A stretch of 64,000 nt of DNA, taken from Thioalkalivibrio sp. ALJ16. GTDB taxonomy: Bacteria; Pseudomonadota; Gammaproteobacteria; Ectothiorhodospirales; Ectothiorhodospiraceae. Position numbers and translations under genes: made by a program. The notes under the pieces are model-generated. The model was not told the DNA's origin and searched no databases. It saw only the letters and a list, made by a program, of their open reading frames with translations. This document shows, piece by piece, positions 1-64,000 of this stretch (positions are counted from its first letter, which is position 1; each line of letters opens with the position of its first letter). Where the stretch lies: NCBI RefSeq assembly GCF_000377345.1, contig NZ_KB898040.1, forward strand, positions 1 to 64,000, written 5' to 3'.

Positions 1-2087
1 AACGGCGACGGCTTCATCAATGCCGACGAGGTGGATGAAGACGGCAACGTGGCGGTGACCATCGACCTGACTGACACCAACGCCGAGGCCGATGACATCC
101 TGACGGTCAACGGTAACGAGATCACGCTGACCGAGGACCACATTAACGCCGGCCAAGTCGTGACTGCGGTGGCCGCCCCGGACGAGGGCGAGACCCTCGA
201 GGTTGTGGCCACGATCACCGATGCTGCGGGCAACACCTCTGACGAGGGCACGGCGAGCGCCGAGGTCGACACCACCGCGCCGGATATCACCAACCTTAAT
301 GAGACGGGTGACGTCACGGTCGATGAATCCTTCCTTGAGGGAGGGACGCAGGCGGGTGAAGGTTCAATCGTGGATCAGAATTGGTTCGGGGTGAGTTCGG
401 CGTCTGGAATCGCGTCGGTGGCGTTTGCTGGCACTTTGCATTCCGGCACCGCTACCGAGGATGGAGATTTCGTTACTGTTAGCTGGGCGGATCTGCAAAA
501 TATCGATTCCGAGTCGCCGGTGGAGATCGACACAGCAGAAGGCAACGTGCTCCGGCTGACCGACTTCGACGCCGACACCGGGCGTGTCGATTACGAGTTT
601 GAATTGCGGACTACGTTCGCACATCCGGAAGATGAAGATGTCGCGCGCAATCTGTTGGACAAGGCGGGAATCGAGATAATCGTGACCGACAACGCCGGCA
701 ACAGTTCGAACAGCGCGATCAATGTGGTCGTGATCGACGATGCGCCTACCCTCGAAGACGCATGGAATGGTGTCTTAAACCTTTCCGCAGGCGCCACGTT
801 GACGGCCGATTCCGGATTGCGCATCGGGGCAGATGCCGATGGCGCGAAGGTGACGTCGCTCCACATTAACGAGGCTTCCGTTGATACGGTCGATGGCAAG
901 AATTACGTACTCGTCGAGTCCAGCGTTACCGGAGAGATGACTAACTTGACGTCTGGCGGCGAACATGTCTGGTACGAATCTAACGGGGGTACGCTGACGG
1001 CTTATGCCGGGGATCAAACGGTCTTTACGGTTTCTCTGGATGTGGCAACCGGGGCCTACAGCGTTTCTCTCGAGCAATCCCTGGATCCTATAAATGAAAG
1101 CTTGGGATTTTTTCAGCCTGTAAGGGGGGGGAATACAGGCTCTGTAATTGAAAATGATAATGCGAATCTGGCGATTCGATTTACTGCAGAAGATGAAGAT
1201 GGTGAGAGGTCCGTTAACTTCTCGGCGAACTCTTTTGGCGTCGGGTCCGGCCCGCGGATCGGTCAAGGTCAAACGTTGAAGGCCGAGTTTTTCGAAAGTG
1301 GCAGCACAACTGATCGGAAGGTATTGAACTCCCTTGAGATTGAGCCTTGGGGGCGTCGGAAGGCGGTGCAAAGGTCGAGTGGTCCGCTTTCCTCGATGGG
1401 GAGCTGGTTGGGTCTGGCTCTGGAACCTTTGTTGGTGGGGTCGGTTCGTTTGACGAGGTGCATGTTTCGCCCGCTTCGGATTCGGATGATTTTGGCGTCG
1501 GGCGATTCAGTGATCTTACGGGTGAGGCGTACGGTTTTAGTATCCCGTTTGAGTTTGATGCTGTCGATGGTGATGGTGATCCTCTGGGGAGCGATGGTGG
1601 CGCGACTACCGGGGCGTTCGAGCTGAGTTTCAGTGCTGATAATGTGTTCGAGGGTTCGGCGGGTAACGACGTGATCATCGGTACGGATGAGGATGACATT
1701 CTGGTCGGTGGGGCAGGAGACGACATTCTGACCGGGGGTGAGGGAGACGATATCTTCCGGTGGAATGATGGGGACCAGGGTGAAGCGGGGTCGCCGGCCA
1801 GGGATGTGGTGACCGACTTTGGTAATGGTCAGAACGTGCTGGATGTCTCCGACCTTCTGGATGACGCGACCGAGACCAGCTTGTCTGGCTTTATCATTGC
1901 GAAAGAAGATGGTGACGATACGGTCCTTTACATCAGTTCGGCTGGTGAGTTGGGTGGTGATGAGGCCAAGGCTGATCAGACGATTCGTCTGGAAGGGAAG
2001 TCGTTCAGTGATTTCGGGGGCGCGTCGGCGTCTCAGGACGTCATCAATTACTTGTTGAATAACGATCAGTTGAAGATCGATCAGTAA
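1..2087 (+). pseudogene. 3' end of giant Ig-like/RTX type I-secreted adhesin, frameshifted near 1350
   Basis: The 5' end lies outside the window; the frame is open from base 1. Residues encoded by about 1-300 form a bacterial Ig-like repeat ending in the usual DTTAPD signature. Bases 300-1340 continue as T1SS-adhesin domain sequence. At 1344-1380 the reading moves from frame 1 to frame 3: frame 1 then turns to nonsense and stops at 1624-1626, while frame 3 is closed by TGA at 1335 and 1341 and becomes the good frame afterwards. Frame 3 encodes glycine/aspartate RTX nonapeptides (about 1660-1760) and a type I secretion tail ending LKIDQ at TAA 2085-2087. One extra G in the G5 run at 1349-1353 would join the frames. 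Either this copy is broken or phase-variable, or the base is a sequence error. The tail closely matches that of the adhesin at 3884-5746. Confidence 0.8.
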
Positions 2088-2176
2088 GGGAAACACTGAT
2101 CAATGGCCCTGCGTCCGGCTTCATGTCCCGCCGCCGCGTTTTTGGAAGGACATTGGGCCACGGCGGCCTGTTTTAC

Positions 2177-2210
2177 CCCCTGTAACCGCCGTTTTTGGCG
2201 GTTACAGGGG
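2177..2210. repeat. Perfect 14-bp inverted repeat (hairpin) inside the IS, downstream of transposase
   Basis: CCCCTGTAACCGCC (2177-2190) and its exact reverse complement (2197-2210) flank a 6-base loop. It lies 24 bp beyond the transposase stop and about 90 bp inside the left end of the element. Neither strand has a convincing T-run after it, so it is not a classical intrinsic terminator. Such hairpins near IS ends can block read-through transcription; that role is an inference. Confidence 0.75.
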
Positions 2211-2233
2211 TGATTCCCAGTCCTGCGAACACA

Positions 2234-3220
2234 CTACCCCTGCGGCAGGAGCCCCCATCGTCGCGCACGGTAGAGGTTCGCCAGGGCGAACAGGCTGTGC
2301 AGCTGCGCGGTGTTCTTCTTGAGGCCCGCGGTGTTCTTCTTGAGGCCCCGGTAACGCACCTTGCGATACCCGAAGAGGTTCTTCACCACATGGAACGGAT
2401 GCTCCACGATCGAACGCAGCTGGGCCTTGTGCCGTTCATTGGCGCGGACCTGGTCGCGCGCTGGACCTTCCAGCATCGCGCGCACCTTCGCGCGCTTGCG
2501 CGCGATGTGCAGATCCGGGCGATGCCCTTCCAGCCGCTTCTCCGCGCCGATGTAGCCGGCATCACCATGCAGGCTCTGTTCCTCACCGTGGAGCAGTTCC
2601 GTCACCTGCGACACGTCCGAGACGTTCGCGGCCGTCCCCTTCACGGTATGAACCAGGCCGGTGACAACATCGGCCCCGATATGCGCCTTCATCCCGAAGT
2701 ACCACTGGTTGCCCTTCTTGGCCTGGTGCATCTCTGGATCGCGGGCCTTCTCCCGGTTCTTCGTGGAAGGCGGGGCCGCGATCAGGGTGGCATCCACCAC
2801 CGTGCCCTCACGCAGCAGCAGGCCCCGCTGCTGCAGATGGGCGTTGATCCGGTCGAAGATCACCTGGGTGAGGTTGTGCTGCTCCAGCAGCCGGCGGAAC
2901 TGCAGCAGGGTCGTGGCATCCGGCGCCTCTTCCCGGCTCAGGTCGATCCCGACAAAGCGACGAATCGCCTGGCTGTCGTACACCGCGTCCTCGATCCCTT
3001 CATCCGACAGGTTGAAGCACTGCTGCGCCACGTACATCCGAAGCATCCGCTCCAGTCCGATCGGCGGACGGCCACGCTTCCCCTTCGGGTAGTGCGGCTC
3101 GATCGCCTCCACCAGCGCCGCCCAGGGCGTGATCGCGTCGATCTCCCCCAGAAACCGGTCGCGCCGCGTCTGCTTGCGCTTGGCGGAGTACTCGAGATCG
3201 GAAAAACTGCGCTGAGACAT
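2234..3220 (-). CDS. IS5-family DDE transposase
   Basis: The product has 328 aa. It catalyses cut-and-paste movement of the surrounding element. The N-terminal segment (about residues 45-120: KGKRGRPPIGLERMLRMYV ... LSDEGIEDAVYDS) is the typical IS5 DUF772-type DNA-binding region. The catalytic triad can be placed at D143 (VVDATLI), D220 (HGDAGYIGAEK) and E273 (VEHPFHVVK), followed by the FGYRKVRYRGL motif. A 21-bp in-tandem duplication at about 2308-2350 repeats GLKKNTA (residues 292-298 and 299-305) inside the normally ungapped C-terminal helix region; the frame is kept but activity may be affected. The gene is transcribed toward the upstream adhesin. Confidence 0.95.
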   Translation of the reverse strand: MSQRSFSDLEYSAKRKQTRRDRFLGEIDAITPWAALVEAIEPHYPKGKRGRPPIGLERMLRMYVAQQCFNLSDEGIEDAVYDSQAIRRFVGIDLSREEAPDATTLLQFRRLLEQHNLTQVIFDRINAHLQQRGLLLREGTVVDATLIAAPPSTKNREKARDPEMHQAKKGNQWYFGMKAHIGADVVTGLVHTVKGTAANVSDVSQVTELLHGEEQSLHGDAGYIGAEKRLEGHRPDLHIARKRAKVRAMLEGPARDQVRANERHKAQLRSIVEHPFHVVKNLFGYRKVRYRGLKKNTAGLKKNTAQLHSLFALANLYRARRWGLLPQG

Positions 3221-3323
3221 CGGCCATCACCTCGGGCGGAACACTTGGCGTCATTATCCCAAACCCGCTCACCGGGCGGGAACGGCGGCGGATTAAATCA
3301 GTGTTTCCTAAGAGGGCGTGTGG

Positions 3324-3360
3324 AAAGCCCCGCCGGTGTGAATTGGCGGGGCTTTCTTGT
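3324..3360 (+). terminator. Rho-independent terminator, originally of the upstream adhesin
   Basis: AAAGCCCCGCC (3324-3334) pairs perfectly with GGCGGGGCTTT (3345-3355) around a 10-base loop, followed by CTTGT. Removing the IS and one TAAG copy would place it 11 bp after the adhesin stop codon, so it is inferred to be that gene's own terminator, displaced by the insertion. Confidence 0.85.
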
Positions 3361-3412
3361 GTCTGAGGGTGTAGGCTGAGGGTAGGGTGTCGTACCGGTC
3401 CGGAGGCCGCGC

Positions 3413-3742
3413 ATGTATGTGAGAAGGGACGCAGACGGCAGGATCGATCTGGTGAGTCGGGAGGCGACTGGTGCTTGCACGGAATTCGTGGCAGCCCATG
3501 CCCCTGACCTGCAGGAGTTTCTGTCTGGGAAGGAGCCTGAACCGGCGCCCGCGGCATTGCAGGCGTCGGATCTCGAACTGATCCGGGTGCTGGAGGACCT
3601 GGTGGAGGTGCTGACCGACAAGGGTGTGATTCGGTTTACGGACCTCCCGGATGCGGCGCAGCGGAAGCTGCTGGGGCGAAAGGATCTCCGGGCGTCTGCG
3701 CAGCGTCTGAATCTGGTGGAAGATGATGACGGGCTTCTGTAG
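3413..3742 (+). CDS. Small conserved hypothetical protein of the adhesin locus
   Basis: The product has 109 aa, with no signal peptide or membrane segment. It is acidic at its C-terminus (EDDDGLL). A distinct core, DLELIRVLEDLVEVLTDKGVIRFTDLPDAAQRKLL (residues about 53-87), looks like a helix pair. I recall similar small proteins next to LapA-type adhesin genes that carry the misleading label 'tryptophan synthase subunit beta-like'; nothing here resembles TrpB. The start is ATG 3413. The gene sits in the same direction as the two adhesins and 141 bp before the second, so a role in adhesin production or secretion is plausible but unproven. Confidence 0.7.
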   Translation: MYVRRDADGRIDLVSREATGACTEFVAAHAPDLQEFLSGKEPEPAPAALQASDLELIRVLEDLVEVLTDKGVIRFTDLPDAAQRKLLGRKDLRASAQRLNLVEDDDGLL

Positions 3743-3883
3743 AGACGGACTTTATCTGCGTGTGTCACGTGGGATGGGGTGCTGTGGCTGTGTGGCCAGG
3801 CGCGGCATTGAGGTTGGTGTGAGTATGGGCGCGTAGGCGCCTGTTGGAGCGTGTCCGGTGGGCCTGAAGCGGGTAGGGATTCG

Positions 3884-5746
3884 ATGGCAGTGAATACGGT
3901 AGTGGCCACCGTCCAGGCATTGACCGGGACGGTGATTGCGAGGGATGCAGACGGCAGTTCCAGGGTGCTCGCGGTCGGCGATCCGGTGTATGCGGGAGAT
4001 GAGCTGATTCCTCTGCAGGGGGCTTCGGTCGATCTGCAGGCTATGGATGGGGGTGCCTTGTCGCTCGGGGAGGGCCAGCAGGCCCTGGTGGGTGAAGTTC
4101 TCGCGGATAGCGGCCGCGCGGACAACCCTGAGATTCCAACGGCGGAAGAGGTGATTGCGGCCCTGGAGCGCGGCGAATCACTGGATGCGTTGATTGCGCC
4201 ACCCGCGGCCGGTCTCGAGGGTGGTGATAGCGAAGGCGGCGGGTTTGTGCGTGTCGCGCGAATTAGCGAGCCGGTGGAGCCGATTAATTACACCTTCCCG
4301 GAGAATGTGTTTGGTCGCCCCGATGCGCTGGGCGAGACCGTGGCGGTGCCCGGAGGGGAAACCCCGGGCACGGTTATGCCTCCCGGCCAGCCGCCTGCAG
4401 AGCCACCGGTTGAGCCGCCACCCCCGGTGACGGCCAACCCGACGCTTGTGGTGTCCGTATCCGTGGCAGCCGGATATGGGTATGCAGACGCGAACGATGC
4501 GGCTGCGGGTGATGTGGTCTTCGAGGTCTCCGATACCCTGAATCTGGATGGGCTGGACCCTGCCCTGGCCAGCGCAATCGTCTACAGCATTGTCGGCGGG
4601 GATACGGCCTATCTGGAGTTCGCTCAGGATGGGGCGGGCAACTGGGTGGTGGTGCTGACAGAGGCGGGAGCGGCCGCAATCCGCGCGGGTCTGGTGGACG
4701 ATAACCAGTTGAACGTGACCGTGGAGGGCACGATTGAACTGGTGGAGCTTCCCGATCTTGTGGATACCGGCAGCGCTTTTGCGCCGGTGCCCGAGCCGGG
4801 TGGCGAAGAACCGCCCGAGCCCATGCCGGATCTGTTTGCCTCGGCTCATGTGGTCGGCGGCAGTGATGTGCAGGGGACGATGGCGAATGCGGACAGCCTG
4901 AAGTCGACGGGTGCGCAGAGTGCTGCGGTATCACATCAGGACGGGTTCTTTGCGATCGACCATCAGTCGGCATCGGATGATCCGAACGCGATCGAGTTTG
5001 GCGAGGCCCTGCTGTTTACGCTGGTCAGCCCCATCGATACCGCGGTGTTCCAGATTGAAGGTGCCATCAATGGCGGCTCGTATCACCTGTACGATGCCGA
5101 TGGGGTGCGCATCGGCGGGGCTCGTGAGCTTGCCGCGGATGTGAACGAAGACGGTTTCCTGGAGTTGAGCGGTGAGACGTTTTCCTACATCGCGTTCCAG
5201 GGCGGGACCACGGGGCCCGGAGGGAGTGGCGATCGAAGCGAATTCTCCGTGCGACCGGTGGATCTGTCGGTCCAGGTGGGCGAGGGCGATGGTGCCGAGT
5301 TTTATCCTGCCGACGGCGTGGAAGCCCTTGCCGCCGAGTCGGTAGAGACGCTCGACGAGGCCGATGACTTCGGCGCGAACTTCCTGACCGTGGATACGGA
5401 TCAGGACATCTTCGTGGTCGCCGAAGGCGGGCAGGGCACGACGGACGACCCCGCTCGCTTCGTGATCCAGGGCTTCAGCCTGGAAAGCGAGAGCAGTGCG
5501 GCCCAGATTACGCTCGGCGAGCTGCTGTCGAGTGCGAGCCAGGAGACGATCGACCAGTACCTGTTGGCCGAGCCGCAGGGCGAGGATACCGTGCTGCACA
5601 TCAGTTCCGGGGGCATGCTCGGAACGGACACGGGCGGCGTCGATTACGCGATTACGCTGGAAGGAGTCAGCATGGACGGTTTTGACTCGTCCTATGACTT
5701 CATCCAGACGCTGATCGAGAATGGTCATCTGACCATCGATCAGTAA
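3884..5746 (+). CDS. Miniature LapA-type adhesin (retention module plus type I secretion signal)
   Basis: The product has 620 aa. ATG 3884 is chosen over an upstream GTG at 3851 because the retention-module N-terminus begins MAVNTVVATVQALTGTV. Residues 1-105 resemble the LapA retention module that holds the protein in the outer-membrane channel. PAAG at 107-110 fits the LapG cleavage motif. A proline-rich linker (about 169-183), one cadherin-like stretch (about 185-290) and a second domain (about 315-465) follow. The C-terminal 100 residues form a type I secretion signal ending LTIDQ, paralogous to the tail of the adhesin at 1-2087. There are no extended Ig repeats, so it is far shorter than typical LapA (thousands of residues). 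Its release is expected to be controlled by LapD/LapG encoded next door. Confidence 0.85.
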   Translation: MAVNTVVATVQALTGTVIARDADGSSRVLAVGDPVYAGDELIPLQGASVDLQAMDGGALSLGEGQQALVGEVLADSGRADNPEIPTAEEVIAALERGESLDALIAPPAAGLEGGDSEGGGFVRVARISEPVEPINYTFPENVFGRPDALGETVAVPGGETPGTVMPPGQPPAEPPVEPPPPVTANPTLVVSVSVAAGYGYADANDAAAGDVVFEVSDTLNLDGLDPALASAIVYSIVGGDTAYLEFAQDGAGNWVVVLTEAGAAAIRAGLVDDNQLNVTVEGTIELVELPDLVDTGSAFAPVPEPGGEEPPEPMPDLFASAHVVGGSDVQGTMANADSLKSTGAQSAAVSHQDGFFAIDHQSASDDPNAIEFGEALLFTLVSPIDTAVFQIEGAINGGSYHLYDADGVRIGGARELAADVNEDGFLELSGETFSYIAFQGGTTGPGGSGDRSEFSVRPVDLSVQVGEGDGAEFYPADGVEALAAESVETLDEADDFGANFLTVDTDQDIFVVAEGGQGTTDDPARFVIQGFSLESESSAAQITLGELLSSASQETIDQYLLAEPQGEDTVLHISSGGMLGTDTGGVDYAITLEGVSMDGFDSSYDFIQTLIENGHLTIDQ

Positions 5747-5770
5747 GCGCCGTTCTCCCCCCGATGGAAC

Positions 5771-5804
5771 AGGCCCGGGCCGCGTGGTGGTCCCGGGCCT
5801 TTTA
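5771..5804 (+). terminator. Intrinsic terminator after the LapA-type gene
   Basis: AGGCCCGGG (5771-5779) pairs with CCCGGGCCT (5792-5800), followed by TTT. It lies 24 bp after the adhesin stop and between convergent genes. Confidence 0.8.
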
Positions 5805-5832
5805 GTGTCGGGCAGCCCGAGGTCTGTCCCGG

Positions 5833-7743
5833 TCAGGCCTCGGGTGCCTGCACCGCACGGCCCGTTACCCCGTCGATTCCGAGATCCAGCAGGGCCTCCA
5901 CGTCGTCCGCATGGTCGCAGCCTTCGGCGATGACCAGGATGCCGATAGAATGGGCCAGGGTGCAGAGTCCGCGGATCAGGGCCTGTGTTTCGGTGGAGCG
6001 CTGGACACCCTGGACCAGGGACGCCTGCAGCTTGACGAAGTGCAGTCCGAAGGCGGTGAGGTCGTGCGAGCGGAAGGCCTCGGGTCCGGCGTGTTCCAGG
6101 CCGACAACAAAGCCTGCCACACGGGCAATACGGCACAGGTCGCGCAGTTCGGCAGGGTGGGCCAGTGCGCCTCGTGCCGGGAATTCGAGCCACAGGCGGC
6201 CGGCGATCTCCGGTTCGGTTGTCAGGCGAGCTTCCAGCCGCTGCCGGAAACCGGTATCCCGCAGGCTGTCCACCGATAGGTTGATCGCAAGGCGATCACC
6301 GGTGCGGCCGAGTTGTTCGAGTGCGACATCGAGCACGGCATCGTCGAGCTTCCGGATGAGATCCAGGCGCACGGCCCAGGGCATGAAGTAGCCGGCAGGG
6401 CGTGACTCGCCGTCCAGCACCAGGCGCATCGGCGCCTCGTGGTGCATCAGTTCGTGGTCCGCATCGATCACCGGGAAACGCGCCAGCTGAACACCAAGGC
6501 TGCCCAGGGCCTGGGTGATGGCGCTACGCCATTCGTTCTGACTGGCGTGGGGCAGAACGGCGTGCGGCTCTTCGGCGACGGAGTCGCCGGGCTCCAGTTC
6601 GGCGCGGGCCAGCGCCTGATCCACTCGGCTAAGAACCTCGCCCGTGGTGTCATCGGGGTGGAAGGGGGTTCCGGCCAGGTGCAGGGTCAGGGCCTGCGGG
6701 GTTTCCGGGGCAGCGAGGTCGGCGCGAATCGCGGTCAGCAGGGATTCGGCGAAGCGCTCGCTGTCATCAATGCCGTCACCAAAAATTGCGATGTCGGAGC
6801 CCTTCAGACGTCCGGCAGCACCATGGTTGGTCACGCTCGCCTGCTGCTCGGCAACGCCTGCGATGCGGGTCAGAAGCTGGTCGAGCGCAGCGTGCCCGAT
6901 CGTCTGGTTGAGTTCGGGAAGGTCGGAGATGCGCAGCACCACAAAGCTGCCGCCGGAGCCGCCGTGGCGGTTGTCGAGTGTGGCCTGAAAGCGAGCCAGA
7001 AAGGCATCGCGGTTCAGGAGTCCGGTGACATCATCGTGCTGCAGGCGGTTCTTGAGCCGCTCCAGGCGGGTGGACTCTTCCTGGAGCATCATGCGTACGT
7101 GATCGGTCAGCTGGTTCATGGCGCGCACCAGGGCGCGGAATTCCCAGGTGCGCGGTTCGGGGGTCGTGATGAAACGCCTTTTACCGACCGCTTCCGCCTG
7201 TTCCACAACCTGGTTCAGCGGCCGGATCAGCCGCCCCAGCAGGTAGGAACCCAGAAGCCCGACGATCAGCAAGCCGCCGGCAAAGATCGCGGTGAGACGG
7301 AGCGTGCCCTCCCACAGGGCCTCGTAGGCGTAGTTGGTCTGGCTTTCGATGATCAGGGTACCGAAGGAGCTCCAGCCATCGGACACATGGGCGACCCCGG
7401 GGCGCACGTTGAAGGCCAGGCGCTCCACGAACCAGGCGGGTACGCCCTGGGGCGGATCCGGGTTGCGCCGTTCAATCATCAGTTCGCCGGTCGGGTCCAC
7501 CAGCCGGATGTGCTGATAGTGGCCGGTGTCGAACTGCGAGGCGATCTGCAGCTCCACGGTGGTCTCGTCCTTGGGCAGCTGAGAGAGCGACAGGGCCAGG
7601 GAAGCGGCGTTGTCGATGTTCTTGGTCAGCAGTTGCTGTGCCAGATAGTTGCGGGCCGACAAGGTGCTCACCACGATACTGACCACGAGCGCCAGCAGCA
7701 TGATGATGGCGATGGCGATCCAGAGTTGTTTTCTCAGCGTCAT
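5833..7743 (-). CDS. lapD: LapD-type c-di-GMP receptor controlling LapG
   Basis: The product has 636 aa. Start ATG 7743 has GAGG about 9 nt upstream; an ATG at 7797 would overlap lapG. The order is: transmembrane helix (about 6-28), periplasmic LapD/MoxY-type output domain (about 30-150, with GWSSFG), second helix (about 152-172), HAMP, degenerate GGDEF and degenerate EAL. The GGDEF signature is replaced by KGSDIA and the EAL motif by EAPMRL, so it should bind c-di-GMP without making or degrading it. Known family role: with c-di-GMP bound, the periplasmic domain sequesters the protease LapG; without it LapG cleaves LapA-type adhesins. It is co-transcribed with lapG, 10 bp downstream of it. 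Confidence 0.92.
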   Translation of the reverse strand: MTLRKQLWIAIAIIMLLALVVSIVVSTLSARNYLAQQLLTKNIDNAASLALSLSQLPKDETTVELQIASQFDTGHYQHIRLVDPTGELMIERRNPDPPQGVPAWFVERLAFNVRPGVAHVSDGWSSFGTLIIESQTNYAYEALWEGTLRLTAIFAGGLLIVGLLGSYLLGRLIRPLNQVVEQAEAVGKRRFITTPEPRTWEFRALVRAMNQLTDHVRMMLQEESTRLERLKNRLQHDDVTGLLNRDAFLARFQATLDNRHGGSGGSFVVLRISDLPELNQTIGHAALDQLLTRIAGVAEQQASVTNHGAAGRLKGSDIAIFGDGIDDSERFAESLLTAIRADLAAPETPQALTLHLAGTPFHPDDTTGEVLSRVDQALARAELEPGDSVAEEPHAVLPHASQNEWRSAITQALGSLGVQLARFPVIDADHELMHHEAPMRLVLDGESRPAGYFMPWAVRLDLIRKLDDAVLDVALEQLGRTGDRLAINLSVDSLRDTGFRQRLEARLTTEPEIAGRLWLEFPARGALAHPAELRDLCRIARVAGFVVGLEHAGPEAFRSHDLTAFGLHFVKLQASLVQGVQRSTETQALIRGLCTLAHSIGILVIAEGCDHADDVEALLDLGIDGVTGRAVQAPEA

Positions 7744-7753
7744 GGCGGCGCCC

Positions 7754-8491
7754 TCATTCCGGGGTCGAGTGAATGGGTTGGTCGAGATCAAGGCCATATT
7801 CGTCCAGCTGCTCCAGGATGCGGCGCCAGCGTGACAGCCGCGCCGTGGGGTCGGCAGCGGACTGTGCCTGCCCGTCCGGCCAGAGCCCCTCGCTGTTGAA
7901 CGAGAAGATCGGGGTCAGGTCGTCTCGCTGGGACGCGCGTTCGATGCGGGTGACGAGGTTGTCCAGCACCATGGGCTCCTCGCGCGGATCGGTGAAATAC
8001 CCCAGAACCATGTGCGCCTGGCTGAGATTGCTTCCGGGGCCGCCCAGCCGCGCTCGTACGTAGAAGAGCCGCAGGCGTTCATCGGGGATGCCCAGTTTGC
8101 GCAGGCTGACGTATTTGGCGATGGAGAAGTCCTCGCAGTCCCCCGCGCCCTTGTCCAGGGCCTCCAGCGGTGTCGCCCAGAAATCCTCCTGTCCCCAGGT
8201 GATCTCATCGTCCTGATAGCGCAGCTGGCGATTGAAGAACTCGTTGACCCGGGCGATCTGGGTCTGTTCGTCTTCGCCGGCGAGATCTTCCAGCAGTTCC
8301 CGCCAGCGCCGAACACGCTCTGCGGTTTCGGGCCCGTAGCGTTCGGCCGCAACCTGCTCCAGCTGTACCAGGCTGTCGAGCCCCGCATGGCTGGAGCCCA
8401 GTAGCCACACCCCGGTCACGAGCACGAGCACGAGCACCAGGCTCGCGCGCCGTATCAAGCGGGACGGATTGCTGGGCCAGATTGCAGGCAC
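7754..8491 (-). CDS. lapG: LapG-type periplasmic transglutaminase-like cysteine protease
   Basis: The product has 245 aa from GTG 8491, chosen because GGAGGG lies about 10 nt upstream and an N-terminal signal/anchor (RLIRRASLVLVLVLVTGVWLL) follows directly; an ATG at 8596 would add 35 residues of poor sequence. The BTLCP domain shows the catalytic triad C119 (GAGDCEDF), H160 (AHMVLGY) and D177 (VLDNL). The calcium-binding acidic stretch typical of LapG is compatible with DDE at 94-96. It cleaves after the di-alanine in the retention module of LapA-type proteins; the neighbour at 3884-5746 carries a matching PAAG. Confidence 0.92.
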   Translation of the reverse strand: MPAIWPSNPSRLIRRASLVLVLVLVTGVWLLGSSHAGLDSLVQLEQVAAERYGPETAERVRRWRELLEDLAGEDEQTQIARVNEFFNRQLRYQDDEITWGQEDFWATPLEALDKGAGDCEDFSIAKYVSLRKLGIPDERLRLFYVRARLGGPGSNLSQAHMVLGYFTDPREEPMVLDNLVTRIERASQRDDLTPIFSFNSEGLWPDGQAQSAADPTARLSRWRRILEQLDEYGLDLDQPIHSTPE

Positions 8492-8778
8492 GCAGGCGGC
8501 CCTCCGGTGGCGGTGAAGAATTCCTACACCCTGAATGATGGGCCACGCCTGTATGGAAAGCCAGAAACGAAAACATGAAGTGATGCCCCGTGCCAAGGTG
8601 TTCAGCGCTTCTTGCGTTTGCTCCTTGTTATGTGATTTCCATCAAAAAATCATTGCTCGCGTGTAGGCACGGGTCTATCGTTCTTGGGTTTGAGTCACAA
8701 ATCCGCGTTTTCTCAGGCCCGGCGCTGCCAGGGCCGGGTGACAAAGCGAATATTCGAGCAAGATTGATGGGGGTAGGC

Positions 8779-10233
8779 ATGACGGACGTAACAAGGTCGA
8801 TCACTGCAAAAAGTGGGTGGCTGGCCCTGGCGGCGGCTGTCGCGATGGTCGCGGGGGGAACGGCTCAGGCCGAGGCCCCGGAACCGCTGCGCGACGCCGC
8901 GCTGGAAGCGGTGCTCTCAAACCCCGATGTGCAGTCGCGTTGGCATGCCTTTCGTGCCTCCGGTGAGGAGCAGACCGGCGCCCGCGGGCGCTTCATGCCC
9001 GAGATCGATCTGAACGCCCGTACTGGTTATCAGCGTCAGCGCTCCAGCGACGACGCCTTCGATTCATTTTCACGAAATCCGCGCGGCGTCGACATTACGC
9101 TGACGCAGATGCTGTACGACGGATTCGAGACCGCGAGCGAAGTCAGCCGCTTGGGCGAGATTCAGCGGGTTCGGTACTTCGAACTGCGCGAGACCACCGA
9201 GGAGATCGCGCTGGAGGCCGTACGGGCCTTCGCCGATGTTCAGCGCCAGCGCGCCCTGGTGGACCTGGCGCAGGAAAACTACGACGCGCACAAGGAGGTG
9301 TACGACCAGATCGTGGACCAGACCGAGCGTGGTGTGGGCCGAGGCGTTGATCTCGAGCAGGCCTCGGGTCGCCTGGCCCTGGCCGAGTCCAACCTGCTGA
9401 CCGAGCGTCAGAACCTGCATGACGTGAATGCGCGCTACTACCGGATCGTGGGGCAGATGCCCGCGGGCGACCGCGTCGATCTGGTCGGAAGCTTCTCCGA
9501 GGAGCCGATTCCCGGCACCGTCCAGGAGGCGCTGACCACGGCGATCACCACCAACCCGGCCATGTTTGCCTCACTGCGCAACATGGAGGCGGCACAGGAA
9601 CAGCGCAACGTCGCGCGCTCGGCTTTCCACCCGCGTCTGGACCTGCGCCTGCGGCACGCCTACGAAAATGACGTGTTCGAACGCGAGGACACCCGGATCC
9701 ACGACACCTCGGCGCTGGTGGTGATGACCTGGAACCTGTTCCGTGGTGGTACCGATCAGGCGCGGGTGCGCCAGTTCACCGAGGAGTTCAATCAGGCGCG
9801 CGACCAGCAGGAGTCGGTATGCCGCAACGTGCGTCAGACCGTATCGGTTGCGTACAACGATATGCGTTCTCTGGATAGCCAGCTGCGCTTCCTGCGCCAG
9901 CATCGCGACTCATCTGACCGCGTGCGTACGGCGTATCGCCAGCAGTTCGGCATTGGCCAGCGCAGCCTGCTGGACCTGCTGGACACGGAGAACGAGTACT
10001 TCGAGGCGAGCCGGGCCTTCATCAATGCCCAGCACGATATGGAGATCGCCAAGGCACGGGCACTGAACGGCATGGGCCGACTGCTGGAGTACCTGGATAT
10101 CTCGCGTGGCGACATGCCGAGCATGGCGGAGCTCGGCCTGGTGGACGACGCGGCCCGGATCGATCCGGAGTCGGTGTGCCCGGCAGACGCCCCCGAGATG
10201 AGCGAAGTGCGGCACGAGAGCATCTTCCGCTAA
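8779..10233 (+). CDS. TolC-family outer-membrane channel of a type I secretion system (LapE-like)
   Basis: The product has 484 aa. ATG 8779 has GGGGGTAGG just upstream; an in-frame ATG at 8767 is the alternative. A signal peptide is clear (LALAAAVAMVAGGTAQA). The body is an outer-membrane efflux protein with two repeats of long helices (for example EEIALEAVRAFADVQRQRALVDLA, split around 230, and RQTVSVAYNDMRSLDSQLRFLRQH). Such channels form the exit duct for type I secretion and, in Lap systems, hold the retention module. It is divergent from lapGD. No ABC transporter or membrane-fusion gene is adjacent, so the rest of the machine must be encoded elsewhere. Confidence 0.88.
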   Translation: MTDVTRSITAKSGWLALAAAVAMVAGGTAQAEAPEPLRDAALEAVLSNPDVQSRWHAFRASGEEQTGARGRFMPEIDLNARTGYQRQRSSDDAFDSFSRNPRGVDITLTQMLYDGFETASEVSRLGEIQRVRYFELRETTEEIALEAVRAFADVQRQRALVDLAQENYDAHKEVYDQIVDQTERGVGRGVDLEQASGRLALAESNLLTERQNLHDVNARYYRIVGQMPAGDRVDLVGSFSEEPIPGTVQEALTTAITTNPAMFASLRNMEAAQEQRNVARSAFHPRLDLRLRHAYENDVFEREDTRIHDTSALVVMTWNLFRGGTDQARVRQFTEEFNQARDQQESVCRNVRQTVSVAYNDMRSLDSQLRFLRQHRDSSDRVRTAYRQQFGIGQRSLLDLLDTENEYFEASRAFINAQHDMEIAKARALNGMGRLLEYLDISRGDMPSMAELGLVDDAARIDPESVCPADAPEMSEVRHESIFR

Positions 10234-10263
10234 GCGCGAGCTGCGGGAGGGCGTACAGTCAAA

Positions 10264-10292
10264 GGGCTGGCCATCGTGGCTGGCCCTTTTTC
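10264..10292 (+). terminator. Intrinsic terminator after the TolC-family gene, possibly bidirectional
   Basis: GGGCTGGCCA (10264-10273) pairs, with two G-T wobbles, to TGGCTGGCCC (10277-10286), followed by TTTTT. On the minus strand it lies just beyond the tRNA pair and ends in a shorter T-run. Confidence 0.8.
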
Positions 10293-10316
10293 TGTATGCG
10301 TTTTCTTTATGCGATA

Positions 10317-10392
10317 TGGAGCCGGTGACAGGAGTCGAACCTGCGACCCTCTGATTACAAATCAGATGCTCTACCAGCTGAGCTACACCGGC
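10317..10392 (-). tRNA. tRNA-Thr (anticodon TGT)
   Basis: The 76-nt gene folds with acceptor stem GCCGGTG/CACCGGC, D-loop AGCTGGTAGAGC and TTCGACTC in the T-arm. The anticodon stem CTGAT/ATCAG encloses a loop with TGT. The 3' CCA is encoded after discriminator T. It is transcribed with the tRNA-Leu upstream of it. Confidence 0.96.
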
Positions 10393-10431
10393 CTGGTGCG
10401 GAGAAGGGCCTGGCGGAGGGCCCGTAATCGG

Positions 10432-10518
10432 TGGTGCCGGGAGCGAGAATCGAACTCGCACTCTGTTGCCAGAACCGGATTTTGAGTCCGGCGCGTCTAC
10501 CAGTTCCGCCATCCCGGC
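10432..10518 (-). tRNA. tRNA-Leu (anticodon CAA)
   Basis: The 87-nt class II tRNA has acceptor stem GCCGGGA/TCCCGGC, a long variable arm, anticodon loop CTCAAAA (anticodon CAA, reading TTG) and an encoded CCA. It is first in the two-tRNA unit. Confidence 0.96.
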
Positions 10519-10533
10519 ACAGGGATCGGGCGT

Positions 10534-10561
10534 AGTGTAGCGCACGTGGGGGGTTAGACAA
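10534..10561 (-). promoter_or_regulatory. Predicted sigma-70 promoter of the tRNA pair
   Basis: On the minus strand, TTGTCT (10561-10556) is followed after 16 bp by TACACT (10539-10534). The -10 box ends 16 bp before the tRNA-Leu 5' end. Position and hexamers fit a stable-RNA promoter. Confidence 0.65.
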
Positions 10562-10637
10562 GGGCGGGGTGGCGCGTTGTTGCCCGGGCACCCAGGCGGG
10601 GCGCCCCCGGGGGCCGCGCGTGGTAGGATCGCGCGCC

Positions 10638-12810
<2,173 letters not shown>

Positions 12811-12894
12811 TCCGCGCGTTATTTTTCGCGCTGGCCGGGTGCGCTGTGCATGCCCTGTCAGCGGCCGATTCCGAAACCAAAACGGAGTACATCG

Positions 12895-13224
12895 ATGGAC
12901 TTTCTGATTTCTGCAGCGCACGCCCAGGAAGGCGGAGCCGCCGGCGGCGGGATGATCGAATTCCTGATCATGATCGTGATCTTCTTCGCGATCATGTATT
13001 TCCTGATCATCCGTCCGCAGAGCAAGCGGGCCAAGGAACACCGCAACATGGTCGAGGCGCTGTCCAAGGGTGACGAGATCGTGACCAACGGTGGTGTAGC
13101 CGGCAAGATCACCGAGGTCAGCGACGACTTCATCAAGGTCGATATCGCCGATGGCGTGAACGTGGTGGTGCAGAAGCAGTCGGTCGCCTCGGTGATGCCC
13201 AAGGGCACGCTTAAGGACATCTGA
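12895..13224 (+). CDS. yajC: Preprotein translocase accessory subunit YajC
   Basis: The product has 109 aa: a short periplasmic N-terminus with AHAQEGG, one membrane helix (about 20-38, IEFLIMIVIFFAIMYFLII), then the family motif RPQSKRAKEHRNMV and a cytoplasmic domain with GDEIVTNGGVAGKI. It belongs to the SecDF-YajC complex that assists SecYEG. ATG 12895 is preceded by ACGGAG. A strong hairpin separates it from secD. Confidence 0.96.
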   Translation: MDFLISAAHAQEGGAAGGGMIEFLIMIVIFFAIMYFLIIRPQSKRAKEHRNMVEALSKGDEIVTNGGVAGKITEVSDDFIKVDIADGVNVVVQKQSVASVMPKGTLKDI

Positions 13225-13349
13225 GCACCCGCTGCGGGAGACGCGGACTGATGTTCATGCTTGCATGGGGGTCCCCGGCGTACCGTATCCGTTGCGATGG
13301 GGCCCTCTCCGGCGCGTCCGGGCTCCCGTTTCGCAAGCCGTTCAAGGGC

Positions 13350-13382
13350 GGCGCCGGGCCGGCCTGGCCCGGCGCCTGTTTT
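13350..13382 (+). terminator. Terminator-like hairpin between yajC and secD
   Basis: GGCGCCGGGCC (13350-13360) and GGCCCGGCGCC (13366-13376) form an 11-bp perfect stem followed by TGTTTT. It lies in the 197-bp yajC-secD gap, where these genes are normally closely coupled, so it may partly terminate the yajC transcript or attenuate secDF. Confidence 0.7.
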
Positions 13383-13421
13383 CACGCCAACACCCTGTAG
13401 TGACTCTCTAAGGTCCTCGAT

Positions 13422-15290
13422 ATGCGCAATTCCTATCCGGCGTGGCTGTACGCCCTGATCGTCGTGGTCATTCTGGGGGCGGGGCTGTACGCCCTGCCGA
13501 ACCTGTTCCCGGAAGACCCGTCGGTACAGATCGGCAATCCGACCACCGGCGAGATCGACGAGAACATCCGCGAGCTCATGGGGACCATCCTCGGGGCGCA
13601 GGGCGTGACGCCGATGCAGGTGGAGGAGCAGGACGACGGGCAGATCCTGCTGCGCTTCGAGACCACCGACGACCAGTCCCGCGCGGCCGAAATCCTGCGC
13701 AATGCACTGGACAGCAATCACACCGTGGCCCTGAACCTGGCGCCGGCCACGCCGAACTGGCTGCGTGCGATCAATGGCCAGCCGATGGCGCTTGGGCTGG
13801 ATCTGCGCGGGGGCGTGCACTTCCTGATGGAGGTGGACCTGGAGGCGGTCATCGGTACTGCCATGGAACGCTACGCCAACGAGCTGCGCGGCCGCATGCG
13901 CGATGAGCGCATCAAGTTCGACACCGTGGAGCGCAGCTCCAGCGACCTGACCGTGATGTTCACCAGCGAGTCGAGCCGCGAGTCCGCACAGCAGTGGCTC
14001 ACCCGTGAGTACCGCGGCGAGCTGCAATGGGAGATGCGCGGCTCCGGCGACACCAGCCGCATGGTGGCGACGCTGGAGGACGACCATCTGACCGAGCTGC
14101 GCCGTCAGGCCCTGCAGCAGAATATCTCCACCCTGCGCTCGCGCGTCGACGAGCTGGGTGTGGCCGAACCGATCATCGCCCAGCAGGGCGAGAACCGGAT
14201 TGTGGTGCAGCTTCCGGGCGTTCAGGACACCGCGCGGGCGAAGGAGGTACTCGGGGCGACCGCAACCCTGGAGTTCCGTCTGGTCTCGGAATCCGGCGAT
14301 CCCTCCGAGGCGGCCTCGAGCGGGCGTGCGCCGTCCGGCACGCGTCTGTACTACGAGCGTGACGGAACACCGGTGCTGCTGCAGCGCCAGGTCATGCTCA
14401 CCGGCGACTACATCACCGATGCCTCGTCCGGCATTGCCCAGGACACCGGCGGACCGGCCGTGTTCATCAATCTGGACGGGCAGGGCGCCCGCATCTTCTC
14501 GCGCGTGACCTCCGACAACGTGGGCCGCCTGATGGCCTCGGTGTTCATCGAAACCACCACCGAGACGGTGGAGGAAGACGGCGAGCAGGTGATGCGGACG
14601 TCGCGCACCGAGGAGGTGATCAACGTCGCGCGCATTAACGAGCCGCTGGGGCGCCGCTTCCAGATCTCCGGGCTCGAGAGTACCCGCGAGGCGCGCAACC
14701 TCGCCCTGCTGCTGCGCGCCGGCGCGCTGGCCGCGCCCATGTCCATCGTCGAGGAGCGCACGGTCGGGCCGAGCCTGGGCCAGGAGAACATCGACCGCGG
14801 CATGCAGTCGGTGGTGATCGGCTTCATCGCGGTGATGATCTTCATGATCCTCTACTACCGCGTGTTCGGGCTGATCGCGAACCTGGCCCTGGCCCTGAAC
14901 CTGGTGTTCATCGTCGCGGTGCTGTCGATGCTGCAGGCGACCCTGACCCTGCCGGGGATCGCGGGCATCGTACTGACCGTGGGGATGGCGGTGGATGCCA
15001 ACGTGCTGATCTTCGAGCGAATACGCGAGGAGTTGCGCAACGGGCTGTCACCCCAGGCGGCGATCGCCTCGGGTTACGACCGCGCGTTCACCACCATTGC
15101 GGATGCCAACGTGACGACGCTGATCGCCGCGCTGGTGCTGTTTCTGTTCGGCACCGGACCGATCAAGGGCTTTGCGATTACGCTCTCGATCGGCATCATC
15201 GCGTCGATGTTCACGGCCATCATCGTGACCCGCGCCGTCGTCAACCTGACCTATGGGCGCCAGCGTCGGCTGACGCGCCTCGCCATCTAG
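13422..15290 (+). CDS. secD: Protein translocase subunit SecD
   Basis: The product has 622 aa, the usual length. It uses the proton-motive force to pull exported proteins out of SecYEG. The first membrane helix (about 6-27) is followed by the conserved LGLDLRGGVHFLMEVD motif (about residue 125), a large periplasmic P1 domain, and five C-terminal helices of the RND type (from about 475: VIGFIAVMIFMILYYRVFG, then TVGMAVDANVLIFERIREELR). AAGG lies 9 nt before ATG 13422. secF follows after 15 bp. Confidence 0.97.
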   Translation: MRNSYPAWLYALIVVVILGAGLYALPNLFPEDPSVQIGNPTTGEIDENIRELMGTILGAQGVTPMQVEEQDDGQILLRFETTDDQSRAAEILRNALDSNHTVALNLAPATPNWLRAINGQPMALGLDLRGGVHFLMEVDLEAVIGTAMERYANELRGRMRDERIKFDTVERSSSDLTVMFTSESSRESAQQWLTREYRGELQWEMRGSGDTSRMVATLEDDHLTELRRQALQQNISTLRSRVDELGVAEPIIAQQGENRIVVQLPGVQDTARAKEVLGATATLEFRLVSESGDPSEAASSGRAPSGTRLYYERDGTPVLLQRQVMLTGDYITDASSGIAQDTGGPAVFINLDGQGARIFSRVTSDNVGRLMASVFIETTTETVEEDGEQVMRTSRTEEVINVARINEPLGRRFQISGLESTREARNLALLLRAGALAAPMSIVEERTVGPSLGQENIDRGMQSVVIGFIAVMIFMILYYRVFGLIANLALALNLVFIVAVLSMLQATLTLPGIAGIVLTVGMAVDANVLIFERIREELRNGLSPQAAIASGYDRAFTTIADANVTTLIAALVLFLFGTGPIKGFAITLSIGIIASMFTAIIVTRAVVNLTYGRQRRLTRLAI

Positions 15291-15305
15291 CGCGGAGATA
15301 CGACT

Positions 15306-16253
15306 ATGCTTCCGCATCTGAATTTCGCCGATTCGAACATCGATTTCCTCGGCAAGCGCAAGATCACCATCGTGATCTCGCTGATTCTGATCCTGGCCTC
15401 GATCACGATGCTCGCCACCCGCGGGCTCAACTTCGGGATCGATTTCACCGGCGGTACGCTGGTCGAGGTCGGCTACCCCGAGGCGGTGGAGCTGGATCCG
15501 ATCCGCGAGGCGCTGGCCGATGGCGGTTTCTCCGGCGCGCAGGTGCAGACCTTTGGCACCTCGCGCGACGTGCTGATCCGGCTGCCGCCGACCGAGGACG
15601 ACGATGACGCGGCGCTGCTGTCCAACCGCGTACTCAACACGCTGCGCGATGGCGGCCCGGATGATCCCGACCTGCGCCGGGTCGAGTTCGTGGGGCCTGC
15701 CGTGGGCGAGGAACTGCGCGAGCAGGGTGGCCTGGCGATGATCTATGCGCTGGCCGGCATCCTGATCTACGTGGCGGTGCGCTTCGAGTGGCGGTTCTCG
15801 ATCGGGTCCGTGCTTGCGCTGATCCACGACGTGGTGATCACCCTGGGCATCTTCTCGCTGCTGCAGCTGGAGTTCGATCTCGGCGTGCTGGCCGCCGTGC
15901 TGGCGGTGATCGGGTATTCGCTGAACGACACGATCGTGGTGTATGACCGAATACGCGAGAACTTCCGTATCCAGCGCAAGAAGGGTACCGAGGAGGTCAT
16001 GAACCATGCGGTCAACAAGACCCTGGCGCGCACCATAGTGACCAGTACCACTACGCTGCTGGTGCTGTTCGCGCTCGCATTCCTTGGGGGCGCGGCCCTG
16101 CAGAATTTCTCGATTGCCCTGATCATTGGCGTGATCGTCGGGACCTATTCGTCCATCTTCATTGCCGCCACCGCGGCGCTGATGCTGGGAGTGGATCGCC
16201 AGGTCCTGCTGCCGGTGAAGAAGGAAGGTGCGGAGGAAGACCCGACGCCCTGA
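15306..16253 (+). CDS. secF: Protein translocase subunit SecF
   Basis: The product has 315 aa. It is the partner of SecD in the inner membrane. The first helix (about 20-37) is followed by GLNFGIDFTGGTLVEV. The C-terminal RND block shows IGYSLNDTIVVYDRIRENF, the counterpart of the SecD VDANVLIFERIREEL motif. Start ATG 15306 follows GGAGATACG. It ends the operon, with two hairpins just downstream. Confidence 0.97.
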   Translation: MLPHLNFADSNIDFLGKRKITIVISLILILASITMLATRGLNFGIDFTGGTLVEVGYPEAVELDPIREALADGGFSGAQVQTFGTSRDVLIRLPPTEDDDDAALLSNRVLNTLRDGGPDDPDLRRVEFVGPAVGEELREQGGLAMIYALAGILIYVAVRFEWRFSIGSVLALIHDVVITLGIFSLLQLEFDLGVLAAVLAVIGYSLNDTIVVYDRIRENFRIQRKKGTEEVMNHAVNKTLARTIVTSTTTLLVLFALAFLGGAALQNFSIALIIGVIVGTYSSIFIAATAALMLGVDRQVLLPVKKEGAEEDPTP

Positions 16254-16265
16254 GTGAACACGGAA

Positions 16266-16334
16266 CGCCAGCGGTGTTTTCCGCTGGCGGTACATGCAGA
16301 CAGAAACGCCCGGGCATGTCCCGGGCGTTTGTTT
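16266..16334 (+). terminator. Two tandem hairpins terminating the secDF operon
   Basis: The first pairs CGCCAGCGG with CCGCTGGCG around TGTTTT (16266-16289). The second is an 11-bp perfect stem AAACGCCCGGG/CCCGGGCGTTT (16304-16330) followed by GTTTG, a good intrinsic terminator. Confidence 0.85.
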
Positions 16335-16386
16335 GGGCGCCGTATGCGGCGGGCCTGCTGGCCCTCCGGCCGTCACAACACGGCGA

Positions 16387-16911
16387 TCAGAAGGCGAGGG
16401 CCTCCTTGACGATGCGTTCCACCAGCTGGTTCACGTCGCGCAGGCTCTGTTTCGAATCCTCGTCGCCGATCTCCGGTACCGGGGTGTAGCCCATGTAGAT
16501 GGTTCCCGGTTCGGCGCTCAGCTCGTAGACGGTAATGATGTAGGGGCAGAAGAGCATGTTGTGCGGGTCGGCCTCCATGGTGGCGCGCGAGTAGGTTGCG
16601 CTGCAGAAGTCCACCGAGCGTCCGTTCAGGTAGATGCCCTCGCCCTTTTCCTGGCCCCCGGTGCGATCCAGCATGTCGGCGATGTGGCCGACGTTGTTGA
16701 TGACGAGGCCCTCGGAAGCGATGGCTTCCTCGACCATTTCGAAGTAGAAGTCGAACTCGCCTTCGGTCTTGAAGATCACGCGCTCGTCGGTTTCCATAAA
16801 GGTCTCGTAGGCGGCGGCGATACCGGAGCCGGCCAGGCCCAGCCCCAGCACGGCGGCCAGTGCCGTGCGCCGAAGTGTCTGGCCGAGGGAGTGGCGTGAG
16901 AATGCGTTCAT
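16387..16911 (-). CDS. DUF302-type secreted protein
   Basis: The product has 174 aa with a signal peptide (RRTALAAVLGLGLAGSGIAAA). The mature part matches the DUF302 style: an alternating alpha/beta fold with a conserved FCPYIITVYE strand and a preceding EGDFDFYFEMVEEAIASEGL-like helix. Two cysteines (FCSATYS, LFCPY) could pair in the periplasm. No catalytic activity is established for the family. It is followed on the same strand by an NlpC/P60 lipoprotein gene upstream at 16951, so the three minus-strand genes 16387-18280 may form one unit. Confidence 0.8.
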   Translation of the reverse strand: MNAFSRHSLGQTLRRTALAAVLGLGLAGSGIAAAYETFMETDERVIFKTEGEFDFYFEMVEEAIASEGLVINNVGHIADMLDRTGGQEKGEGIYLNGRSVDFCSATYSRATMEADPHNMLFCPYIITVYELSAEPGTIYMGYTPVPEIGDEDSKQSLRDVNQLVERIVKEALAF

Positions 16912-16950
16912 GGTTCCTTCCTCTTGTATGGATGGGGCCCCGGGCGGGGC

Positions 16951-17505
16951 TCAGTCAAAGAAGTGACCGGCGAAGCGCGTGCGCGGCCGCCAGTAGGGGT
17001 TGTCGAGCTGTTCGATGCGAACCTGGCCGCGGGAGCTGGGGGCGTGCACAAAGCGGCCGTCTCCCACGTAGACCCCGACGTGGTCGATATGATTCCCGTT
17101 GATGGCGAAGAAGACCACGTCGCCCGGACTGGGTGCGCCGTCGCGGCGGGTGGCGGCCCGGGCCTGGTCGCGGGTGGTGCGCGGGACCTCGCGCCCGGCC
17201 TCGCGGTAGGCGCGCTGCACAAGCGCCGAGCAGTCGAGACCGGAGGCGTCCGTGCCGCCATAGTGGTAGGGGGTGTCGAGGTGCCCAAGTGCAGTCAGGA
17301 CGACCTCGGAGCGTGCCAGCGCGGCCTCCGGGGCCGGACTGAACGGACCGTCAGCGGCGGGTTCCGGGCTGATCAGGGGTTTCGGCGCGGCAGGGCGTGG
17401 CTCCGGGCTGGAGCTGCACGCAGCCAGGAGGAGTGCGCCAGCGCCGGCGACCAGCGCGAGCCGCAGGCGCGGAAGGCGGTGGTCAGAACAGGTCGCGCGA
17501 TTCAT
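16951..17505 (-). CDS. NlpC/P60 (C40) peptidoglycan endopeptidase lipoprotein
   Basis: The product has 184 aa. Lipobox LLAAC30 predicts a lipoprotein. The C-terminal domain (about 65-184) is NlpC/P60 with catalytic Cys92 (LDCSALVQ), His142 (DHVGVYVG) and a third polar position near H154 (FVHAPSS). Such enzymes cut D-Glu-DAP bonds in stem peptides; E. coli Spr/MepS is a well-known relative. The start overlaps the end of the upstream gene by 23 bp. Confidence 0.92.
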   Translation of the reverse strand: MNRATCSDHRLPRLRLALVAGAGALLLAACSSSPEPRPAAPKPLISPEPAADGPFSPAPEAALARSEVVLTALGHLDTPYHYGGTDASGLDCSALVQRAYREAGREVPRTTRDQARAATRRDGAPSPGDVVFFAINGNHIDHVGVYVGDGRFVHAPSSRGQVRIEQLDNPYWRPRTRFAGHFFD

Positions 17506-18280
17506 AGCGGTCGGGGACAGTGAACAGCTGCGGGCTCAGCTCGTCGCTGGAGATCCCCGCAAGGCGCGTGGTGATGCCGTCGCGTTCGCTGACCTCCAGC
17601 GGGATGCCGTCGACCCGTGGCAGCAGGGACGCGCCCATCTGCGAGGCCATGGGTCCGCCAGCTTCGAGGGCGCTGAGAGACAGTTCGTACAGGCGCTCCA
17701 TCAGCGCCCCCAGAGTGGCGAAATCCTCTCGGCCCAGTCCGAGTGCCTCTGGCTCCGCCACGCAAACGGTACTCTGTGCCTCGCCCGAGACCAGTACCTC
17801 GTATTCGTCGCATACGAAATCCCCGATCGTCTGCTCGCGGCCGGTGGCGCGGGTGCGGATATCGGCCTCGAAGCCCTCGGTCCCGATCCCGAGTTGCTGC
17901 TCCAGCTGTTCGCGCACCTCGGGCGGGAGGTGTTCCATCTGGCGCCGGAGATCACTCACCATGTCGGTCATGGCGCGCATCTGCTGATCCATGACCTCGC
18001 GGGTCAGGGCGGTGTAGGTCTGTTCTTGATCGTCCACCACGGTGAGCTGGTCATTGCGCGCGTCGAACAGCATGTAGCCCGAGGTTCCACTGATGGCCTC
18101 GTTCAGTTCCATGCGGACGATGTCGCCACGCACCAGGATCTGGCTTTCCAGTCCCTCGTCGTCGACGTAGTGCAGCAGGGCGTCGGCCTGCACGGTGCCC
18201 GCGCCCAGCAGGGTCGCGGCGGTCAGTACGGCGGCGCCGTGGCGGAGGCGGTGGCGGATGCGGGAATGGCGCGGATACAT
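17483..18280 (-). CDS. Secreted hypothetical protein, possibly DUF4412-like
   Basis: The product has 265 aa with a signal peptide (HGAAVLTAATLLGAGTVQA). The rest is rich in charged residues and shows the pattern HYVDDEGLESQILVRGD ... GYMLFDARNDQLTVVDDQEQTYTALT, which resembles proteins that follow a substrate or outer-membrane lipid-binding beta-fold (DUF4412 style). Two cysteines (FVCDEYEV, STVCVAEP) may form a disulfide. No function can be assigned. It is the first gene of the 16387-18280 minus-strand group. Confidence 0.7.
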   Translation of the reverse strand: MYPRHSRIRHRLRHGAAVLTAATLLGAGTVQADALLHYVDDEGLESQILVRGDIVRMELNEAISGTSGYMLFDARNDQLTVVDDQEQTYTALTREVMDQQMRAMTDMVSDLRRQMEHLPPEVREQLEQQLGIGTEGFEADIRTRATGREQTIGDFVCDEYEVLVSGEAQSTVCVAEPEALGLGREDFATLGALMERLYELSLSALEAGGPMASQMGASLLPRVDGIPLEVSERDGITTRLAGISSDELSPQLFTVPDRYESRDLF

Positions 18281-18390
18281 GCAGGCTCCTGGACGGGCGG
18301 GTTACGCAGCCGGGTTACCGGGTGCGCGCCGGGATCGGCTGCGGGTGAGCAAATGGCGGTCGCAGTTCGTATTGTAGCGCAGCCCTGGCG

Positions 18391-19956
18391 TCAGGCCGTG
18401 GCCGGGGTCAGGAGTTGCCGGGCGAGGGCGTCCGGGTCTAGCGGGGCCTCGGGTGCAACCTCGATGCAGCCTTCCTCTGCGGTGGGCCACTCCTGTTGCG
18501 GCTGTTGTTGCCGCATGACCTCGACCCCGGCATCCGAGGCATCGTTTCCGGCCTGGGTGCGCGCCTCCAGGCGCTGGCGCAGGATGTCCTCGCGGGCATG
18601 GCAGGCGACGACGGCGAAGCCGGCCCCGCGCGCGGCGGCCAGTTTCCGGAAGGGTTCTCGTTGGGCCCGCGTCAGGAAGGTCGCGTCCACCACCACGGTC
18701 AGACCGAGGGCCAGCAGCGTATCGGCGCGTCGTTGAAGGTGGGCGTAGATCTCGGCGCGGGCCGAATCGCTGTATGACACGGCCCCGGAAAGACGCTTGC
18801 GCTCGATGTCGGAGCGCAGACGGATCGCGCCCAGGGCCTCGAGCACCTGGGTGCTGATGACCGTCTTGCCGCTGCCGGAGACGCCGTGCATCAGGATCAG
18901 GCGCGGCGTGCGGGGTTCGGCAAGGCGCTCGGCCAGGGCCAGATAGCGGCCCATCTCCGCGCGGTGCGCGGCCTGCTCATCCGAGGGCAGGCCGGTCTCG
19001 GAGCCATGGATGCCCGCGACCTTCGCGCGGATCAGCGCGCGGTAGACCTGATACAGCGGCAGCAGCTCCAGGCCGTCGAAGTCCTCGCGGGCGTCCAGAT
19101 AGGCGTTGAGGAGTCGCCAGGCGTGGGCGCGGGCCTGGCGCGCGAGCAGATCCATGGTGGTAAAGGCGATCTCGGATATCACGTCGATCCAGCGCAGGGC
19201 GGGGTCGAACTCGATGGCGTCGAAGGCCACCGGTACGCTCTCGCCGCTGTCGGGGTCGTCGACGTAGACCAGGTTGCCCAGGTGCAGGTCGCCGTGGCCG
19301 TGGCGAACGAATCCCTGGTCATGACGTTTCTCAAGATGTGGCTGCAAGCGATGGATTTCCTTGTGGGTCCATTGCTCGAGGCGTTCAAGCCGGGCGCGAT
19401 CGGCTGCGCCCTGTACGTGTTCGGCCAGGGCGGGAAAGTTGTCCAGCATCGGCTGGGTCGCGGCCGCGGCGGTCCCGAATGCGGCGGTTTCGTCGGTGCG
19501 CTCGGTCTGTTCATGGAAGGCCGCGATGTAGTGCCCCAGGGCGTCCATCGCCGCGGTGGGCAGGCGTCCCTCGTCCAGCAGTCGGTCGAGCTGGCGTTTG
19601 CGGTCGAAGCGGCGCATGTGCACGGCATAGTCGAGTACGGGGCCGGCGCCGTTGATCACGGGATGCGCCGGGTCGCCGTTGAGAGTGACCACGGCCAGAT
19701 AGATCTGTGGCGCCAGGCGCCGGTTGATCGCGAGCTCGGTCTCGCAGTACTGGCGGCGCGCCTCCAGCGTGGAGAAGTCCAGAAAGCCGAGGTTCAGGGG
19801 CTTCTTGAACTTGTAGGCGCTGTCGCCTGCGAGGATCACGGTGGAGATGTGGGTCTCGATGCTGCGAACGGTGGCGGCATCGGGGGCCGGGGCCGGGAAG
19901 CCCATGCCCTCGACCAGGCTGCGCAGGAGTTGGTGATGCTGTTCCAGTTCGCTCAT
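18391..19956 (-). CDS. Aminoglycoside-phosphotransferase-like / AAA P-loop kinase fusion
   Basis: The product has 521 aa. ATG 19956 has GGAGA 7 nt upstream. The N-terminal half (about 1-330) is APH-like: KFKKPLNLGFLDFSTLEARRQ, the catalytic loop VRHGHGDLHLGNLVY with H-G-D-x-x-x-x-N, and FDAIEFDPALRWIDVISEIAF. The C-terminal half has Walker A HGVSGSGKTVIS and a zeta-toxin/kinase-like segment (SDIERKRLSG ... VVVDATFLTRAQREPFRKLA). Fusions of this kind are common but poorly characterised small-molecule kinases; the substrate is unknown. It is divergent from mrcB. Confidence 0.85.
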   Translation of the reverse strand: MSELEQHHQLLRSLVEGMGFPAPAPDAATVRSIETHISTVILAGDSAYKFKKPLNLGFLDFSTLEARRQYCETELAINRRLAPQIYLAVVTLNGDPAHPVINGAGPVLDYAVHMRRFDRKRQLDRLLDEGRLPTAAMDALGHYIAAFHEQTERTDETAAFGTAAAATQPMLDNFPALAEHVQGAADRARLERLEQWTHKEIHRLQPHLEKRHDQGFVRHGHGDLHLGNLVYVDDPDSGESVPVAFDAIEFDPALRWIDVISEIAFTTMDLLARQARAHAWRLLNAYLDAREDFDGLELLPLYQVYRALIRAKVAGIHGSETGLPSDEQAAHRAEMGRYLALAERLAEPRTPRLILMHGVSGSGKTVISTQVLEALGAIRLRSDIERKRLSGAVSYSDSARAEIYAHLQRRADTLLALGLTVVVDATFLTRAQREPFRKLAAARGAGFAVVACHAREDILRQRLEARTQAGNDASDAGVEVMRQQQPQQEWPTAEEGCIEVAPEAPLDPDALARQLLTPATA

Positions 19957-20077
19957 TGGGTCTCCGCAGGCGGGCATGGCGGCGGCTTTTTGCCGGAATC
20001 GCCGGCTGTGCACCCGTTTTCATCGCCGGGTCAGGTTACCATTGCAGCCGTTTTCGTTACCCCGTCCAGCACCGCTC

Positions 20078-22432
20078 ATGCCGCGAAAGTCCTCTTCCCG
20101 TTCCCGCAAGCGCAGCACGCCCCGGCGTGGTCGCATCCGGCGCCTGCTGGGGGCCGGAGGCTGGACGCTGACCGGGCTACTGCTCGCCGGCGTTGCGGTG
20201 GGTGGTTTTTACGTTCACCAACTGGACCGCGAGATTCGCGAACGATTCGAGGGGCAGCGCTGGGCGCTGCCGGCGCGGGTATATGCCCGGCCGCTGGAGC
20301 TGTATGCCGGACGGCCGCTGACCGCCGAGGCGCTGGAGACGGAGCTGCGGGCGCTGAACTATCGCGAGACACCCGATGGCGCCGGGCCTGGCGAATTCCG
20401 CATCGACGACTCCAGTGCCCGTCTGACCACGCGTCCGTTCGTATTCGGCGATGGCCCGGAGCCGGCGCATTCGGTGCGGCTGCGCCTGTCCGGGGGGCGG
20501 GTCCAGTCGGTCAGTGATCAGTCCAGCGGGCGCAATGTGGATCTGATGCGGGTGGAGCCGCTGCTGATCGGGAGTATCTACCCGACCCACGGCGAGGATC
20601 GCATCCTGGTGGATATCGATGAGGTGCCGCGCGAACTGATCGGGGCCCTGCTGGCGATCGAGGACCGCCGCTTCATGTCCCATCGGGGTATCGATCCGGT
20701 TGGGATCGGGCGGGCCGCGGTCGCCAACCTGCGTGCCGGTCGCACGGTGCAGGGGGGCAGCACCCTGACCCAGCAGCTGGTGAAGAACTTCTACCTGACC
20801 CGCGACCAGACGCTGACCCGCAAGCTGAACGAGGCGGTGATGGCCCTGCTGCTGGAGTACCGCTACGACAAGCGCGAGATCCTCGAGGCCTACCTCAACG
20901 AGGTGTTCCTGGGGCAGGCCGGCGAACGGGCGATCCACGGCTTTGGTCAGGCCGCGCAGTTCTACTACCAGCGCCCGCTCAACGAGCTGCGCCTGGATCA
21001 GCTGGCCCTGCTGGTGGGCCTTGCGCGGGGCGCGAGCTACTACGACCCCCGGCGTTTTCCGGAGCGGGCAAAACAGCGCCGCGACCGGGTACTGGAGGCG
21101 ATGGCCGACACCGGGCTGGCGGAGCGCGGGCGGGTCGAGCGCGCCCTGGCGACCGGGCTGGATGTATCCCCGGTGATGCCGGAGGGGCGCAGCCGGTTCC
21201 CGGCGTTCCTGGATCTCGTGCGCCGCGAGCTGCGGGCCGATTATGCGGACGAGGATCTGCGCAGCGACGGCCTGCGCATCTTCACCACCATGGACCCGGT
21301 CGTGCAGCTGCGCCTGGAGGAACGTCTGGTGCAGGGGGTCGATGCGGTGGTACGCGAGCGTGGTGAAGGCGGGCGCCTGGAGGGCCTGCAGGCCGCGGCA
21401 GTGGTGACGGACCCGCAGTCGGGCGAGGTGCTGGGGGTGGTCGGGGACCGCAATCCGCGTTACCCCGGCTTCAATCGAGCGGTCGAGGCGCAGCGGCAGG
21501 TGGGGTCGGTGATCAAGCCCTTCGTTTACCTGGCGGCCCTGACCAATCCCCGGCGTTACACCCTGGCCACGCTGCTGGACGACAGTGCCTTCACGCTGCA
21601 GCTGCCGCACGGCGAGCCCTGGACCCCGCGCAACTTCGATCGTGAGTATCGCGGGCAGGTCACCGCCTGGGAGGCGCTGGTGCAGTCCTACAACGTGGCG
21701 ACCGTGCGCCTGGCCGAGGACATCGGCGTCTCGCAGGTGGTCAGCCTGCTGCAGACCCTGGGGCTGCAGCGCAACCCGGCGCCGCTGCCCTCGCTGGCCC
21801 TGGGCGCGATCGAGCTTTCGCCGCTGGAGGTCGCGGGTCTGTACCAGGCGCTGGCCAATGGCGGGTATGCCACCGGGACGCGCGTCATTCGCGACGTGCT
21901 CGACCAGGATGACGCGGTGCTCTCGCACTACGGGCTGGCGTTGCAGGGGGCGGTCGCAGACGGCTCGGTGCGTGTGCTCACCCACGCCCTGCATGACAGT
22001 ACTCGCGAGGGGACCGGCCGCCGCATTGACGCCCGTCTGAACGGTCAGGTCGTCGCCGGCAAGACCGGGACCACCAGCAATTTCCGCGACAGCTGGTTCG
22101 CCGGTTTCGATGATCGCCATGTTGCGGTGGTGTGGCTGGGGATGGACGACAATCGTCCCACCGGCCTGACGGGCGGGGTCTCGGCGGCGCCGGTCTGGGC
22201 GGAAATCATGGACGGAATCGGTGTGCAGTCCCTGCGTCTGGAAGGCCACCCCGGGATCGAGTATCAGGGTGTCGATCTGGCCTCCGGTCTGCGCGTGGAT
22301 AACGACGACCATGCCTGCGAGGCGGTGAAGACGCTGCCGTTCTGGCAGAATTCGGGCCCCGAGACACGCGCCGAGTGCGATCTGCGCGGTGACCCCGGCC
22401 GTCAGGGCTGGTTCGAGAGGCTATTCCGGTGA
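20078..22432 (+). CDS. mrcB: Bifunctional penicillin-binding protein 1B
   Basis: The product has 784 aa. It polymerises and cross-links peptidoglycan. A basic cytoplasmic tail and one membrane anchor (about 29-47) precede a UB2H-like domain (about 70-155, YARPLELYAG). The glycosyltransferase domain shows E195 in AIEDRRFMSHRGID and the QGGSTLTQQLVKNFYLT motif. The transpeptidase domain has SxxK at S477-K480 (GSVIKPF), SYN (QSYNVAT) and KTGTTSNFRDSWF. All catalytic motifs are intact. ATG 20078 is chosen because the basic MPRKSSSRSRKR tail is typical. It overlaps the next gene by 4 bp. Confidence 0.96.
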   Translation: MPRKSSSRSRKRSTPRRGRIRRLLGAGGWTLTGLLLAGVAVGGFYVHQLDREIRERFEGQRWALPARVYARPLELYAGRPLTAEALETELRALNYRETPDGAGPGEFRIDDSSARLTTRPFVFGDGPEPAHSVRLRLSGGRVQSVSDQSSGRNVDLMRVEPLLIGSIYPTHGEDRILVDIDEVPRELIGALLAIEDRRFMSHRGIDPVGIGRAAVANLRAGRTVQGGSTLTQQLVKNFYLTRDQTLTRKLNEAVMALLLEYRYDKREILEAYLNEVFLGQAGERAIHGFGQAAQFYYQRPLNELRLDQLALLVGLARGASYYDPRRFPERAKQRRDRVLEAMADTGLAERGRVERALATGLDVSPVMPEGRSRFPAFLDLVRRELRADYADEDLRSDGLRIFTTMDPVVQLRLEERLVQGVDAVVRERGEGGRLEGLQAAAVVTDPQSGEVLGVVGDRNPRYPGFNRAVEAQRQVGSVIKPFVYLAALTNPRRYTLATLLDDSAFTLQLPHGEPWTPRNFDREYRGQVTAWEALVQSYNVATVRLAEDIGVSQVVSLLQTLGLQRNPAPLPSLALGAIELSPLEVAGLYQALANGGYATGTRVIRDVLDQDDAVLSHYGLALQGAVADGSVRVLTHALHDSTREGTGRRIDARLNGQVVAGKTGTTSNFRDSWFAGFDDRHVAVVWLGMDDNRPTGLTGGVSAAPVWAEIMDGIGVQSLRLEGHPGIEYQGVDLASGLRVDNDDHACEAVKTLPFWQNSGPETRAECDLRGDPGRQGWFERLFR

Positions 22433-23007
22433 AGACCCCGAGTATCGCTAAATCCGTTGCCTGTGCAGCCCCCGTGGCCCGTGCGGTCTGCCCGTGCGCG
22501 TGGTCTGCGACACCGCTGCGGGGAGGCGCGATACTCGTGCTGGTCCTTGCGCTCGCGGCCTGCGCCACCCCGGCGCCGCGGGACGCGGCGGCACCGGTGC
22601 CGGAGGCCGCCTCCTCCGGGTCCGATGCGGCTGCGCCGGAGGTGGCCCCTGAGGCCGATTTCGGGACGACGCCTACCGCGGCCCTGACTCTGGCGCAGCA
22701 GGCCGAATCGGCGCGCCAGGCGGGGGACACCGCGCGCGCGGAGCAGCGACTCGAGCGCGCGCTGCGGATTGCCCCGCGCGATCCCGGGCTGTGGCACCAG
22801 ATGGCGGCGCTGCGCCTGGACCAGCAGCGTTTTCAGCAGGCCGAGCGCCTGGCCGCGCGTTCGCTGCAGATGGCGGGGGATGGCGATCGCGAACTGGCCC
22901 TGCGCAACTGGCGGGTGATCCTGGAGGCCCGCGAGGCCCAGGGCGACGCGGGCGGCGCCGAAGAGGCGCGCGAGGCCATCCAGCGTCTGGAAGCCGACAT
23001 TGTCTGA
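22429..23007 (+). CDS. Tetratricopeptide-repeat lipoprotein
   Basis: The product has 192 aa, beginning at GTG 22429 inside the mrcB stop (GTGA overlap). A hydrophobic stretch ends in lipobox LALAACA at about residue 45, which leaves an unusually long N-region, so a later start (for example near CPCAWSATPLRG) is possible but no better start codon is evident. After an Ala/Pro-rich linker, two TPR-like helices pairs are visible (AESARQAGDTARAEQRLERAL ... DPGLWHQMAALRLDQQRFQQ, split here). Its coupling to mrcB suggests a role as a PBP1b partner at the cell wall; this is inferred from context. Confidence 0.8.
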   Translation: MKTPSIAKSVACAAPVARAVCPCAWSATPLRGGAILVLVLALAACATPAPRDAAAPVPEAASSGSDAAAPEVAPEADFGTTPTAALTLAQQAESARQAGDTARAEQRLERALRIAPRDPGLWHQMAALRLDQQRFQQAERLAARSLQMAGDGDRELALRNWRVILEAREAQGDAGGAEEAREAIQRLEADIV

Positions 23008-24988
23008 CGCATCCGATCCGACCCCCGTCGCATCCGCGGCGGTGCGCGCGCTGAGCCCTGGGGGCGAGATTGCCGAGGCCGTCGAGGGCTTTCGTCCGCG
23101 CGCGCCACAGCAGCAGATGGCGCTGGCCGTGGAGAACGCCCTGGCCACCGCGCCGGGCGCCCTGCTGGTGGAGGCGGCCACCGGCGTGGGCAAGACCTTC
23201 GCCTACCTGGTGCCGATCCTGCAGTCGCGTCGTCGTGCCCTGATATCGACCGGGACCAAGACGCTGCAGGACCAGCTGTTCGAACGCGATCTGCCCGTGG
23301 TCTGCGAGGCCCTCGGGTATCGCCCGCGCGCGGCGCTGCTGAAGGGGCGCGCCAACTACCTGTGTCATTACCGACTGGAACTGGCGGCAGCCGAGGCTGG
23401 CGGTGCCAGGGATGGCTCCGTGCAGCGCGAACGCCTGCCGGTGATCGAGGCGCTGCAGCGCTTTGCGCGAACCAGCGACACCGGCGACCTCGGCCAGGCG
23501 GGCATCCTGGCCGAGGATTCGCTGCTGTGGCCGCAGGTGACCTCCACCGTGGACAACTGCCTCGCGGGGGAGTGTCCCAGTTACAACGACTGTTTCGTGG
23601 TGCAGGCGCGCAAGCGGGCTCAGGAGGCGGACGTGGTGGTGGTGAACCATCATCTGCTGCTCGCGGACATGGCCCTGAAGGAAGAGGGCTTTGGCGAGCT
23701 GCTGCCGGAGGTGGATGCCGTGATCGTGGACGAGGCGCACCAGCTGCCCGATATCGCGGGATCCTTCTTCGGCGTCGCGGTGGGTACCCGGGCCCTGAAG
23801 GAGCTGGCGCGGGATGCCCGGCGCGAGCAGGAACAGCACGCCCCGGAGATGCTGGATATTCGCCAGCGGATCGCGGAACTGGAGGCCTGTGTGGGCGATC
23901 TGCTGGATGCCTCGCGCACCTTGGAGGGTCGTTCCAGCTGGGATGCGATCAACCCGGACGGCGCGCTGGACCCGCTGCTGGATCGTCTGGATGCGTGCCT
24001 GGGCTTCACGCGCGACGCGCTTGAGGCCGCGGCACCCCGGGCCCCGGGCCTGGAGCAGTTGCGCGGGCGCAGCGCGCAGCTGCTGGAGCGCCTGCGCGAA
24101 TGGCGCGAGGACAGTCCCGATACCGTGGCCTGGGCGGAACGCTTCAGCCAGAGCCTGATTCTGCACCGGACACCGCTGGATGCGGCCCGGCCGCTGGCCC
24201 AGCGGCGCGCGGCACGGCCGGCGGCCTGGGTGTTCACCTCGGCCACCCTGGCTGTCGGGCATGACTTTGGTCACGCCGCGCGGCGCCTGGGGCTGCCTGC
24301 GGATGTGATCAGCGAGCGCCTGGACAGCCCGTTCGATTTCCCGCGGCAGGCCTGTTTGGTGCATCCGCAGCCGCCGCTCCCGAACCCGAACGATGCGGGC
24401 TATACCCGGGCCTGTATCGCCTGGGCCTGGCCGCTGCTGCGGGACAATCCGGGAGGGGGCTTTTTCCTGTTTACCAGCCACCGCGCGTTGCGCGAGGCCG
24501 CGGCGATCCTGCGTGCCGAGCTACCGCCCGGACGCGAGCTGCTGGTGCAGGGCGAGCAGCCGCGCGGCGATCTGCTGGCGCGCTTTCGCGAGTCGGGCAA
24601 TGCCTGGCTGCTGGGGGCGCACAGCTTCTGGGAGGGCGTGGACATCCGTGGCGAGGCGCTGTCGGTGGTGATCATCGACCGCCTGCCATTCGCATCCCCG
24701 AGTGACCCGGTGCTGCAGGCGCGGGCCTCGGCGCTTGAGGCGGAGGGGCGTTCGCCGTTCATGGAGTTCACCCTGCCGCAGGCGGTGCTCGCCCTGAAGC
24801 AGGGGGCCGGGCGTCTGATCCGGGATGCCGATGACGCCGGGATCCTGGCCCTGTGCGATCCGCGCCTGACCGGAAAGTCGTACGGACGCCGATTCCTGGA
24901 CAGCCTGCCGGCCTTTCACCGGACCTGGGAGCCGGCCAGTGCGCTGCACTTCCTGGCCCAGGCACGGGAGCGTGACACATGCGTCTGA
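23000..24988 (+). CDS. DinG/YoaA-family ATP-dependent DNA helicase
   Basis: The product has 662 aa from TTG 23000; a GTG at 23042 just before ALSPGGEIAEAVEGFRPR is an alternative start. It is an XPD-like superfamily 2 helicase. Walker A is VEAATGVGKTFAYLVP, the DEAH box is VIVDEAHQLPD, and four cysteines for an iron-sulfur cluster lie between them (NYLCHYR; NCLAGECPSYNDC). Late motifs (FLFTSHRALREAA, LGAHSFWEGVDI, QGAGRLIRDADD) are complete. The short amino-terminus and GFRPRAPQQQM resemble YoaA more than DinG. It overlaps both neighbours. Confidence 0.92.
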   Translation: MSDASDPTPVASAAVRALSPGGEIAEAVEGFRPRAPQQQMALAVENALATAPGALLVEAATGVGKTFAYLVPILQSRRRALISTGTKTLQDQLFERDLPVVCEALGYRPRAALLKGRANYLCHYRLELAAAEAGGARDGSVQRERLPVIEALQRFARTSDTGDLGQAGILAEDSLLWPQVTSTVDNCLAGECPSYNDCFVVQARKRAQEADVVVVNHHLLLADMALKEEGFGELLPEVDAVIVDEAHQLPDIAGSFFGVAVGTRALKELARDARREQEQHAPEMLDIRQRIAELEACVGDLLDASRTLEGRSSWDAINPDGALDPLLDRLDACLGFTRDALEAAAPRAPGLEQLRGRSAQLLERLREWREDSPDTVAWAERFSQSLILHRTPLDAARPLAQRRAARPAAWVFTSATLAVGHDFGHAARRLGLPADVISERLDSPFDFPRQACLVHPQPPLPNPNDAGYTRACIAWAWPLLRDNPGGGFFLFTSHRALREAAAILRAELPPGRELLVQGEQPRGDLLARFRESGNAWLLGAHSFWEGVDIRGEALSVVIIDRLPFASPSDPVLQARASALEAEGRSPFMEFTLPQAVLALKQGAGRLIRDADDAGILALCDPRLTGKSYGRRFLDSLPAFHRTWEPASALHFLAQARERDTCV

Positions 24989-25662
24989 TTGCCATCGAGA
25001 CGGCCAGCGAACAGTGCTCGGCCGCGCTGTATCTGGACGGCACCATCTATGCGCTGCGCGAGCGTGCGGCGCGTCGTCACGGCGAGCTGATCCTGGGGCA
25101 GATCGAACAGTTGCTGGAGGCGGCGGGCGTTGATCGCAGCAGTCTCGACGGTATCGCCGTGGGGCGCGGCCCGGGGGCCTTTACCGGGGTTCGGCTGGGG
25201 CTGGGCGTGGCGCAGGGCATCGCCTTTGCGCTGGACCGCCCGGTGGTGCCGGTTTCCACGCTGCAGGCCCTGGCGCAGCAGGCGCTGCGCGGCGGGGCAC
25301 GTCCGACGGCGGTGCTGGCCGGGCTGGATGCGCGCATGGGTGAGGTGTACTGGGCGCTATGTCCGGTCCAGGGTGATCGTGTGCTGCCGGCTTCGGAGCA
25401 GGTCGATGCGCCGGCGGACCTACGACCGCAATGGCCGGACGGCGGGCGTTTCGCGCTGGGCTCGGCCTTTGCCGCGTATCCCGATCTGGCGCCGGCGCTG
25501 GGGCTGGAGGCGAGTCAGGTCGACGCGCACGCCCTGCCGGATGCACACGATGTCGCACTGCTGGCGGTGGACGCCTGGGAGCGGGGTGAGGCGGTGGCGC
25601 CCGAGGAGGCCCAGCCCGTCTATGTGCGCGATGATGTCGCTCGCCCGGGGCCAGCGCGATGA
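24979..25662 (+). CDS. tsaB: tRNA threonylcarbamoyladenosine synthesis protein TsaB
   Basis: The product has 227 aa. TsaB is the scaffold that dimerises with TsaD and recruits TsaE for the universal t6A37 modification of tRNAs reading ANN codons. It begins MRLIAIETASEQCSAAL, with RRHGELIL, GIAVGRGPGAFTGVRLGLGVAQG and LDARMGEVYWA as family motifs. It overlaps the helicase gene by 10 bp and truD by 4 bp. Confidence 0.95.
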   Translation: MRLIAIETASEQCSAALYLDGTIYALRERAARRHGELILGQIEQLLEAAGVDRSSLDGIAVGRGPGAFTGVRLGLGVAQGIAFALDRPVVPVSTLQALAQQALRGGARPTAVLAGLDARMGEVYWALCPVQGDRVLPASEQVDAPADLRPQWPDGGRFALGSAFAAYPDLAPALGLEASQVDAHALPDAHDVALLAVDAWERGEAVAPEEAQPVYVRDDVARPGPAR

Positions 25663-26732
25663 ATACTGACATGCGTGGATTCGAGACCCCGTATCCCTGG
25701 CAGCCGCCGCTGATTGCGACGGTTAAGGGACGCCCAGAGGATTTCCGGGTCGAGGAGCTTTCCGCCACTGTGCCCGAGGGGGCGGGAGAACATGTCTGGC
25801 TCGAGATCGAGAAGACCCTGCTGAACAGCGAGGATGTCGCGGTCTGGCTGGCGCGGGAGTCCGGCGCCGGGCGTGGCCGTGTGAGCTACGCCGGGCGCAA
25901 GGATCGGCATGCCGTTACCCGGCAGTGGTTCAGTGTGCAATGCCCGCCGGAGGCCGAGCCGGACTGGACCCGACGCGCCGAGGACTGGAATGCCGCGCGC
26001 GCCGCTGCCGGTGACGAGGGGGTGATGCGGGTGCTGTCCGTGGCGCGGCATGCCCGCAAGCTGCGTACCGGTCACCTGCGGGGCAACCGCTTTGATATCC
26101 GGCTGGCCGACGTGGAGGGGGACCGCGCGGCCGCCGAGACCATTCTTGCGGCTATCCGTGCCGGAGGTCTGCCCAATTACTTCGGTGTCCAGCGTTTCGG
26201 GCATGACAATCTGTCCCGGGCGCGGGCCTGGCTGGGTGGCGGGCGCGCCCCGCGCAGTCGCAATCAGCGCAGTCTGCTGCTGTCGGCGGCGCGCTCGGCG
26301 ATCTTCAACGCAGTGCTTGCCGAGCGGGTGCGCCGGGGCGACTGGGATCATCTGCTGGCGGGAGATGTCGCCAACCTGGAGGGGTCCGGGAGCGTGTTCG
26401 CCGTGACCGAGGTGGATGCCGAACTGGAGGCCCGCGCGGCGCGCCTGGATGTGCATCCCACCGGCCCGCTGTGGGGGCGGGGTGCGATGCAGACCGGGGG
26501 CGAGGTGGAGGCCATGGAGGCCCGTATTGCGGCGCGCGAGCCCGCGCTTGCGGCGGGGCTGGAGAGTGCCGACGTAAAGGCGGCGCGGCGGCCCCTGCGG
26601 ATGGTTCCGGGCGCCGTTGCATGGCACTGGGAGGGTGATGACCTGTTGCTTTCGCTGGAACTGGGGCCGGGTGAGTACGCGACCGGGGTGCTCGATGCCG
26701 TCTGCACGCCGCGCGCGAGCGACGCTGGCTGA
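25659..26732 (+). CDS. truD: tRNA pseudouridine(13) synthase
   Basis: The product has 357 aa. It converts U13 of tRNA-Glu to pseudouridine. Catalytic D82 sits in AGRKDRHAVTRQWFSV. Also visible are VKGRPEDFRVEE, the TruD-domain motifs GNRFDIRL and GGLPNYFGVQRFGHDNL, and RSLLLSAARSAIFN. It ends a coupled run mrcB-lipoprotein-helicase-tsaB-truD. In many relatives truD directly precedes surE; here three minus-strand genes (LOV, DUF3365, smrA) separate them. Confidence 0.96.
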   Translation: MNTDMRGFETPYPWQPPLIATVKGRPEDFRVEELSATVPEGAGEHVWLEIEKTLLNSEDVAVWLARESGAGRGRVSYAGRKDRHAVTRQWFSVQCPPEAEPDWTRRAEDWNAARAAAGDEGVMRVLSVARHARKLRTGHLRGNRFDIRLADVEGDRAAAETILAAIRAGGLPNYFGVQRFGHDNLSRARAWLGGGRAPRSRNQRSLLLSAARSAIFNAVLAERVRRGDWDHLLAGDVANLEGSGSVFAVTEVDAELEARAARLDVHPTGPLWGRGAMQTGGEVEAMEARIAAREPALAAGLESADVKAARRPLRMVPGAVAWHWEGDDLLLSLELGPGEYATGVLDAVCTPRASDAG

Positions 26733-26750
26733 GCGCCTTTCGCTATTGCG

Positions 26751-27182
26751 TCAGGCCGAGCTCTTGAGCTGACGTTCGGCGCGCTCGGCGCGCTGCTCGG
26801 CCTCGATCCGGTCGGTGATGTCCTTCTGGATGCCGATGTAGTAGGTGAGGCGGTCTTCGTCGTTGAACACCGGGGTCAGCGACAGCTCGTTCCAGAACAG
26901 GCTGCCATCCTTGCGGTAGTTGCGCAGGATCACGCGGCACGGCCGGTTTTCCTCGATGGCCTCGCGGATCTGACGGCGAACTTCCTGATCGGTGTCCTCG
27001 CCCTGCAGGAAGCGGCAGTCGCGATACAGGATCTCTTCCGAGCGATAGCCGGTCAGTTCCTCGAACGCGCGGTTCACGTAGATGAGGATGTTGTCGTCGC
27101 CCTCGCGCTCGGCGATTACGATGCCGTCGTTGGAGGCGTCCACGGCGAGGGCGAGAAGTTCGGCGTCAATCGTTCGCGTCAT
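26751..27182 (-). CDS. Short LOV (PAS) blue-light photoreceptor
   Basis: The product has 143 aa, the size of short LOV proteins: one LOV core plus flanking helices. The flavin-adduct motif is YRDCRFLQGEDTD with the photoactive cysteine at C56; the usual GRNCRFLQ has Asn before Cys, here Asp55. FMN contacts N88 (RNYRKDGS), N98 (FWNEL) and Q119 (GIQKDIT) are present. ATG 27182 gives this length; an upstream ATG at 27305 adds 41 unrelated residues. No strong Shine-Dalgarno is seen. No output domain is fused, so a partner protein must relay the signal. It is convergent with truD. Confidence 0.9.
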   Translation of the reverse strand: MTRTIDAELLALAVDASNDGIVIAEREGDDNILIYVNRAFEELTGYRSEEILYRDCRFLQGEDTDQEVRRQIREAIEENRPCRVILRNYRKDGSLFWNELSLTPVFNDEDRLTYYIGIQKDITDRIEAEQRAERAERQLKSSA

Positions 27183-27328
27183 AAAGGGATCGGTACGAAG
27201 TTTGGTGCAGGAGCGGCAGGTCCGGCCGGGCCGCAGGCCTGCCGTGCTGGTATGGCATGAAAATAGCACGTTCGCGGGCGTTTGTATCCAGCCTGCGCCC
27301 TTCACGTGGGTGCTGTGCCCATAGAAAA

Positions 27329-27350
27329 GGCCGCCCGAAGGCGGCCCTTG
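27329..27350 (-). terminator. Intrinsic terminator after the DUF3365 gene
   Basis: Read on the minus strand, GGGCCGCC and GGCGGCC pair around a TTCG tetraloop and are followed by TTTTCT. It lies about 35 bp beyond the stop of the gene at 27383-27994 and upstream of the LOV gene, so the two are probably separate transcripts. Confidence 0.85.
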
Positions 27351-27382
27351 CGATCATGCGTGCCGCGGGTGCATGTCCCGGG

Positions 27383-27994
27383 CTACATCTCCTGGGTCAC
27401 GGTGAAGGCGCCGCGCACCTGACCTTCGCTGTAGCCCGTCGCGCGATCATCGGGGTACAGGCGTTCCAGGGCGTGCTTGACGTCACCGCTGACGTCGGAG
27501 CCGTGGCAGGCCAGGCAGGCCCCGCCGGTCGGGATGGCAGCCATGAAGCGGAACTTGGGTTCGCCGTCATCGGACTCGACCACGCCGAAGCGCGGCGGCA
27601 GATCCGGCGCCGGGGTGCCGGCCGCATGCTGGGCCTCGAAGCCCTGCAGAGTCAGCCGTTCCCAGCGGTCCGGGGCGTTGTCCGGGTTGCGCAGCTTGAG
27701 GCTGGTACGCCCGATGTCGATGCCGGTCTCCGCGGAGATGTCACGGGCAATCGCCGGGGCGCGCTCGTTGCAGACCTGGATCGCCTCGGTCGGGCCGCCC
27801 GACTGCATGGCGGCCATCAGCTCGCCCTGCAGGGTGCTGGCGAACTTCTGGATGGCCTCGCGGTTCGCGGCGATGCGCTCCTGCAGGTCTTCCTGGCTGA
27901 GCTGTGGCATCGGGCTGTCGGCGCTCGCGGTACCGCTGCCAAGCGTGAAGGCCAGCAGGCCGAGGGCCAGGGGGGCAAGCTTCCGATTCTTCAT
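27383..27994 (-). CDS. DUF3365 (Tll0287-like) periplasmic haem protein
   Basis: The product has 203 aa with a signal peptide (LAPLALGLLAFTLGSGTASA). A c-type haem motif CLACH is at 160-164 (GGACLACHGSDVSGD). The DUF3365 pattern is clear: EAIQVCNERAPAIARDIS, the SLKLRNPDNAPDRWERLTLQ-type stretch, and a PAS-like beta region (FRFMAAIPTGGACLACH, split). DUF3365 domains are often sensory modules; as a free periplasmic protein it may be a redox or NO sensor or carrier. ATG 27994 has GAGGAA 8 nt upstream. Confidence 0.88.
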   Translation of the reverse strand: MKNRKLAPLALGLLAFTLGSGTASADSPMPQLSQEDLQERIAANREAIQKFASTLQGELMAAMQSGGPTEAIQVCNERAPAIARDISAETGIDIGRTSLKLRNPDNAPDRWERLTLQGFEAQHAAGTPAPDLPPRFGVVESDDGEPKFRFMAAIPTGGACLACHGSDVSGDVKHALERLYPDDRATGYSEGQVRGAFTVTQEM

Positions 27995-28034
27995 GACAAT
28001 TCCTCGCAGTGCAGTGTCCGTTGCGTCCTGTACC

Positions 28035-28052
28035 TTTACAAGAGCTATACAA
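28035..28052 (-). promoter_or_regulatory. Direct heptamer repeat in the DUF3365 promoter region
   Basis: TTTACAA (28035-28041) and TATACAA (28046-28052) are spaced 11 bp apart, one helical turn, 41-58 bp upstream of the DUF3365 start. On the coding strand they read TTGTATA-N4-TTGTAAA. They could be an activator or repressor site; a MerR/LitR-type light regulator is one speculative candidate. Confidence 0.3.
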
Positions 28053-28244
28053 AGCTTGGACCGGTTGTCGAATAAATGCAAGGGCGGGCGTAGGGGATTG
28101 CGACTGCGTCCACAGCGAACCACGCACGCCAACCACTAGAACCAAGATTCAGTCTAAGCATGCAGATCGCAAAATGCGAATATATCGAACGGCGTATGTG
28201 AGTCTGCCGTTTGTCCCGGTCGGAACGGCCACGAAGGGCGGGAT

Positions 28245-28805
28245 TCAGCGCCCGCTGGCGTCCGGATTGCGGGGCCGCTTGAGCAGGACATAGACGGCGC
28301 CGGTGCCGCCGTCGGTCGGGCGGGCGGAGCAGAAGGCGAGCACGTCGTCGCGCTGGCGCAGCCAGTGATCGGTCAGCCCCTTGAGCACCGGTCCCTGCTG
28401 GCGCGAGCGCAGGCCCTTGCCGTGCACGATGCGCACGCACAGGGCGCCGTTGCGGCGGGCGTCATCCAGGAACAGCCCGACCGCGCGGCGTGCCTCGTTG
28501 GCAAACAGTCCGTGCAGGTCGAGTTCGTCCTGGATGCGGTAGTGGCCGCCGCGCAGCTTGCGAAACACACGCTGGCTGATGCCCGGGCGTGCGAAGCGGA
28601 GTTCATCGCCAGGCTGCAGATCAGCCGTGCTGAGCGGGTCGCTGAGCCAGTCGGCGTGGGCCCGGGCCTCGTCGGCGTCGCGCTGGCGTGCGCGCGCTGC
28701 CGGACGCGGGGGACGCACGTCGGCCTGATCGCTGTGCAGCCGGCGTACGTTGCCGACCGCCTGCAGGAATTCGTCGAAATCGTTGGGATCGTCCCCGGAG
28801 TTCAT
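28245..28805 (-). CDS. smrA: Smr-domain endonuclease-like protein
   Basis: The product has 186 aa. ATG 28805 opens the [21 protein letters not shown]-terminus. The Smr domain (about 95-186) has the signature LDLHG ([17 protein letters not shown]), [11 protein letters not shown] and [12 protein letters not shown]. The protein corresponds to the stand-alone SmrA/YdaL type, proposed to act as a nuclease on DNA or RNA. It is divergent from surE. Confidence 0.9.
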
Positions 28806-28926
28806 GGCAGGATACTCGCACTTTTCGGGGGGCGGACGCGATTGCGGGGGTCCGCGGGTGTGGATGGCGATCAGCAGCCTCCCGGTTTCCAGTATATTGA
28901 GAGCCCGCTCAACGGCCTGTTCCTGC

Positions 28927-29697
28927 ATGCGCATTCTGGTAAGTAACGACGATGGAATTCACGCCCCGGGCATCCAGTGCCTGGCGACCCACCTGCGCCG
29001 GATCGCGGAGGTTTCGGTGGTCGCCCCGGATCGTGACCGCAGTGGCGCCAGCAACAGCCTGACGCTGGTTCGCCCGCTGCGGGCGCGGCATCTGCAGGGG
29101 GGCGATGTGCAGGTCGATGGCACCCCGACCGATTGCGTGCACCTGGCGATTACCGGCCTGCTGGAGCGCGAGCCCGACGTGGTGATTTCGGGCATCAATG
29201 CGGGTGCCAACATGGGCGATGACGTGCTCTATTCCGGCACGGTGGCGGCGGCGATGGAGGGGCGCTTCCTGGGGCTGCCCGCGATCGCGGTATCCCTGGT
29301 GGGCACCGAGCTGCGGCATTACGACGCCGCAGCCAGTGTCGTGGTCGAACTGCTGGACCGCATCCATCGCGTGCCGCTGCCCGCGGCGACGATTCTCAAT
29401 GTCAATGTCCCGGACCTGCCGCGCAGCGAGATCCGAGGGGTGCAGGCGACCCGGCTGGGTCACCGGCACCGGGCGGAGCCGATGATCGCGGACACGGACC
29501 CGCGCGGCCGGCCGATCTACTGGGTCGGGCCCGCGGGTTCGGAGCAGGACGCGGGACCCGGCACCGATTTTCATGCCGTGCGCGAGGGGTATGTCTCGAT
29601 CACGCCGATTCAGGTGGATCTGACCCGCTTTGATGCTATCGATACCGTGGGGCGCTGGCTGGATGATTCCCTGCCGGAGGCTGGCCATGGTGCCTGA
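28927..29697 (+). CDS. surE: 5'/3'-nucleotidase SurE
   Basis: The product has 256 aa. It is a metal-dependent nucleoside 5'/3'-monophosphate phosphatase linked to stationary-phase survival. [16 protein letters not shown] holds the catalytic aspartate pair; [15 protein letters not shown], the metal-binding Asn in [24 protein letters not shown] and the C-terminal tetramer arm are intact. It is the first gene of surE-pcm-yqaA-nlpD-rpoS and overlaps pcm by 11 bp. Confidence 0.97.
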
Positions 29698-30352
29698 TGC
29701 CGCTGGCGCCGGCCTGACTTCCCAGCGTGCCCGGGACCGTCTTGTCCGCCTGCTGGAGGGGCAGGGGATCCGGGACCCGCGGGTGCTGGAGGTGATGCGG
29801 ACGCTTCCGCGGCACCTGTTTGTCGAAGAGGCGCTGCGTCACCGAGCCTACGAAAACACGGCGCTGCCGATCGGCCACCGCCAGACGATCTCGCAGCCGT
29901 TCATCGTGGCGCGCATGACCGAGGCGCTGCTGGAAGGCGGGCCATTGCGTACGGTGCTGGAGGTCGGCACAGGCTCGGGCTATCAGGCCGCGGTGTTGGC
30001 GCAGCTCGTGGACCGGGTGTACTCGGTGGAGCGGATCCAGGCGCTGAGCCGCAATGCCCGCGAGCTGCTGAGCCGACTGGGCATCAACAACGTGAACCTG
30101 CGCCACAGCGATGGCGGCGAGGGCTGGCCGGAACGCGCGCCATTCGACGGCATCATCCTGACGGCCGCACCGCGGGAGGTGCCGGAGGCCCTGCTGACCC
30201 AGCTGGCGCCCGGCGGGCGGCTGGTCGCCCCGGTGGAGTCCGGGGGTGGACGCCAGCAGCTGGTGCGCTACACGCGCACCGAAGAGGCCTTCGTGCGCGA
30301 CATTCTCGATGCGGTGCTGTTCGTGCCGATGCTGCCGGGGGCCGAGCAGTGA
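29687..30352 (+). CDS. pcm: Protein-L-isoaspartate O-methyltransferase
   Basis: The product has 221 aa. It methylates isoaspartyl residues with SAM to start repair of damaged proteins. The SAM site is [19 protein letters not shown]. Family motifs are [33 protein letters not shown] and the C-terminal LPPGGRL-like [13 protein letters not shown] 29687 lies within the surE end. Confidence 0.97.
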
Positions 30353-30426
30353 CCCCGGCGCGCGGGCAGGGGCCGCTGCCGGCGGGTTCCAGGCGTGTCT
30401 GAACGGTCCGGGGTGGCGGGGGACGG

Positions 30427-31011
30427 ATGAAGCTCTTCGAGCCGCTATACGACCGGGTGATGGGCTGGTCGCGTCATCGTCATGCCCCACGCTATCTGGC
30501 GGGACTGTCGTTCGCCGAGTCTTCGTTCTTTCCCGTGCCTCCGGATGTGATGCTGGCCCCCATGGCCGCAGCACGCCCGGCTTCGGCCTGGCGCCTGGCC
30601 GCGCTGACCACCGTGTTCTCCGCCCTGGGGGGCGTGCTGGGCTACGTGATCGGGTGGCTGGCCTTCGAGTGGATCGGGCCGTGGCTGGAACAGATCGGCT
30701 ATGGCGGGGAGCTCGAGCAGGCCGAGACATGGTTTGCGACCTGGGGCGTGTGGGTGGTTCTGGTGGCGGGTTTTTCCCCGGTTCCCTACAAGCTGTTCAC
30801 GGTGACGGCGGGTGCGCTGTCCATGGCCCTGCTGCCGTTCGTGATCGCGTCACTGGTGGGCCGGGGGCTGCGCTTTTTCCTGGTGGCACTGGTCATGGCC
30901 TGGGCCGGGCCGAGGGCCGAGCACTACCTGCGGCCGTACATGGAACGCCTCGGCTGGGCGGGTGTGTTCCTGCTGGTGGCCGCGATGGCGATCTACCTGG
31001 TAATGGACTGA
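30427..31011 (+). CDS. yqaA: YqaA family (VTT/DedA-like) inner-membrane protein
   Basis: The product has 194 aa with about four to five hydrophobic segments. Family features are the FAESSFFPVPPDVMLAPM re-entrant loop, GGVLGYVIGWLAFE and a second loop AGFSPVPYKLFTVTAGAL, characteristic of VTT proteins (lipid scramblase/transport superfamily). Position between pcm and nlpD is conserved in many gammaproteobacteria. The stop overlaps the nlpD start (TGATG). Confidence 0.92.
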   Translation: MKLFEPLYDRVMGWSRHRHAPRYLAGLSFAESSFFPVPPDVMLAPMAAARPASAWRLAALTTVFSALGGVLGYVIGWLAFEWIGPWLEQIGYGGELEQAETWFATWGVWVVLVAGFSPVPYKLFTVTAGALSMALLPFVIASLVGRGLRFFLVALVMAWAGPRAEHYLRPYMERLGWAGVFLLVAAMAIYLVMD

Positions 31012-31787
31012 TGCGGCGGCCTGCCGTACAGATCCTGCTGGCCGGCCTGCTACTGATACTGGTGGCGGGATTGGTTACGGGCTGTGCGGCGCGGGCGCCC
31101 AGCGGCGCATCCATGCCGGACACGCATGTGGTCCAGCGCAACGAGACGCTGTACCGCATCGCCCAGCGCTATGGCCTGGAATGGCGCGATCTGGCCGAGC
31201 GCAATGCCATTGGCGCTCCCTACCTGATCTACCCGGGGCAGCGTCTGCGCCTGCGCGGCGCGGCGCGCGCGACCCCTCCTCCGGCCCCGCAGCGTTCGTC
31301 CACCCAGACGGCCGGGCAGACCGGGGGCGCAAGCACCCAGCAACAGCGGGAGAGCACGCCGTCGTCCACCGGTTCCAGTCCGTCGTCGGCACCCGCAAGC
31401 CCTCCGGCCGCGCGTGATCCCGGTGGCTGGCGCTGGCCGGCTGATGGCGAAGTGCTGCGAGCGTACTCCAGTAGCGGTACGCGGCGGGGGCTGGCAATCG
31501 GCGGTGAACGCGGAGATGACGTTCGGGCAACGCGGGCCGGGGAGGTGGTCTATGCAGGTGGCGGCCTCGTGGGGTATGGTCGATTGATCATCCTCAAGCA
31601 CGACGATCGTTTTCTCAGTGCCTACGGGCATAACGACGAACTGCTGGTAGCCGAGGGTGATCAGGTACAGGCGGGCGAGACGATTGCGCGTCTGGGCTCG
31701 TCGGGAGCCGAGCGCCCGATGTTGCACTTCGAGATCCGAGTGGATGGGACGCCGGTGGATCCGGCGCGATATCTCCCGGACCGCTGA
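31011..31787 (+). CDS. nlpD: NlpD-type LysM/LytM amidase activator lipoprotein
   Basis: The product has 258 aa. Lipobox LVTGC (C25) gives an outer-membrane lipoprotein. A LysM domain (about 38-82, [17 protein letters not shown] ... [11 protein letters not shown]) is followed by a Ser/Thr/Gln/Pro-rich linker (about 85-135) and a LytM domain (about 140-258). The metal ligands of active LytM enzymes are lost: HxGxD is replaced by RRGLAIG and the last HxH is LHFE, so it should activate an amidase (AmiC type) rather than cut murein itself. In E. coli the main rpoS promoter lies within nlpD. Confidence 0.95.
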
Positions 31788-31810
31788 CTCGAGCAAGAGC
31801 AGGACACTAC

Positions 31811-32884
31811 ATGGCCAAGACCCGGCAGCCGGTGAATCCGGAACTGGACGACGACAGCCTGATGCCGGACCGCGTATCCGGCGATACCGCAGCCAGCGAG
31901 CCTGAAGACCTGGCCAGTGCTGCGGATGTGGTCGATGATCCCGAAGCGGCAGAGGGCGAGGCCGACCCGGTCGCGGCCAGCGCCGAACCGGAGCCGGAAG
32001 ACGAGGCCCCGGCCCGCCCGCGCACGCTGCGTGATGCCCGGCCCGCCGAGCTGGATGCAATCCAGATCTACCTGCGTGATATCGAATACCGCCCGCTGCT
32101 GACCCCCGAGGAAGAACGCAAATACGCCCGCCTGGCGCGCGACGGCGACGAGTCGGGGCGTCGCCGCATGATCGAATGCAATCTGCGTCTGGTGGTGAAG
32201 ATTGCCCGGCGTTACCTGAATCGCGGCCTGCCGCTGCTCGATCTGATCGAGGAGGGCAATCTCGGGCTGATGCACGCGGTGGAGAAATTCGACCCGGAGC
32301 GCGGCTTCCGCTTCTCCACCTACGCCACCTGGTGGATCCGTCAGACCATCGAGCGTGCCCTGATGAATCAGGCACGCACGATTCGCATCCCGGTGCATGT
32401 GAGCAAGGAGCTGCGCATGCATGCGCGGGTTGCGCGCAACATGACGCAGGAACTGGGCCGCGACCCGACCGAGGACGAACTGGCCCAGCGTCTGGGCAAA
32501 CCGGTGGCGGATATCCAGAAACTGCGGGCGATGTCGGAACCTTCGACATCCATGGACCTGCCCTCGGGACCGGATGGCGACCGCTCGCTGACCGACATCC
32601 TCGCCGACGTGAATGCCCCGGAGCCATCCATGCTGCTGGAAGATCAGGATATCCAGCACTTGGTGGAGGCATGGCTGGGCGAGCTGGACTACAAGCAGCG
32701 CGAGGTGCTGGTGCGTCGTTTCGGCCTGCATGGGTTCGAGCGTTCGACGCTGGAGCAGGTTGGTGCGGAGATCGGTGTGACCCGCGAGCGGGTGCGTCAG
32801 ATCCAGATGGACGCCCTCAAGCGCCTGCGCAAGCTGCTGGAATCGCGCGGGATGAAGGGCGACGAGGTGTTGCCCAACTCCTGA
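31811..32884 (+). CDS. rpoS: RNA polymerase sigma factor RpoS
   Basis: The product has 357 aa. It is the stationary-phase/general stress sigma factor. An acidic, weakly conserved N-terminal 80 residues precede region 1.2-2 ([39 protein letters not shown] with the RpoS-type [21 protein letters not shown]), region 3 and region 4 ([21 protein letters not shown]-type helix). The long acidic N-terminus is longer than in E. coli (330 aa). AGGA lies 11 nt before ATG. It ends only 3 bp before the convergent Mth938-like gene, with no terminator visible. Confidence 0.96.
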
Positions 32885-32887
32885 TTC

Positions 32888-33268
32888 CTAGTCGTTGCCG
32901 TCGATGATCAGCGCCGCGGCCACATCGCGGCCCTCGGCCATGATCAGGTTGTAGGTCCGGCAGGCGGCGGCGGTATCCATGATTTCCACCCCCATGCCCT
33001 GCTCACGCAGGTGGCGCCAGAGCGCGCGGTCGGGAAACCGCTGCTGCAGGCCGGTCCCGATCAGCAGGACCTCCGGTGGGGCGTCCAGTACCGGCTGCAA
33101 GTGCTGCAATTCCAGATTTTGCACCGCGTCGACCGGCCACTGCGCCTGCAGTGCGTTCGGGCGCACGATCAGGCTACGCGTGTAGGCGACCTGGTTGATC
33201 CCTACCTTCCCGGGCTCGTAGCCGGTGACGATATAGAATTCGTCGCTGGTGACTTCGGAAAACAGCAT
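32888..33268 (-). CDS. Mth938/NDUFAF3-like (DUF498) domain protein
   Basis: The product has 126 aa, a single-domain alpha/beta fold. Signatures are [33 protein letters not shown] and the C-terminal [25 protein letters not shown], typical of the Mth938-like family (bacterial relatives of complex I assembly factor AF3). The bacterial role is unknown. Divergent from alaC. Confidence 0.9.
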
Positions 33269-33345
33269 GCCGTTACGCTACTCCGCGGGGCGAAATCTCT
33301 CAAGAATCCGCCCGTGGTCAGGGTCTGTCCGGGACGGTCGATTCG

Positions 33346-33372
33346 TTGACAGGTGCAGGTCCGGGTTATACT
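33346..33372 (+). promoter_or_regulatory. Predicted sigma-70 promoter of alaC
   Basis: TTGACA (33346-33351) and TATACT (33367-33372) are near-consensus hexamers with a short 15-bp spacer, 117 bp upstream of the alaC start. No other good promoter is seen in this gap. Confidence 0.55.
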
Positions 33373-33488
33373 TTGGCGCGTTTTCCGGTGCGGCACCCGG
33401 AGGGTCCGTCGAAACGCCTGCGCGTGTTTCCGGATGCCCCCGCAAAGCGCCGCAGGCCCCAACCCGGCCCCAACCAGGACCCATACCC

Positions 33489-34718
33489 GTGACCGACGCC
33501 TTCCCCCGTATCGAGCGCCTTCCTCCCTACGTCTTCAACATCGTGAACCAGTTGAAGGCCGAGGCCCGAGCCCGCGGCGAGGACATCATCGACTTCGGTA
33601 TGGGCAACCCGGATCAGCCGACGCCGCAGCACATCGTGGACAAGCTGTGCGAGGCGGCGCAGCGGGGTGATACCCATCGCTATTCCGTATCCAAGGGCAT
33701 CCCGCGTCTGCGCCGGGCGATCACCCGCTGGTACAAGACGCAGTTCGACGTGGACCTGGACCCGGAGACCGAGGCGATCGTGACCATCGGCTCAAAGGAG
33801 GGGCTGGCGCACCTGGCCCTGGCCACGCTGGGGCCGGGCGATGCGGTGCTGGTGCCGAACCCGGCCTATCCGATCCATCCCTATGGCTGCGTGATCGCCG
33901 GGGCGGATGTACGTCACGTGCCGCTGACCCCGGACGTGAATTTCTTCGCCGAGCTGGAGCGGGCGATACAGGATTCCTGGCCCAAGCCGAAGATGCTGAT
34001 CCTGAACTTCCCGGCCAACCCGACCACGCAGTGCGTGGATCGCGAATTCTTCGAGCGGGTGGTGGCGATCTGCAAGGAACACGGCATCTGGATCGTGCAT
34101 GACCTTGCCTATGCCGAGATCAGCTTCGATGGCTACAAGGCCCCGTCGATCTTTGAAGTACCGGGCGCCAAGGACATCGCGGTGGAGTTCTACACCCTGT
34201 CCAAGACCTACAACATGCCGGGCTGGCGGGTCGGCTTTATGTGCGGCAACCCGACCCTGGTGGCGGCACTGGCGCGCATCAAGTCGTATCTGGACTACGG
34301 CACCTTTACCCCGATCCAGGTGGCCGCGATCGCCGCTCTGGAGGGCCCGCAGGACTGCGTCGAGGAGATCCGCGAACTCTACCGGGTGCGCCGCGACGTG
34401 CTGTGCGAGGGGCTGAACAAGCTGGGCTGGCAGGTGGAAAAGCCGAGGGCGACGATGTTTGTGTGGGCTCCGATCCCGGAGCCCTACCGCGAGATGGGTT
34501 CGCTGGAGTTCGCCAAGAAGCTGCTGCGGGATGCCAAGGTGGCGGTCTCGCCGGGGGTCGGCTTCGGCAACTACGGCGACGACCACGTGCGTTTCAGCCT
34601 GATCGAAAACGAGCAGCGCACCCGCCAGGCCTTGCGCGGAATCAAGGCGATGTTTCGCGCCGATTCCATCCTTGCGGATGCGGCGCCGGCATCGGCCGCA
34701 CCCGGTCAGACGCAGTAG
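33489..34718 (+). CDS. alaC: AlaC-type alanine/glutamate aminotransferase
   Basis: The product has 409 aa from GTG 33489, about 10 nt behind AGGA. It is a class I PLP aminotransferase: [59 protein letters not shown] and PLP lysine in [15 protein letters not shown]. Best fit is AlaC (glutamate-pyruvate transaminase); relatives have been annotated as LL-DAP or aspartate transaminases. It precedes hom and thrC in the same direction, 70 bp upstream of hom, suggesting a joint aspartate-family/alanine amino-acid block. Confidence 0.9.
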
Positions 34719-34742
34719 TCACCACACCGTTATTGGGAACAT

Positions 34743-34767
34743 GCCGGGCCGGAGGAACGGGCCCGGC
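34743..34767 (+). terminator. GC hairpin between alaC and hom
   Basis: GCCGGGCC (34743-34750) and GGCCCGGC (34760-34767) form an 8-bp stem with a 9-base loop, followed by GCAATTTG. The T-run is weak, so termination may be partial. Confidence 0.45.
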
Positions 34768-34788
34768 GCAATTTGAGCAAAGGGTTAT

Positions 34789-36102
34789 ATGACGCCGGTA
34801 AAGATCGGAATTCTGGGGCTGGGAACGGTAGGTTGCGGCACGGTCAACGTGCTCGAGCGCAACGGGACCGAGATTGCTCGCCGCGCCGGACGCGGTATCG
34901 AGGTGGTGGCGGCCGCCGCCCGTGACATCGAGCGTGAACGCGACTGCGACTGTTCCGGTATCCGCCTGACGACGGACCCGGCCGCAGTGGTCAGCGACCC
35001 CGAGGTCGAGGTCGTTGTGGAACTGATGGGCGGCACCGACCCGGCGCTGAACCTGGTGCTGGCGGCCATCGACGCCGGCAAGCACGTGGTCACGGCGAAC
35101 AAGGCCCTGATTGCACTGCATGGCAACGCGATCTTCGAGCGCGCGCAGCAGCGCGGCGTGATGGTGGCGTTCGAGGCGGCCGTGGCCGGGGGCATCCCGA
35201 TCATCAAGGCCATCCGCGAGGGCCTGGCCGGCAACCAGATCGAATGGCTGGCCGGGATCATCAACGGCACCGGTAACTTCATCCTGAGCGAGATGCGCGA
35301 CAAGGGCCGTGATTTCGACGACGTGCTCGCCGAGGCCCAGGCGCTGGGCTATGCCGAGGCCGATCCGACCTTCGATGTCGAGGGGATCGACGCGGCGCAC
35401 AAGCTGGCGATCCTGGCGTCCATTGCCTTCGGCATTCCGCTGCAGTTCGATCGGGTGGCGGTGGAGGGCATCAGTGGCATCACCCGCGAGGATGTCGGCT
35501 TTGCGGCCGAGCTGGGCTACCGCATCAAGCACCTGGGCATCGCCCGGCGCACGCCAAAGGGGTACGAACTGCGGGTGCACCCGACGCTGATCCCGGAGCG
35601 CCGGCTGATCGCCAACGTGGATGGTGTGATGAACGCGGTCCTCGTCAATGCCGACGCCGTCGGCCCGACGCTGTACTACGGCGCGGGTGCGGGCGCGGAG
35701 GCCACGGCCTCGGCCGTGGTCGCCGATCTGGTCGATGTGGTGCGGGCCCTGACCACCGACCCGGAGAACCGGGTGCCGCATCTGGCCTTCCAGCCGGACG
35801 CGCTGTCGGACCGACCGGTGCTGGATCTGGCCGAGGTGGAGACCTCCTTCTACCTGCGCCTGCGTACCCTTGATCGCCCGGGCGTGCTCGCCGACATCAC
35901 CCGCATCCTCGGCGAACACGGCATCAGCATCGAGGCAATCCTGCAGCGCGAGCCGGACCCGGAGCGTGGCGAGGCCACGATCATCATGCTCACGCACAAG
36001 GTGCGCGAGGGGGCGATGATGGAGGCGATTGCCGCGCTCGAGGCGCTGGATCACCTGCTGACCCCGATTACCCGTATCCGCATGGAAGGGCTGGCGCGCT
36101 GA
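34789..36102 (+). CDS. hom: Homoserine dehydrogenase
   Basis: The product has 437 aa, a monofunctional enzyme. It reduces aspartate semialdehyde to homoserine with NAD(P)H. N-terminal Rossmann [14 protein letters not shown], catalytic domain [42 protein letters not shown] and [22 protein letters not shown], and a C-terminal ACT domain (about 350-430, [18 protein letters not shown]) for threonine feedback. thrC follows after 40 bp. Confidence 0.97.
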
Positions 36103-36142
36103 TCCTGGCGCCCGGACTGCAACCGCAACGACAGAGAACATC

Positions 36143-37285
36143 ATGGCCTTTGGACACCGCTATACCGGACTGATCGAGCGTTACCGCGACCGCCTGCCGG
36201 TGCATGACGACACCCGCATCATCTCGCTGGGCGAGGGCAACACGCCGCTGATCCGGCTGAACAACATCCCGCGCGAACTCACCCGCGAGGTCGAGATCTA
36301 CGTGAAGTTCGAGGGCCTGAACCCGACCGGGTCGTTCAAGGATCGCGGCATGACCATGGCCGTGACCAAGGCGGTCGAAGAGGGCTCGCGGGCGATTGTC
36401 TGCGCCTCGACCGGCAACACCTCGGCCGCTGCGGCCGCGTATGCCGCGCGCGCCGGGATTACCGCGTTTGTGGTAATCCCGGACGGCAAGATTGCCATGG
36501 GCAAGCTGGCGCAGGCGATGATGCACGGCGCGACGGTGATCCAGATCGAGGGCAACTTCGACGACGGCATGCGCCTGGTGAAGGAGGTGGCCTCGAACAC
36601 GCCGGTCACGCTGGTGAACTCGGTCAACCCGTATCGCCTGCAAGGGCAGAAGACCGCGGCCTTCGAGATCGTCGAAGAGCTGGGCCGGGCCCCGGACTAT
36701 CACTGCCTGCCAGTAGGGAACGCCGGCAACATCACCGCGCACTGGATCGGCTACAGCGAAATGGCGGCGAAGGCCAGCGATGACGTGACCGAGGCCTGTG
36801 CCTACTGCAAGGGGCACTGCAAGTATGCCGGTGGCGGCATGGTGGGTAATCGTCCGCACATGGTCGGATACCAGGCGGCCGGCTCCGCGCCCTTCATGCG
36901 CGGCGCGATGGTCGACAACCCGGATACCGTGGCGACCGCGATCCGGATCGGGCATCCGCAGTCCTGGGACATGGCCTGGAAGGTGCGCGAGGAATCCGAC
37001 GGCTGGTTCGACGAATGTCAGGACGATGAAATCCTGGCCGCGCAGAAGCTGCTGGCCGAGCGCGAGGGGGTCTTCTGCGAACCGGCCTCGGCGGCCTCTC
37101 TTGCGGGTGCGCTGCGTGATATCCGCGATGGCAAGATCCGCGAGGGTTCGACCGTGGTCTGCACGCTGACCGGCAACGGCCTGAAGGACCCGGATACTGC
37201 GATCGCCCAGAGCGTAGTGCAGCCGACCAAGGTTCCGGCCGAGCTGGACGCGGTATCGCGCGCCATTCGCGACAACCTGTCCTGA
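36143..37285 (+). CDS. thrC: Threonine synthase with a cysteine-rich insert
   Basis: The product has 380 aa. It converts O-phosphohomoserine to threonine. PLP lysine K66 is in [11 protein letters not shown], with [29 protein letters not shown] and [10 protein letters not shown]. Residues 219-226 carry C-AY-C-KGH-C in a stretch (about 214-236) that is normally variable or shorter, so it may bind a metal or stabilise a loop. The N-terminus ([15 protein letters not shown]) is that of the compact class. Confidence 0.95.
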
Positions 37286-37290
37286 CGACA

Positions 37291-37309
37291 GCGCCTCCCT
37301 GGGAGGCGC
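37291..37309. repeat. Hairpin between convergent thrC and RibD-type gene
   Basis: GCGCCTCCC (37291-37299) and GGGAGGCGC (37301-37309) are perfect inverted repeats. Neither side has a T-run, so factor-independent termination would be weak; its location between convergent genes still suggests a 3'-end function. Confidence 0.5.
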
Positions 37310-37318
37310 GGCGCGGGA

Positions 37319-38104
37319 TCAGGGCTTGCTGCGCAGGTCCAGGTCGAACAGGGTGTCGGCCCCCAGACGAAAGATTCGGCACGGCGGACGCAGTGCCTGA
37401 TCGAGATTCTCGATCTCGGGCAGGCTGATGCCGGGGCGCCCGGACCCGATCAGCATCGGGGCGATGGTCAGGTGCAGGCGGTCCAGGGTGTCGGTCTCGA
37501 GGAACCGCGAGACGGTCTTGCCGCCACCCTCGATCAGGAGGCGGTGCAGGCCGGCGGTGGCCAGGCGGTCACGGATTTCGGCTGGCGCAAAGCGCCCGTC
37601 ACGCCCCGTGGGGATCTCCATGCATTCGACGTGTGCGGGCATGTTGCAGGGCCCGAAGCCCGCTGCGTGCAGGACGAGTGTTTTGACCTCGGCATGCTGG
37701 AAGACGTGGGCCTCCGGGCGAATGCGCCCGTCCGGGTCGAGGATCACGCGCACCGGGTGATCGCCCTCGGCCTTGCGTACGGTCAGACGCGGGTCGTCGG
37801 CGACGACCGTGCCGGCACCCACGACCACCGCGTCCACCAGGGCGCGCAGTCGGTGCAGGTGTTCGATGTCCTCGGGGCCGGTGACGAACTGCGAATGCCC
37901 GCTATGCGTGGCAATGCGGCCATCCAGGCTCTGCCCGAGCTGGGCGACGGTGATGCTCCTCGCTTCCACGATTGGCCCGTACAGGTCGAGCAGGTCATGG
38001 GCGGCCGGTGCCAGTGGGCCGGGCAGGGGGCAGCAGCCGGGGTCGGCGCGGCGGGCCAGCAGCCAGCGCCAGGCCTGTTCCTCGGAGACGGGATAGGCCG
38101 TCAT
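37319..38104 (-). CDS. RibD C-terminal-type pyrimidine reductase
   Basis: The product has 261 aa. It matches only the reductase half of RibD (dihydrofolate-reductase fold): SITVAQLGQSLDGRIATHSGHSQFVTG, LRALVDAVVVGAGTVVADDPRLTVR, RLLIEGGGKTVSRFLE and HLTIAPMLIGSG. No deaminase domain is present; an N-terminal extension of about 45 residues has no clear match. It likely reduces 5-amino-6-ribosylamino-uracil phosphate or a similar substrate. It is divergent from ribA, which supports a riboflavin link. Confidence 0.88.
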   Translation of the reverse strand: MTAYPVSEEQAWRWLLARRADPGCCPLPGPLAPAAHDLLDLYGPIVEARSITVAQLGQSLDGRIATHSGHSQFVTGPEDIEHLHRLRALVDAVVVGAGTVVADDPRLTVRKAEGDHPVRVILDPDGRIRPEAHVFQHAEVKTLVLHAAGFGPCNMPAHVECMEIPTGRDGRFAPAEIRDRLATAGLHRLLIEGGGKTVSRFLETDTLDRLHLTIAPMLIGSGRPGISLPEIENLDQALRPPCRIFRLGADTLFDLDLRSKP

Positions 38105-38253
38105 GCCGCGAAAACCGGGGTTTCGGGACCGCGAGTCGCCAGTTGCGGTACGCTACGGGCAAGTGTGATCCGTCCGGTCGGGACGGGGGTCCGGGCCGGG
38201 GAATTCGCGGTTCGCGGGCTGGTCATAAACTAAACTCCCTATGGAAACACCCG

Positions 38254-39399
38254 ATGCACAACGCCGATCGCGGGATCTTTGATCTTCGACGGGGCCATCC
38301 GGTCCTGGTCAGTGGTTCGCAGTCGAGTGTACTCGTTGCGGCCGTCGAGGGTCTGACCCCCGTGCTGCTGGATCGCTTGACCCATATGACCGGGTCGGCG
38401 CCTCGCCTGATTCTAACGGCGCACCGCGCCTCTGCAATGGGCTGGTCGGAACCCCTGGCTCAGGGCTGGGAGGGCGTGGCGCTGGAGTTCGCCCCGGATA
38501 CCGAGCCGGAGGCGCTGTTTACTCTGGCGAGTGCCCCCGAGGCCTCGAACGAGGGCGCGCAGCCGGATGCCGCCCTGGGCCACCCAAGCGTGACCCGTGC
38601 CCTGCCGGCGGAGGTCGCCGCACTGGAACTGGTGCGCGCCGGGCGGCTGCTGCCGGCTGTGGTGGCCGCGCGCGTTCCCGACCCGGTGCCCGAGGCAATC
38701 GCATCGGCGCTGTCCGATGGCATGTTTCTCGACGTGGACGAGCAGGAGGCGCGTGCGGTGGCCCGGCACCCGCGCCTCGAGCTGGCCTATGTCAGCGAGG
38801 CCCCGGTACCGCTCGCGGATGCCCCGGTCACGCGTTTCATGCTGTTCCGCGAGGGCAACGGGATCCTGGAGCATGTTGCGGTGCTGATCGGCGAGCCGCG
38901 CGACTGGCCGGATGCGGTGCCGGTGCGGCTGCACTCGGCCTGCCTGACCGGAGACCTGTTCGGGAGCCTGCGCTGCGACTGTGGTGACCAGCTGCGTCTG
39001 GGGGTGAAGACCATCAACGAGTCCGGTGGCGGGGTGCTGCTGTATCTGGCCCAGGAGGGCCGCGGGATCGGCCTGGCCAACAAGCTGCGGGCCTACACCA
39101 TGCAGTCGGCCGGTCTGGACACGATCGACTCCGACTGCCAGCTGGGTTTCGAGGCGGATGGCCGGCGCTACGACGCGGCGGTGGAGATGCTCGAGTTTCT
39201 CGGCATCGACAGCGTGCGTCTGCTTACCAACAACCCCGGCAAGATTGACGCGCTGCGTGCGGGCGGCATCGACGTGGTGGCGCGCGAACCGGTGCATGGC
39301 AAGCTCAATCCGCACAATCTGCGCTACCTCAGTACCAAGGCCGACCGCGGCGGTCACTGGCTGCAGGAGTTGCTGGCCTCCGAGGCGGAGCGCGGCTAG
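38254..39399 (+). CDS. ribA: GTP cyclohydrolase II with degenerate RibB-like N-terminal domain
   Basis: The product has 381 aa from ATG 38254. It catalyses the first step of riboflavin synthesis from GTP. The C-terminal half (about 185-381) is a complete GTP cyclohydrolase II with the zinc site C-x10-C-x-C (SACLTGDLFGSLRCDCGD), LYLAQEGRGIGLANKLRAY and LLTNNPGKIDALRAGGI. The N-terminal about 180 residues follow the DHBP synthase pattern loosely (DLRRGHPVLVSGSQSSVLVA ...), but its acidic catalytic motif DDExREnEGD is absent, so RibB activity is not expected. The TAG stop is inside the CTAG target of the adjoining MITE. Confidence 0.9.
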   Translation: MHNADRGIFDLRRGHPVLVSGSQSSVLVAAVEGLTPVLLDRLTHMTGSAPRLILTAHRASAMGWSEPLAQGWEGVALEFAPDTEPEALFTLASAPEASNEGAQPDAALGHPSVTRALPAEVAALELVRAGRLLPAVVAARVPDPVPEAIASALSDGMFLDVDEQEARAVARHPRLELAYVSEAPVPLADAPVTRFMLFREGNGILEHVAVLIGEPRDWPDAVPVRLHSACLTGDLFGSLRCDCGDQLRLGVKTINESGGGVLLYLAQEGRGIGLANKLRAYTMQSAGLDTIDSDCQLGFEADGRRYDAAVEMLEFLGIDSVRLLTNNPGKIDALRAGGIDVVAREPVHGKLNPHNLRYLSTKADRGGHWLQELLASEAERG

Positions 39400-39695
39400 G
39401 GAGACGCTGATTTAATCGCACGTCCGCGCTCGAGTCGCTTTTGCGTGGGAACAAGGCGCGGTGACCGCCGTGCAGTCATTCTGCACAAGGGAGCCGCAAC
39501 GCCGTGCGCGCGCCCGTTTTCGATCAACAACGGGCGGCCGAGCCCGCTCTTTCAATCACTTGTCGGGTTGGTGCCCCCTGTTCCCCGATCCTGCGTTGCG
39601 CCGCTTGCGGGTAGAACCACTACCCGCTGCACGACGCGCCTTGTCTCGGAAAACAGGGGGCGCCAACGCGGACGTGCGATTAAATCAGCGTCTCC
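39400..39695. mobile_element. MITE, 296 bp, with 29-bp perfect terminal inverted repeats
   Basis: Both ends read GGAGACGCTGATTTAATC... inward for 29 identical bases (39400-39428 and 39667-39695). CTAG is duplicated on each side (39396-39399 and 39696-39699). An internal pair ACAAGGCGCG / CGCGCCTTGT extends the partial palindrome. There is no coding capacity for a transposase. The tips resemble the right end of the IS at 2089-3308 (GGAAACACTGATTTAATC), so an IS5-family enzyme of that kind could mobilise it in trans. The left CTAG includes the ribA stop codon. The remaining 80 bp up to 39779 show no feature. Confidence 0.9.
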
Positions 39696-39779
39696 CTAGC
39701 ACAACACGGATCCATCGGCTCGCTGCTGCCTACCGGTGCGAGCGCCTCCATGAATCCCTGTGCCCGGACCTTCCCCGGA

Positions 39780-40583
39780 TCAGGGCACGAGTCGTCCCAG
39801 GTCAAAGCGTGCCGTGTCGCGAATGGCGGCGGTCACGGATTCGGCATAGTGGCTGACCAGCGCCCGGCCCAGCTCCGCGGAGGCGGCGCCAGCGTCGCCG
39901 ACCACCCCGGTCGGATTCAGGTCGCCCGCCATCCAGGCAAAGGCGACGCGGCCTTCCGGCTCCAGGAGTTCGAGTTCATCGGCCAGGGTCGCGCCGAGCG
40001 ATGCGGCGCTGGTGGCTGCGTCGAGACGGACCTGTTCAGGTGCCAGCGTGAGCATCATGGCCGTTTCGACCAGGCCTCCGTGCAGGCCGTGGCGCTGTTC
40101 CTCGAGCGGGATGCCGAGGCTATCCGGCAGCGGTTGGCGGAAATAGTGGTGCTTGGCGACCAGCATGCCCGCCTGCTGGCGCAGGTCGAGGGCGGCGAGG
40201 TCGCAGATGGCGGTGTTGCCGCCATGGCTGTTGACCAGCAGCAGGCGGCGAAACCCGCTGCGCGCCACGCTGTGGCCCAGGTCACGCAGGGTTTCCAGTG
40301 CGGTCTCGGGGCGCAGCGTCAGGGTGCCGGGAAAGCCCGAGTGTTCGGTGCTGGTGGCGACGCACATCGGCGGCAGGATGAGCCGCGAGGGTTCTTCGCC
40401 AAGCCTCGCGTGGGCGGCGGCCAGTAGCCCCAGTCCGATGCGGTAGTCGGTGTCCAGCGGCAGGTGCGGGCCGTGCTGTTCGATCGCCGACAGCGGCAGG
40501 ATCGCCACCGCATCGCGTTCGGCGTGGGCGGCGATCTCGCGGCTGGTCAGGTTCTGCCACCAGGGGAGCGCATGGGTATCCAT
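39780..40583 (-). CDS. Creatininase-family metal amidohydrolase
   Basis: The product has 267 aa. The metal site motifs of the creatininase/MftE fold are present: LPLSAIEQHGPHLPLDTD, VATSTEHSGFPGTLTL, LLVNSHGGNTAI and HGLHGGLVETAMML. Substrates in the family range from creatinine to formamidopyrimidines (FAPy deformylase ArfB in riboflavin synthesis) and mycofactocin peptide. Its location just after a riboflavin pair makes a pyrimidine substrate worth considering, but that is only inference. Downstream gene 40615 is oriented the same way, 31 bp upstream. Confidence 0.88.
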   Translation of the reverse strand: MDTHALPWWQNLTSREIAAHAERDAVAILPLSAIEQHGPHLPLDTDYRIGLGLLAAAHARLGEEPSRLILPPMCVATSTEHSGFPGTLTLRPETALETLRDLGHSVARSGFRRLLLVNSHGGNTAICDLAALDLRQQAGMLVAKHHYFRQPLPDSLGIPLEEQRHGLHGGLVETAMMLTLAPEQVRLDAATSAASLGATLADELELLEPEGRVAFAWMAGDLNPTGVVGDAGAASAELGRALVSHYAESVTAAIRDTARFDLGRLVP

Positions 40584-40614
40584 GGTTCAAGCCTTGCCGC
40601 TGGAGCGTAGGGCG

Positions 40615-41391
40615 TCAAGGGCGCAGGCGCGCGTAGAGGTCGCCGGAGCCGAGCCGCTCGCCGTGTTCCTCGAGCCAGGCGAGAATGTCGCTGCCGCCCT
40701 GCCAGTCGCGGAATTCGTACCCGCGTCGCTCGCCGCGGATCAGGTTGAATTCGTATTCGCCAAGGGCGGCGAGCTGTTGCAGGCAGTCAGCTGTGATCTC
40801 GAGGGCCCCGGCCACGAACTCGAAGGACAGTGCGGGCAGCGGGTGGCCCAGTCCGCGCAGTACCTCCGCTTCCAGCCCTTCCACGTCGATCTTGCAGAAA
40901 CGGGGCATGCCGTATTCCGCGATCAGCTGGTCCAGGGTGATCATCGGAACCGCGATTTCGTCGTCCCAGCGGACGTGCTGGAAACTTCGGTTGCGCTGCC
41001 CCAGCGATTGCACCCAGGATCGCGAGACGGAGGAGACCGTGGGGTGGCGGCGACTCACCTGCAGGCGCGCAGTGCCGGGCGATGGCCCGGCGACCTCGCG
41101 GCGGATGGCGATGCCCGGGCGACCACGAACCGCGCGGCGCAGCCAGGGCAGCAACTGGGGCTGGGGCTCCAGGGCCACCACGCGTGCCCCGAGGTCCGCG
41201 AATGCGCGGGTCCGGTCGCCCACATGGGCGCCAATATCGAAGACCAGGTCCCCCGGATGGACGAACTCGGCATACATGCGCTGCAGGCCGCGCTGGCGCC
41301 CCGGGCGACGATAGATGAGCAGCGAGCGCAGGACGCCGATGGTGTGGTCGAGCCAGGCGGTTCTGGATGTGGCTGGCGGGGTAGCGGTCAT
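40615..41391 (-). CDS. FkbM-family methyltransferase
   Basis: The product has 258 aa. The SAM motif I is LVFDIGAHVGDRTRAFADLG, with VVALEPQPQLLPWLRR, ITLDQLIAEYGMPRFCKIDVEGLEAEVLRGL typical of FkbM proteins. They O-methylate sugars or small molecules; the substrate is unknown. No signal peptide. Probably co-transcribed with the creatininase-like gene; divergent from the ChaN operon. Confidence 0.88.
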   Translation of the reverse strand: MTATPPATSRTAWLDHTIGVLRSLLIYRRPGRQRGLQRMYAEFVHPGDLVFDIGAHVGDRTRAFADLGARVVALEPQPQLLPWLRRAVRGRPGIAIRREVAGPSPGTARLQVSRRHPTVSSVSRSWVQSLGQRNRSFQHVRWDDEIAVPMITLDQLIAEYGMPRFCKIDVEGLEAEVLRGLGHPLPALSFEFVAGALEITADCLQQLAALGEYEFNLIRGERRGYEFRDWQGGSDILAWLEEHGERLGSGDLYARLRP

Positions 41392-41504
41392 GCGTGCAGG
41401 CTAACCGGTCGCGCGGCGCGGGGGAACGCCGAGAGCCTGTCGGTGTCTTCTGGAAGGCTACGTTGCGCGCGCGACGCGTAACCCCAAACAAGCAGGAGAT
41501 GCAG

Positions 41505-42659
41505 ATGAACGTGCGCGGGCGATTGTCGGGATGGCTGGGTGTGGGGGTGTTGCTGGGGATGGTACTGGCAGGCCCCGCGTACGCGGACGGCGAGTGTCCG
41601 CCCGCAGGCGCCTGGACCACGCCGGGGGGTGAGCCGGTGGACCGCGCGGCGCTGTATGCGGAGCTGGCCACGGCGGATGCGGTGCTGCTCGGCGAGCGCC
41701 ACGACCGCATGGATCACCACCGCTGGCAGCTGGGCACACTGGCGGCCCTGCACGGTCATCGGCCCGATCTGGTCATCGGGCTGGAGATGCTGCCCCGCTC
41801 GAAGCAGCCGGTGCTGGATGCCTGGGTGGCCGGCGAGCTGGACCCCGAGGCCTTTCTGGAGGCGAGTGAGTGGTATACCCACTGGGGATTCGACCCGGCC
41901 CTTTACTGGCCCATCCTTCACTTTGCGCGGGTGCATGCGATCCCGCTGCTGGCGCTGAATCTGGAACGCGACAAGATCCGTACCCTGGGCCACGAGGGCT
42001 GGGATGCGCTGGACGCCGAGGCGCGCGATGGCGTTTCCGCCCCGGCGGCGGCGAGCGCCGGATACCGCGAATACCTCGAGGCGGTGCTGGAGCGGCACCC
42101 GACCGGCATGGGCCCGAACCGTGACCGCTTTATTGCGACTCAGCTGGCCTGGGACCGCATGATGGCGGGCGCAATCGCCAGCCGCATCGAGGCGGGCGGT
42201 GAGGAGCCGCCGCTGGTCGCAGCGATCATTGGCTCCGGACACCTGGAATACGGGTACGGGGTACCGCATCAGCTGGCCGACCTGGGGGTCGAGGCTGCGC
42301 CGGTGCTGCTCCCGCGCGAGCCGGGCGAATGCGCCGAGTCCGACCCGGCGCTGGCGCGTGCGGTGTTCGGCGTTGCCGCCGACCCGCGTTTCGAGCCAGA
42401 AAGGCGAATGCTCGGTGTGCACATCGAGGCGGCCGATCCAGGCGTCCGTATTCTCGGGGTACAGGACGGCTCGGTGGGCGCGGCGGCCGACCTGAAGGCC
42501 GGGGATCGCCTGCTGCGGGCCGGTGAGCAGGAGGTGAACGCGGCCGGGGACCTGCAGCGCGTGGTGCGCGGTGTGCAGCCGGGCACCTGGCTGCCGCTTG
42601 AAATCGAGCGCGAGGGCGAACGCCTGGAACTCGTCGCGCGCTTCCCGCGGGAGGACTAG
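41505..42659 (+). CDS. ChaN-family haem/iron-associated protein with C-terminal PDZ domain
   Basis: The product has 384 aa. ATG 41505 is preceded by AGGAG at 7 nt; ATG 41499 is an alternative. A signal peptide (LGVGVLLGMVLAGPAYA) is followed by the ChaN/PF04187 domain (about 45-280): VLLGERHDRMDHHRWQLGTL, VIGLEMLPRSKQPVLDAW and IIGSGHLEYGYGVPHQL. ChaN binds stacked haem at the cell surface in Campylobacter. The last 100 residues form a PDZ domain (VRILGVQDGSVGAAADLKAGDRLL), a less common fusion. It is followed after 3 bp by the M1-like peptidase gene, with which it likely works. Confidence 0.88.
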   Translation: MNVRGRLSGWLGVGVLLGMVLAGPAYADGECPPAGAWTTPGGEPVDRAALYAELATADAVLLGERHDRMDHHRWQLGTLAALHGHRPDLVIGLEMLPRSKQPVLDAWVAGELDPEAFLEASEWYTHWGFDPALYWPILHFARVHAIPLLALNLERDKIRTLGHEGWDALDAEARDGVSAPAAASAGYREYLEAVLERHPTGMGPNRDRFIATQLAWDRMMAGAIASRIEAGGEEPPLVAAIIGSGHLEYGYGVPHQLADLGVEAAPVLLPREPGECAESDPALARAVFGVAADPRFEPERRMLGVHIEAADPGVRILGVQDGSVGAAADLKAGDRLLRAGEQEVNAAGDLQRVVRGVQPGTWLPLEIEREGERLELVARFPRED

Positions 42660-42662
42660 CCG

Positions 42663-44630
42663 GTGTCCTGGCGGCGGTGGTTGTGCGGGTTGGTCTGTCT
42701 GCTGGCTTCGGTCGGTGCGGCCGCGGATGCAGACCACCTTTCCGGGCCCGAGCTGGAACTGGTGCTCTGGCCCGAGCAGGCGCGACTGGAGGGGCGTTTC
42801 CAGGTCGAACTTCAGCAGGTGGATGCGGCAACCCTGGAGCGCTTTCGTCTGGACCCGGGCATTGCCGTCGATAAGGTCGAGCTGGACGGAGAGGCGCTTG
42901 CATACACCCGCAGCGATGACGGCTGGCTGGAACTGGAACGGGCACTCGAGGCCGCAAGGGGCACACTGGTGATTCGCTACGGGGCTCGCATCCCCGACGC
43001 CCCGCGGGGCCCGCGCGGGGGTGGCTATCTCGGTACCGATGGTGGCTTCCTGCCGCCGGGCGCCGACTGGTACCCGCGCCGCCCGGCGGCCGAGCCGCAC
43101 CCGTTCCGTGTGCACCTTGAGGTGATGGACGGGCATCTCGGCGTCGCATCCGGTTCGCGGGTGGCGGAGCAGCACGAGAATGGCCGCTACCGTGCCACCT
43201 TCGAGCACCCCGGCGGGCGCGCGCTGGCAGTTGCGACCGGACCCTGGGAGCCGGTGACGCAGGCGGCGGGCGAAGTCGAGATCCGCACCCTGTTCCCGGC
43301 CGGGCTGGAGGTCGCTTTTGGCGAGCTTTATCGCGAGCAGGCCGCAGCCTATATCGAGCGCTTCTCGGACGAGCTGGGTGCGTACCCCTTTGCCACCTTT
43401 ACCATTGCCGCGAGCCCGCAGCCGGTGGGCCTCGCGTTTTCCGGCTTTACCCTGCTGGGCACACAGGTGATTCCTCTGCCCTTTATCCCGTACACCTCGC
43501 TGGGCCACGAGGTGCTGCACAGCTGGTGGGGGACCGGCGTGTATGTGGACCCCGCAGGGGGCAACTGGTCGGAGGGGCTGACAACCTTCCTCGCCGACTA
43601 CCAGTTCAAGCGCGAGGCGGGGGAAGCACGCGCCGAACGCGGCCAGTGGCTGCGCGACTACGCGGCGCTGCCACCCACGGAGGATCGGCCCCATGCGGCG
43701 TTTCGCGGCGGCAACGCCGGGGCGGCGCGGATCGCGGGCTACCATCGCGGGGCGATGCTGTGGTTGATGCTGGAAGACTGGATCGGACGCGAGGCGCTGC
43801 TGGCCGGCGCGCGCCGACTGTTCGCGCAGTGGCGCTTTCGCGAGGCGGACTGGGATGCGGTCATCACTGCCTTCGAGCGCGAGACCGATCAGGACCTGCG
43901 GCCCTTTTTTGAACAGTGGACCGGTCGCAGCGGCGCGCCGCTGCTGGAGCTTGCACAGCTGCAGCGCGAGGCCGGGGAGGCGGGGTGGCGGGTGCGTGCA
44001 GAACTGCATCAGCGCGTACCGGGTGAGCCCTGGATGCTGCGCGTGCCGCTGGAAGTCGAGACGGAGGCCGGGCGCGAAACCCACTGGGTGGAGCTCGATC
44101 AGGCCCGGCGCGAGGTCATCGTCGAGACGGCCGTGCGCCCGCTGGCGGTCGCGGTGGACCCCGACTGGCGACTGTTCCGCCACCTGACGGCCGGGGAGTC
44201 CCCGGATATCCTGCGGCAGGCGGCGCTGGACCCGCGCGTGCGCCTGGTGACCCTCGGGGATGCGCGCGCCGAGGAAGTGGCGGCCTGGCTGGGGCGGGTG
44301 CCGGACGCGGCCGACAGCGATCAGGGTACGCGCATCGTGCTGGGGGATCACACCGCCACCAGTCGCTGGCTGCGGGAGCGCGGGCTGCCCGCAGACCCCG
44401 GGGTGGTCGAGCCGGACCTGGAGGTGGCGTCCGGCCCGCGCGCCTGGGCTGTGCCGGGGGCGGCGGTGGTCGTGATCAGCGGGACCGATGCGGAGGCCCG
44501 GCGCGAGGTGGCCGCCGCACTGCGCCACCGTTCTCACTACAGCTATCTGCTGCCGGGGCAGGGCGATGCGCCGAAGACCGGTCTGTGGCCCGTGCCCGGC
44601 GTCTGGCAGGAACTGAACGATGACGAATGA
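42663..44630 (+). CDS. Secreted M1-like (gluzincin) metallopeptidase
   Basis: The product has 655 aa from GTG 42663, with a signal peptide (LCGLVCLLASVGAAADA). The zinc motif is HEVLHSWWG followed by E in NWSEGLTTFLADY, a HEXXH-x17-E arrangement one residue shorter than the canonical M1 x18. The GAMEN exopeptidase motif is not evident (region QPVGLAFSGFTLLG). The C-terminal 200 residues hold a beta domain and a Rossmann-like tail (IVLGDHTATSRWL). The ChaN-PDZ gene is 3 bp upstream and the HIT gene overlaps by 11 bp. Substrate unknown; periplasmic or exported. Confidence 0.88.
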   Translation: MSWRRWLCGLVCLLASVGAAADADHLSGPELELVLWPEQARLEGRFQVELQQVDAATLERFRLDPGIAVDKVELDGEALAYTRSDDGWLELERALEAARGTLVIRYGARIPDAPRGPRGGGYLGTDGGFLPPGADWYPRRPAAEPHPFRVHLEVMDGHLGVASGSRVAEQHENGRYRATFEHPGGRALAVATGPWEPVTQAAGEVEIRTLFPAGLEVAFGELYREQAAAYIERFSDELGAYPFATFTIAASPQPVGLAFSGFTLLGTQVIPLPFIPYTSLGHEVLHSWWGTGVYVDPAGGNWSEGLTTFLADYQFKREAGEARAERGQWLRDYAALPPTEDRPHAAFRGGNAGAARIAGYHRGAMLWLMLEDWIGREALLAGARRLFAQWRFREADWDAVITAFERETDQDLRPFFEQWTGRSGAPLLELAQLQREAGEAGWRVRAELHQRVPGEPWMLRVPLEVETEAGRETHWVELDQARREVIVETAVRPLAVAVDPDWRLFRHLTAGESPDILRQAALDPRVRLVTLGDARAEEVAAWLGRVPDAADSDQGTRIVLGDHTATSRWLRERGLPADPGVVEPDLEVASGPRAWAVPGAAVVVISGTDAEARREVAAALRHRSHYSYLLPGQGDAPKTGLWPVPGVWQELNDDE

Positions 44631-45045
44631 TTTCGTGTTGGACCCGCGCCTGGAGGCGGATACCTGGGCGGCGGCGGAGTGGCCCTTATCCAGCCTGAGG
44701 CTGATGGATCATCGCGGCTATCCCTGGTTCCTGCTGGTTCCGCGGCGGGCGGAGGTGGCGGAGCTGCACCAGCTGGATGACACGGACGCCGCGCAACTGC
44801 TGCGCGAGTCGCGCGCCCTGTCCCGGGCGATGGAGCAGGCCTTCGCGCCCACGGCCCTGAACGTGGCCAAGCTTGGCAACATCGTGGCGCAGCTCCATCT
44901 CCATCATGTGGCCCGCTTTGCGGACGATGCCGCCTGGCCGGGGCCGGTCTGGGGAACGCCGCATCCCGGAGGGCTGGAACGACACGAGGCCGAGGAGCGC
45001 ATACAGCGCGTCCTCGGCCTCGTGGTGGATATCGCGGACCGGTAA
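44620..45045 (+). CDS. HIT-domain protein
   Basis: The product has 141 aa. The histidine-triad type motif is QLHLHHVARF, within KLGNIVAQLHLHHVARFADDAAWPGPVWG (split here), and LLVPRRAEVAELHQLDD precedes. It belongs to the branch of short bacterial HIT proteins that hydrolyse or transfer nucleotides. It overlaps the peptidase gene by 11 bp, so it is translated with it, although no functional link is evident. A short hairpin, AGACGCC/GGCGTCT (45045-45062), follows the stop. Confidence 0.88.
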   Translation: MTNDFVLDPRLEADTWAAAEWPLSSLRLMDHRGYPWFLLVPRRAEVAELHQLDDTDAAQLLRESRALSRAMEQAFAPTALNVAKLGNIVAQLHLHHVARFADDAAWPGPVWGTPHPGGLERHEAEERIQRVLGLVVDIADR

Positions 45046-45076
45046 GACGCCCGTAGGCGTCTCCGGAGGCGATTGG

Positions 45077-45724
45077 TCAGAAGCGGTAGCCGACGTTCAT
45101 CCCGAAGGTCCAGGGGTCGATGTTGACCGTGCCCAGATGGGCGCCGCCCAGCGAGACGTCGGTGTCGATGTCAATCCAGCGCACTTCGGCATTCACGAAC
45201 CAGTTATCGTCCACTGCGAAGTCGATCCCGGCCTGCAACGCCGCACCCCAGGAATCGTCCAGGTCAATATCCTGCCCTGTCACCGCAGCTGTGTCCTCGT
45301 CGAAGAAGTAGGTGTAGTTGATGCCGGCGCCGACATACGGACGCACCGCGGTGCCGGTGTTGAAGTGGTACTGCAGGCTCAGGGTCGGTGGCAGGTGGCG
45401 GGTGCTGCCGATGTCGTCTCCGCCAACGTTCAGGCTGTGCTTGAACGGGATCGCGACCAGCAGCTCCAGGCCCAGGTTGTCGGTCATCATGTAGGTGATG
45501 TTGCCGGAGGGACGGGTGTTGGAACCGACGTCTACGGCGGCGTCGCCCAAACCGGCCAGAGTGCCGTTATCGGACTTGGGGGCCACGTGGGTCAGGCCGC
45601 CACGGATCAGCCAGTCGCCGGCGGAGACGTCGGCATTGGCGGCGGTGGCGTGGGCCGGGATCAGGGCGGCGGGGGCCAGCAGGCCGGCCAGTGCCAGGGA
45701 GCGGAAGGTCAGGGTGCGTCGCAT
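45077..45724 (-). CDS. ompW: OmpW-family outer-membrane beta-barrel
   Basis: The product has 215 aa with a signal peptide (LALAGLLAPAALIPAHATAA). The mature protein has the eight-strand OmpW pattern, including GDWLIRGGLTHVAPKSDNG, LGLELLVAIPFKHSL, HLPPTLSLQYHF, VRPYVGAGINYTYFF and a terminal aromatic strand ending GYRF. OmpW forms a narrow channel for small hydrophobic molecules. A strong GGAGGA precedes the start. Convergent with the HIT gene. Confidence 0.95.
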   Translation of the reverse strand: MRRTLTFRSLALAGLLAPAALIPAHATAANADVSAGDWLIRGGLTHVAPKSDNGTLAGLGDAAVDVGSNTRPSGNITYMMTDNLGLELLVAIPFKHSLNVGGDDIGSTRHLPPTLSLQYHFNTGTAVRPYVGAGINYTYFFDEDTAAVTGQDIDLDDSWGAALQAGIDFAVDDNWFVNAEVRWIDIDTDVSLGGAHLGTVNIDPWTFGMNVGYRF

Positions 45725-45816
45725 GTTCGGTTCCTCCGAATTATTAGGGGTGCGCGCAAACTATCGCGCGGCCCGTATCAGAAAACGTTGATGCAGATCA
45801 TCTGTGGCAACGGTTT

Positions 45817-46521
45817 TCAGAACGGCAGCCGCTGCCCCTCGAAGTCATAGAAGGTGCCGGAGTCTGTGGCGTCCAGCCGGTCCAGGACCTTCAGCAGTGC
45901 GCCGGTTGCGGTCTCCGGCTCCAGCACCTCGGGGGCGCGGGCGCGGTAGGGTTCGGACAGGCGCGTCGCACAGGTGCCGGGCTGCAGGGCCAGCACCACG
46001 GCCTGGCGGTGGCTGAAGCGCAGTTCGAGTGCCGTGGTGCGCACGATCTGGTTGAGCGCGGCCTTGGAGGCGCGATAGCTGATCCAGCCGCCGAGGTGGT
46101 TGTCCTCGATGGAGCCCACCCGGGCGGAGAGGGTGGCGAGAACACCCTTGCGCGTGCGGGGCAGCAGCGGTGCCAGGTGCTTGAACAGCAGAGCCGGGCC
46201 GATGGCGTTGATCGCGAACGCGTGGGCCATGATCGCGGGGTCCAGATCGCGCAGGCGCTTCTCCGGGCCGTGGCCGTCGATGGTGAGGATGCCGGTGGCA
46301 TCCAGGATCAGGTCCCATTCCGGTGCCTGCTCCCGCAGCCAGCTGGCGGCGTGTTCGATGCTGACCTCGTCCAGCAGGTCTACCCGAGGCTTGCTATGCC
46401 GGTGCAGGCCAACGACCTGCCCGCAGTCGGGATCCTGTTCGAGCTGTTGCACGAAGGCGGCGCCGAGTCCGCCCGTGGCGCCGACGATCACGGCGCGATA
46501 GGGTGTCTGCAGGGATTCCAT
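45817..46521 (-). CDS. Short-chain dehydrogenase/reductase (CsgA-like)
   Basis: The product has 234 aa. Start ATG 46521. The N-terminal nucleotide site is VIVGATGGLGAAFVQQL, a minor variant of GxxxGxG. Active site YRASKAALNQ (Y-x3-K) with preceding serine in SARVGSI. It resembles E. coli YbbO-like/CsgA short SDRs with unknown substrate. It is divergent from the DUF1538 cassette. Confidence 0.88.
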   Translation of the reverse strand: MESLQTPYRAVIVGATGGLGAAFVQQLEQDPDCGQVVGLHRHSKPRVDLLDEVSIEHAASWLREQAPEWDLILDATGILTIDGHGPEKRLRDLDPAIMAHAFAINAIGPALLFKHLAPLLPRTRKGVLATLSARVGSIEDNHLGGWISYRASKAALNQIVRTTALELRFSHRQAVVLALQPGTCATRLSEPYRARAPEVLEPETATGALLKVLDRLDATDSGTFYDFEGQRLPF

Positions 46522-46597
46522 GACACTATGACCGCAGGCCCGGTAATTGATTCGGTTGCGGTGGCCCCGGCGCGTGCCGGAATCGGACAGAGAGCGC

Positions 46598-48109
46598 ATG
46601 AATTTTCTCCATACCCTCGGGCACGCGGCACGCAACCTGGCACCGATCGTGATCGTAGTCGCGGTGTTTCAGGCACTGGTGCTGCGCACGGTGCCGGACG
46701 GCCTGCTGTCGATGGTGATCGGCCTGGCCATCGTGGTCTTTGGCGTGGCGCTGTTCCTGCAGGGCCTGGAGATGGGCATCTTCCCCATCGGCAAGAACCT
46801 TTCCAACGCGCTGGCCCGGCGTGGTTCGCTGCTGCTGCTGATGGCGTTCGGCTTTACCCTCGGCTTTGCGACCGTGATCGCGGAACCGGCCCTGATCGCG
46901 GTGGCGGAACAGGCCGAGCTGATCAGCGAGGGACGCATCGAGGGCCTGGTCCTGCGCCTGATTGTCGCGCTGTCCGTGGGTGCCGTGGTGGCGCTGGGCA
47001 TCCTGCGCACGGTCATGGGCCACCCGCTGCACTGGTACATCCTGACCGGCTACGTGCTGGTGGTACTGGTGACCTTCTTTGCCCCCGAGGAGATCGTGGG
47101 TCTGGCCTACGACTCGGGCGGGGTGACCACGAACATCGTGACCGTGCCGCTGGTGGCCGCGCTGGGACTGGGTCTGGCCGCCTCGATCAGCGGGCGCAAT
47201 CCTCTGCGCGACGGCTTTGGCCTGGTGGCGCTGGCGGTGATGGTGCCGATGATCACGGTGCAGCTGTACGGGATCATCGTGTTCGCCGGTGCCGAGATCG
47301 ATGCCCCGGGTAACGGCGAGACCGCGGCGATGGATGCGGACACGGATCTGCCGGGCGCGGATGAGGGGCACTGGCTGTCCGCGATGGGGATGGATCTGCT
47401 GCTGATGCTGCGCGACGTCGCGCCGATCATCGCGGTGATCGTGGTGTTCCAGTACTTCGTGCTGCGCAAGCGCATCCCGTACCTGCCGCGGGTGATCTTC
47501 GGCTTCGTGCTGGTGGTGCTGGGCCTGTACGCCTTTGTGGTCGGGCTCAAGCTGGGCCTGTTCCCGATCGGCGAGAGCATGGCCGAGCAGCTGATCACCA
47601 ACGAGCTGTTCCTGTGGGTCTACCTGTTCGCGTTCTCGATCGGCTTTGCGACCACGATGGCGGAACCGGCCCTGATCGCGATCGGCCAGAAGGCCGAGGA
47701 GGCGGCGCGCGGCTCGCTGCGCGGCAATGTGATCCGCATCCTGGTCGCGCTGGGGGTGGCCATCGGTATCACCATCGGTGTCCACCGTATCCTGGCCGGT
47801 GATTCGATCCATCAATACATCATGGCTGGCTACCTGCTGGTGATCGTGCTGACAATCCTCGCGCCGAAGCAGATCGTGGCGCTGGCCTTCGATCTGGGCG
47901 GGGTAACCACCTCCGAGGTCACGGTGCCGCTAGTCACCGCGCTGGGTATCGGCCTGGCCACGCACCTCGAGGACCGCAACGTGCTGATCGACGGCTTTGG
48001 CCTGATCGCGTTCGCCTCGATTTTCCCGATTGTCACGGTCATGCTCTATGCCATTGCCGTGGATCTGTACGAACGCTGGTTTGCGCGCAACGAGCAACAG
48101 GAGGACTGA
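46598..48109 (+). CDS. DUF1538 membrane protein, internally duplicated putative transporter
   Basis: The product has 503 aa with about ten to twelve hydrophobic segments. Two homologous halves are plain: AEPALI at 95-100 and 355-360, and GGVTT (GGVTTNIVTVPL / GGVTTSEVTVPL) at 174-178 and 434-438, both offset by 260 residues. An acidic cytosolic or periplasmic linker (about 232-258) joins them. The repeated-half design with conserved prolines and glycines is typical of secondary transporters, but the substrate of DUF1538 is unknown. It is followed after 3 bp by a PII-like gene and then a CBS gene, which implies metabolic control of transport. Confidence 0.9.
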   Translation: MNFLHTLGHAARNLAPIVIVVAVFQALVLRTVPDGLLSMVIGLAIVVFGVALFLQGLEMGIFPIGKNLSNALARRGSLLLLMAFGFTLGFATVIAEPALIAVAEQAELISEGRIEGLVLRLIVALSVGAVVALGILRTVMGHPLHWYILTGYVLVVLVTFFAPEEIVGLAYDSGGVTTNIVTVPLVAALGLGLAASISGRNPLRDGFGLVALAVMVPMITVQLYGIIVFAGAEIDAPGNGETAAMDADTDLPGADEGHWLSAMGMDLLLMLRDVAPIIAVIVVFQYFVLRKRIPYLPRVIFGFVLVVLGLYAFVVGLKLGLFPIGESMAEQLITNELFLWVYLFAFSIGFATTMAEPALIAIGQKAEEAARGSLRGNVIRILVALGVAIGITIGVHRILAGDSIHQYIMAGYLLVIVLTILAPKQIVALAFDLGGVTTSEVTVPLVTALGIGLATHLEDRNVLIDGFGLIAFASIFPIVTVMLYAIAVDLYERWFARNEQQED

Positions 48110-48112
48110 AAA

Positions 48113-48460
48113 ATGAAATTTTCCGCACTGGTGGCCGTGCTTCCGGACGACCTGGAAGAGCAGGCCATTGCCACCGCGAAGGCGGCCGGCGCGGGCGGTG
48201 TCACCATCATGGATGCCCGCGGTATCGGGGCCGAGGCGCGCAAGACCTTTCTGGGCATGACCTACGAGGGCAGTCAGTCGGTCCTGCTGTGGGTGCTGGA
48301 GAAGCGCGTGGCCCTGGACGTGCTGAAGTCCATTGCGCGTGAACTGGATCTGGCGAACGACCCTCGGGGGATCGCCTTTACGGTGGATGTGGCGCACCTG
48401 GCCGGCATTGGACGCAATCAGATCGAGCAGTTCCAGGAACAGGTCAAGGAAGAAATCTGA
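48113..48460 (+). CDS. PII-like signalling protein of the DUF1538 cassette
   Basis: The product has 115 aa. The fold matches a small ferredoxin-like PII trimer subunit: strand KFSALVAVLPDDLEEQAIATAKAAGAGGVTIMDARGIG (split), then the T-loop position EARKTFLGMTYEGSQSVLLWVLEK, and a C-terminal strand/helix. The T-loop lacks the uridylylated tyrosine context of GlnB, and no glutamine-regulation signature is seen, so it is PII-like (as SbtB or PII-NG are) rather than GlnB/GlnK. It most likely gates the DUF1538 transporter, by analogy with GlnK-AmtB and SbtB-SbtA. Confidence 0.82.
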   Translation: MKFSALVAVLPDDLEEQAIATAKAAGAGGVTIMDARGIGAEARKTFLGMTYEGSQSVLLWVLEKRVALDVLKSIARELDLANDPRGIAFTVDVAHLAGIGRNQIEQFQEQVKEEI

Positions 48461-48471
48461 CGGAGAACACC

Positions 48472-48864
48472 ATGCTGGTAAGTGAAATCCTGAAATCGAA
48501 TGTCGTGACCGTCTCGCCGCTGGCGCCGCTGCGCGAGGCCATGCAGCTGATGCGCAGGCACGGGGTCAAGTCCCTGGTGGTCGAGAAACAGCATGCCCAT
48601 GATGCCTACGGGATCATCACCTACACCACGATCCTGAAGACGATCGTGGCGGAGGAGGGCGACATCGACCTGTCCAATGTCTATGACGTCTGCACCAAGC
48701 CCGTGATTACGGTACCCGCGGAGATGGACGTGAAATACGTGGCCCGGTTGATGGTCAGTCAGGGCATCCGGCGTCTGGTCGTGCTGCGGGGCAACGAGCT
48801 CGAGGGCATCGTGACGACCAGTGACATCGTCGGCTCCATCCTGCAGATGGCCGACCTCGATTGA
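48472..48864 (+). CDS. Tandem CBS-domain protein
   Basis: The product has 130 aa: two CBS motifs, 1-62 (VSEILKSNVVTVSPLAPLREAMQLMRRHGVKSLVV) and 68-125 (DVCTKPVITVPAEMDVKYVARLMVSQGIRRLVVL ... GIVTTSDIVGSIL). CBS pairs bind adenine nucleotides and sense energy charge. It is 11 bp after the PII-like gene, so the cassette couples a transporter to two nucleotide/metabolite sensors. Confidence 0.92.
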   Translation: MLVSEILKSNVVTVSPLAPLREAMQLMRRHGVKSLVVEKQHAHDAYGIITYTTILKTIVAEEGDIDLSNVYDVCTKPVITVPAEMDVKYVARLMVSQGIRRLVVLRGNELEGIVTTSDIVGSILQMADLD

Positions 48865-48967
48865 ATCGGGCGGGACGGAACCTCGTTCGCCACCGCGGGT
48901 CCGAGTTCGTACTGCATTCCGCACCCGCTTCGCGCCGGGTGCCCATTCGTATCGCAAAGGCCGTCTG

Positions 48968-50242
48968 ATGCCTCCCATCTCGTTTATCGAGGGCTTCGAG
49001 AAGCTCCGCCTTCTGGATGCGGCTATCGAGCAGTCGCACAACTCGGTGGTCATTACCGATGCGGATCTGGATGCCGGTCCTCGCATTATCTACGTGAACG
49101 CCGGGTTCGAGCGCATGACCGGCTACACGCGGGAGGAGGCCCTGGGCCAGACCCCGCGCATGCTGCAGGGGCCGGCGACCTCGCGTGCGGTGCTGGACCG
49201 GATGCGGGGCGCGCTGGCCTGTGGCGAATGCTTTGATGGCGAGGCGATCAACTACCGCAAGGACGGCTCCTGGTATTACGTGCGCTGGCACATCTCGCCA
49301 GTGCACTCCCAGGAGGACGAGCGGCGCGTTACGCATTTCGTTTCGGTGCAGCAGGATATCAGCGAGGACCGTCGCCGCGACGACCAGCTGCGGCTGCTGT
49401 CGACGGCGCTGGAGGTCTCGGCCGATCCGGTGCTGATTACCGACCCGGAGGGCACCATCACCTACGTGAATGCGGCCTTCGAGGACCAGACCGGCTACAG
49501 CCGAAACGAGGCCCAGGGGCAGAATCCGCGCATCCTTAAATCGGGTCAGCAGGATGCGGCCTTCTACCAGGAGCTCTGGGCGACCCTGAAGCGCGGGGAG
49601 GCCTTCCGTGGCGAGTTCGTGAACCGGCGCCGGGATGGATCCCTGATGCACATGGAGCAGAGCATCAGCCCGGTGACAAACGCCGAGGGCGAGGTTACGC
49701 ACTACGTCTCGATCGGGAAGGACGTGACCGACCGCGTGCGCATGGAAGAGGAGATCCGGCGCCTGGCGCATACCGACTGGCTGACCGGGCTGGCCAACCG
49801 GCTCAGTCTGGGCAATACCCTGGAAAGCGAGATGGAACGCAGCCGCCGCTACGGGCGGCCACTGTCGCTGATCATGTTCGACATCGATCACTTCAAGGAC
49901 TTCAACGACGACTACGGCCACGAGACCGGGGACGAGGTCCTCAAGCGCCTGGCCGTGACCGTGCGTGAGGGCCTGCGCGAGGCCGACTCCCTGGGCCGCT
50001 GGGGCGGGGAGGAGTTCCTGGTGGTGGTCCCGGAGACCAGCGGCAGCGGGGCCGAGGCCATGGCGGAGAAACTGCGCAAGGCCGTCGCCGCCATGGAGAC
50101 ATCCTGTCCGATCTCCGTCACCGCCAGCTTCGGGGTGACCGAGATGCGCCCGGGGGATACGCCGAAGTCGCTGACGCGGCGCGTCGACGAGGCGATGTAC
50201 CAAGCGAAGGAGGCTGGCAGGAACCGGGTCGTCCTGCTGTAA
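48968..50242 (+). CDS. PAS-PAS-GGDEF diguanylate cyclase
   Basis: The product has 424 aa, no membrane segment. Two PAS domains (about 15-135 and 140-255) precede a GGDEF domain (about 265-424). The active site is GRWGGEEFLVVV, and RxxD (READ) five residues upstream forms an inhibitory I-site, so it should make c-di-GMP with product control. The first PAS is LOV-like (GQTPRMLQG, NYRKDGSWYY, SVQQDIS) but proline (P63) replaces the photoactive Cys, so no flavin adduct is expected. It follows the DUF1538 cassette by 103 bp. Confidence 0.93.
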   Translation: MPPISFIEGFEKLRLLDAAIEQSHNSVVITDADLDAGPRIIYVNAGFERMTGYTREEALGQTPRMLQGPATSRAVLDRMRGALACGECFDGEAINYRKDGSWYYVRWHISPVHSQEDERRVTHFVSVQQDISEDRRRDDQLRLLSTALEVSADPVLITDPEGTITYVNAAFEDQTGYSRNEAQGQNPRILKSGQQDAAFYQELWATLKRGEAFRGEFVNRRRDGSLMHMEQSISPVTNAEGEVTHYVSIGKDVTDRVRMEEEIRRLAHTDWLTGLANRLSLGNTLESEMERSRRYGRPLSLIMFDIDHFKDFNDDYGHETGDEVLKRLAVTVREGLREADSLGRWGGEEFLVVVPETSGSGAEAMAEKLRKAVAAMETSCPISVTASFGVTEMRPGDTPKSLTRRVDEAMYQAKEAGRNRVVLL

Positions 50243-50269
50243 CGCCCGGGCCCGACCCGGGCGGCCCTG

Positions 50270-50306
50270 TAGAAACAAAACGGGCCGACCCCTGAGGGTC
50301 GGCCCG
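50270..50306 (-). terminator. Intrinsic terminator of the minus-strand methyltransferase gene
   Basis: CGGGCCGACCC and GGGTCGGCCCG (50281-50306) pair around CTGA. On the minus strand the stem is followed by TTTTGTTT. It may also stop the diguanylate cyclase transcript. Confidence 0.88.
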
Positions 50307-50341
50307 ATGTCTGGCTTCGGATGCCGGTGTGGCGAACCGGG

Positions 50342-51103
50342 TCAGCCGCGGCGGCGCAGGACCCAGATCTCCAGCAGCGCCCAGTCCTCGCCCGGATAGT
50401 TTTCCTGCTCCAGCGGCGACAGGCGACGATGGCGGCTGGCCGTGCTGCCCACGAACTCCAGGTGCTCCAGCAGCAGGCGCTTGGTGGCGTCCGCCTTTTC
50501 CAGGGCAAAGGGGTTCAGGAAGTTCACCAGCATGTAGCCCTCGCGCGGCGCCTCGGCAAACGCGCGTACCAGCTTTTCGATCGCCGGCGGATCGAGGTAG
50601 ACCAGCGACGCGGTGGAGATCACGATGTCGGCGTCGGCCAGGGCCTTTTCGATGCCGGCCTGGGTGTCCGGCGCCGGCTGGTTCAGATCGGCCTCGAAGG
50701 TCTGATCGAACAGGCCGGCGCTCTTGCCGTAGGCCAGGGCGTTGCCGGAGATGTCGATGCCGGTGGTCTTCATCGGCAGGCGCCGCGGCGCGGCGACGGT
50801 CTTGCAGGCCTGTTCGTCGGCCCAGTTGGCGCGGATCGCCTCGACATCCATGTTGTGGATGGCGGCCATGGTGGTGTTGCCAAAGCAGCAGCACAGGTCC
50901 ACGTAGTTCAGGGTCTTGCCGGCGGCGGACTGCTTCTCGGCCCAGGGGAGGATCAGCCGGTCGAAGGTTTGCCGGTTGAAGTCGTCGGAGATGTAATCGA
51001 GCGCGTCGATGATGCGCTCCTTGAACGGTACCGGCGTCTCGGCGACGTAGATGTCGTCGAAATGCTGTTTCTTCTCCTCGGTCTTCACTTGCGGCTCACT
51101 CAT
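50342..51103 (-). CDS. SAM-dependent class I methyltransferase
   Basis: The product has 253 aa. ATG 51103 has CAGGAGAAG 4-9 nt upstream. The nucleotide-binding region YVDLCCCFGNTTMAAIHNMD is an odd, cysteine-rich motif I (LCCCFGNTT) where LxxGxGxG is typical. TTGIDISGNALAYGKSAGLFD and ADIVISTASLVYLDPPAIEKLV follow, which support a Rossmann methyltransferase. Substrate unknown. It is divergent from the fucose cluster. Confidence 0.8.
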   Translation of the reverse strand: MSEPQVKTEEKKQHFDDIYVAETPVPFKERIIDALDYISDDFNRQTFDRLILPWAEKQSAAGKTLNYVDLCCCFGNTTMAAIHNMDVEAIRANWADEQACKTVAAPRRLPMKTTGIDISGNALAYGKSAGLFDQTFEADLNQPAPDTQAGIEKALADADIVISTASLVYLDPPAIEKLVRAFAEAPREGYMLVNFLNPFALEKADATKRLLLEHLEFVGSTASRHRRLSPLEQENYPGEDWALLEIWVLRRRG

Positions 51104-51285
51104 CGGCTTCTCCTGGTTGGATAAACCCACCATGCTCGTGGGTATGCGGCGGAATCGTCAAGTAACGCCACTGACGGCATTGATGACGGCAGCGTCTCCC
51201 TGCCGGTTTCGGCTATGTATCATGAAAGGAGAACCCGTCCGGTCCCGCCCGCGCGGGAACGGAACGATGCCGAAAAGGGACATGC

Positions 51286-52629
51286 ATGAAGATCGACTGT
51301 TTCAAGGCCTATGACGTACGCGGCCGGGTGCCGGATCAGCTCAATCCGGAGGTGGTGCGGGCCATCGGGCGCGCGTTTGCCGAGGAGATCCGGCCGGGCC
51401 GGACCGTGGTCGGCCACGATATTCGCCTGTCCAGCCCGGAGCTGGCGGGGGCGCTGATAGAGGGCCTTACCGCGGGCGGTAGCGATGTGGCGGACATCGG
51501 CATGTGTGGCACGGAGGAGGTCTATTTCGCAACGGCGCATTACGGCGCCGGTGGCGGGATTATGGTCACGGCCAGCCACAACCCGCTGGACTACAACGGC
51601 CTGAAGCTGGTGCGCAGCGAGGCCCGCCCGATCAGTGGCGACTCCGGCCTGCAGGCGATTCGTGACCGGGCGGAGCGGGGGGATTTCCGGCCCATGCCCA
51701 ATGGGCAGATCCGGCATCTGGACCACCGGGGTGATTACGTCGCACGGCTGCTGGCCTCGATCCAGCGCGACGCCCTGCCGCCCCTGAAGATCGTGGTCAA
51801 TCCGGGCAACGGGGGCGCCGGGCCGGTGCTGGAGGCGCTGGAGCCGCATCTGCCGTTCGAACTGATCCGGGTCAATTTCGAGCCGGACGGGCATTTCCCT
51901 AATGGCATTCCCAACCCGTTGCTGCCGGAGAACCGCTCCGCCACCGCTGACGCAGTGCGGACCCATGGCGCGGATCTCGGCGTGGCCTGGGACGGGGACT
52001 TCGACCGCTGTTTCCTGTTCGACGCCCAGGGGAACTTCATCGAGGGGTACTACATCGTCGGCCTGCTCGCGGAGGCCTGCCTGGATGGGCATGCCGACGA
52101 GCGTATCGTCCATGACCCGCGCCTGACCTGGAACACTATCGAGATGGTGCGCGCCGCGGGGGGCGAGCCGATCCAGTCGAAGACGGGGCATGCCTTCATG
52201 AAAGAGCGGCTGCGCCTCGAGGACGCGATCTACGGCGGCGAGATGAGCGCGCACCACTATTTCCGCGATTTTTATTACTGCGATACCGGCATGCTGCCGT
52301 GGCTGCGAGTGGCCGAGCTAATGGGGCGGCGCGAACAGTCCCTGGGCGAGATGGTTGCCGAGCGCATGGCCCGTTACCCCTGCAGCGGCGAGCTGAACTT
52401 CCAGGTGGAGGACGCCGCAGCCGCCAGCGAGCGCGTGCTGCAGGCCTACGCCGGACAGGGTGGGGTGGAGGATCACACGGACGGTGTCAGCCTGGAGTTC
52501 GGCGACTGGCGGTTCAACCTGCGCAGCTCCAATACCGAACCGCTGCTGCGCCTGAACGTGGAGACCCGCGCGGACCCGGCCCTGCTGGAGCGCCGCGTGG
52601 ACGAGATTTCCCGCCTGATACGGGGTTGA
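51286..52629 (+). CDS. manB: Phosphomannomutase
   Basis: The product has 447 aa. It interconverts mannose-6-P and mannose-1-P. The phosphoserine loop is VTASHNPLDYNGLKLV, the magnesium loop DGDFDRCFLFD, the sugar loop GGEMSAHHYFRDFYY and the phosphate loop RSSNTEPLLRLNVE. It matches the CpsG/ManB type (about 455 aa). First gene of the manB-manC-gmd-fcl-GT10 run, with AAAAGGG upstream. Confidence 0.96.
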   Translation: MKIDCFKAYDVRGRVPDQLNPEVVRAIGRAFAEEIRPGRTVVGHDIRLSSPELAGALIEGLTAGGSDVADIGMCGTEEVYFATAHYGAGGGIMVTASHNPLDYNGLKLVRSEARPISGDSGLQAIRDRAERGDFRPMPNGQIRHLDHRGDYVARLLASIQRDALPPLKIVVNPGNGGAGPVLEALEPHLPFELIRVNFEPDGHFPNGIPNPLLPENRSATADAVRTHGADLGVAWDGDFDRCFLFDAQGNFIEGYYIVGLLAEACLDGHADERIVHDPRLTWNTIEMVRAAGGEPIQSKTGHAFMKERLRLEDAIYGGEMSAHHYFRDFYYCDTGMLPWLRVAELMGRREQSLGEMVAERMARYPCSGELNFQVEDAAAASERVLQAYAGQGGVEDHTDGVSLEFGDWRFNLRSSNTEPLLRLNVETRADPALLERRVDEISRLIRG

Positions 52630-52634
52630 GGACG

Positions 52635-54065
52635 ATGGAACAGACGCATAGCCGGACCGAACTGCAACCGGTGATCCTGGCCGGCGGCTCGGGCACCCGC
52701 CTGTGGCCGGTATCCCGCAGCCATTATCCCAAGCAGTTCCTGCCCCTGATTGGGGAGCAGACCCTGCTGCAGCAAACCGCTCAGCGCCTGGACGGTCTGG
52801 GCGCGGCCCCACCGCTGGTGCTGGCGAATGTCGAGCACCGTTTCCTGGCGGCCGAACAACTCCGCGCGGCGGGTGTGCAACAGACGCGCATCCTGCTGGA
52901 GCCGGAGGGCCGCAATACCGCGCCGGCGATCGCGCTGGCCGCTTTGCAGGCGCGGTCCGAGGGGCGTGATCCGCTGCTCCTGGTGCTCGCGGCGGATCAC
53001 CACATCGGCGATCCCGAGGCCTTCCGGGGCGCGGTGGTGCGGGCGATGGCGCTGGCCGAGGCCGGGCATCTCGTCACCTTCGGGATCGTGCCCACAGCGC
53101 CGGAGACCGGCTATGGCTATATCCAGCAGGGCGAGTCCCTGGGTGCGGACGGGGCGCGCGTCGCGCGCTTCGTCGAAAAGCCGGATACCGCCACCGCCCG
53201 CGAATACATCGAGGGCGGCGATTACCTCTGGAACAGCGGGATGTTCGTGTTTCGGGCCTCGCAGTATCTGGAGGAGCTGGAGCGCTTCGAACCGGTCATC
53301 GTGGCCGCCTGCCGAAGTGCCCTGGATAACGCGCAGGAAGACCTCGACTTCCTCCGGTTGGACCCCGAGTCGTTTGCGGCGGCCCCCAACATCTCGGTCG
53401 ACTATGCCGTGATGGAGCGCACCCAGCATGCCGCGGTCACACCGCTGGCGGCCGGCTGGAGCGATATCGGCTCGTGGTCGGCCCTGGCCGGGGTTCGCGG
53501 CATGGACGAGCAGGGCAATACCCTGCGCGGCGACTGTCTGCTGGAAGACAGCGAGGGCTGCGTGGTGGATGCCGATGGCTTGCTGGTCGCGGGTATCGGC
53601 CTGCGCAATCTGGCGGTGGTGGCCACCCGCGACGCGGTGCTGGTGGCCGATCGCGACCGGGTGCAGGACGTCAAGCGCATCGTCGAACGCCTGCAGGCGG
53701 CCAATCGCAACGAACACGTGGACCATACCGTGGTGTACCGGCCCTGGGGCTGTTACGAATCCATCGATACCGGGTCCCGTTACCAGGTCAAGCGCATCAC
53801 CGTGAACCCCGGCGCGCGCCTGTCGCTGCAGATGCATCACCACCGGGCGGAGCACTGGGTGGTGGTCAGCGGCACGGCCCGCGTCACCAACGGCGAACAG
53901 AACTACCTGGTCACCGAGAACGAGTCGACCTTCATTCCAATCGGGCAGGTGCACTGCCTGGAGAACCCCGGCGCGCTGCCGCTGGAGCTGATCGAGGTGC
54001 AGTCCGGCAGTTACCTGGGCGAGGACGACATCGTGCGCCTGGAGGACGTCTACGGGCGCGCCTGA
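52635..54065 (+). CDS. manC: Mannose-1-phosphate guanylyltransferase/mannose-6-phosphate isomerase
   Basis: The product has 476 aa and is the bifunctional type II enzyme. The N-terminal pyrophosphorylase has VILAGGSGTRLWPVSRSHYPKQFL and the FVEKPD motif (ARFVEKPDTATA). The C-terminal cupin isomerase has QMHHHRAEHWVVVSGTA and GQVHCLENPG-type metal ligands (IPIGQVHCLENPG). Together with manB it supplies GDP-mannose from fructose-6-P. It starts 5 bp after manB. Confidence 0.96.
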   Translation: MEQTHSRTELQPVILAGGSGTRLWPVSRSHYPKQFLPLIGEQTLLQQTAQRLDGLGAAPPLVLANVEHRFLAAEQLRAAGVQQTRILLEPEGRNTAPAIALAALQARSEGRDPLLLVLAADHHIGDPEAFRGAVVRAMALAEAGHLVTFGIVPTAPETGYGYIQQGESLGADGARVARFVEKPDTATAREYIEGGDYLWNSGMFVFRASQYLEELERFEPVIVAACRSALDNAQEDLDFLRLDPESFAAAPNISVDYAVMERTQHAAVTPLAAGWSDIGSWSALAGVRGMDEQGNTLRGDCLLEDSEGCVVDADGLLVAGIGLRNLAVVATRDAVLVADRDRVQDVKRIVERLQAANRNEHVDHTVVYRPWGCYESIDTGSRYQVKRITVNPGARLSLQMHHHRAEHWVVVSGTARVTNGEQNYLVTENESTFIPIGQVHCLENPGALPLELIEVQSGSYLGEDDIVRLEDVYGRA

Positions 54066-54151
54066 AGCACGTGCCGCCGGGGGCGGGAATGGTATGATTC
54101 CGCGTTTTGGGTGGGGCGTGGCGCGCACGCCGCCCGGCAGCGGGAGTCGAT

Positions 54152-55237
54152 ATGGCCAAAGTGGCATTGATCACCGGGATCACCGGACAGGACGGGGCCT
54201 ACCTGGCCGAGTTCCTGCTGGACAAGGGCTACGAGGTGCACGGCATCAAGCGCCGCTCGTCGTTGTTCAATACCGATCGCATCGACCACCTGTATCAGGA
54301 CCCGCACGAGAGCGATCGCCGCTTCATCCTCCACCACGGTGATCTGACCGACTCCACCTGCCTGATCCGCATCATCCAGCAGGTGCAGCCGGACGAGATC
54401 TACAACCTGGCCGCGCAGTCGCACGTGGCGGTCTCCTTCGAGGAACCGGAATACACCGCCAACTCCGATGCCCTGGGCACCCTGCGCCTGCTGGAGGCGA
54501 TCCGCATCCTCGGCATGGAGCAGACCACGCGCTTCTACCAGGCGAGCACCTCGGAGCTCTACGGCAAGGTGCAGGCCACGCCGCAGGACGAGACCACCCC
54601 GTTCTACCCGCGCAGCCCCTATGCGGTGGCCAAGCTGTATGCCTACTGGATCGTGGTCAACTACCGCGAGGCCTACGGCATGTACGCCTGCAACGGCATC
54701 CTGTTCAACCACGAATCCCCGGTGCGCGGCGAGACCTTCGTCACCCGCAAGATCACCCGGGCGCTGGCGCGCATCAAGCTCGGGCTGCAGGAGCGGCTGT
54801 ACCTCGGGAACCTGGACGCGAAACGCGACTGGGGCCATGCCCGCGACTACGTCGAGATGCAGTGGCTGATGCTGCAGCAGGACACCCCGGACGACTACGT
54901 GATCGCCACCGGCGAACAGCACAGCGTGCGCGACTTCGTCGACGCCGCGGCCCATGAGCTCGGCATGCGCATCGAGTGGCGCGGCGAGGGCGTGGACGAG
55001 CAGGGCTTTGACGACAAGGGCCGCTGCATTGTGTCGGTGGACCCGCGCTATTTCCGGCCCACCGAGGTCGAGACCCTGCTGGGCGATGCCAGCAAGGCCA
55101 AGCGCGAGCTCGGCTGGGAGCCGCGCATCCGCTTCGACGAACTGGTGGCCGAGATGGTGCGCGAGGACCTCAAGAGCGCCGAGCGCGACGAACTGGTGCG
55201 CGACCACGGCTACCGCACCCTGAGCCGCCATGAATAA
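54152..55237 (+). CDS. gmd: GDP-mannose 4,6-dehydratase
   Basis: The product has 361 aa. It makes GDP-4-keto-6-deoxymannose. NADP site [35 protein letters not shown], the catalytic YxxxK in [12 protein letters not shown], the TSELYGKVQ motif and [17 protein letters not shown] are intact. ATG 54152 is chosen from this N-terminus. It overlaps fcl by 8 bp. Confidence 0.97.
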
Positions 55238-56195
55238 GCCGCAGCGCGTCTTCGTCGCCGGGCACCGGGGGATGGTGGGCAGCGCCATCTGCCGCCAGCT
55301 CGAAGACTGGCCGGGCGTGGAGCTGCTGACCCGCACGCACGCCGAGCTCGATTTGACCGATCAGGCCGCGGTGGAGGCCTTCATGCGCGTGGAACGCCCG
55401 GACCAGGTGTACCTGGCGGCGGCGAAGGTGGGCGGGATTCACGCCAACAACACTTATCCGGCCGAGTTCATCCGCGACAACCTGGCGATCCAGACCAACG
55501 TGATTCACGCTGCCCATGGCACCGGTGTGCGGCGGCTGCTGTTTCTCGGCTCCAGCTGCATCTACCCGCGCGAGGCCCCGCAGCCGATCGCGGAGGCGGC
55601 CCTGCTGACCGGGCCGCTGGAGCCGACCAACGTGCCCTACGCCATCGCCAAGATCGCCGGCATCAAGCTGTGCGAGAGCTACAACCGACAGTACGGCACG
55701 GACTATCGCTCGGTCATGCCGACCAACCTCTACGGCCCGGGCGACAACTACCACCCGGAGAACAGCCACGTGATCCCCGGGCTGATCCGGCGCTTTCACG
55801 AGGCGAAACAGGCCGGCGCCGATCACGTGACCGTCTGGGGCAGTGGCACCCCGCGCCGCGAGTTCCTGCACGTGGACGATATGGCAGGGGCCTGTGTGCA
55901 TGTGATGAACCTCGACCAGACCACCTATGCGGAGCACACCGAGCCGATGCTGAGCCACATCAACGTGGGCACGGGCGAGGACCTGACCATTGCCGAACTC
56001 GCGCAGCGGGTGGCCGGCGTGGTCGGCTTCCGGGGCGAGCTGCGCTTTGACCGCTCGAAGCCGGACGGTACCCCGCGCAAACAGTTGGACGTCTCGCGCC
56101 TCGCGGCGCTGGGTTGGAAGGCCCGTATCGGGCTCGACGAAGGGCTGGCCGGGGCCTATGCCGAGTTTCTGGAACACGGCGGAGCCAACCGGTGA
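55230..56195 (+). CDS. fcl: GDP-L-fucose synthase
   Basis: The product has 321 aa. It epimerises and reduces the Gmd product to GDP-L-fucose. [57 protein letters not shown], the YxxxK in [13 protein letters not shown] and [14 protein letters not shown] are the signatures. It overlaps the next gene by 4 bp through a small tandem duplication. Confidence 0.97.
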
Positions 56196-57256
56196 GCCAA
56201 CCGGTGAGCGATTCGCCGGCAGACCCGATCCGGGTCAAGTTCCTGTCGACCATGCGCGAGTCGATCTGGCGCCACCAGCTGCCGGACGGCGAGGCGCGCT
56301 GGGGGCGCTGCGAGTTCACCTTCGACCCGCAGGCGACCGAGTACGACTGGCTGGTGGTGTACGACGAATTCCCGTCCAACACAGGGCGCAACCGGCATTA
56401 CAGCGAACGCCTCGCCTGTGGCGCCGAGCGCACCCTGCTGGTGACCATGGAGCCGCCCTCGATCAAGTCCTACGGCCGGCGCTTTACCCGCCAGTTCGGC
56501 CAGGTGCTGACCTCGCACCCGGAATGGGCGCTCAAGCACCGGCGGCGCATCCATTCCCAGCAGGGAATGATCTGGTACTACGGCTTCGGCAGCCAGGGTG
56601 AGCGGCCGTACAACGAGATGCGGGCACACCCGCCGCTGGAAAAGACCCGCGAGATCGCCACCATGTGTTCGGCCAAGCGCCAGCGCCACACCCTGCATCG
56701 GCGGCGCTACGACTTCACCTGGGCCCTGAAGGCCCAACTGCCCGAGCTGGAGATCTTCGGCAAGGGCGTACAGCCGCTGGACGACAAGGCCGAGTGCCTG
56801 GACGCGTATCGCTATCACGTCGCGGTGGAGAACTACGTGGGGCCGCATCACTGGACCGAGAAGCTGGCCGATGCCTTCCTCGGCGCGACCCTGCCGTTCT
56901 ACTACGGCGCGCCGAATGCTGCGGACTACTTTCCGCCGGAGAGCTTCATTGCCATCGACATCGACGATGTCGATGGAACGGCCGAGCGCATTCGCCGCGC
57001 GATCCGCGACAACGAATACGAACAGCGGCTGCCGCACATCCTTGAGGCCCGGCGTCGCGTGCTGGAGGAGTACAACCAGTTCGCCGTTGCCGCGCGCATC
57101 ATCGAGGCCGCACACGACACAGAACCAGCCGGGCCGACCGGCCAGTGGATCCACTCGCGCCGGGCCCTGCGCCGTCGCGACCCACTGGCCGCCCTGGAGG
57201 GCGCCTGGGAAAAACTCACCCAGCGCATCGGCCACCTCTCCGGCCGCGCTGGCTGA
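56192..57256 (+). CDS. GT10-type (alpha-1,3/4) fucosyltransferase
   Basis: The product has 354 aa from GTG 56192 (overlapping the fcl stop, GTGA); a second GTG at 56204 lies in a duplicated 12-bp unit. The core motif [36 protein letters not shown] (split) is the fucosyltransferase GT10 acceptor/GDP-fucose region, in which human and Helicobacter enzymes have YKF.LAFENS ... EKL..A...VPVV.G, and [16 protein letters not shown] matches the FIHVDDF segment. No signal peptide or membrane segment is seen, so it acts in the cytosol on a lipid-linked or O-antigen type acceptor. It ends the operon. Confidence 0.85.
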
Positions 57257-57339
57257 GGTGTTTTCCGGGCCGGGGATGTCAGGCCGAAAGATCACGCCTG
57301 TCCAACCAGAGCTGTTTCGCGTGATCGATTCAGCGATGC

Positions 57340-57425
57340 ATCCCGGGAATTCTCGGTGGACTCCGTGTGCTCTGTGGTTCCCACGTCCTTTTCCTTCGTG
57401 CCTTCGTGAGCTTCGTGGTGAATAA
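57340..57425. repeat. Short CTTCGTG repeat in the GT10-dnaE2 gap
   Basis: CTTCGTG occurs at 57394-57400, 57402-57408 and 57411-57417, within a segment reading like GTGTGCTCTGTGGTTC ... CTTCGTGGTGAA. The whole 57257-57466 gap holds no gene. The pattern resembles widespread intergenic repeats in environmental genomes, but I cannot check copy number. Confidence 0.4.
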
Positions 57426-57466
57426 GGCCCCGGTCTTTTAGTCGCTGTGCGGATCACGAATGGCGA

Positions 57467-60400
57467 TCAGCCGAAGTCGCGGGAGCGGGTGGTCAGCTCG
57501 CCCAGCCAGACGCTGCGGTCGATCAGGCGCTGCACGATCAGATGGCCGACCCCGTCGCTGTACTGCCATTCTCCGTGGGCCTCCAGCAGGCGGCCGTGCA
57601 GGACCTCGACGCGAAAGCGCTCCACCCGGTCCGGCCAGACGATCAGGTTCAGCGTGCCGGTTTCGTCCTCCAGGGTCAGGAACACCGTGCCGTTGGCCGA
57701 GCCCGGCCGCTGGCGGGTGATCACCAGCCCGGCATAGCGCGCCCCCGGGTGCCCGGGGCGTTCCAGTAGCCGGGCGGCGGTGGCCAGTCGTCGCTGCTCC
57801 AGGAACGGGCGCATCAGCGCCAGCGGGTGCGGGCCCAGGCTCAGGCCCTGGGTGGCGTAGTCCTGCACCAGATCATCCACCGCATCCGGGCGCGGCAGCA
57901 GCGGGGTCACGTCGGCCTCGCGCACCGTCTCCGCCGGGGCGTCGGCGAACAGCGGCAGGGGTTCCTCCACCGCCTCGGTCGCCCAGCGCGCCTGGTGGCG
58001 GTTGCCGGCCAGGCCCTTCAGGGCGTCGGCACGGGCCAGGCGGTTGGCCTGGGCACGGGTCAGGGCGGCGCGGGCCACCAGATCCGGCACGTCCGCGAAC
58101 GGGCGCTCGGTGCGCGCGGCGACGACACGCTCGGCCACGGCCTGCGCGAGCCCGCCGACCCGGTTCAGGCCCAGGCGCAGGGCCAGCGCGTCGCTCCCGG
58201 TCACCGGCTCCACCGTGCAGTCCCAGTTACTGCATCGCACATCCACCGGGCGCACCTCCACGCCGTGGCGGCGCGCGTCGGCGACGATCTGTGCCGGGGC
58301 GTAGAAGCCCATCGGCTGGCTGTTCAGCAGGGCGCAGGCAAAGATCGCCGGTTCGTGGCACTTGAGCCAGGACGAGACCCAGGTGATCAGCGCAAAGCTG
58401 GCCGAGTGCGACTCGGGGAAGCCGTATTCGCCAAAGCCGAGGATCTGCTTGTACAGCTGCTCGGCAAACTTCTCCGGATAGCCGCGTTGCCGCATCCCGT
58501 CCATCATGCGTTCGCGGTAGCGCGCGAGCTGGCCGGTACGGCGCCAGGCCCCGATCGCGCGACGCAGCCCGTCCGCCTCGCCGGCGGAGAAGCCGGCCGC
58601 GACCATCGCCAGCTCGATCACCTGCTCCTGGAAGATTGGCACGCCCAGGGTCCGCCCCAGCACGCGCTGGATCTCGGGATTGGGATAACGCACCCGCTCC
58701 GGGTGGGCGCGGCGTTTCAGGTACGGGTGCACCATCTCGCCCTGGATCGGGCCGGGGCGCACGATGGCGATCTCGATCACCAGATCGTAGAAGTTCGCCG
58801 GCTTCAGGCGCGGCAGCATGCTCATCTGCGCGCGCGACTCGATCTGGAACACGCCCAGGGTGTCGGCCTTCTGCAGCATGCGGTAGACCGCCGGGTCCTC
58901 GGCGGGGATGTCGGCCAGGCCCCACTCGCGGCCCCGGTGGCGCGCCATCAGCTCCAGCGCGCGGCGCACGCAGGAGAGCATGCCCAGCGCCAGCACGTCG
59001 ATCTTCAACAGCCCCACCGCGTCGAGGTCGTCCTTGTCCCACTGGATCACCGAGCGCTCCGGCATCGCCGCGTTCTCGATCGGCACCAGCTCGTCCAGCC
59101 GGCCCTCGGCGATCACGAAGCCGCCGGTGTGCTGCGACAAATGGCGGGGAAAGCCCAGCAGCTCGGCGGTCAGGGCCTGCCACTGCCGGGCCAGGGCGCC
59201 GTCCGGATCCAGCCCGACCTCGCGCAGGCGCTCGGCGGGGATGCCGTCGTCCCACCAGGCGAGGTTGGCGGTCAGCGCATCCAGCCGCGCGCGCGGGATG
59301 CCCAGGGCGCGGCCGACGTCGCGCAGGGCGCTGCGTCGGCGGTAGCGGATTACCGTACAGGCCAGCGCCGCGCGCTCGCGGCCGTAGCGCCGGTAGATGT
59401 ACTGGATCACCTCCTCGCGGCGCTCGTGCTCGAAGTCGACGTCGATATCCGGTGGCTCGCCACGCTCGGCGGAGATGAAGCGCTCGAACAGCATGCTGGA
59501 GCGCGAGGGATCCACCGCCGTGATCCCGAGGGCATAACAAACGGCGGAATTCGCCGCCGAGCCACGCCCTTGGCACAGGATCCCGCGGCCGCGGGCAAAG
59601 CGTACGATGTCGTAGACCGTCAGAAAATAGGGCTCGTAGCCGAGCTGCGCGATGATCCCGAGCTCGCGCTCGATCTGTTGCTGCACACCTCGAGGGATGC
59701 CGTCGGGCCAGCGTGCCCGTGCCCCGCGTAGGGTCTCCCGTCGCAGGTACTGGGCCGGGCTCGTGTCCGCCGGGATCGGGTCGGTGGGGTAGCGGTAGGT
59801 CACGGCGTCCAGAGAGAAGTCGCAATCCTGCGCGATGCTCACGCTGTGCGCCAGCCATGCGACGGGGTACAGCGTGGCCAGTTCCGTCCGTGGGCGCAGG
59901 CAGCGCTCGCCGTTGGGAAAGCGCTGGGCCGCCGCCTCGCCTACGGTGGTCCGCAGGCGCAATGCGGTCAGTACGTCCTGCAGTGCGCGGCGCCCGCGCC
60001 GGTGCATGTGCACGTCGCCGCAGGCGACGATCGGCAGCCCGGTCGCAGCCTGCAGGCGGCGGGCATTGGCGGTGCGTGCGGCATCCTCCGGCGTGCGCAG
60101 CCGGGCGACCGCGAGGTGCGCCTGTCCGGCAGCGGCCCAGTCGGCCAGCCAGCACGCCTGTTCCAGCGCGGTGGCCTCCGCATCCGCCGCGCCGGGTACC
60201 TGCATCAGGACATGCCAGCCGGCGCGGGCTTCGAGCGGGAGCTCCAGGTCGCCACGGGTTACCCGGTAGGTGCCCTTGGTGGCCGCGTGGCGGGCCTGCG
60301 TGATCAGGCGGCACAGGCCCTGATAGCCGGTGCGGTTGCGTACCAGCAGGGTGAGGGCAGGGCCGTCTTCCAGCTCCAGGCGTGCGCCCAGGATCAGATG

Positions 60401-60601
60401 CAGCCCGCAGGCCTTCGCGGCCGTGTGTGCCCGCACGGCACCGGCCAGGGATGCCATGTCGGTCAGCGCCAGGGCGCGATACCCCAGCGCCCGGGCCTGT
60501 TCCACCAGCTCTTCCGGGTGCGAGGATCCGCGCAGAAAGGAGAAATTGCTGAGCGCCGTGAGCTCGGCGTAGTCGGGTAGTTCGGGGGCTGGGGCTTCCA
60601 T
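57467..60601 (-). CDS. dnaE2: Error-prone DNA polymerase DnaE2
   Basis: The product has 1044 aa from ATG 60601, typical of DnaE2. The PHP domain starts YAELTALSNFSFLRGSSHPEELVEQARALGY; the polymerase palm has the aspartates PPDIDVDFEHERREEVIQYIY; helix-hairpin-helix and OB-fold (RYAGLVITRQRPGSANGTVFLTLEDETG) follow. The PHP metal site of replicative DnaE1 is partly changed. DnaE2 replicates damaged DNA in the SOS response, usually with ImuB; no imuA or imuB is adjacent. The start codon lies inside a LexA-type palindrome. Confidence 0.95.
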   Translation of the reverse strand: MEAPAPELPDYAELTALSNFSFLRGSSHPEELVEQARALGYRALALTDMASLAGAVRAHTAAKACGLHLILGARLELEDGPALTLLVRNRTGYQGLCRLITQARHAATKGTYRVTRGDLELPLEARAGWHVLMQVPGAADAEATALEQACWLADWAAAGQAHLAVARLRTPEDAARTANARRLQAATGLPIVACGDVHMHRRGRRALQDVLTALRLRTTVGEAAAQRFPNGERCLRPRTELATLYPVAWLAHSVSIAQDCDFSLDAVTYRYPTDPIPADTSPAQYLRRETLRGARARWPDGIPRGVQQQIERELGIIAQLGYEPYFLTVYDIVRFARGRGILCQGRGSAANSAVCYALGITAVDPSRSSMLFERFISAERGEPPDIDVDFEHERREEVIQYIYRRYGRERAALACTVIRYRRRSALRDVGRALGIPRARLDALTANLAWWDDGIPAERLREVGLDPDGALARQWQALTAELLGFPRHLSQHTGGFVIAEGRLDELVPIENAAMPERSVIQWDKDDLDAVGLLKIDVLALGMLSCVRRALELMARHRGREWGLADIPAEDPAVYRMLQKADTLGVFQIESRAQMSMLPRLKPANFYDLVIEIAIVRPGPIQGEMVHPYLKRRAHPERVRYPNPEIQRVLGRTLGVPIFQEQVIELAMVAAGFSAGEADGLRRAIGAWRRTGQLARYRERMMDGMRQRGYPEKFAEQLYKQILGFGEYGFPESHSASFALITWVSSWLKCHEPAIFACALLNSQPMGFYAPAQIVADARRHGVEVRPVDVRCSNWDCTVEPVTGSDALALRLGLNRVGGLAQAVAERVVAARTERPFADVPDLVARAALTRAQANRLARADALKGLAGNRHQARWATEAVEEPLPLFADAPAETVREADVTPLLPRPDAVDDLVQDYATQGLSLGPHPLALMRPFLEQRRLATAARLLERPGHPGARYAGLVITRQRPGSANGTVFLTLEDETGTLNLIVWPDRVERFRVEVLHGRLLEAHGEWQYSDGVGHLIVQRLIDRSVWLGELTTRSRDFG

Positions 60602-60627
60602 ATACTGTTTATATAAACAGTATATGG
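60598..60627. promoter_or_regulatory. 30-bp perfect palindrome with a LexA-type operator
   Basis: Bases 60598-60627 are a perfect 30-bp palindrome. Its core fits the gammaproteobacterial SOS box, CTGT-N8-ACAG at 60605-60620 (CTGTTTATATAAACAG). It covers the dnaE2 start codon (60599-60601). LexA binding here would block both the -10 region and translation start of dnaE2. The phosphatase gene at 60724 lies 97 bp to the right. Confidence 0.85.
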
Positions 60628-60636
60628 GGCATGCAA
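60608..60636 (-). promoter_or_regulatory. Predicted dnaE2 promoter giving a leaderless mRNA
   Basis: On the minus strand, TTGCAT (60636-60631), a 17-bp spacer and TATAAA (60613-60608) are followed by 6 bp, placing +1 on the A of the dnaE2 ATG (60601). The -10 box is inside the LexA palindrome. No Shine-Dalgarno is present before that ATG. Confidence 0.55.
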
Positions 60637-60723
60637 GATCCCGGTCCCTGTTTGGTGGCGCCCGCGGCCGATCCCGGCTGCGCCGGGTACACTGGCGCAA
60701 GTGACCCCTGGAGCCCGTCCGAT

Positions 60724-61272
60724 ATGACCGATTCTCGTCCATCGCAGCCACACACCCTGAAGATCGGCACCCTGAAGCCGATCAGCGGTGGGACCCTGGG
60801 CATGACCCGTTGTCCCGGCACCGAGCTGGACCGTCCCGCGGCCGAGCGCGGGACGGGCGATCTACACGCGGATCTGGCCGCGATCCGTGACTGGGGCGCG
60901 ACCACGCTGGTTACGCTGAATCCGCCACAAGAGCTGGAGGCGTTGGGTGTGCCCGAGCTGGGGGCGGCCGCAGCAGCGGCCGGCCTGAACTGGCTGCACC
61001 TGCCGATTGGCGACATGGCCGCCCCGGACCGCCCCTGGGAGTCGCTGTGGCAGCGCATCGGCCCCGTGATCCACGCGCGGCTGGAGGCCGGGGAGGGGGT
61101 GGTCTTTCACTGCGGCGGCGGGCAGGGTCGTGCCGGCACCATCGCGGCCCTCACCCTGAGCGAGCGCGACCACCTGGATCCGGAAGAAGCGATCCGCCAG
61201 GTGCGGGCGGCGCGCCCGGGTGCCATCGAGAGCCCGGACCAGCAGCGCTACCTGAAAGGCAGGCGTCTATAG
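60724..61272 (+). CDS. Dual-specificity/CDKN3-like protein phosphatase
   Basis: The product has 182 aa. The P-loop is HCGGGQGRAGTIAA with catalytic C130 and R136 (HCx5R); alanine follows R where Ser/Thr is common. The general acid D97 lies in LHLPIGDMAAPDRPWE, as in CDKN3-type enzymes. Likely a cytosolic tyrosine or dual-specificity phosphatase. It is divergent from dnaE2 across the LexA-type palindrome. Confidence 0.88.
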   Translation: MTDSRPSQPHTLKIGTLKPISGGTLGMTRCPGTELDRPAAERGTGDLHADLAAIRDWGATTLVTLNPPQELEALGVPELGAAAAAAGLNWLHLPIGDMAAPDRPWESLWQRIGPVIHARLEAGEGVVFHCGGGQGRAGTIAALTLSERDHLDPEEAIRQVRAARPGAIESPDQQRYLKGRRL

Positions 61273-62487
61273 CAGGCCGTTAGCGGCCAGCAGTTCCGGG
61301 ATCTGGCGCTTGAAACGGAAGAAGCCGTGCGTCGCGTGAGGCCACGCAAGCGCATCCCAGCGCCGGCGCAGCGGCACCAGTTCGATGCCCTCGGCCGCCA
61401 GCTCGCGGGCCACCCGCTCCAGCCCGTCGGCCACCGGGCCGACCGGGGCTTCGGGCGTGGCCACGACACGCAGATCCATCTCTACGCAGGCCTGACGCAG
61501 GGCGGCGGCATCCAGCCCGGGCAGCACCCCGGACGGGCACTGCCGCGTGTGCCGGGCGTGGTCCGCGGCATCGGCCGCGAGGCAAGTGACCCACTCCGCG
61601 GCGGGCGCCCCGAAGGGCCAGGGGTGCTGCGTGTGTCCCCCGGCCGCGACTCGGACCGCCGCGACGCGGGTGGCGGCAGGCAGGACCGCATCACCGCAGA
61701 GGTCGTCCCCGTGCAACAACAGCAGCACGGGTTCGCCCGCCGGCAGGTCGCGCGGCGCGCTCAGTGGAGCCGGGCTGGGGGGTGCCTCTGCGGGTAGTGG
61801 ATGGGTCTCGCGCGCAAGCCCGGAGGGCCGGAAGCGGTGGTTGCTGAAGCGCGCGATGTTGTCGGCATCGGCGCGGTAGGTCTTGCCCGGCGTCTGGATG
61901 CCGGCGACCCAGCGCCAGCCCAGGGTGTTCGTGGCCGGGTCGGCATCAAGCAGGTGGCGCAGAAAGAAATCGGCCCCCAGCGTCCACGGCAGTTGCAGGG
62001 TGAAGATCCAGATCGAGGCGAACCACATGCGCGCGTGGTTGTGCAGGTAGCCGGTCTGCACCAGTTCGTGCGCCCAGTCGTCAAAGCCTTCCACGCCGGT
62101 GCGGCCCTGCTCGGCCGCCGTCACCGCCGCGCGCAGACCGGGTTCGTGCTCCAGGCGCTCCCGCTGGGCCGCGCATTCGTCCAGAAAGGATCGCCAGACC
62201 TGTGGCCGCATCTGCAGCCAGCCCTTCCAGTAGGTGCGCCAGAACACCTCCTGGATGAACTTTTCCGCGGTTTCCGGCGTATGGTGCTGCAGCACCGCGG
62301 CCAGGACCTCGTGTTCAGCAAGGGCCCGATGGCGGATGTACGGAGACAGCAGCGAGACGTTGTCGCGGCGCTCTGGCCCGGAGTCGCGGTTGCGCTCGGC
62401 CGCGTAATGGCGCCCGGCCAGGGGCGCAAAGGCCTCCAGACGTGCCCGCGCAGCGTTCAGCCGGGGCGTGAAGAGCGGTGTTGTCAT
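61267..62487 (-). CDS. Photolyase/cryptochrome-like FAD-binding protein with rearranged domains
   Basis: The product has 406 aa. The N-terminal about 210 residues are the photolyase FAD domain (YAAERNRDSGPERRDNVSLLSPYIRHRAL ... GFDDWAHELVQTGYLHNHARMWFASIW ... GWRWVAGIQTPGKTYRADADNIARFS, split), normally the C-terminal half. The alpha/beta antenna domain is not in front; instead a Rossmann-like segment (PVLLLLHGDDLCGDAVLPAATR ... THGFFRFKRQIPELL) follows it, so the order appears permuted or the tail is unrelated. A cyclobutane-dimer repair role is not assured. It overlaps the next gene by 4 bp and has a partner FAD oxidoreductase. Confidence 0.8.
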   Translation of the reverse strand: MTTPLFTPRLNAARARLEAFAPLAGRHYAAERNRDSGPERRDNVSLLSPYIRHRALAEHEVLAAVLQHHTPETAEKFIQEVFWRTYWKGWLQMRPQVWRSFLDECAAQRERLEHEPGLRAAVTAAEQGRTGVEGFDDWAHELVQTGYLHNHARMWFASIWIFTLQLPWTLGADFFLRHLLDADPATNTLGWRWVAGIQTPGKTYRADADNIARFSNHRFRPSGLARETHPLPAEAPPSPAPLSAPRDLPAGEPVLLLLHGDDLCGDAVLPAATRVAAVRVAAGGHTQHPWPFGAPAAEWVTCLAADAADHARHTRQCPSGVLPGLDAAALRQACVEMDLRVVATPEAPVGPVADGLERVARELAAEGIELVPLRRRWDALAWPHATHGFFRFKRQIPELLAANGLL

Positions 62488-63455
62488 GGTATGCCCCGGG
62501 GGTGTGGCGTCGGCACCACGGGCAGACTGGCGGCGACCGCCGCGGCCAGGGACTCGCCGCTGTCGAAGGCGGCCTCGACCCGCGCGCCCAGGGCCCAGTC
62601 GCCGCATGCGCCGAGACGCCGGTCGGCATCCCACAGGCAGGGCTGGTCGGCGGCCTGTTCGACCCGGGCGTACAGCCAGCGGTGGACCTGTCGATGGACC
62701 GGCTCCGCCTCGCCCACGTAGGGTCGCAGGGCCTGCGTGAGGGGGGCGACCAGTGTCTCCGGGTCCGACTCGATGTGCGCGCGCGACCATTCGGAACCCG
62801 CGTGGGCTACTACGGTCTCGGGCCGTGCTGCGCGCCCGGGTTTCGTGTGGTTGCGTGCAATCCAGGCGAGCGGGCCGCTCTCAGGCTCCAGGGCCTCCCC
62901 GATCCCGCTCAGGGGTCGGTCGAAGGCCGCCATCAGTGTGATCGTGGGTGCGTAGCGCACTGCGTCCAGCGCGGGCAGTTCTACACCCGAGGGACGCGAC
63001 AGGTCCGCGGCCTGGGGGGCCGGAATGGCCAGCAGTACCGCCGCGAATGCGGCCTCGAGGTCGGCGGGGCTGGGGGCTGGATCGGCCTGCAGGCGCCAGC
63101 CGTCGGCGGTGGGGATCAGTTGTGTGATTCGGCATTCGCGATGGATGGTCAGGCCACGGGCCAGGGCGTGCGCTGGCGCCGTCATGTCCGGGCAGCCCAC
63201 CAGGCGGCCGGGTGCCCACTCGGCGGCGGCCCCGAGGGTCTGCCATTCGCGGGCCCGCGCCTGCAGCGAGGGCCCGCGCGCGGTGAAGTACTGGGCCCCA
63301 TGGTCGAAGCGCAGTGGCCCCGCGCGCCGCGTCGCCATGCGTCCGCCCAGCCCGCGGCTTTTCTCGAATACGGTGCAGGCGTAGCCGCGAGCGGCCAGGT
63401 CGCGCGCGGCCGCCAGCCCGGCGATGCCGGCCCCGATGACGGCGATGCGGGTCAT
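62484..63455 (-). CDS. NAD(P)/FAD-dependent amine-oxidase-like oxidoreductase
   Basis: The product has 323 aa. The N-terminus has the dinucleotide site IAVIGAGIAGLAAARDLAARGYACTVFEKSRGLGGRMATRR (split), with GDWALGARVEAAFDSGESLA near the end. It resembles renalase-like oxidoreductases of light-induced clusters. It lies between the photolyase-like and SDR genes, overlapping each by 4 bp. Substrate unknown. Confidence 0.88.
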   Translation of the reverse strand: MTRIAVIGAGIAGLAAARDLAARGYACTVFEKSRGLGGRMATRRAGPLRFDHGAQYFTARGPSLQARAREWQTLGAAAEWAPGRLVGCPDMTAPAHALARGLTIHRECRITQLIPTADGWRLQADPAPSPADLEAAFAAVLLAIPAPQAADLSRPSGVELPALDAVRYAPTITLMAAFDRPLSGIGEALEPESGPLAWIARNHTKPGRAARPETVVAHAGSEWSRAHIESDPETLVAPLTQALRPYVGEAEPVHRQVHRWLYARVEQAADQPCLWDADRRLGACGDWALGARVEAAFDSGESLAAAVAASLPVVPTPHPRGIP

Positions 63456-64000
63456 GCGCGTTGCACCAGCGGACGCACGCGGGAGAAGCCGCCGTCCACG
63501 GACAGCACCTGCCCGGTAACCCAGGCGGCCGCATCGGACAGCAGCCAGTCTGCGGCGCGGGCGATATCGTCGGCTTCACCGTAGCGCTGCAGCGGGTATT
63601 GCGCGGCGACCTGGGCCTCGGCATTGCGCGCCTTGAACAGGTGTTCGGTGGCTCCGGTTCGGGTCAGCCCCGGGGCGATGCCATTGATGCGCAGTCCCTG
63701 GGGGGCGTAGGTGGCCGCGGCGGCCGGGACCAGGCTGGCAATGGCGCCCTTGGCCATGGCGATGGCCTCGTGGTTGGAAACCCCGATCTGCGCGACCACC
63801 GAGCTGAACAGGACCGCGCCGCCCGCGGTGACGTCCGCCTGCAGCCGCGCCTGGACCCAGGCGCGGAGGGTGAAGAAGGCGCTGTCCTGGTTGGCGACCA
63901 AACAGTCTCGATACTGGCGATCGGTGGTGCGGTGCAGGGGTGCCAGCAGGGCGCTTCCGACACAGTGGGCGAGGCAGACCGGGGCGGCGCCGAAATGCTC
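63452..64000 (-). CDS. Short-chain dehydrogenase/reductase, start outside the window
   Basis: The visible 182 residues run from the window edge to TGA 63452-63454. They show the SDR centre VCLAHCVGSALLAP, SSVVAQIGVSNHEAIAMAKGAIASLV (a variant of the usual S ... YxxxK site, here HEAIAMAK with tyrosine lost) and NGIAPGLTRTGATEH, VTGQVLSVDGGFSRVRP. The N-terminal glycine motif is beyond the window. It precedes the FAD oxidoreductase in the same operon. Confidence 0.85.
   Translation of the reverse strand, partial: EHFGAAPVCLAHCVGSALLAPLHRTTDRQYRDCLVANQDSAFFTLRAWVQARLQADVTAGGAVLFSSVVAQIGVSNHEAIAMAKGAIASLVPAAAATYAPQGLRINGIAPGLTRTGATEHLFKARNAEAQVAAQYPLQRYGEADDIARAADWLLSDAAAWVTGQVLSVDGGFSRVRPLVQRA

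Follow-up and report, generated by a model that had tools for sequence, protein, structure and literature searches.

LapA-type adhesins are known for their size and reach, and the Lap locus of Thioalkalivibrio sp. ALJ16 raises the question of what a protein of this type does with only 620 residues. The window analysed here is the whole stretch of 64,000 nucleotides at the left end of contig C4, which belongs to an assembly of 2.75 Mb in 32 contigs. An earlier note on this DNA had described a compact LapA/LapD/LapG/TolC locus with a repeat-free LapA that might act as a plug, a sensor or a competitor of the large adhesin for the same channel. The reading preferred here, with a probability of about 0.6, is that of a surface-retained, short-reach adhesin with a swappable head, which would be extra to the large adhesin in this haloalkaliphilic Thioalkalivibrio relative.

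The gene calls and coordinates behind the compact locus were right. The gene of the short LapA-type adhesin (3884–5746, plus strand; NF033682, 112 bits; orthologues 88–92% identical) was followed on the minus strand by the genes for LapD, the c-di-GMP receptor with a degenerate EAL domain (5833–7797), and for the periplasmic cysteine protease LapG (7754–8596), and on the plus strand by the gene for a LapE-like outer-membrane channel of the TolC family (8590–10233; TIGR01844, 282 bits, above the cut-off). LapD matched PF16448 with 135.7 bits and NF045673 with 408 bits (below the cut-off of 1020 of the latter profile), and its periplasmic and degenerate EAL domains aligned with the LapD structures 3pjw and 4u64. 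LapG scored above the cut-off of PF06035 and reached 226 bits with NF045674 (cut-off 320), while the Cys, His and Asp of its triad aligned with those of the solved LapG (4u65). The TolC start is probably located at about 8779, because several orthologues matched only from residue 64 on. The scan for promoters and terminators returned none. To the left of the short LapA gene were placed a gene for a 109-aa protein (3413–3742, plus strand; BLASTP identities of 49–84% in the relatives), an IS5-family insertion sequence (2089–3308, minus strand; NF033581, 310 bits; transposase at 2234–3220) and the C-terminal part of a large LapA-type adhesin with RTX repeats and the type I secretion domain (31–2087, plus strand; TIGR03661, 49 bits), which continues from contig C14. 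The 109-aa protein had no Pfam or NCBIfam match; where that part had been assembled, none of the Lap loci examined in the relatives lacked it, and it was kept even where the window-type short LapA was absent (G025) or distant (G015 and G045).

What did not stand was the extent of the locus, which continues to the left onto C14. The right end of this contig encoded LapB (943 bits), LapC (377 bits) and the N-terminal end of the large adhesin, which is the second protein with a retention module, and the final 254 bases of C14 were exactly the first 254 bases of the window. This overlap makes it probable that the Lap locus is one unit with two substrates, in which LapB, LapC, TolC, LapD and LapG are all encoded alongside, albeit the overlap may be merely a repeat shared by the two contigs. 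The simplest reading of the sequences would be a single locus in the order lapB, lapC, large adhesin, IS element, 109-aa gene and short LapA, followed by lapD and lapG on the opposite strand and by tolC. The gene order in the relatives G016, G019, G023 and G024 matched that of the window, minus the IS element; the named relatives are the Thioalkalivibrio strains ALJ21, AKL19, ALJ3 and ALJT.

By sequence and domains, the short protein belongs to the LapA-type retained adhesins, in agreement with the earlier note. Its N-terminal part (residues 1–110; 3884–4213, plus strand, as for all of the following domains) included the retention module, a predicted helix and the PAAG site. The retention module reached 112 bits with NF033682, for which the cut-off is 50 (E 2.4e-32, far beyond chance); the E value of 2e-8 for the family profile agreed with the fold match of the modelled module to the anchoring domain 5ix9 (Z 13.3, rmsd 3.0, 75 aligned residues). 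The PAAG motif was present at residues 107–110 (codons at 4202–4213), exactly where the earlier note had put it, with P107 and G110 invariant in an alignment of nine sequences. It conformed to the LapG site [T/A/P]AAG and was preceded in the model by a predicted helix at residues 87–95, as in known LapG substrates, while the short LapA (ESLDALIAPPAAG) had no 'DP' turn as in the P. fluorescens site, and neither had the local large adhesins. The site was followed by a Pro-rich linker (residues 111–183; 4214–4432), recognized by its sequence and modelled as a low-confidence coil, whose approximately 73 residues would, by our own estimate, be long enough to thread TolC when extended, so that a TolC-spanning role may be assumed.

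Beyond the linker the protein consisted of one spacer domain, one head and an export region. A single extender domain was recognized at residues ~184–290 (4433–4753) by a profile built from the protein's own domain of about 103 aa (one copy, 149 bits). The claim that repeats are almost missing was thus correct insofar as 620 aa with one extender are far from a giant adhesin of thousands of residues and many extenders, but the term 'repeat-free' was not, since residues 185–288 form one such unit. The head domain (residues ~313–466; 4820–5281) was delimited by alignment and was jelly-roll-like in the model, with structure matches of Z 5–8. The C-terminal type I secretion region (residues ~497–620; 5372–5743), which ends in LTIDQ, was recognized by homology to the C-termini of large adhesins: residues 495–620 were 38% identical to the window's own large adhesin, and the orthologues gave 37–39%. 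The secretion signal suggested previously was supported by this homology, but TIGR03661, which matches the large adhesin, missed the C-terminus of the short LapA, and no RTX nonapeptides were detected in the short protein (no PF00353 match), which places it outside the RTX adhesins. RTX repeats were present in the large adhesin and in a second short paralogue found in relatives.

The profile of the extender domain showed a variable number of copies across the family. The large adhesins contained seven copies in G016, four in G019 and two to three in G023, and no copies were found with this profile in the fragments of the window's own large adhesin. The short orthologues had one copy each in G000, G016, G023 and G024 and two copies in G039. 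At least two copies were present in G026, where the contigs are broken inside the repeat. At the sequence level, the short LapA is a one-repeat allele of a family with varying repeat number.

The short proteins differed in their distribution and spacers among the relatives. G024, G016 and G023 possessed the window-type short LapA (88–92% identity) plus the second short paralogue in tandem, the latter with about 520–580 aa and a spacer of varying length built from DPGDE-type repeats; G019 had only this second paralogue, and G025 had neither of the two, though lapD, lapG and tolC were present. Two LapAs of about 600 aa with long Pro-Glu spacers were encoded in G045, a member of a neighbouring genus, between lapC and the lapD side, and the retention-module search found no further match above the cut-off in this genome. 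Judged from its sequence, the short LapAs are the only LapAs in G045; they carry PGVG/PGAG instead of PAAG, and so release or regulation may differ there. A protein in which a prolyl-hydroxylase-like 2OG-Fe(II) oxygenase domain (60.8 bits) is fused to one resembling tubulin-tyrosine ligases (41.9 bits) was encoded between the Pro-Glu short LapAs and lapD in G045 (L053:5596-7386, minus strand) and G042 (L098:1354-3135, plus strand). Its only other homologue in the family was located on a second contig of G016, with no Pro-Glu LapA beside it. The fused protein might modify the Pro-Glu spacers; a literature search on the pairing of such a hydroxylase and ligase found nothing, and the search on Lap adhesins in Thioalkalivibrio gave nothing relevant. 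Another low-complexity solution for a spacer, a very long Asp-Thr dipeptide stretch, was observed in the retention-module proteins of G013 (L022) and G014 (L023).

The short LapA shares its head with the second short paralogue and with one of the two proteins of G045 (49–95% identity). No convincing homologues outside the bacterial family were found in 369 genomes of the class (one marginal hit with E 8e-4), and none in viral contigs. In the full-length model the best match of the head was a module of an Aeromonas adhesin, 9q5u (Z 8.0, rmsd 4.1, 133 aligned residues, 14% identity), and the head folded alone gave a best structure match with Z 5.9. The AlphaFold confidence was poor for the full-length protein (pLDDT 53) and reached 68 for the head alone, which was weak in its N-terminal half. 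With such a low-confidence model, the matches to jelly-roll folds and carbohydrate-binding modules (Z 5–8) are middling, and a ligand-binding function of the head is taken as a lead only. The identity between the coding sequences from G024 and G016 was 96–100% up to residue ~300, dropped to 60–80% over residues ~306–395 and returned to 99% thereafter. The divergent segment had a length of about 300 bases, and dS increased from 0–0.08 before the segment to 0.69 over the head. Such a pattern in the alignment is that of an N-terminal half of the head swapped by recombination between otherwise near-identical alleles. An exchange confined to one exposed domain would be expected of a binding or antigenic surface and not of a plug.

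There is good support for the inference that the short LapA is a LapG-cleavable, type I secreted protein which uses the channel of the large adhesin, because the genome-wide profile search gave two matches above the cut-off for the retention module and one for LapB. The domains, the synteny, the conservation among orthologues, the variation in copy number and the head swap were observed directly. By analogy with the established Lap pathway, in which export by LapBC-TolC is followed by periplasmic retention and by LapG release at low c-di-GMP (PMC13090378, PMC6890996), export, retention, cleavage and adhesion of the short LapA would proceed as follows. The protein would be exported by the type I system of the large adhesin (LapB, LapC and TolC), its N-terminal module would stay folded in the periplasm with the Pro-rich linker threaded through TolC, and the single extender would present the head of about 150 aa just outside the outer membrane. 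A drop in c-di-GMP would let LapD set LapG free, and LapG would then cut at PAAG and release the short LapA. The spacer, made of one or two extenders in this case and of acidic or Pro-Glu repeats in the paralogues, would determine the reach, and the head exchanged through recombination the specificity.

Both proteins have the same kind of anchor and probably use the same single exporter and channel, and some competition between them is likely, indeed unavoidable, if both are made. The possibility that this is the purpose of the short LapA, occupying TolC as a plug, decoy or competitor and thereby limiting the display of the large adhesin or blocking the channel, is improbable, and nothing suggests it. 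A plug needs neither a conserved, recombining head of its own nor an extender, the copy number of the latter varies as in adhesins, and the short LapAs of G045 have no large one to compete with. A further argument comes from the window's own large adhesin, whose homologues match in one frame up to position 1290 and in another from 1371. With this shift the reading frame stops before the secretion region, and the large adhesin of this genome may be non-working, either through a sequencing error near the contig end or through a true mutation; as assembled, the genome may be without a functional competitor. The frame break is single and located near a GGGGG run. The whole-genome search with TIGR03661 missed this adhesin, which is found with hmmscan, and its negative result was disregarded. 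Of the ideas in the earlier note, the shared channel is likely, while a dedicated function as plug, sensor or competitor lacked positive support.

Two other explanations were weighed against the short-reach adhesin. The protein might do its main work only once LapG has cut it, then serving the matrix as a small lectin-like molecule in soluble form; its small size, single head, LapG site and the resemblance of the head fold to carbohydrate-binding modules are consistent with this. We consider this unlikely, since strong conservation of the retention module (dN/dS of 0.08–0.11 against the window's copy) indicates that retention matters. Very little probability is given to the views that the gene derives from a large adhesin by decay or truncation, or that a repeat array collapsed during assembly: an IS element is located nearby, the large adhesin is frame-broken and the assembly is fragmented with contigs ending in repeats, but the short LapA is under strong purifying selection (dN/dS of 0.10–0.13 against three orthologues). 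Collapse or truncation in the assembly was rejected, as the one-extender form was found in three relatives, including the two-contig assembly of G016. The IS5-family element has 12-bp terminal inverted repeats (2089–2100 and 3297–3308) and is situated directly behind the stop codon of the large adhesin, with TAAG flanking it on both sides (window positions 2085–3312), which may be a target duplication.

The reading as a short-reach adhesin can be compared with several known systems, and the presence of more than one adhesin under a single LapD/LapG is already known. In P. fluorescens, two retained adhesins, LapA and MapA, are governed by one LapD/LapG (PMC13090378), and the locus analysed here resembles this pair in the retention module, the [T/A/P]AAG site (consensus from PMC13090378), the T1SS, LapD and LapG; in contrast to that pair, a single locus here encodes both the large adhesin and a short second one, for which there is no separate T1SS, and a further short paralogue stands alongside in some Thioalkalivibrio relatives. 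The FrhA and CraA proteins of V. cholerae are likewise cleaved by LapG and have distinct roles under one LapD/LapG (PMC6890996), but both are large and encoded apart, unlike the short LapA and the large adhesin here. The ice-binding adhesin of M. primoryensis shares the N-terminal anchoring fold (5ix9), but beyond this domain it is a giant protein in which many extenders are combined with several domains for ligand binding (PMC12077191). With the ligand-binding module 9q5u of the Aeromonas RTX adhesin (PMC12077191) the head model aligns in a weak, low-confidence match, and the RTX repeats are missing from the short LapA. A short and complete protein of 670 aa from another gammaproteobacterial family (G235) likewise combines a retention module with one extender-like unit, but differs by a long RTX block and by the absence of such a head.

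Of 13 ORFs from other parts of the class that had a retention module and looked short, most ran off the available sequence, mostly at a contig end, the one in G182 contained an assembly gap and that in G260 was closed but short, with 165 aa; only those of G235 (670 aa) and G118 (983 aa) were complete. With most of them incomplete, raw frame lengths cannot serve to argue for short LapAs. G235, the only complete protein below 700 aa outside the family among those examined, shows that the short type also arises elsewhere, though rarely. The literature search returned no short, single-extender substrate that shares the locus of a large adhesin, has a swappable head and stands alone in one genus.

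In a wider and doubtful extension of these results, the Lap loci of this family would encode a graded set of adhesins with a common type of anchor, exporter and protease, whose reach would be set by interchangeable spacers (Ig-like extenders, DPGDE or Pro-Glu repeats) and whose target by a recombining head, the Pro-Glu spacers of the neighbouring genus being modified by the adjacent fused prolyl-hydroxylase-like/tubulin-ligase-like enzyme. A family that retains the anchor, the protease site and the export region, with the spacer cut to one domain and in some cases no other LapA present, lets the role of length be asked directly, and the short LapA, with 620 aa versus thousands, is a small and tractable natural substrate for the retention in TolC and the release by LapG.

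Follow-up and report, generated by a model that had tools for sequence, protein, structure and literature searches.

What is accomplished by a ChaN-PDZ gene and an M1-like peptidase gene standing almost end to end in Thioalkalivibrio sp. ALJ16 is the question raised by this locus, which lies in the window, i.e., the whole stretch of 64,000 nucleotides that was analysed. The three overlapping or near-touching genes of the original prediction agree in their coordinates with what we found on the plus strand: one for ChaN-PDZ (41505..42659, 384 aa), one for an M1-like metallopeptidase (42663..44630, 655 aa, with a GTG start) and one for a HIT protein (44620..45045). The first two genes are 3 bases apart and the second and third overlap by 11 bases, and on the basis of this spacing the three would form one operon. 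The GGGAGG at 42649..42654 (+), among the 3'-terminal codons of ChaN-PDZ, is likely the ribosome-binding site of the peptidase, judging from the sequence. No sigma-70-like promoter or terminator was detectable between 41200 and 45300, a result that is weakly informative for GC-rich DNA.

The domain make-up of ChaN-PDZ was clear: a Sec-type signal peptide (approximately residues 1-27), a ChaN/Tiki domain (residues 51-257; PF04187 at 204.5 bits, Pfam gathering cut-off 27.7) and a PDZ domain (residues 303-376, 42411..42632 (+); PDZ_2 at 39.5 bits, cut-off 27). The closest solved fold to its predicted structure (pLDDT 92.3) is that of Campylobacter jejuni ChaN, 2G5G (Z 24.7, rmsd 2.8 over 237 residues, 20% identity), and a fold search placed the PDZ domain nearest to those of the HtrA type, with the PDZ domains of HtrA2 and DegQ at Z ~15. 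Its carboxylate-loop residues, L303-G304, are invariant in 67 aligned ChaN-PDZ sequences. The N-terminus resembles a Sec signal peptide as judged from hydropathy and AxA sites rather than by a dedicated predictor, and the protein probably resides in the periplasm. Lipoproteins are recognised by a lipobox cysteine, and Cys31 of the ALJ16 protein is preceded by ADGE, unlike a lipobox. Alignments A3 and A4 were drawn from 80 named loci and comprised 68 peptidases and 66 ChaNs, each with the ALJ16 sequence added (alignments A1 and A2 omit G034, cut by contig ends, and G015). In A4, Cys31 and Cys276 are kept in 66/67 and 67/67 sequences, which is compatible with a disulfide between them, one that would not be general class-wide, where Cys31 occurs in 24/63.

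Within the ChaN domain, the stretch 41694..42242 (+) encodes a pocket of two histidines and two glutamates (E64, H66, E94 and H246) that is retained in 67/67 sequences of A4 and in 63/63 PDZ-bearing ChaNs across the class. The same letters are found in 2G5G and in 7/7 ChaNs that have no PDZ domain and, since C. jejuni ChaN is a haem binder, we dropped the idea that the set was proof of an enzyme. ChaN-PDZ also shares its fold with the Tiki-superfamily hydrolases (EreC Z 14.3, BcR135 Z 15.0), as well as their E-x-H / E / H residues. The erythromycin esterases and the RRSP endopeptidase have different substrates, ChaN-PDZ is a putative hydrolase, and we know of no PDZ domain in those enzymes. 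In the parts of PMC6254334 available to us, the Tiki 2His/2Glu residues are described as essential in the RRSP endopeptidase.

Is ChaN-PDZ then a haem protein, as one side of the original prediction, a system for obtaining haem or peptides, would have it? To our knowledge, the haem-binding label of PF04187 rests on one crystal structure. The haem ligand of 2G5G is presumably a tyrosine; five tyrosines lie in its aligned part, none of them a tyrosine in ALJ16 ChaN-PDZ (compared by eye), and where the ChaN-PDZ family has Tyr134 and Tyr187, 2G5G has Phe and Leu. C. jejuni ChaN further differs in having no PDZ domain and, as far as we know, no M1 partner. A haem-based account of the pair would have the peptidase degrade haemoproteins, e.g., periplasmic c-type cytochromes, with ChaN-PDZ taking up the released haem or haem-peptide and its PDZ domain docking it to a receptor or substrate. 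Such scavenging or recycling is in keeping with the haem-binding nearest fold, with the name of PF04187, and with the available parts of PMC7979712, in which ChaN is a haem-transport protein and C. jejuni ChaN binds haem. We nevertheless consider it unlikely, given aligned 2G5G tyrosines that are not kept, a pocket whose four residues fit a hydrolase equally well, and recurrent neighbours that are lineage-specific. Among those neighbours, inspected by eye without a Pfam scan, no haem receptor or transporter was recognised; their clustering relied on a crude ORF pruning in which some real genes were lost, and its third group consisted of antisense shadow frames. Haem acquisition thus had no positive support beyond family name and fold.

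The second protein scored 27.2 bits against PF01433 (Pfam), marginally below the cut-off of 27.7, which was passed by all seven relatives scanned in one set and also by L205. Its predicted structure (pLDDT 94.9) has an M1 fold, matching F3 (1z1w) at Z 30.0 and rmsd 3.7 over 474 residues and the two-domain M1 of Deinococcus radiodurans at Z 26.9; the part beyond about residue 505 (to 655) is without counterpart in the latter. Like the M1 aminopeptidases (F3, PepN, PSA and the D. radiodurans enzyme), it has HEXXH, a distal glutamate and the catalytic tyrosine. Unlike them, it has, besides the extra C-terminal part, a spacing of 17 rather than 18 residues between the motif and that glutamate (HEVLH at residues 282-286 and E304, 43506..43574 (+)), whereas the sequence of puromycin-sensitive aminopeptidase (PSA) shows the M1-standard x18. 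This shortened site, claimed in the original prediction, is genuine and a hallmark of the peptidase family, being found in 67/69 of the relatives' alignment and 60/61 of a class-wide set; the zinc ligands, base and Tyr360 are present in 69/69. A further difference is the loss of the GAMEN glutamate: the position reads GLAFSG (residues 256-261, 43428..43445 (+)), and there is a glutamate in 0/69 and 0/61 sequences, with Pro, Ser or Ala in all. The placement of the motif was indicated by the YGMPS of a relative, which aligns with GAMEN of PSA. As the GAMEN glutamate of M1 aminopeptidases binds the substrate N-terminus (PMC10343166 and PMC3244404, in the parts available to us), its absence makes ordinary aminopeptidase action by the ALJ16 protein unlikely. 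That the peptidase is exported, as also claimed, is supported by an N-terminus resembling a Sec signal peptide (hydropathy and AxA sites, no dedicated predictor).

Whether the two genes belong together was addressed by surveys of related genomes, in which both linkage and co-occurrence were observed directly. Among 47 genomes of the family to which ALJ16 belongs, 31 have ChaN-PDZ and those same 31 have the peptidase, and in 30 of the 31 the genes adjoin on one strand (29 loci, plus G015 by match positions); genus g4 includes three genomes with both and two with neither. From 414 loci the best 80 were kept as named loci; the pair is in tandem at 72 of these, and seven uncut named loci have a peptidase without an adjoining ChaN. 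Across the 369 class genomes, ChaN-PDZ occurs in 59/66 with the peptidase versus 9/303 without it (Fisher's test, relatedness ignored), leaving seven with a peptidase only. These co-occurrence lists were compiled by hand from genome search matches that scored few candidates per genome, so that misses are possible, and G099, G123, G257, G282, G404 and some others were counted as having ChaN-PDZ despite a partial or split match, the PDZ domain being seen separately. The genes adjoin, in tandem or divergently, in 38/59 class genomes with both. Peptidase matches of at least 190 bits numbered 67 in the class, from 66 genomes; ChaN adjoins the peptidase (tandem, divergent or downstream) in 35 of the 60 loci taken with flanks and, by match positions, in four of the seven left out of that set (G000, G023, G139, G344, G301, G354 and G409). 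Linkage in other genomes, on which the original prediction of a system of parts had depended, therefore held for ChaN-PDZ and the peptidase and failed for HIT, which adjoins the pair in only 13 of the 31 family genomes that hold it.

The HIT protein itself matches PF01230 at 53.4 bits (cut-off 21.5), its motif reads QLHLH where HxHxH is usual, and its N-terminus has no look of a signal peptide by hydropathy and AxA sites. With neither constant adjacency nor an export signal, it was ruled out as a third component, and is probably a lineage-specific neighbour outside the system.

That HIT demonstrates lineage-bound linkage without function at this very locus raises the prospect that ChaN-PDZ and the peptidase are likewise mere co-inherited neighbours with separate housekeeping roles. 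The genes are non-adjacent in 20/59 class genomes with both (12 kb apart in G280 and 15 kb in G166) and in 8/8 such genomes outside the class (323 kb apart in one and on separate contigs in seven), and 17/299 phylum genomes have ChaN-PDZ without the peptidase. We judge this quite improbable, however: the adjacency recurs in several orientations across many families while other neighbours change, co-occurrence persists where the genes are unlinked, and in genus g4 they are present or absent jointly. A search for a second conserved partner around 20 unlinked ChaN-PDZ loci produced none beyond neighbours common to 3 to 5 loci.

The explanation that we favour, tentatively and with somewhat less than even confidence, is that the two genes make up a conserved unit whose products, ChaN-PDZ and the M1-like peptidase, degrade proteins or peptides in the periplasm with the assistance of the PDZ domain. 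The PDZ domains of HtrA and Ctp proteases hold the C-termini of damaged or cleaved proteins, and that of ChaN-PDZ would probably grip such ends similarly. Its ChaN/Tiki domain might then either cleave the bound chain or take a ligand, such as haem, freed from it, and the peptidase, its zinc site intact and its GAMEN glutamate gone, would go on to cleave the chain, with cuts at internal bonds more likely than removal of residues from a free N-terminus. The PDZ domain may also hand substrates to the peptidase, as the original prediction had it. A periplasmic site, a hydrolytic role for ChaN, endopeptidase action and physical cooperation of the pair are what we infer here. The stricter proposition of a two-component extracytoplasmic protease, in which ChaN-PDZ is a Tiki-type peptide hydrolase not involved in haem uptake and its partner a GAMEN-less M1-like endopeptidase, is doubtful.

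ChaN-PDZ could instead be a non-catalytic adaptor or chaperone that feeds the peptidase, the equivalent in trans of a PDZ domain inside a protease. Their strong co-occurrence and frequent adjacency would suit this, as would relatives in which a PDZ domain is attached in cis to the same peptidase family (M1-M28-PDZ). We regard it as unlikely: four invariant pocket residues exceed the needs of a scaffold, and at L202, L203, L216 and L223 both partners carry a PDZ domain, so that there has been no simple swap of sides (these loci also break a rule that we had considered, under which only one of the two partners, ChaN or the peptidase, would carry the PDZ domain). Nor does the peptidase C-terminus provide a conserved PDZ ligand; because across 29 relatives this end varies and is for the most part acidic or polar, its binding by the PDZ domain is unlikely.

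Among known systems, HtrA/DegP and Ctp proteases resemble ChaN-PDZ in joining an exported PDZ domain to a hydrolase (putative in ChaN-PDZ), and differ in that the putative hydrolase here is Tiki-type and a metallopeptidase is encoded by the adjoining gene. ChaN and PDZ in one polypeptide are also the mark of the EreA-ChaN-like PDZ family, termed uncharacterised in a survey of PDZ proteins (PMC6411480), the available parts of which name conserved neighbourhoods of three PDZ families other than this one and contain no mention of a peptidase partner for it. Our literature search, two queries of which were swamped by unrelated words, found no paper on the pair. That the two genes are retained together in many proteobacteria suggests an as yet uncharacterised pair that degrades proteins outside the cytoplasm, and the PDZ fusion, with a co-occurring and often adjoining peptidase in many families, points to protein turnover rather than to the haem label. 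That old label of PF04187 becomes directly testable and, were the protease reading true, many of the proteins now labelled ChaN haem-uptake proteins would in fact be proteases.

The association of PDZ domains with this peptidase family is a recurrent one, also in cis. In other lineages the GAMEN-less M1-like peptidase carries an M28 exopeptidase and a PDZ domain, fusions that set some relatives apart from the M1 aminopeptidases; the frames of 1100 aa that we had guessed to be peptidase-ChaN fusions proved to be M1-M28-PDZ. As far as our literature search shows, this x17 clade with its M28-PDZ fusions is biochemically unexplored. In a tree of 60 peptidases, whose bootstrap is unsettled, the ten tandem rows without M28 make up one side of a branch (98/95), and the branch of the ALJ16 peptidase is long.

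The three consecutive plus-strand genes for ChaN-PDZ (41505-42659), the M1-like peptidase (42663-44630, with a GTG start) and the HIT protein (44620-45045) had been proposed as one operon for haem or peptide acquisition, a proposal to be refuted if the genes were not linked in other genomes. Linkage was found in family, named-genome and class loci, and ChaN-PDZ and the peptidase are a real, conserved two-gene unit. Within the 47 genomes of the window's family, searches at cut-offs of >380 bits for the full-length peptidase and >320 bits for ChaN-PDZ placed both genes in the identical 31; all 16 genomes lacking the peptidase had no ChaN-PDZ match, having ChaN matches that ended before or at the PDZ start, PDZ-only matches, or none. 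Even a single genus (g4) had both genes in three genomes and neither in two. ChaN-PDZ lay immediately upstream of the peptidase on the same strand in 29 of the 30 family loci fetched, the thirtieth (G034) being cut by contig ends, with gaps, based on script-picked start codons, of -1 to 26 bases in 24 and 68-196 bases in five. The matches in G015, which was not among the fetched loci, also adjoin on one strand, as judged from their positions. In the window, a GGGAGG upstream of the peptidase's GTG start falls within the 3' end of the ChaN-PDZ gene, a position that fits translational coupling of the two. Both window proteins have signal-peptide-like N-terminal stretches, and none was seen at the N-terminus of the window's HIT protein, whose gene was adjacent in just 13 of the 31 family genomes and is probably a neighbour of the unit, not its third component.

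Beyond the family, scanning named genomes gave 414 loci. The best 80 of these, from Thioalkalivibrio, Halomonas and kin, Nitrosomonas, Nitrosospira, Burkholderiales and others, had a same-strand ChaN-PDZ upstream of the peptidase in 72 cases, the exceptions being L080, L090, L091, L095, L096, L098, L099 and L102, the last cut by a contig end. Among 369 class genomes, with a peptidase threshold of at least 190 bits, 66 encoded the peptidase and 68 encoded ChaN-PDZ: 59 had both, seven the peptidase alone, nine ChaN-PDZ alone and 294 neither (Fisher p = 2e-50, relatedness ignored). Both occurred in 32 of the 35 peptidase-bearing families. Of the 67 class peptidase matches, 60 loci were fetched, and 35 had a ChaN beside the peptidase: in tandem at nine, divergent at 20 (at one of which a contig end truncates the ChaN), downstream at one, and next to an M28-fused peptidase at five, one of these five ChaNs being without a PDZ. 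Match positions added four of the seven unfetched matches (G000, G023, G344 and G409), for a total of 39/67; counted per genome, the genes were adjacent in 38 of the 59 with both, not adjacent in 20, and on two contig ends in G139. In the 299 genomes of the phylum set the peptidase was found in 14, 12 of them with ChaN-PDZ, and the eight genomes outside the class with both had them 323 kb apart (G416) or on separate contigs (the other seven); a further 17 had ChaN-PDZ without the peptidase, to which can be added G528, whose ChaN match ends before the PDZ. Thus, co-occurrence is wide, and all adjacent pairs observed were in genomes of the class. Neutral carry-over is opposed by neighbour clustering (with crude ORF pruning), in which flanking genes differed among lineages and only ChaN-PDZ and the peptidase recurred across groups, shadow frames aside.

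The predicted peptidase model (pLDDT 94.9) has the M1 fold (Z 30.0 vs F3), and its nearest named relative among the loci fetched, from Thioalkalivibrio sp. ALJT, is 82% identical. H282, E283, H286, E304 and Y360 were kept in 69/69 relatives, and the shortened HEXXH-x17-E zinc site of the original prediction was borne out, with x17 spacing in 67/69 and in 60/61 of a second set. In M1 aminopeptidases the GAMEN glutamate binds the substrate N-terminus, according to PMC10343166 and PMC3244404; at that position, in a register set by alignment to puromycin-sensitive aminopeptidase, all 69 and all 61 relatives had Pro, Ser or Ala, which argues against ordinary aminopeptidase action, and from this loss we infer that the enzyme may act as an endopeptidase. 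Peptidase frames exceeded 1000 aa in 19 of the 60 fetched class loci, and each of the 19 matched three or more of five M28 patterns. M28 was present in all six that were scanned with Pfam, five of them also with a PDZ; L191, L192, L193, L199 and L203 are M1-like, M28 and PDZ fusions in a single chain of ~1100-1200 aa, and L219 bears M28 with no PDZ match.

The predicted ChaN-PDZ model (pLDDT 92.3) best matched C. jejuni ChaN (Z 24.7), followed by Ere-type enzymes and HopBA1 (Z 15.6 to 14.3), and fold searching found its PDZ to be HtrA/DegQ-like. E64, H66, E94 and H246 were invariant in the close set (67/67) and class-wide (63/63), and PMC6254334 describes the four residues of this set as essential in RRSP, a Tiki-superfamily endopeptidase. 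C. jejuni ChaN aligns with the identical four pocket letters, so the set cannot tell an enzyme from a haem binder. The five tyrosines that its structure (2G5G) has in the aligned part are, in an alignment read by eye, all non-Tyr in the window protein. The haem role is left unsupported, and proteolysis fits the pair better. Cys31 and Cys276, both kept in the close set, suggest from their conservation a disulfide there and an oxidising compartment; class-wide, only 24/63 ChaN-PDZ proteins have Cys31. A PDZ survey (PMC6411480) lists ChaN-PDZ proteins as a family still uncharacterised and describes gene neighbourhoods that are conserved in three other PDZ families, and a search of the open-access literature found no publication on the pair.

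Among peptidase-less relatives, L298, L299 and L300 have a ChaN without a PDZ, the open frames of the first two (stop to stop) having a longer region ahead of the ChaN domain; in L228 (G376:C13) the peptidase gene is split into several frames. In the window, a 1049 aa minus-strand open frame (41388-44537), antisense over both main genes, is most likely a shadow frame produced by GC-rich codon bias. Divergent creatininase-family and FkbM-methyltransferase genes (39780-41391, minus strand) lie upstream of ChaN-PDZ, and an OmpW-family outer membrane protein gene (45077-45724, minus strand; Pfam) is convergent with the three genes. Farther on, genes at 46547-48864 on one strand encode a DUF1538 double-domain membrane protein, a weakly P-II-like protein and a CBS-domain protein (Pfam); separated by just 3 and 11 bases, they are possibly a regulated transport unit.
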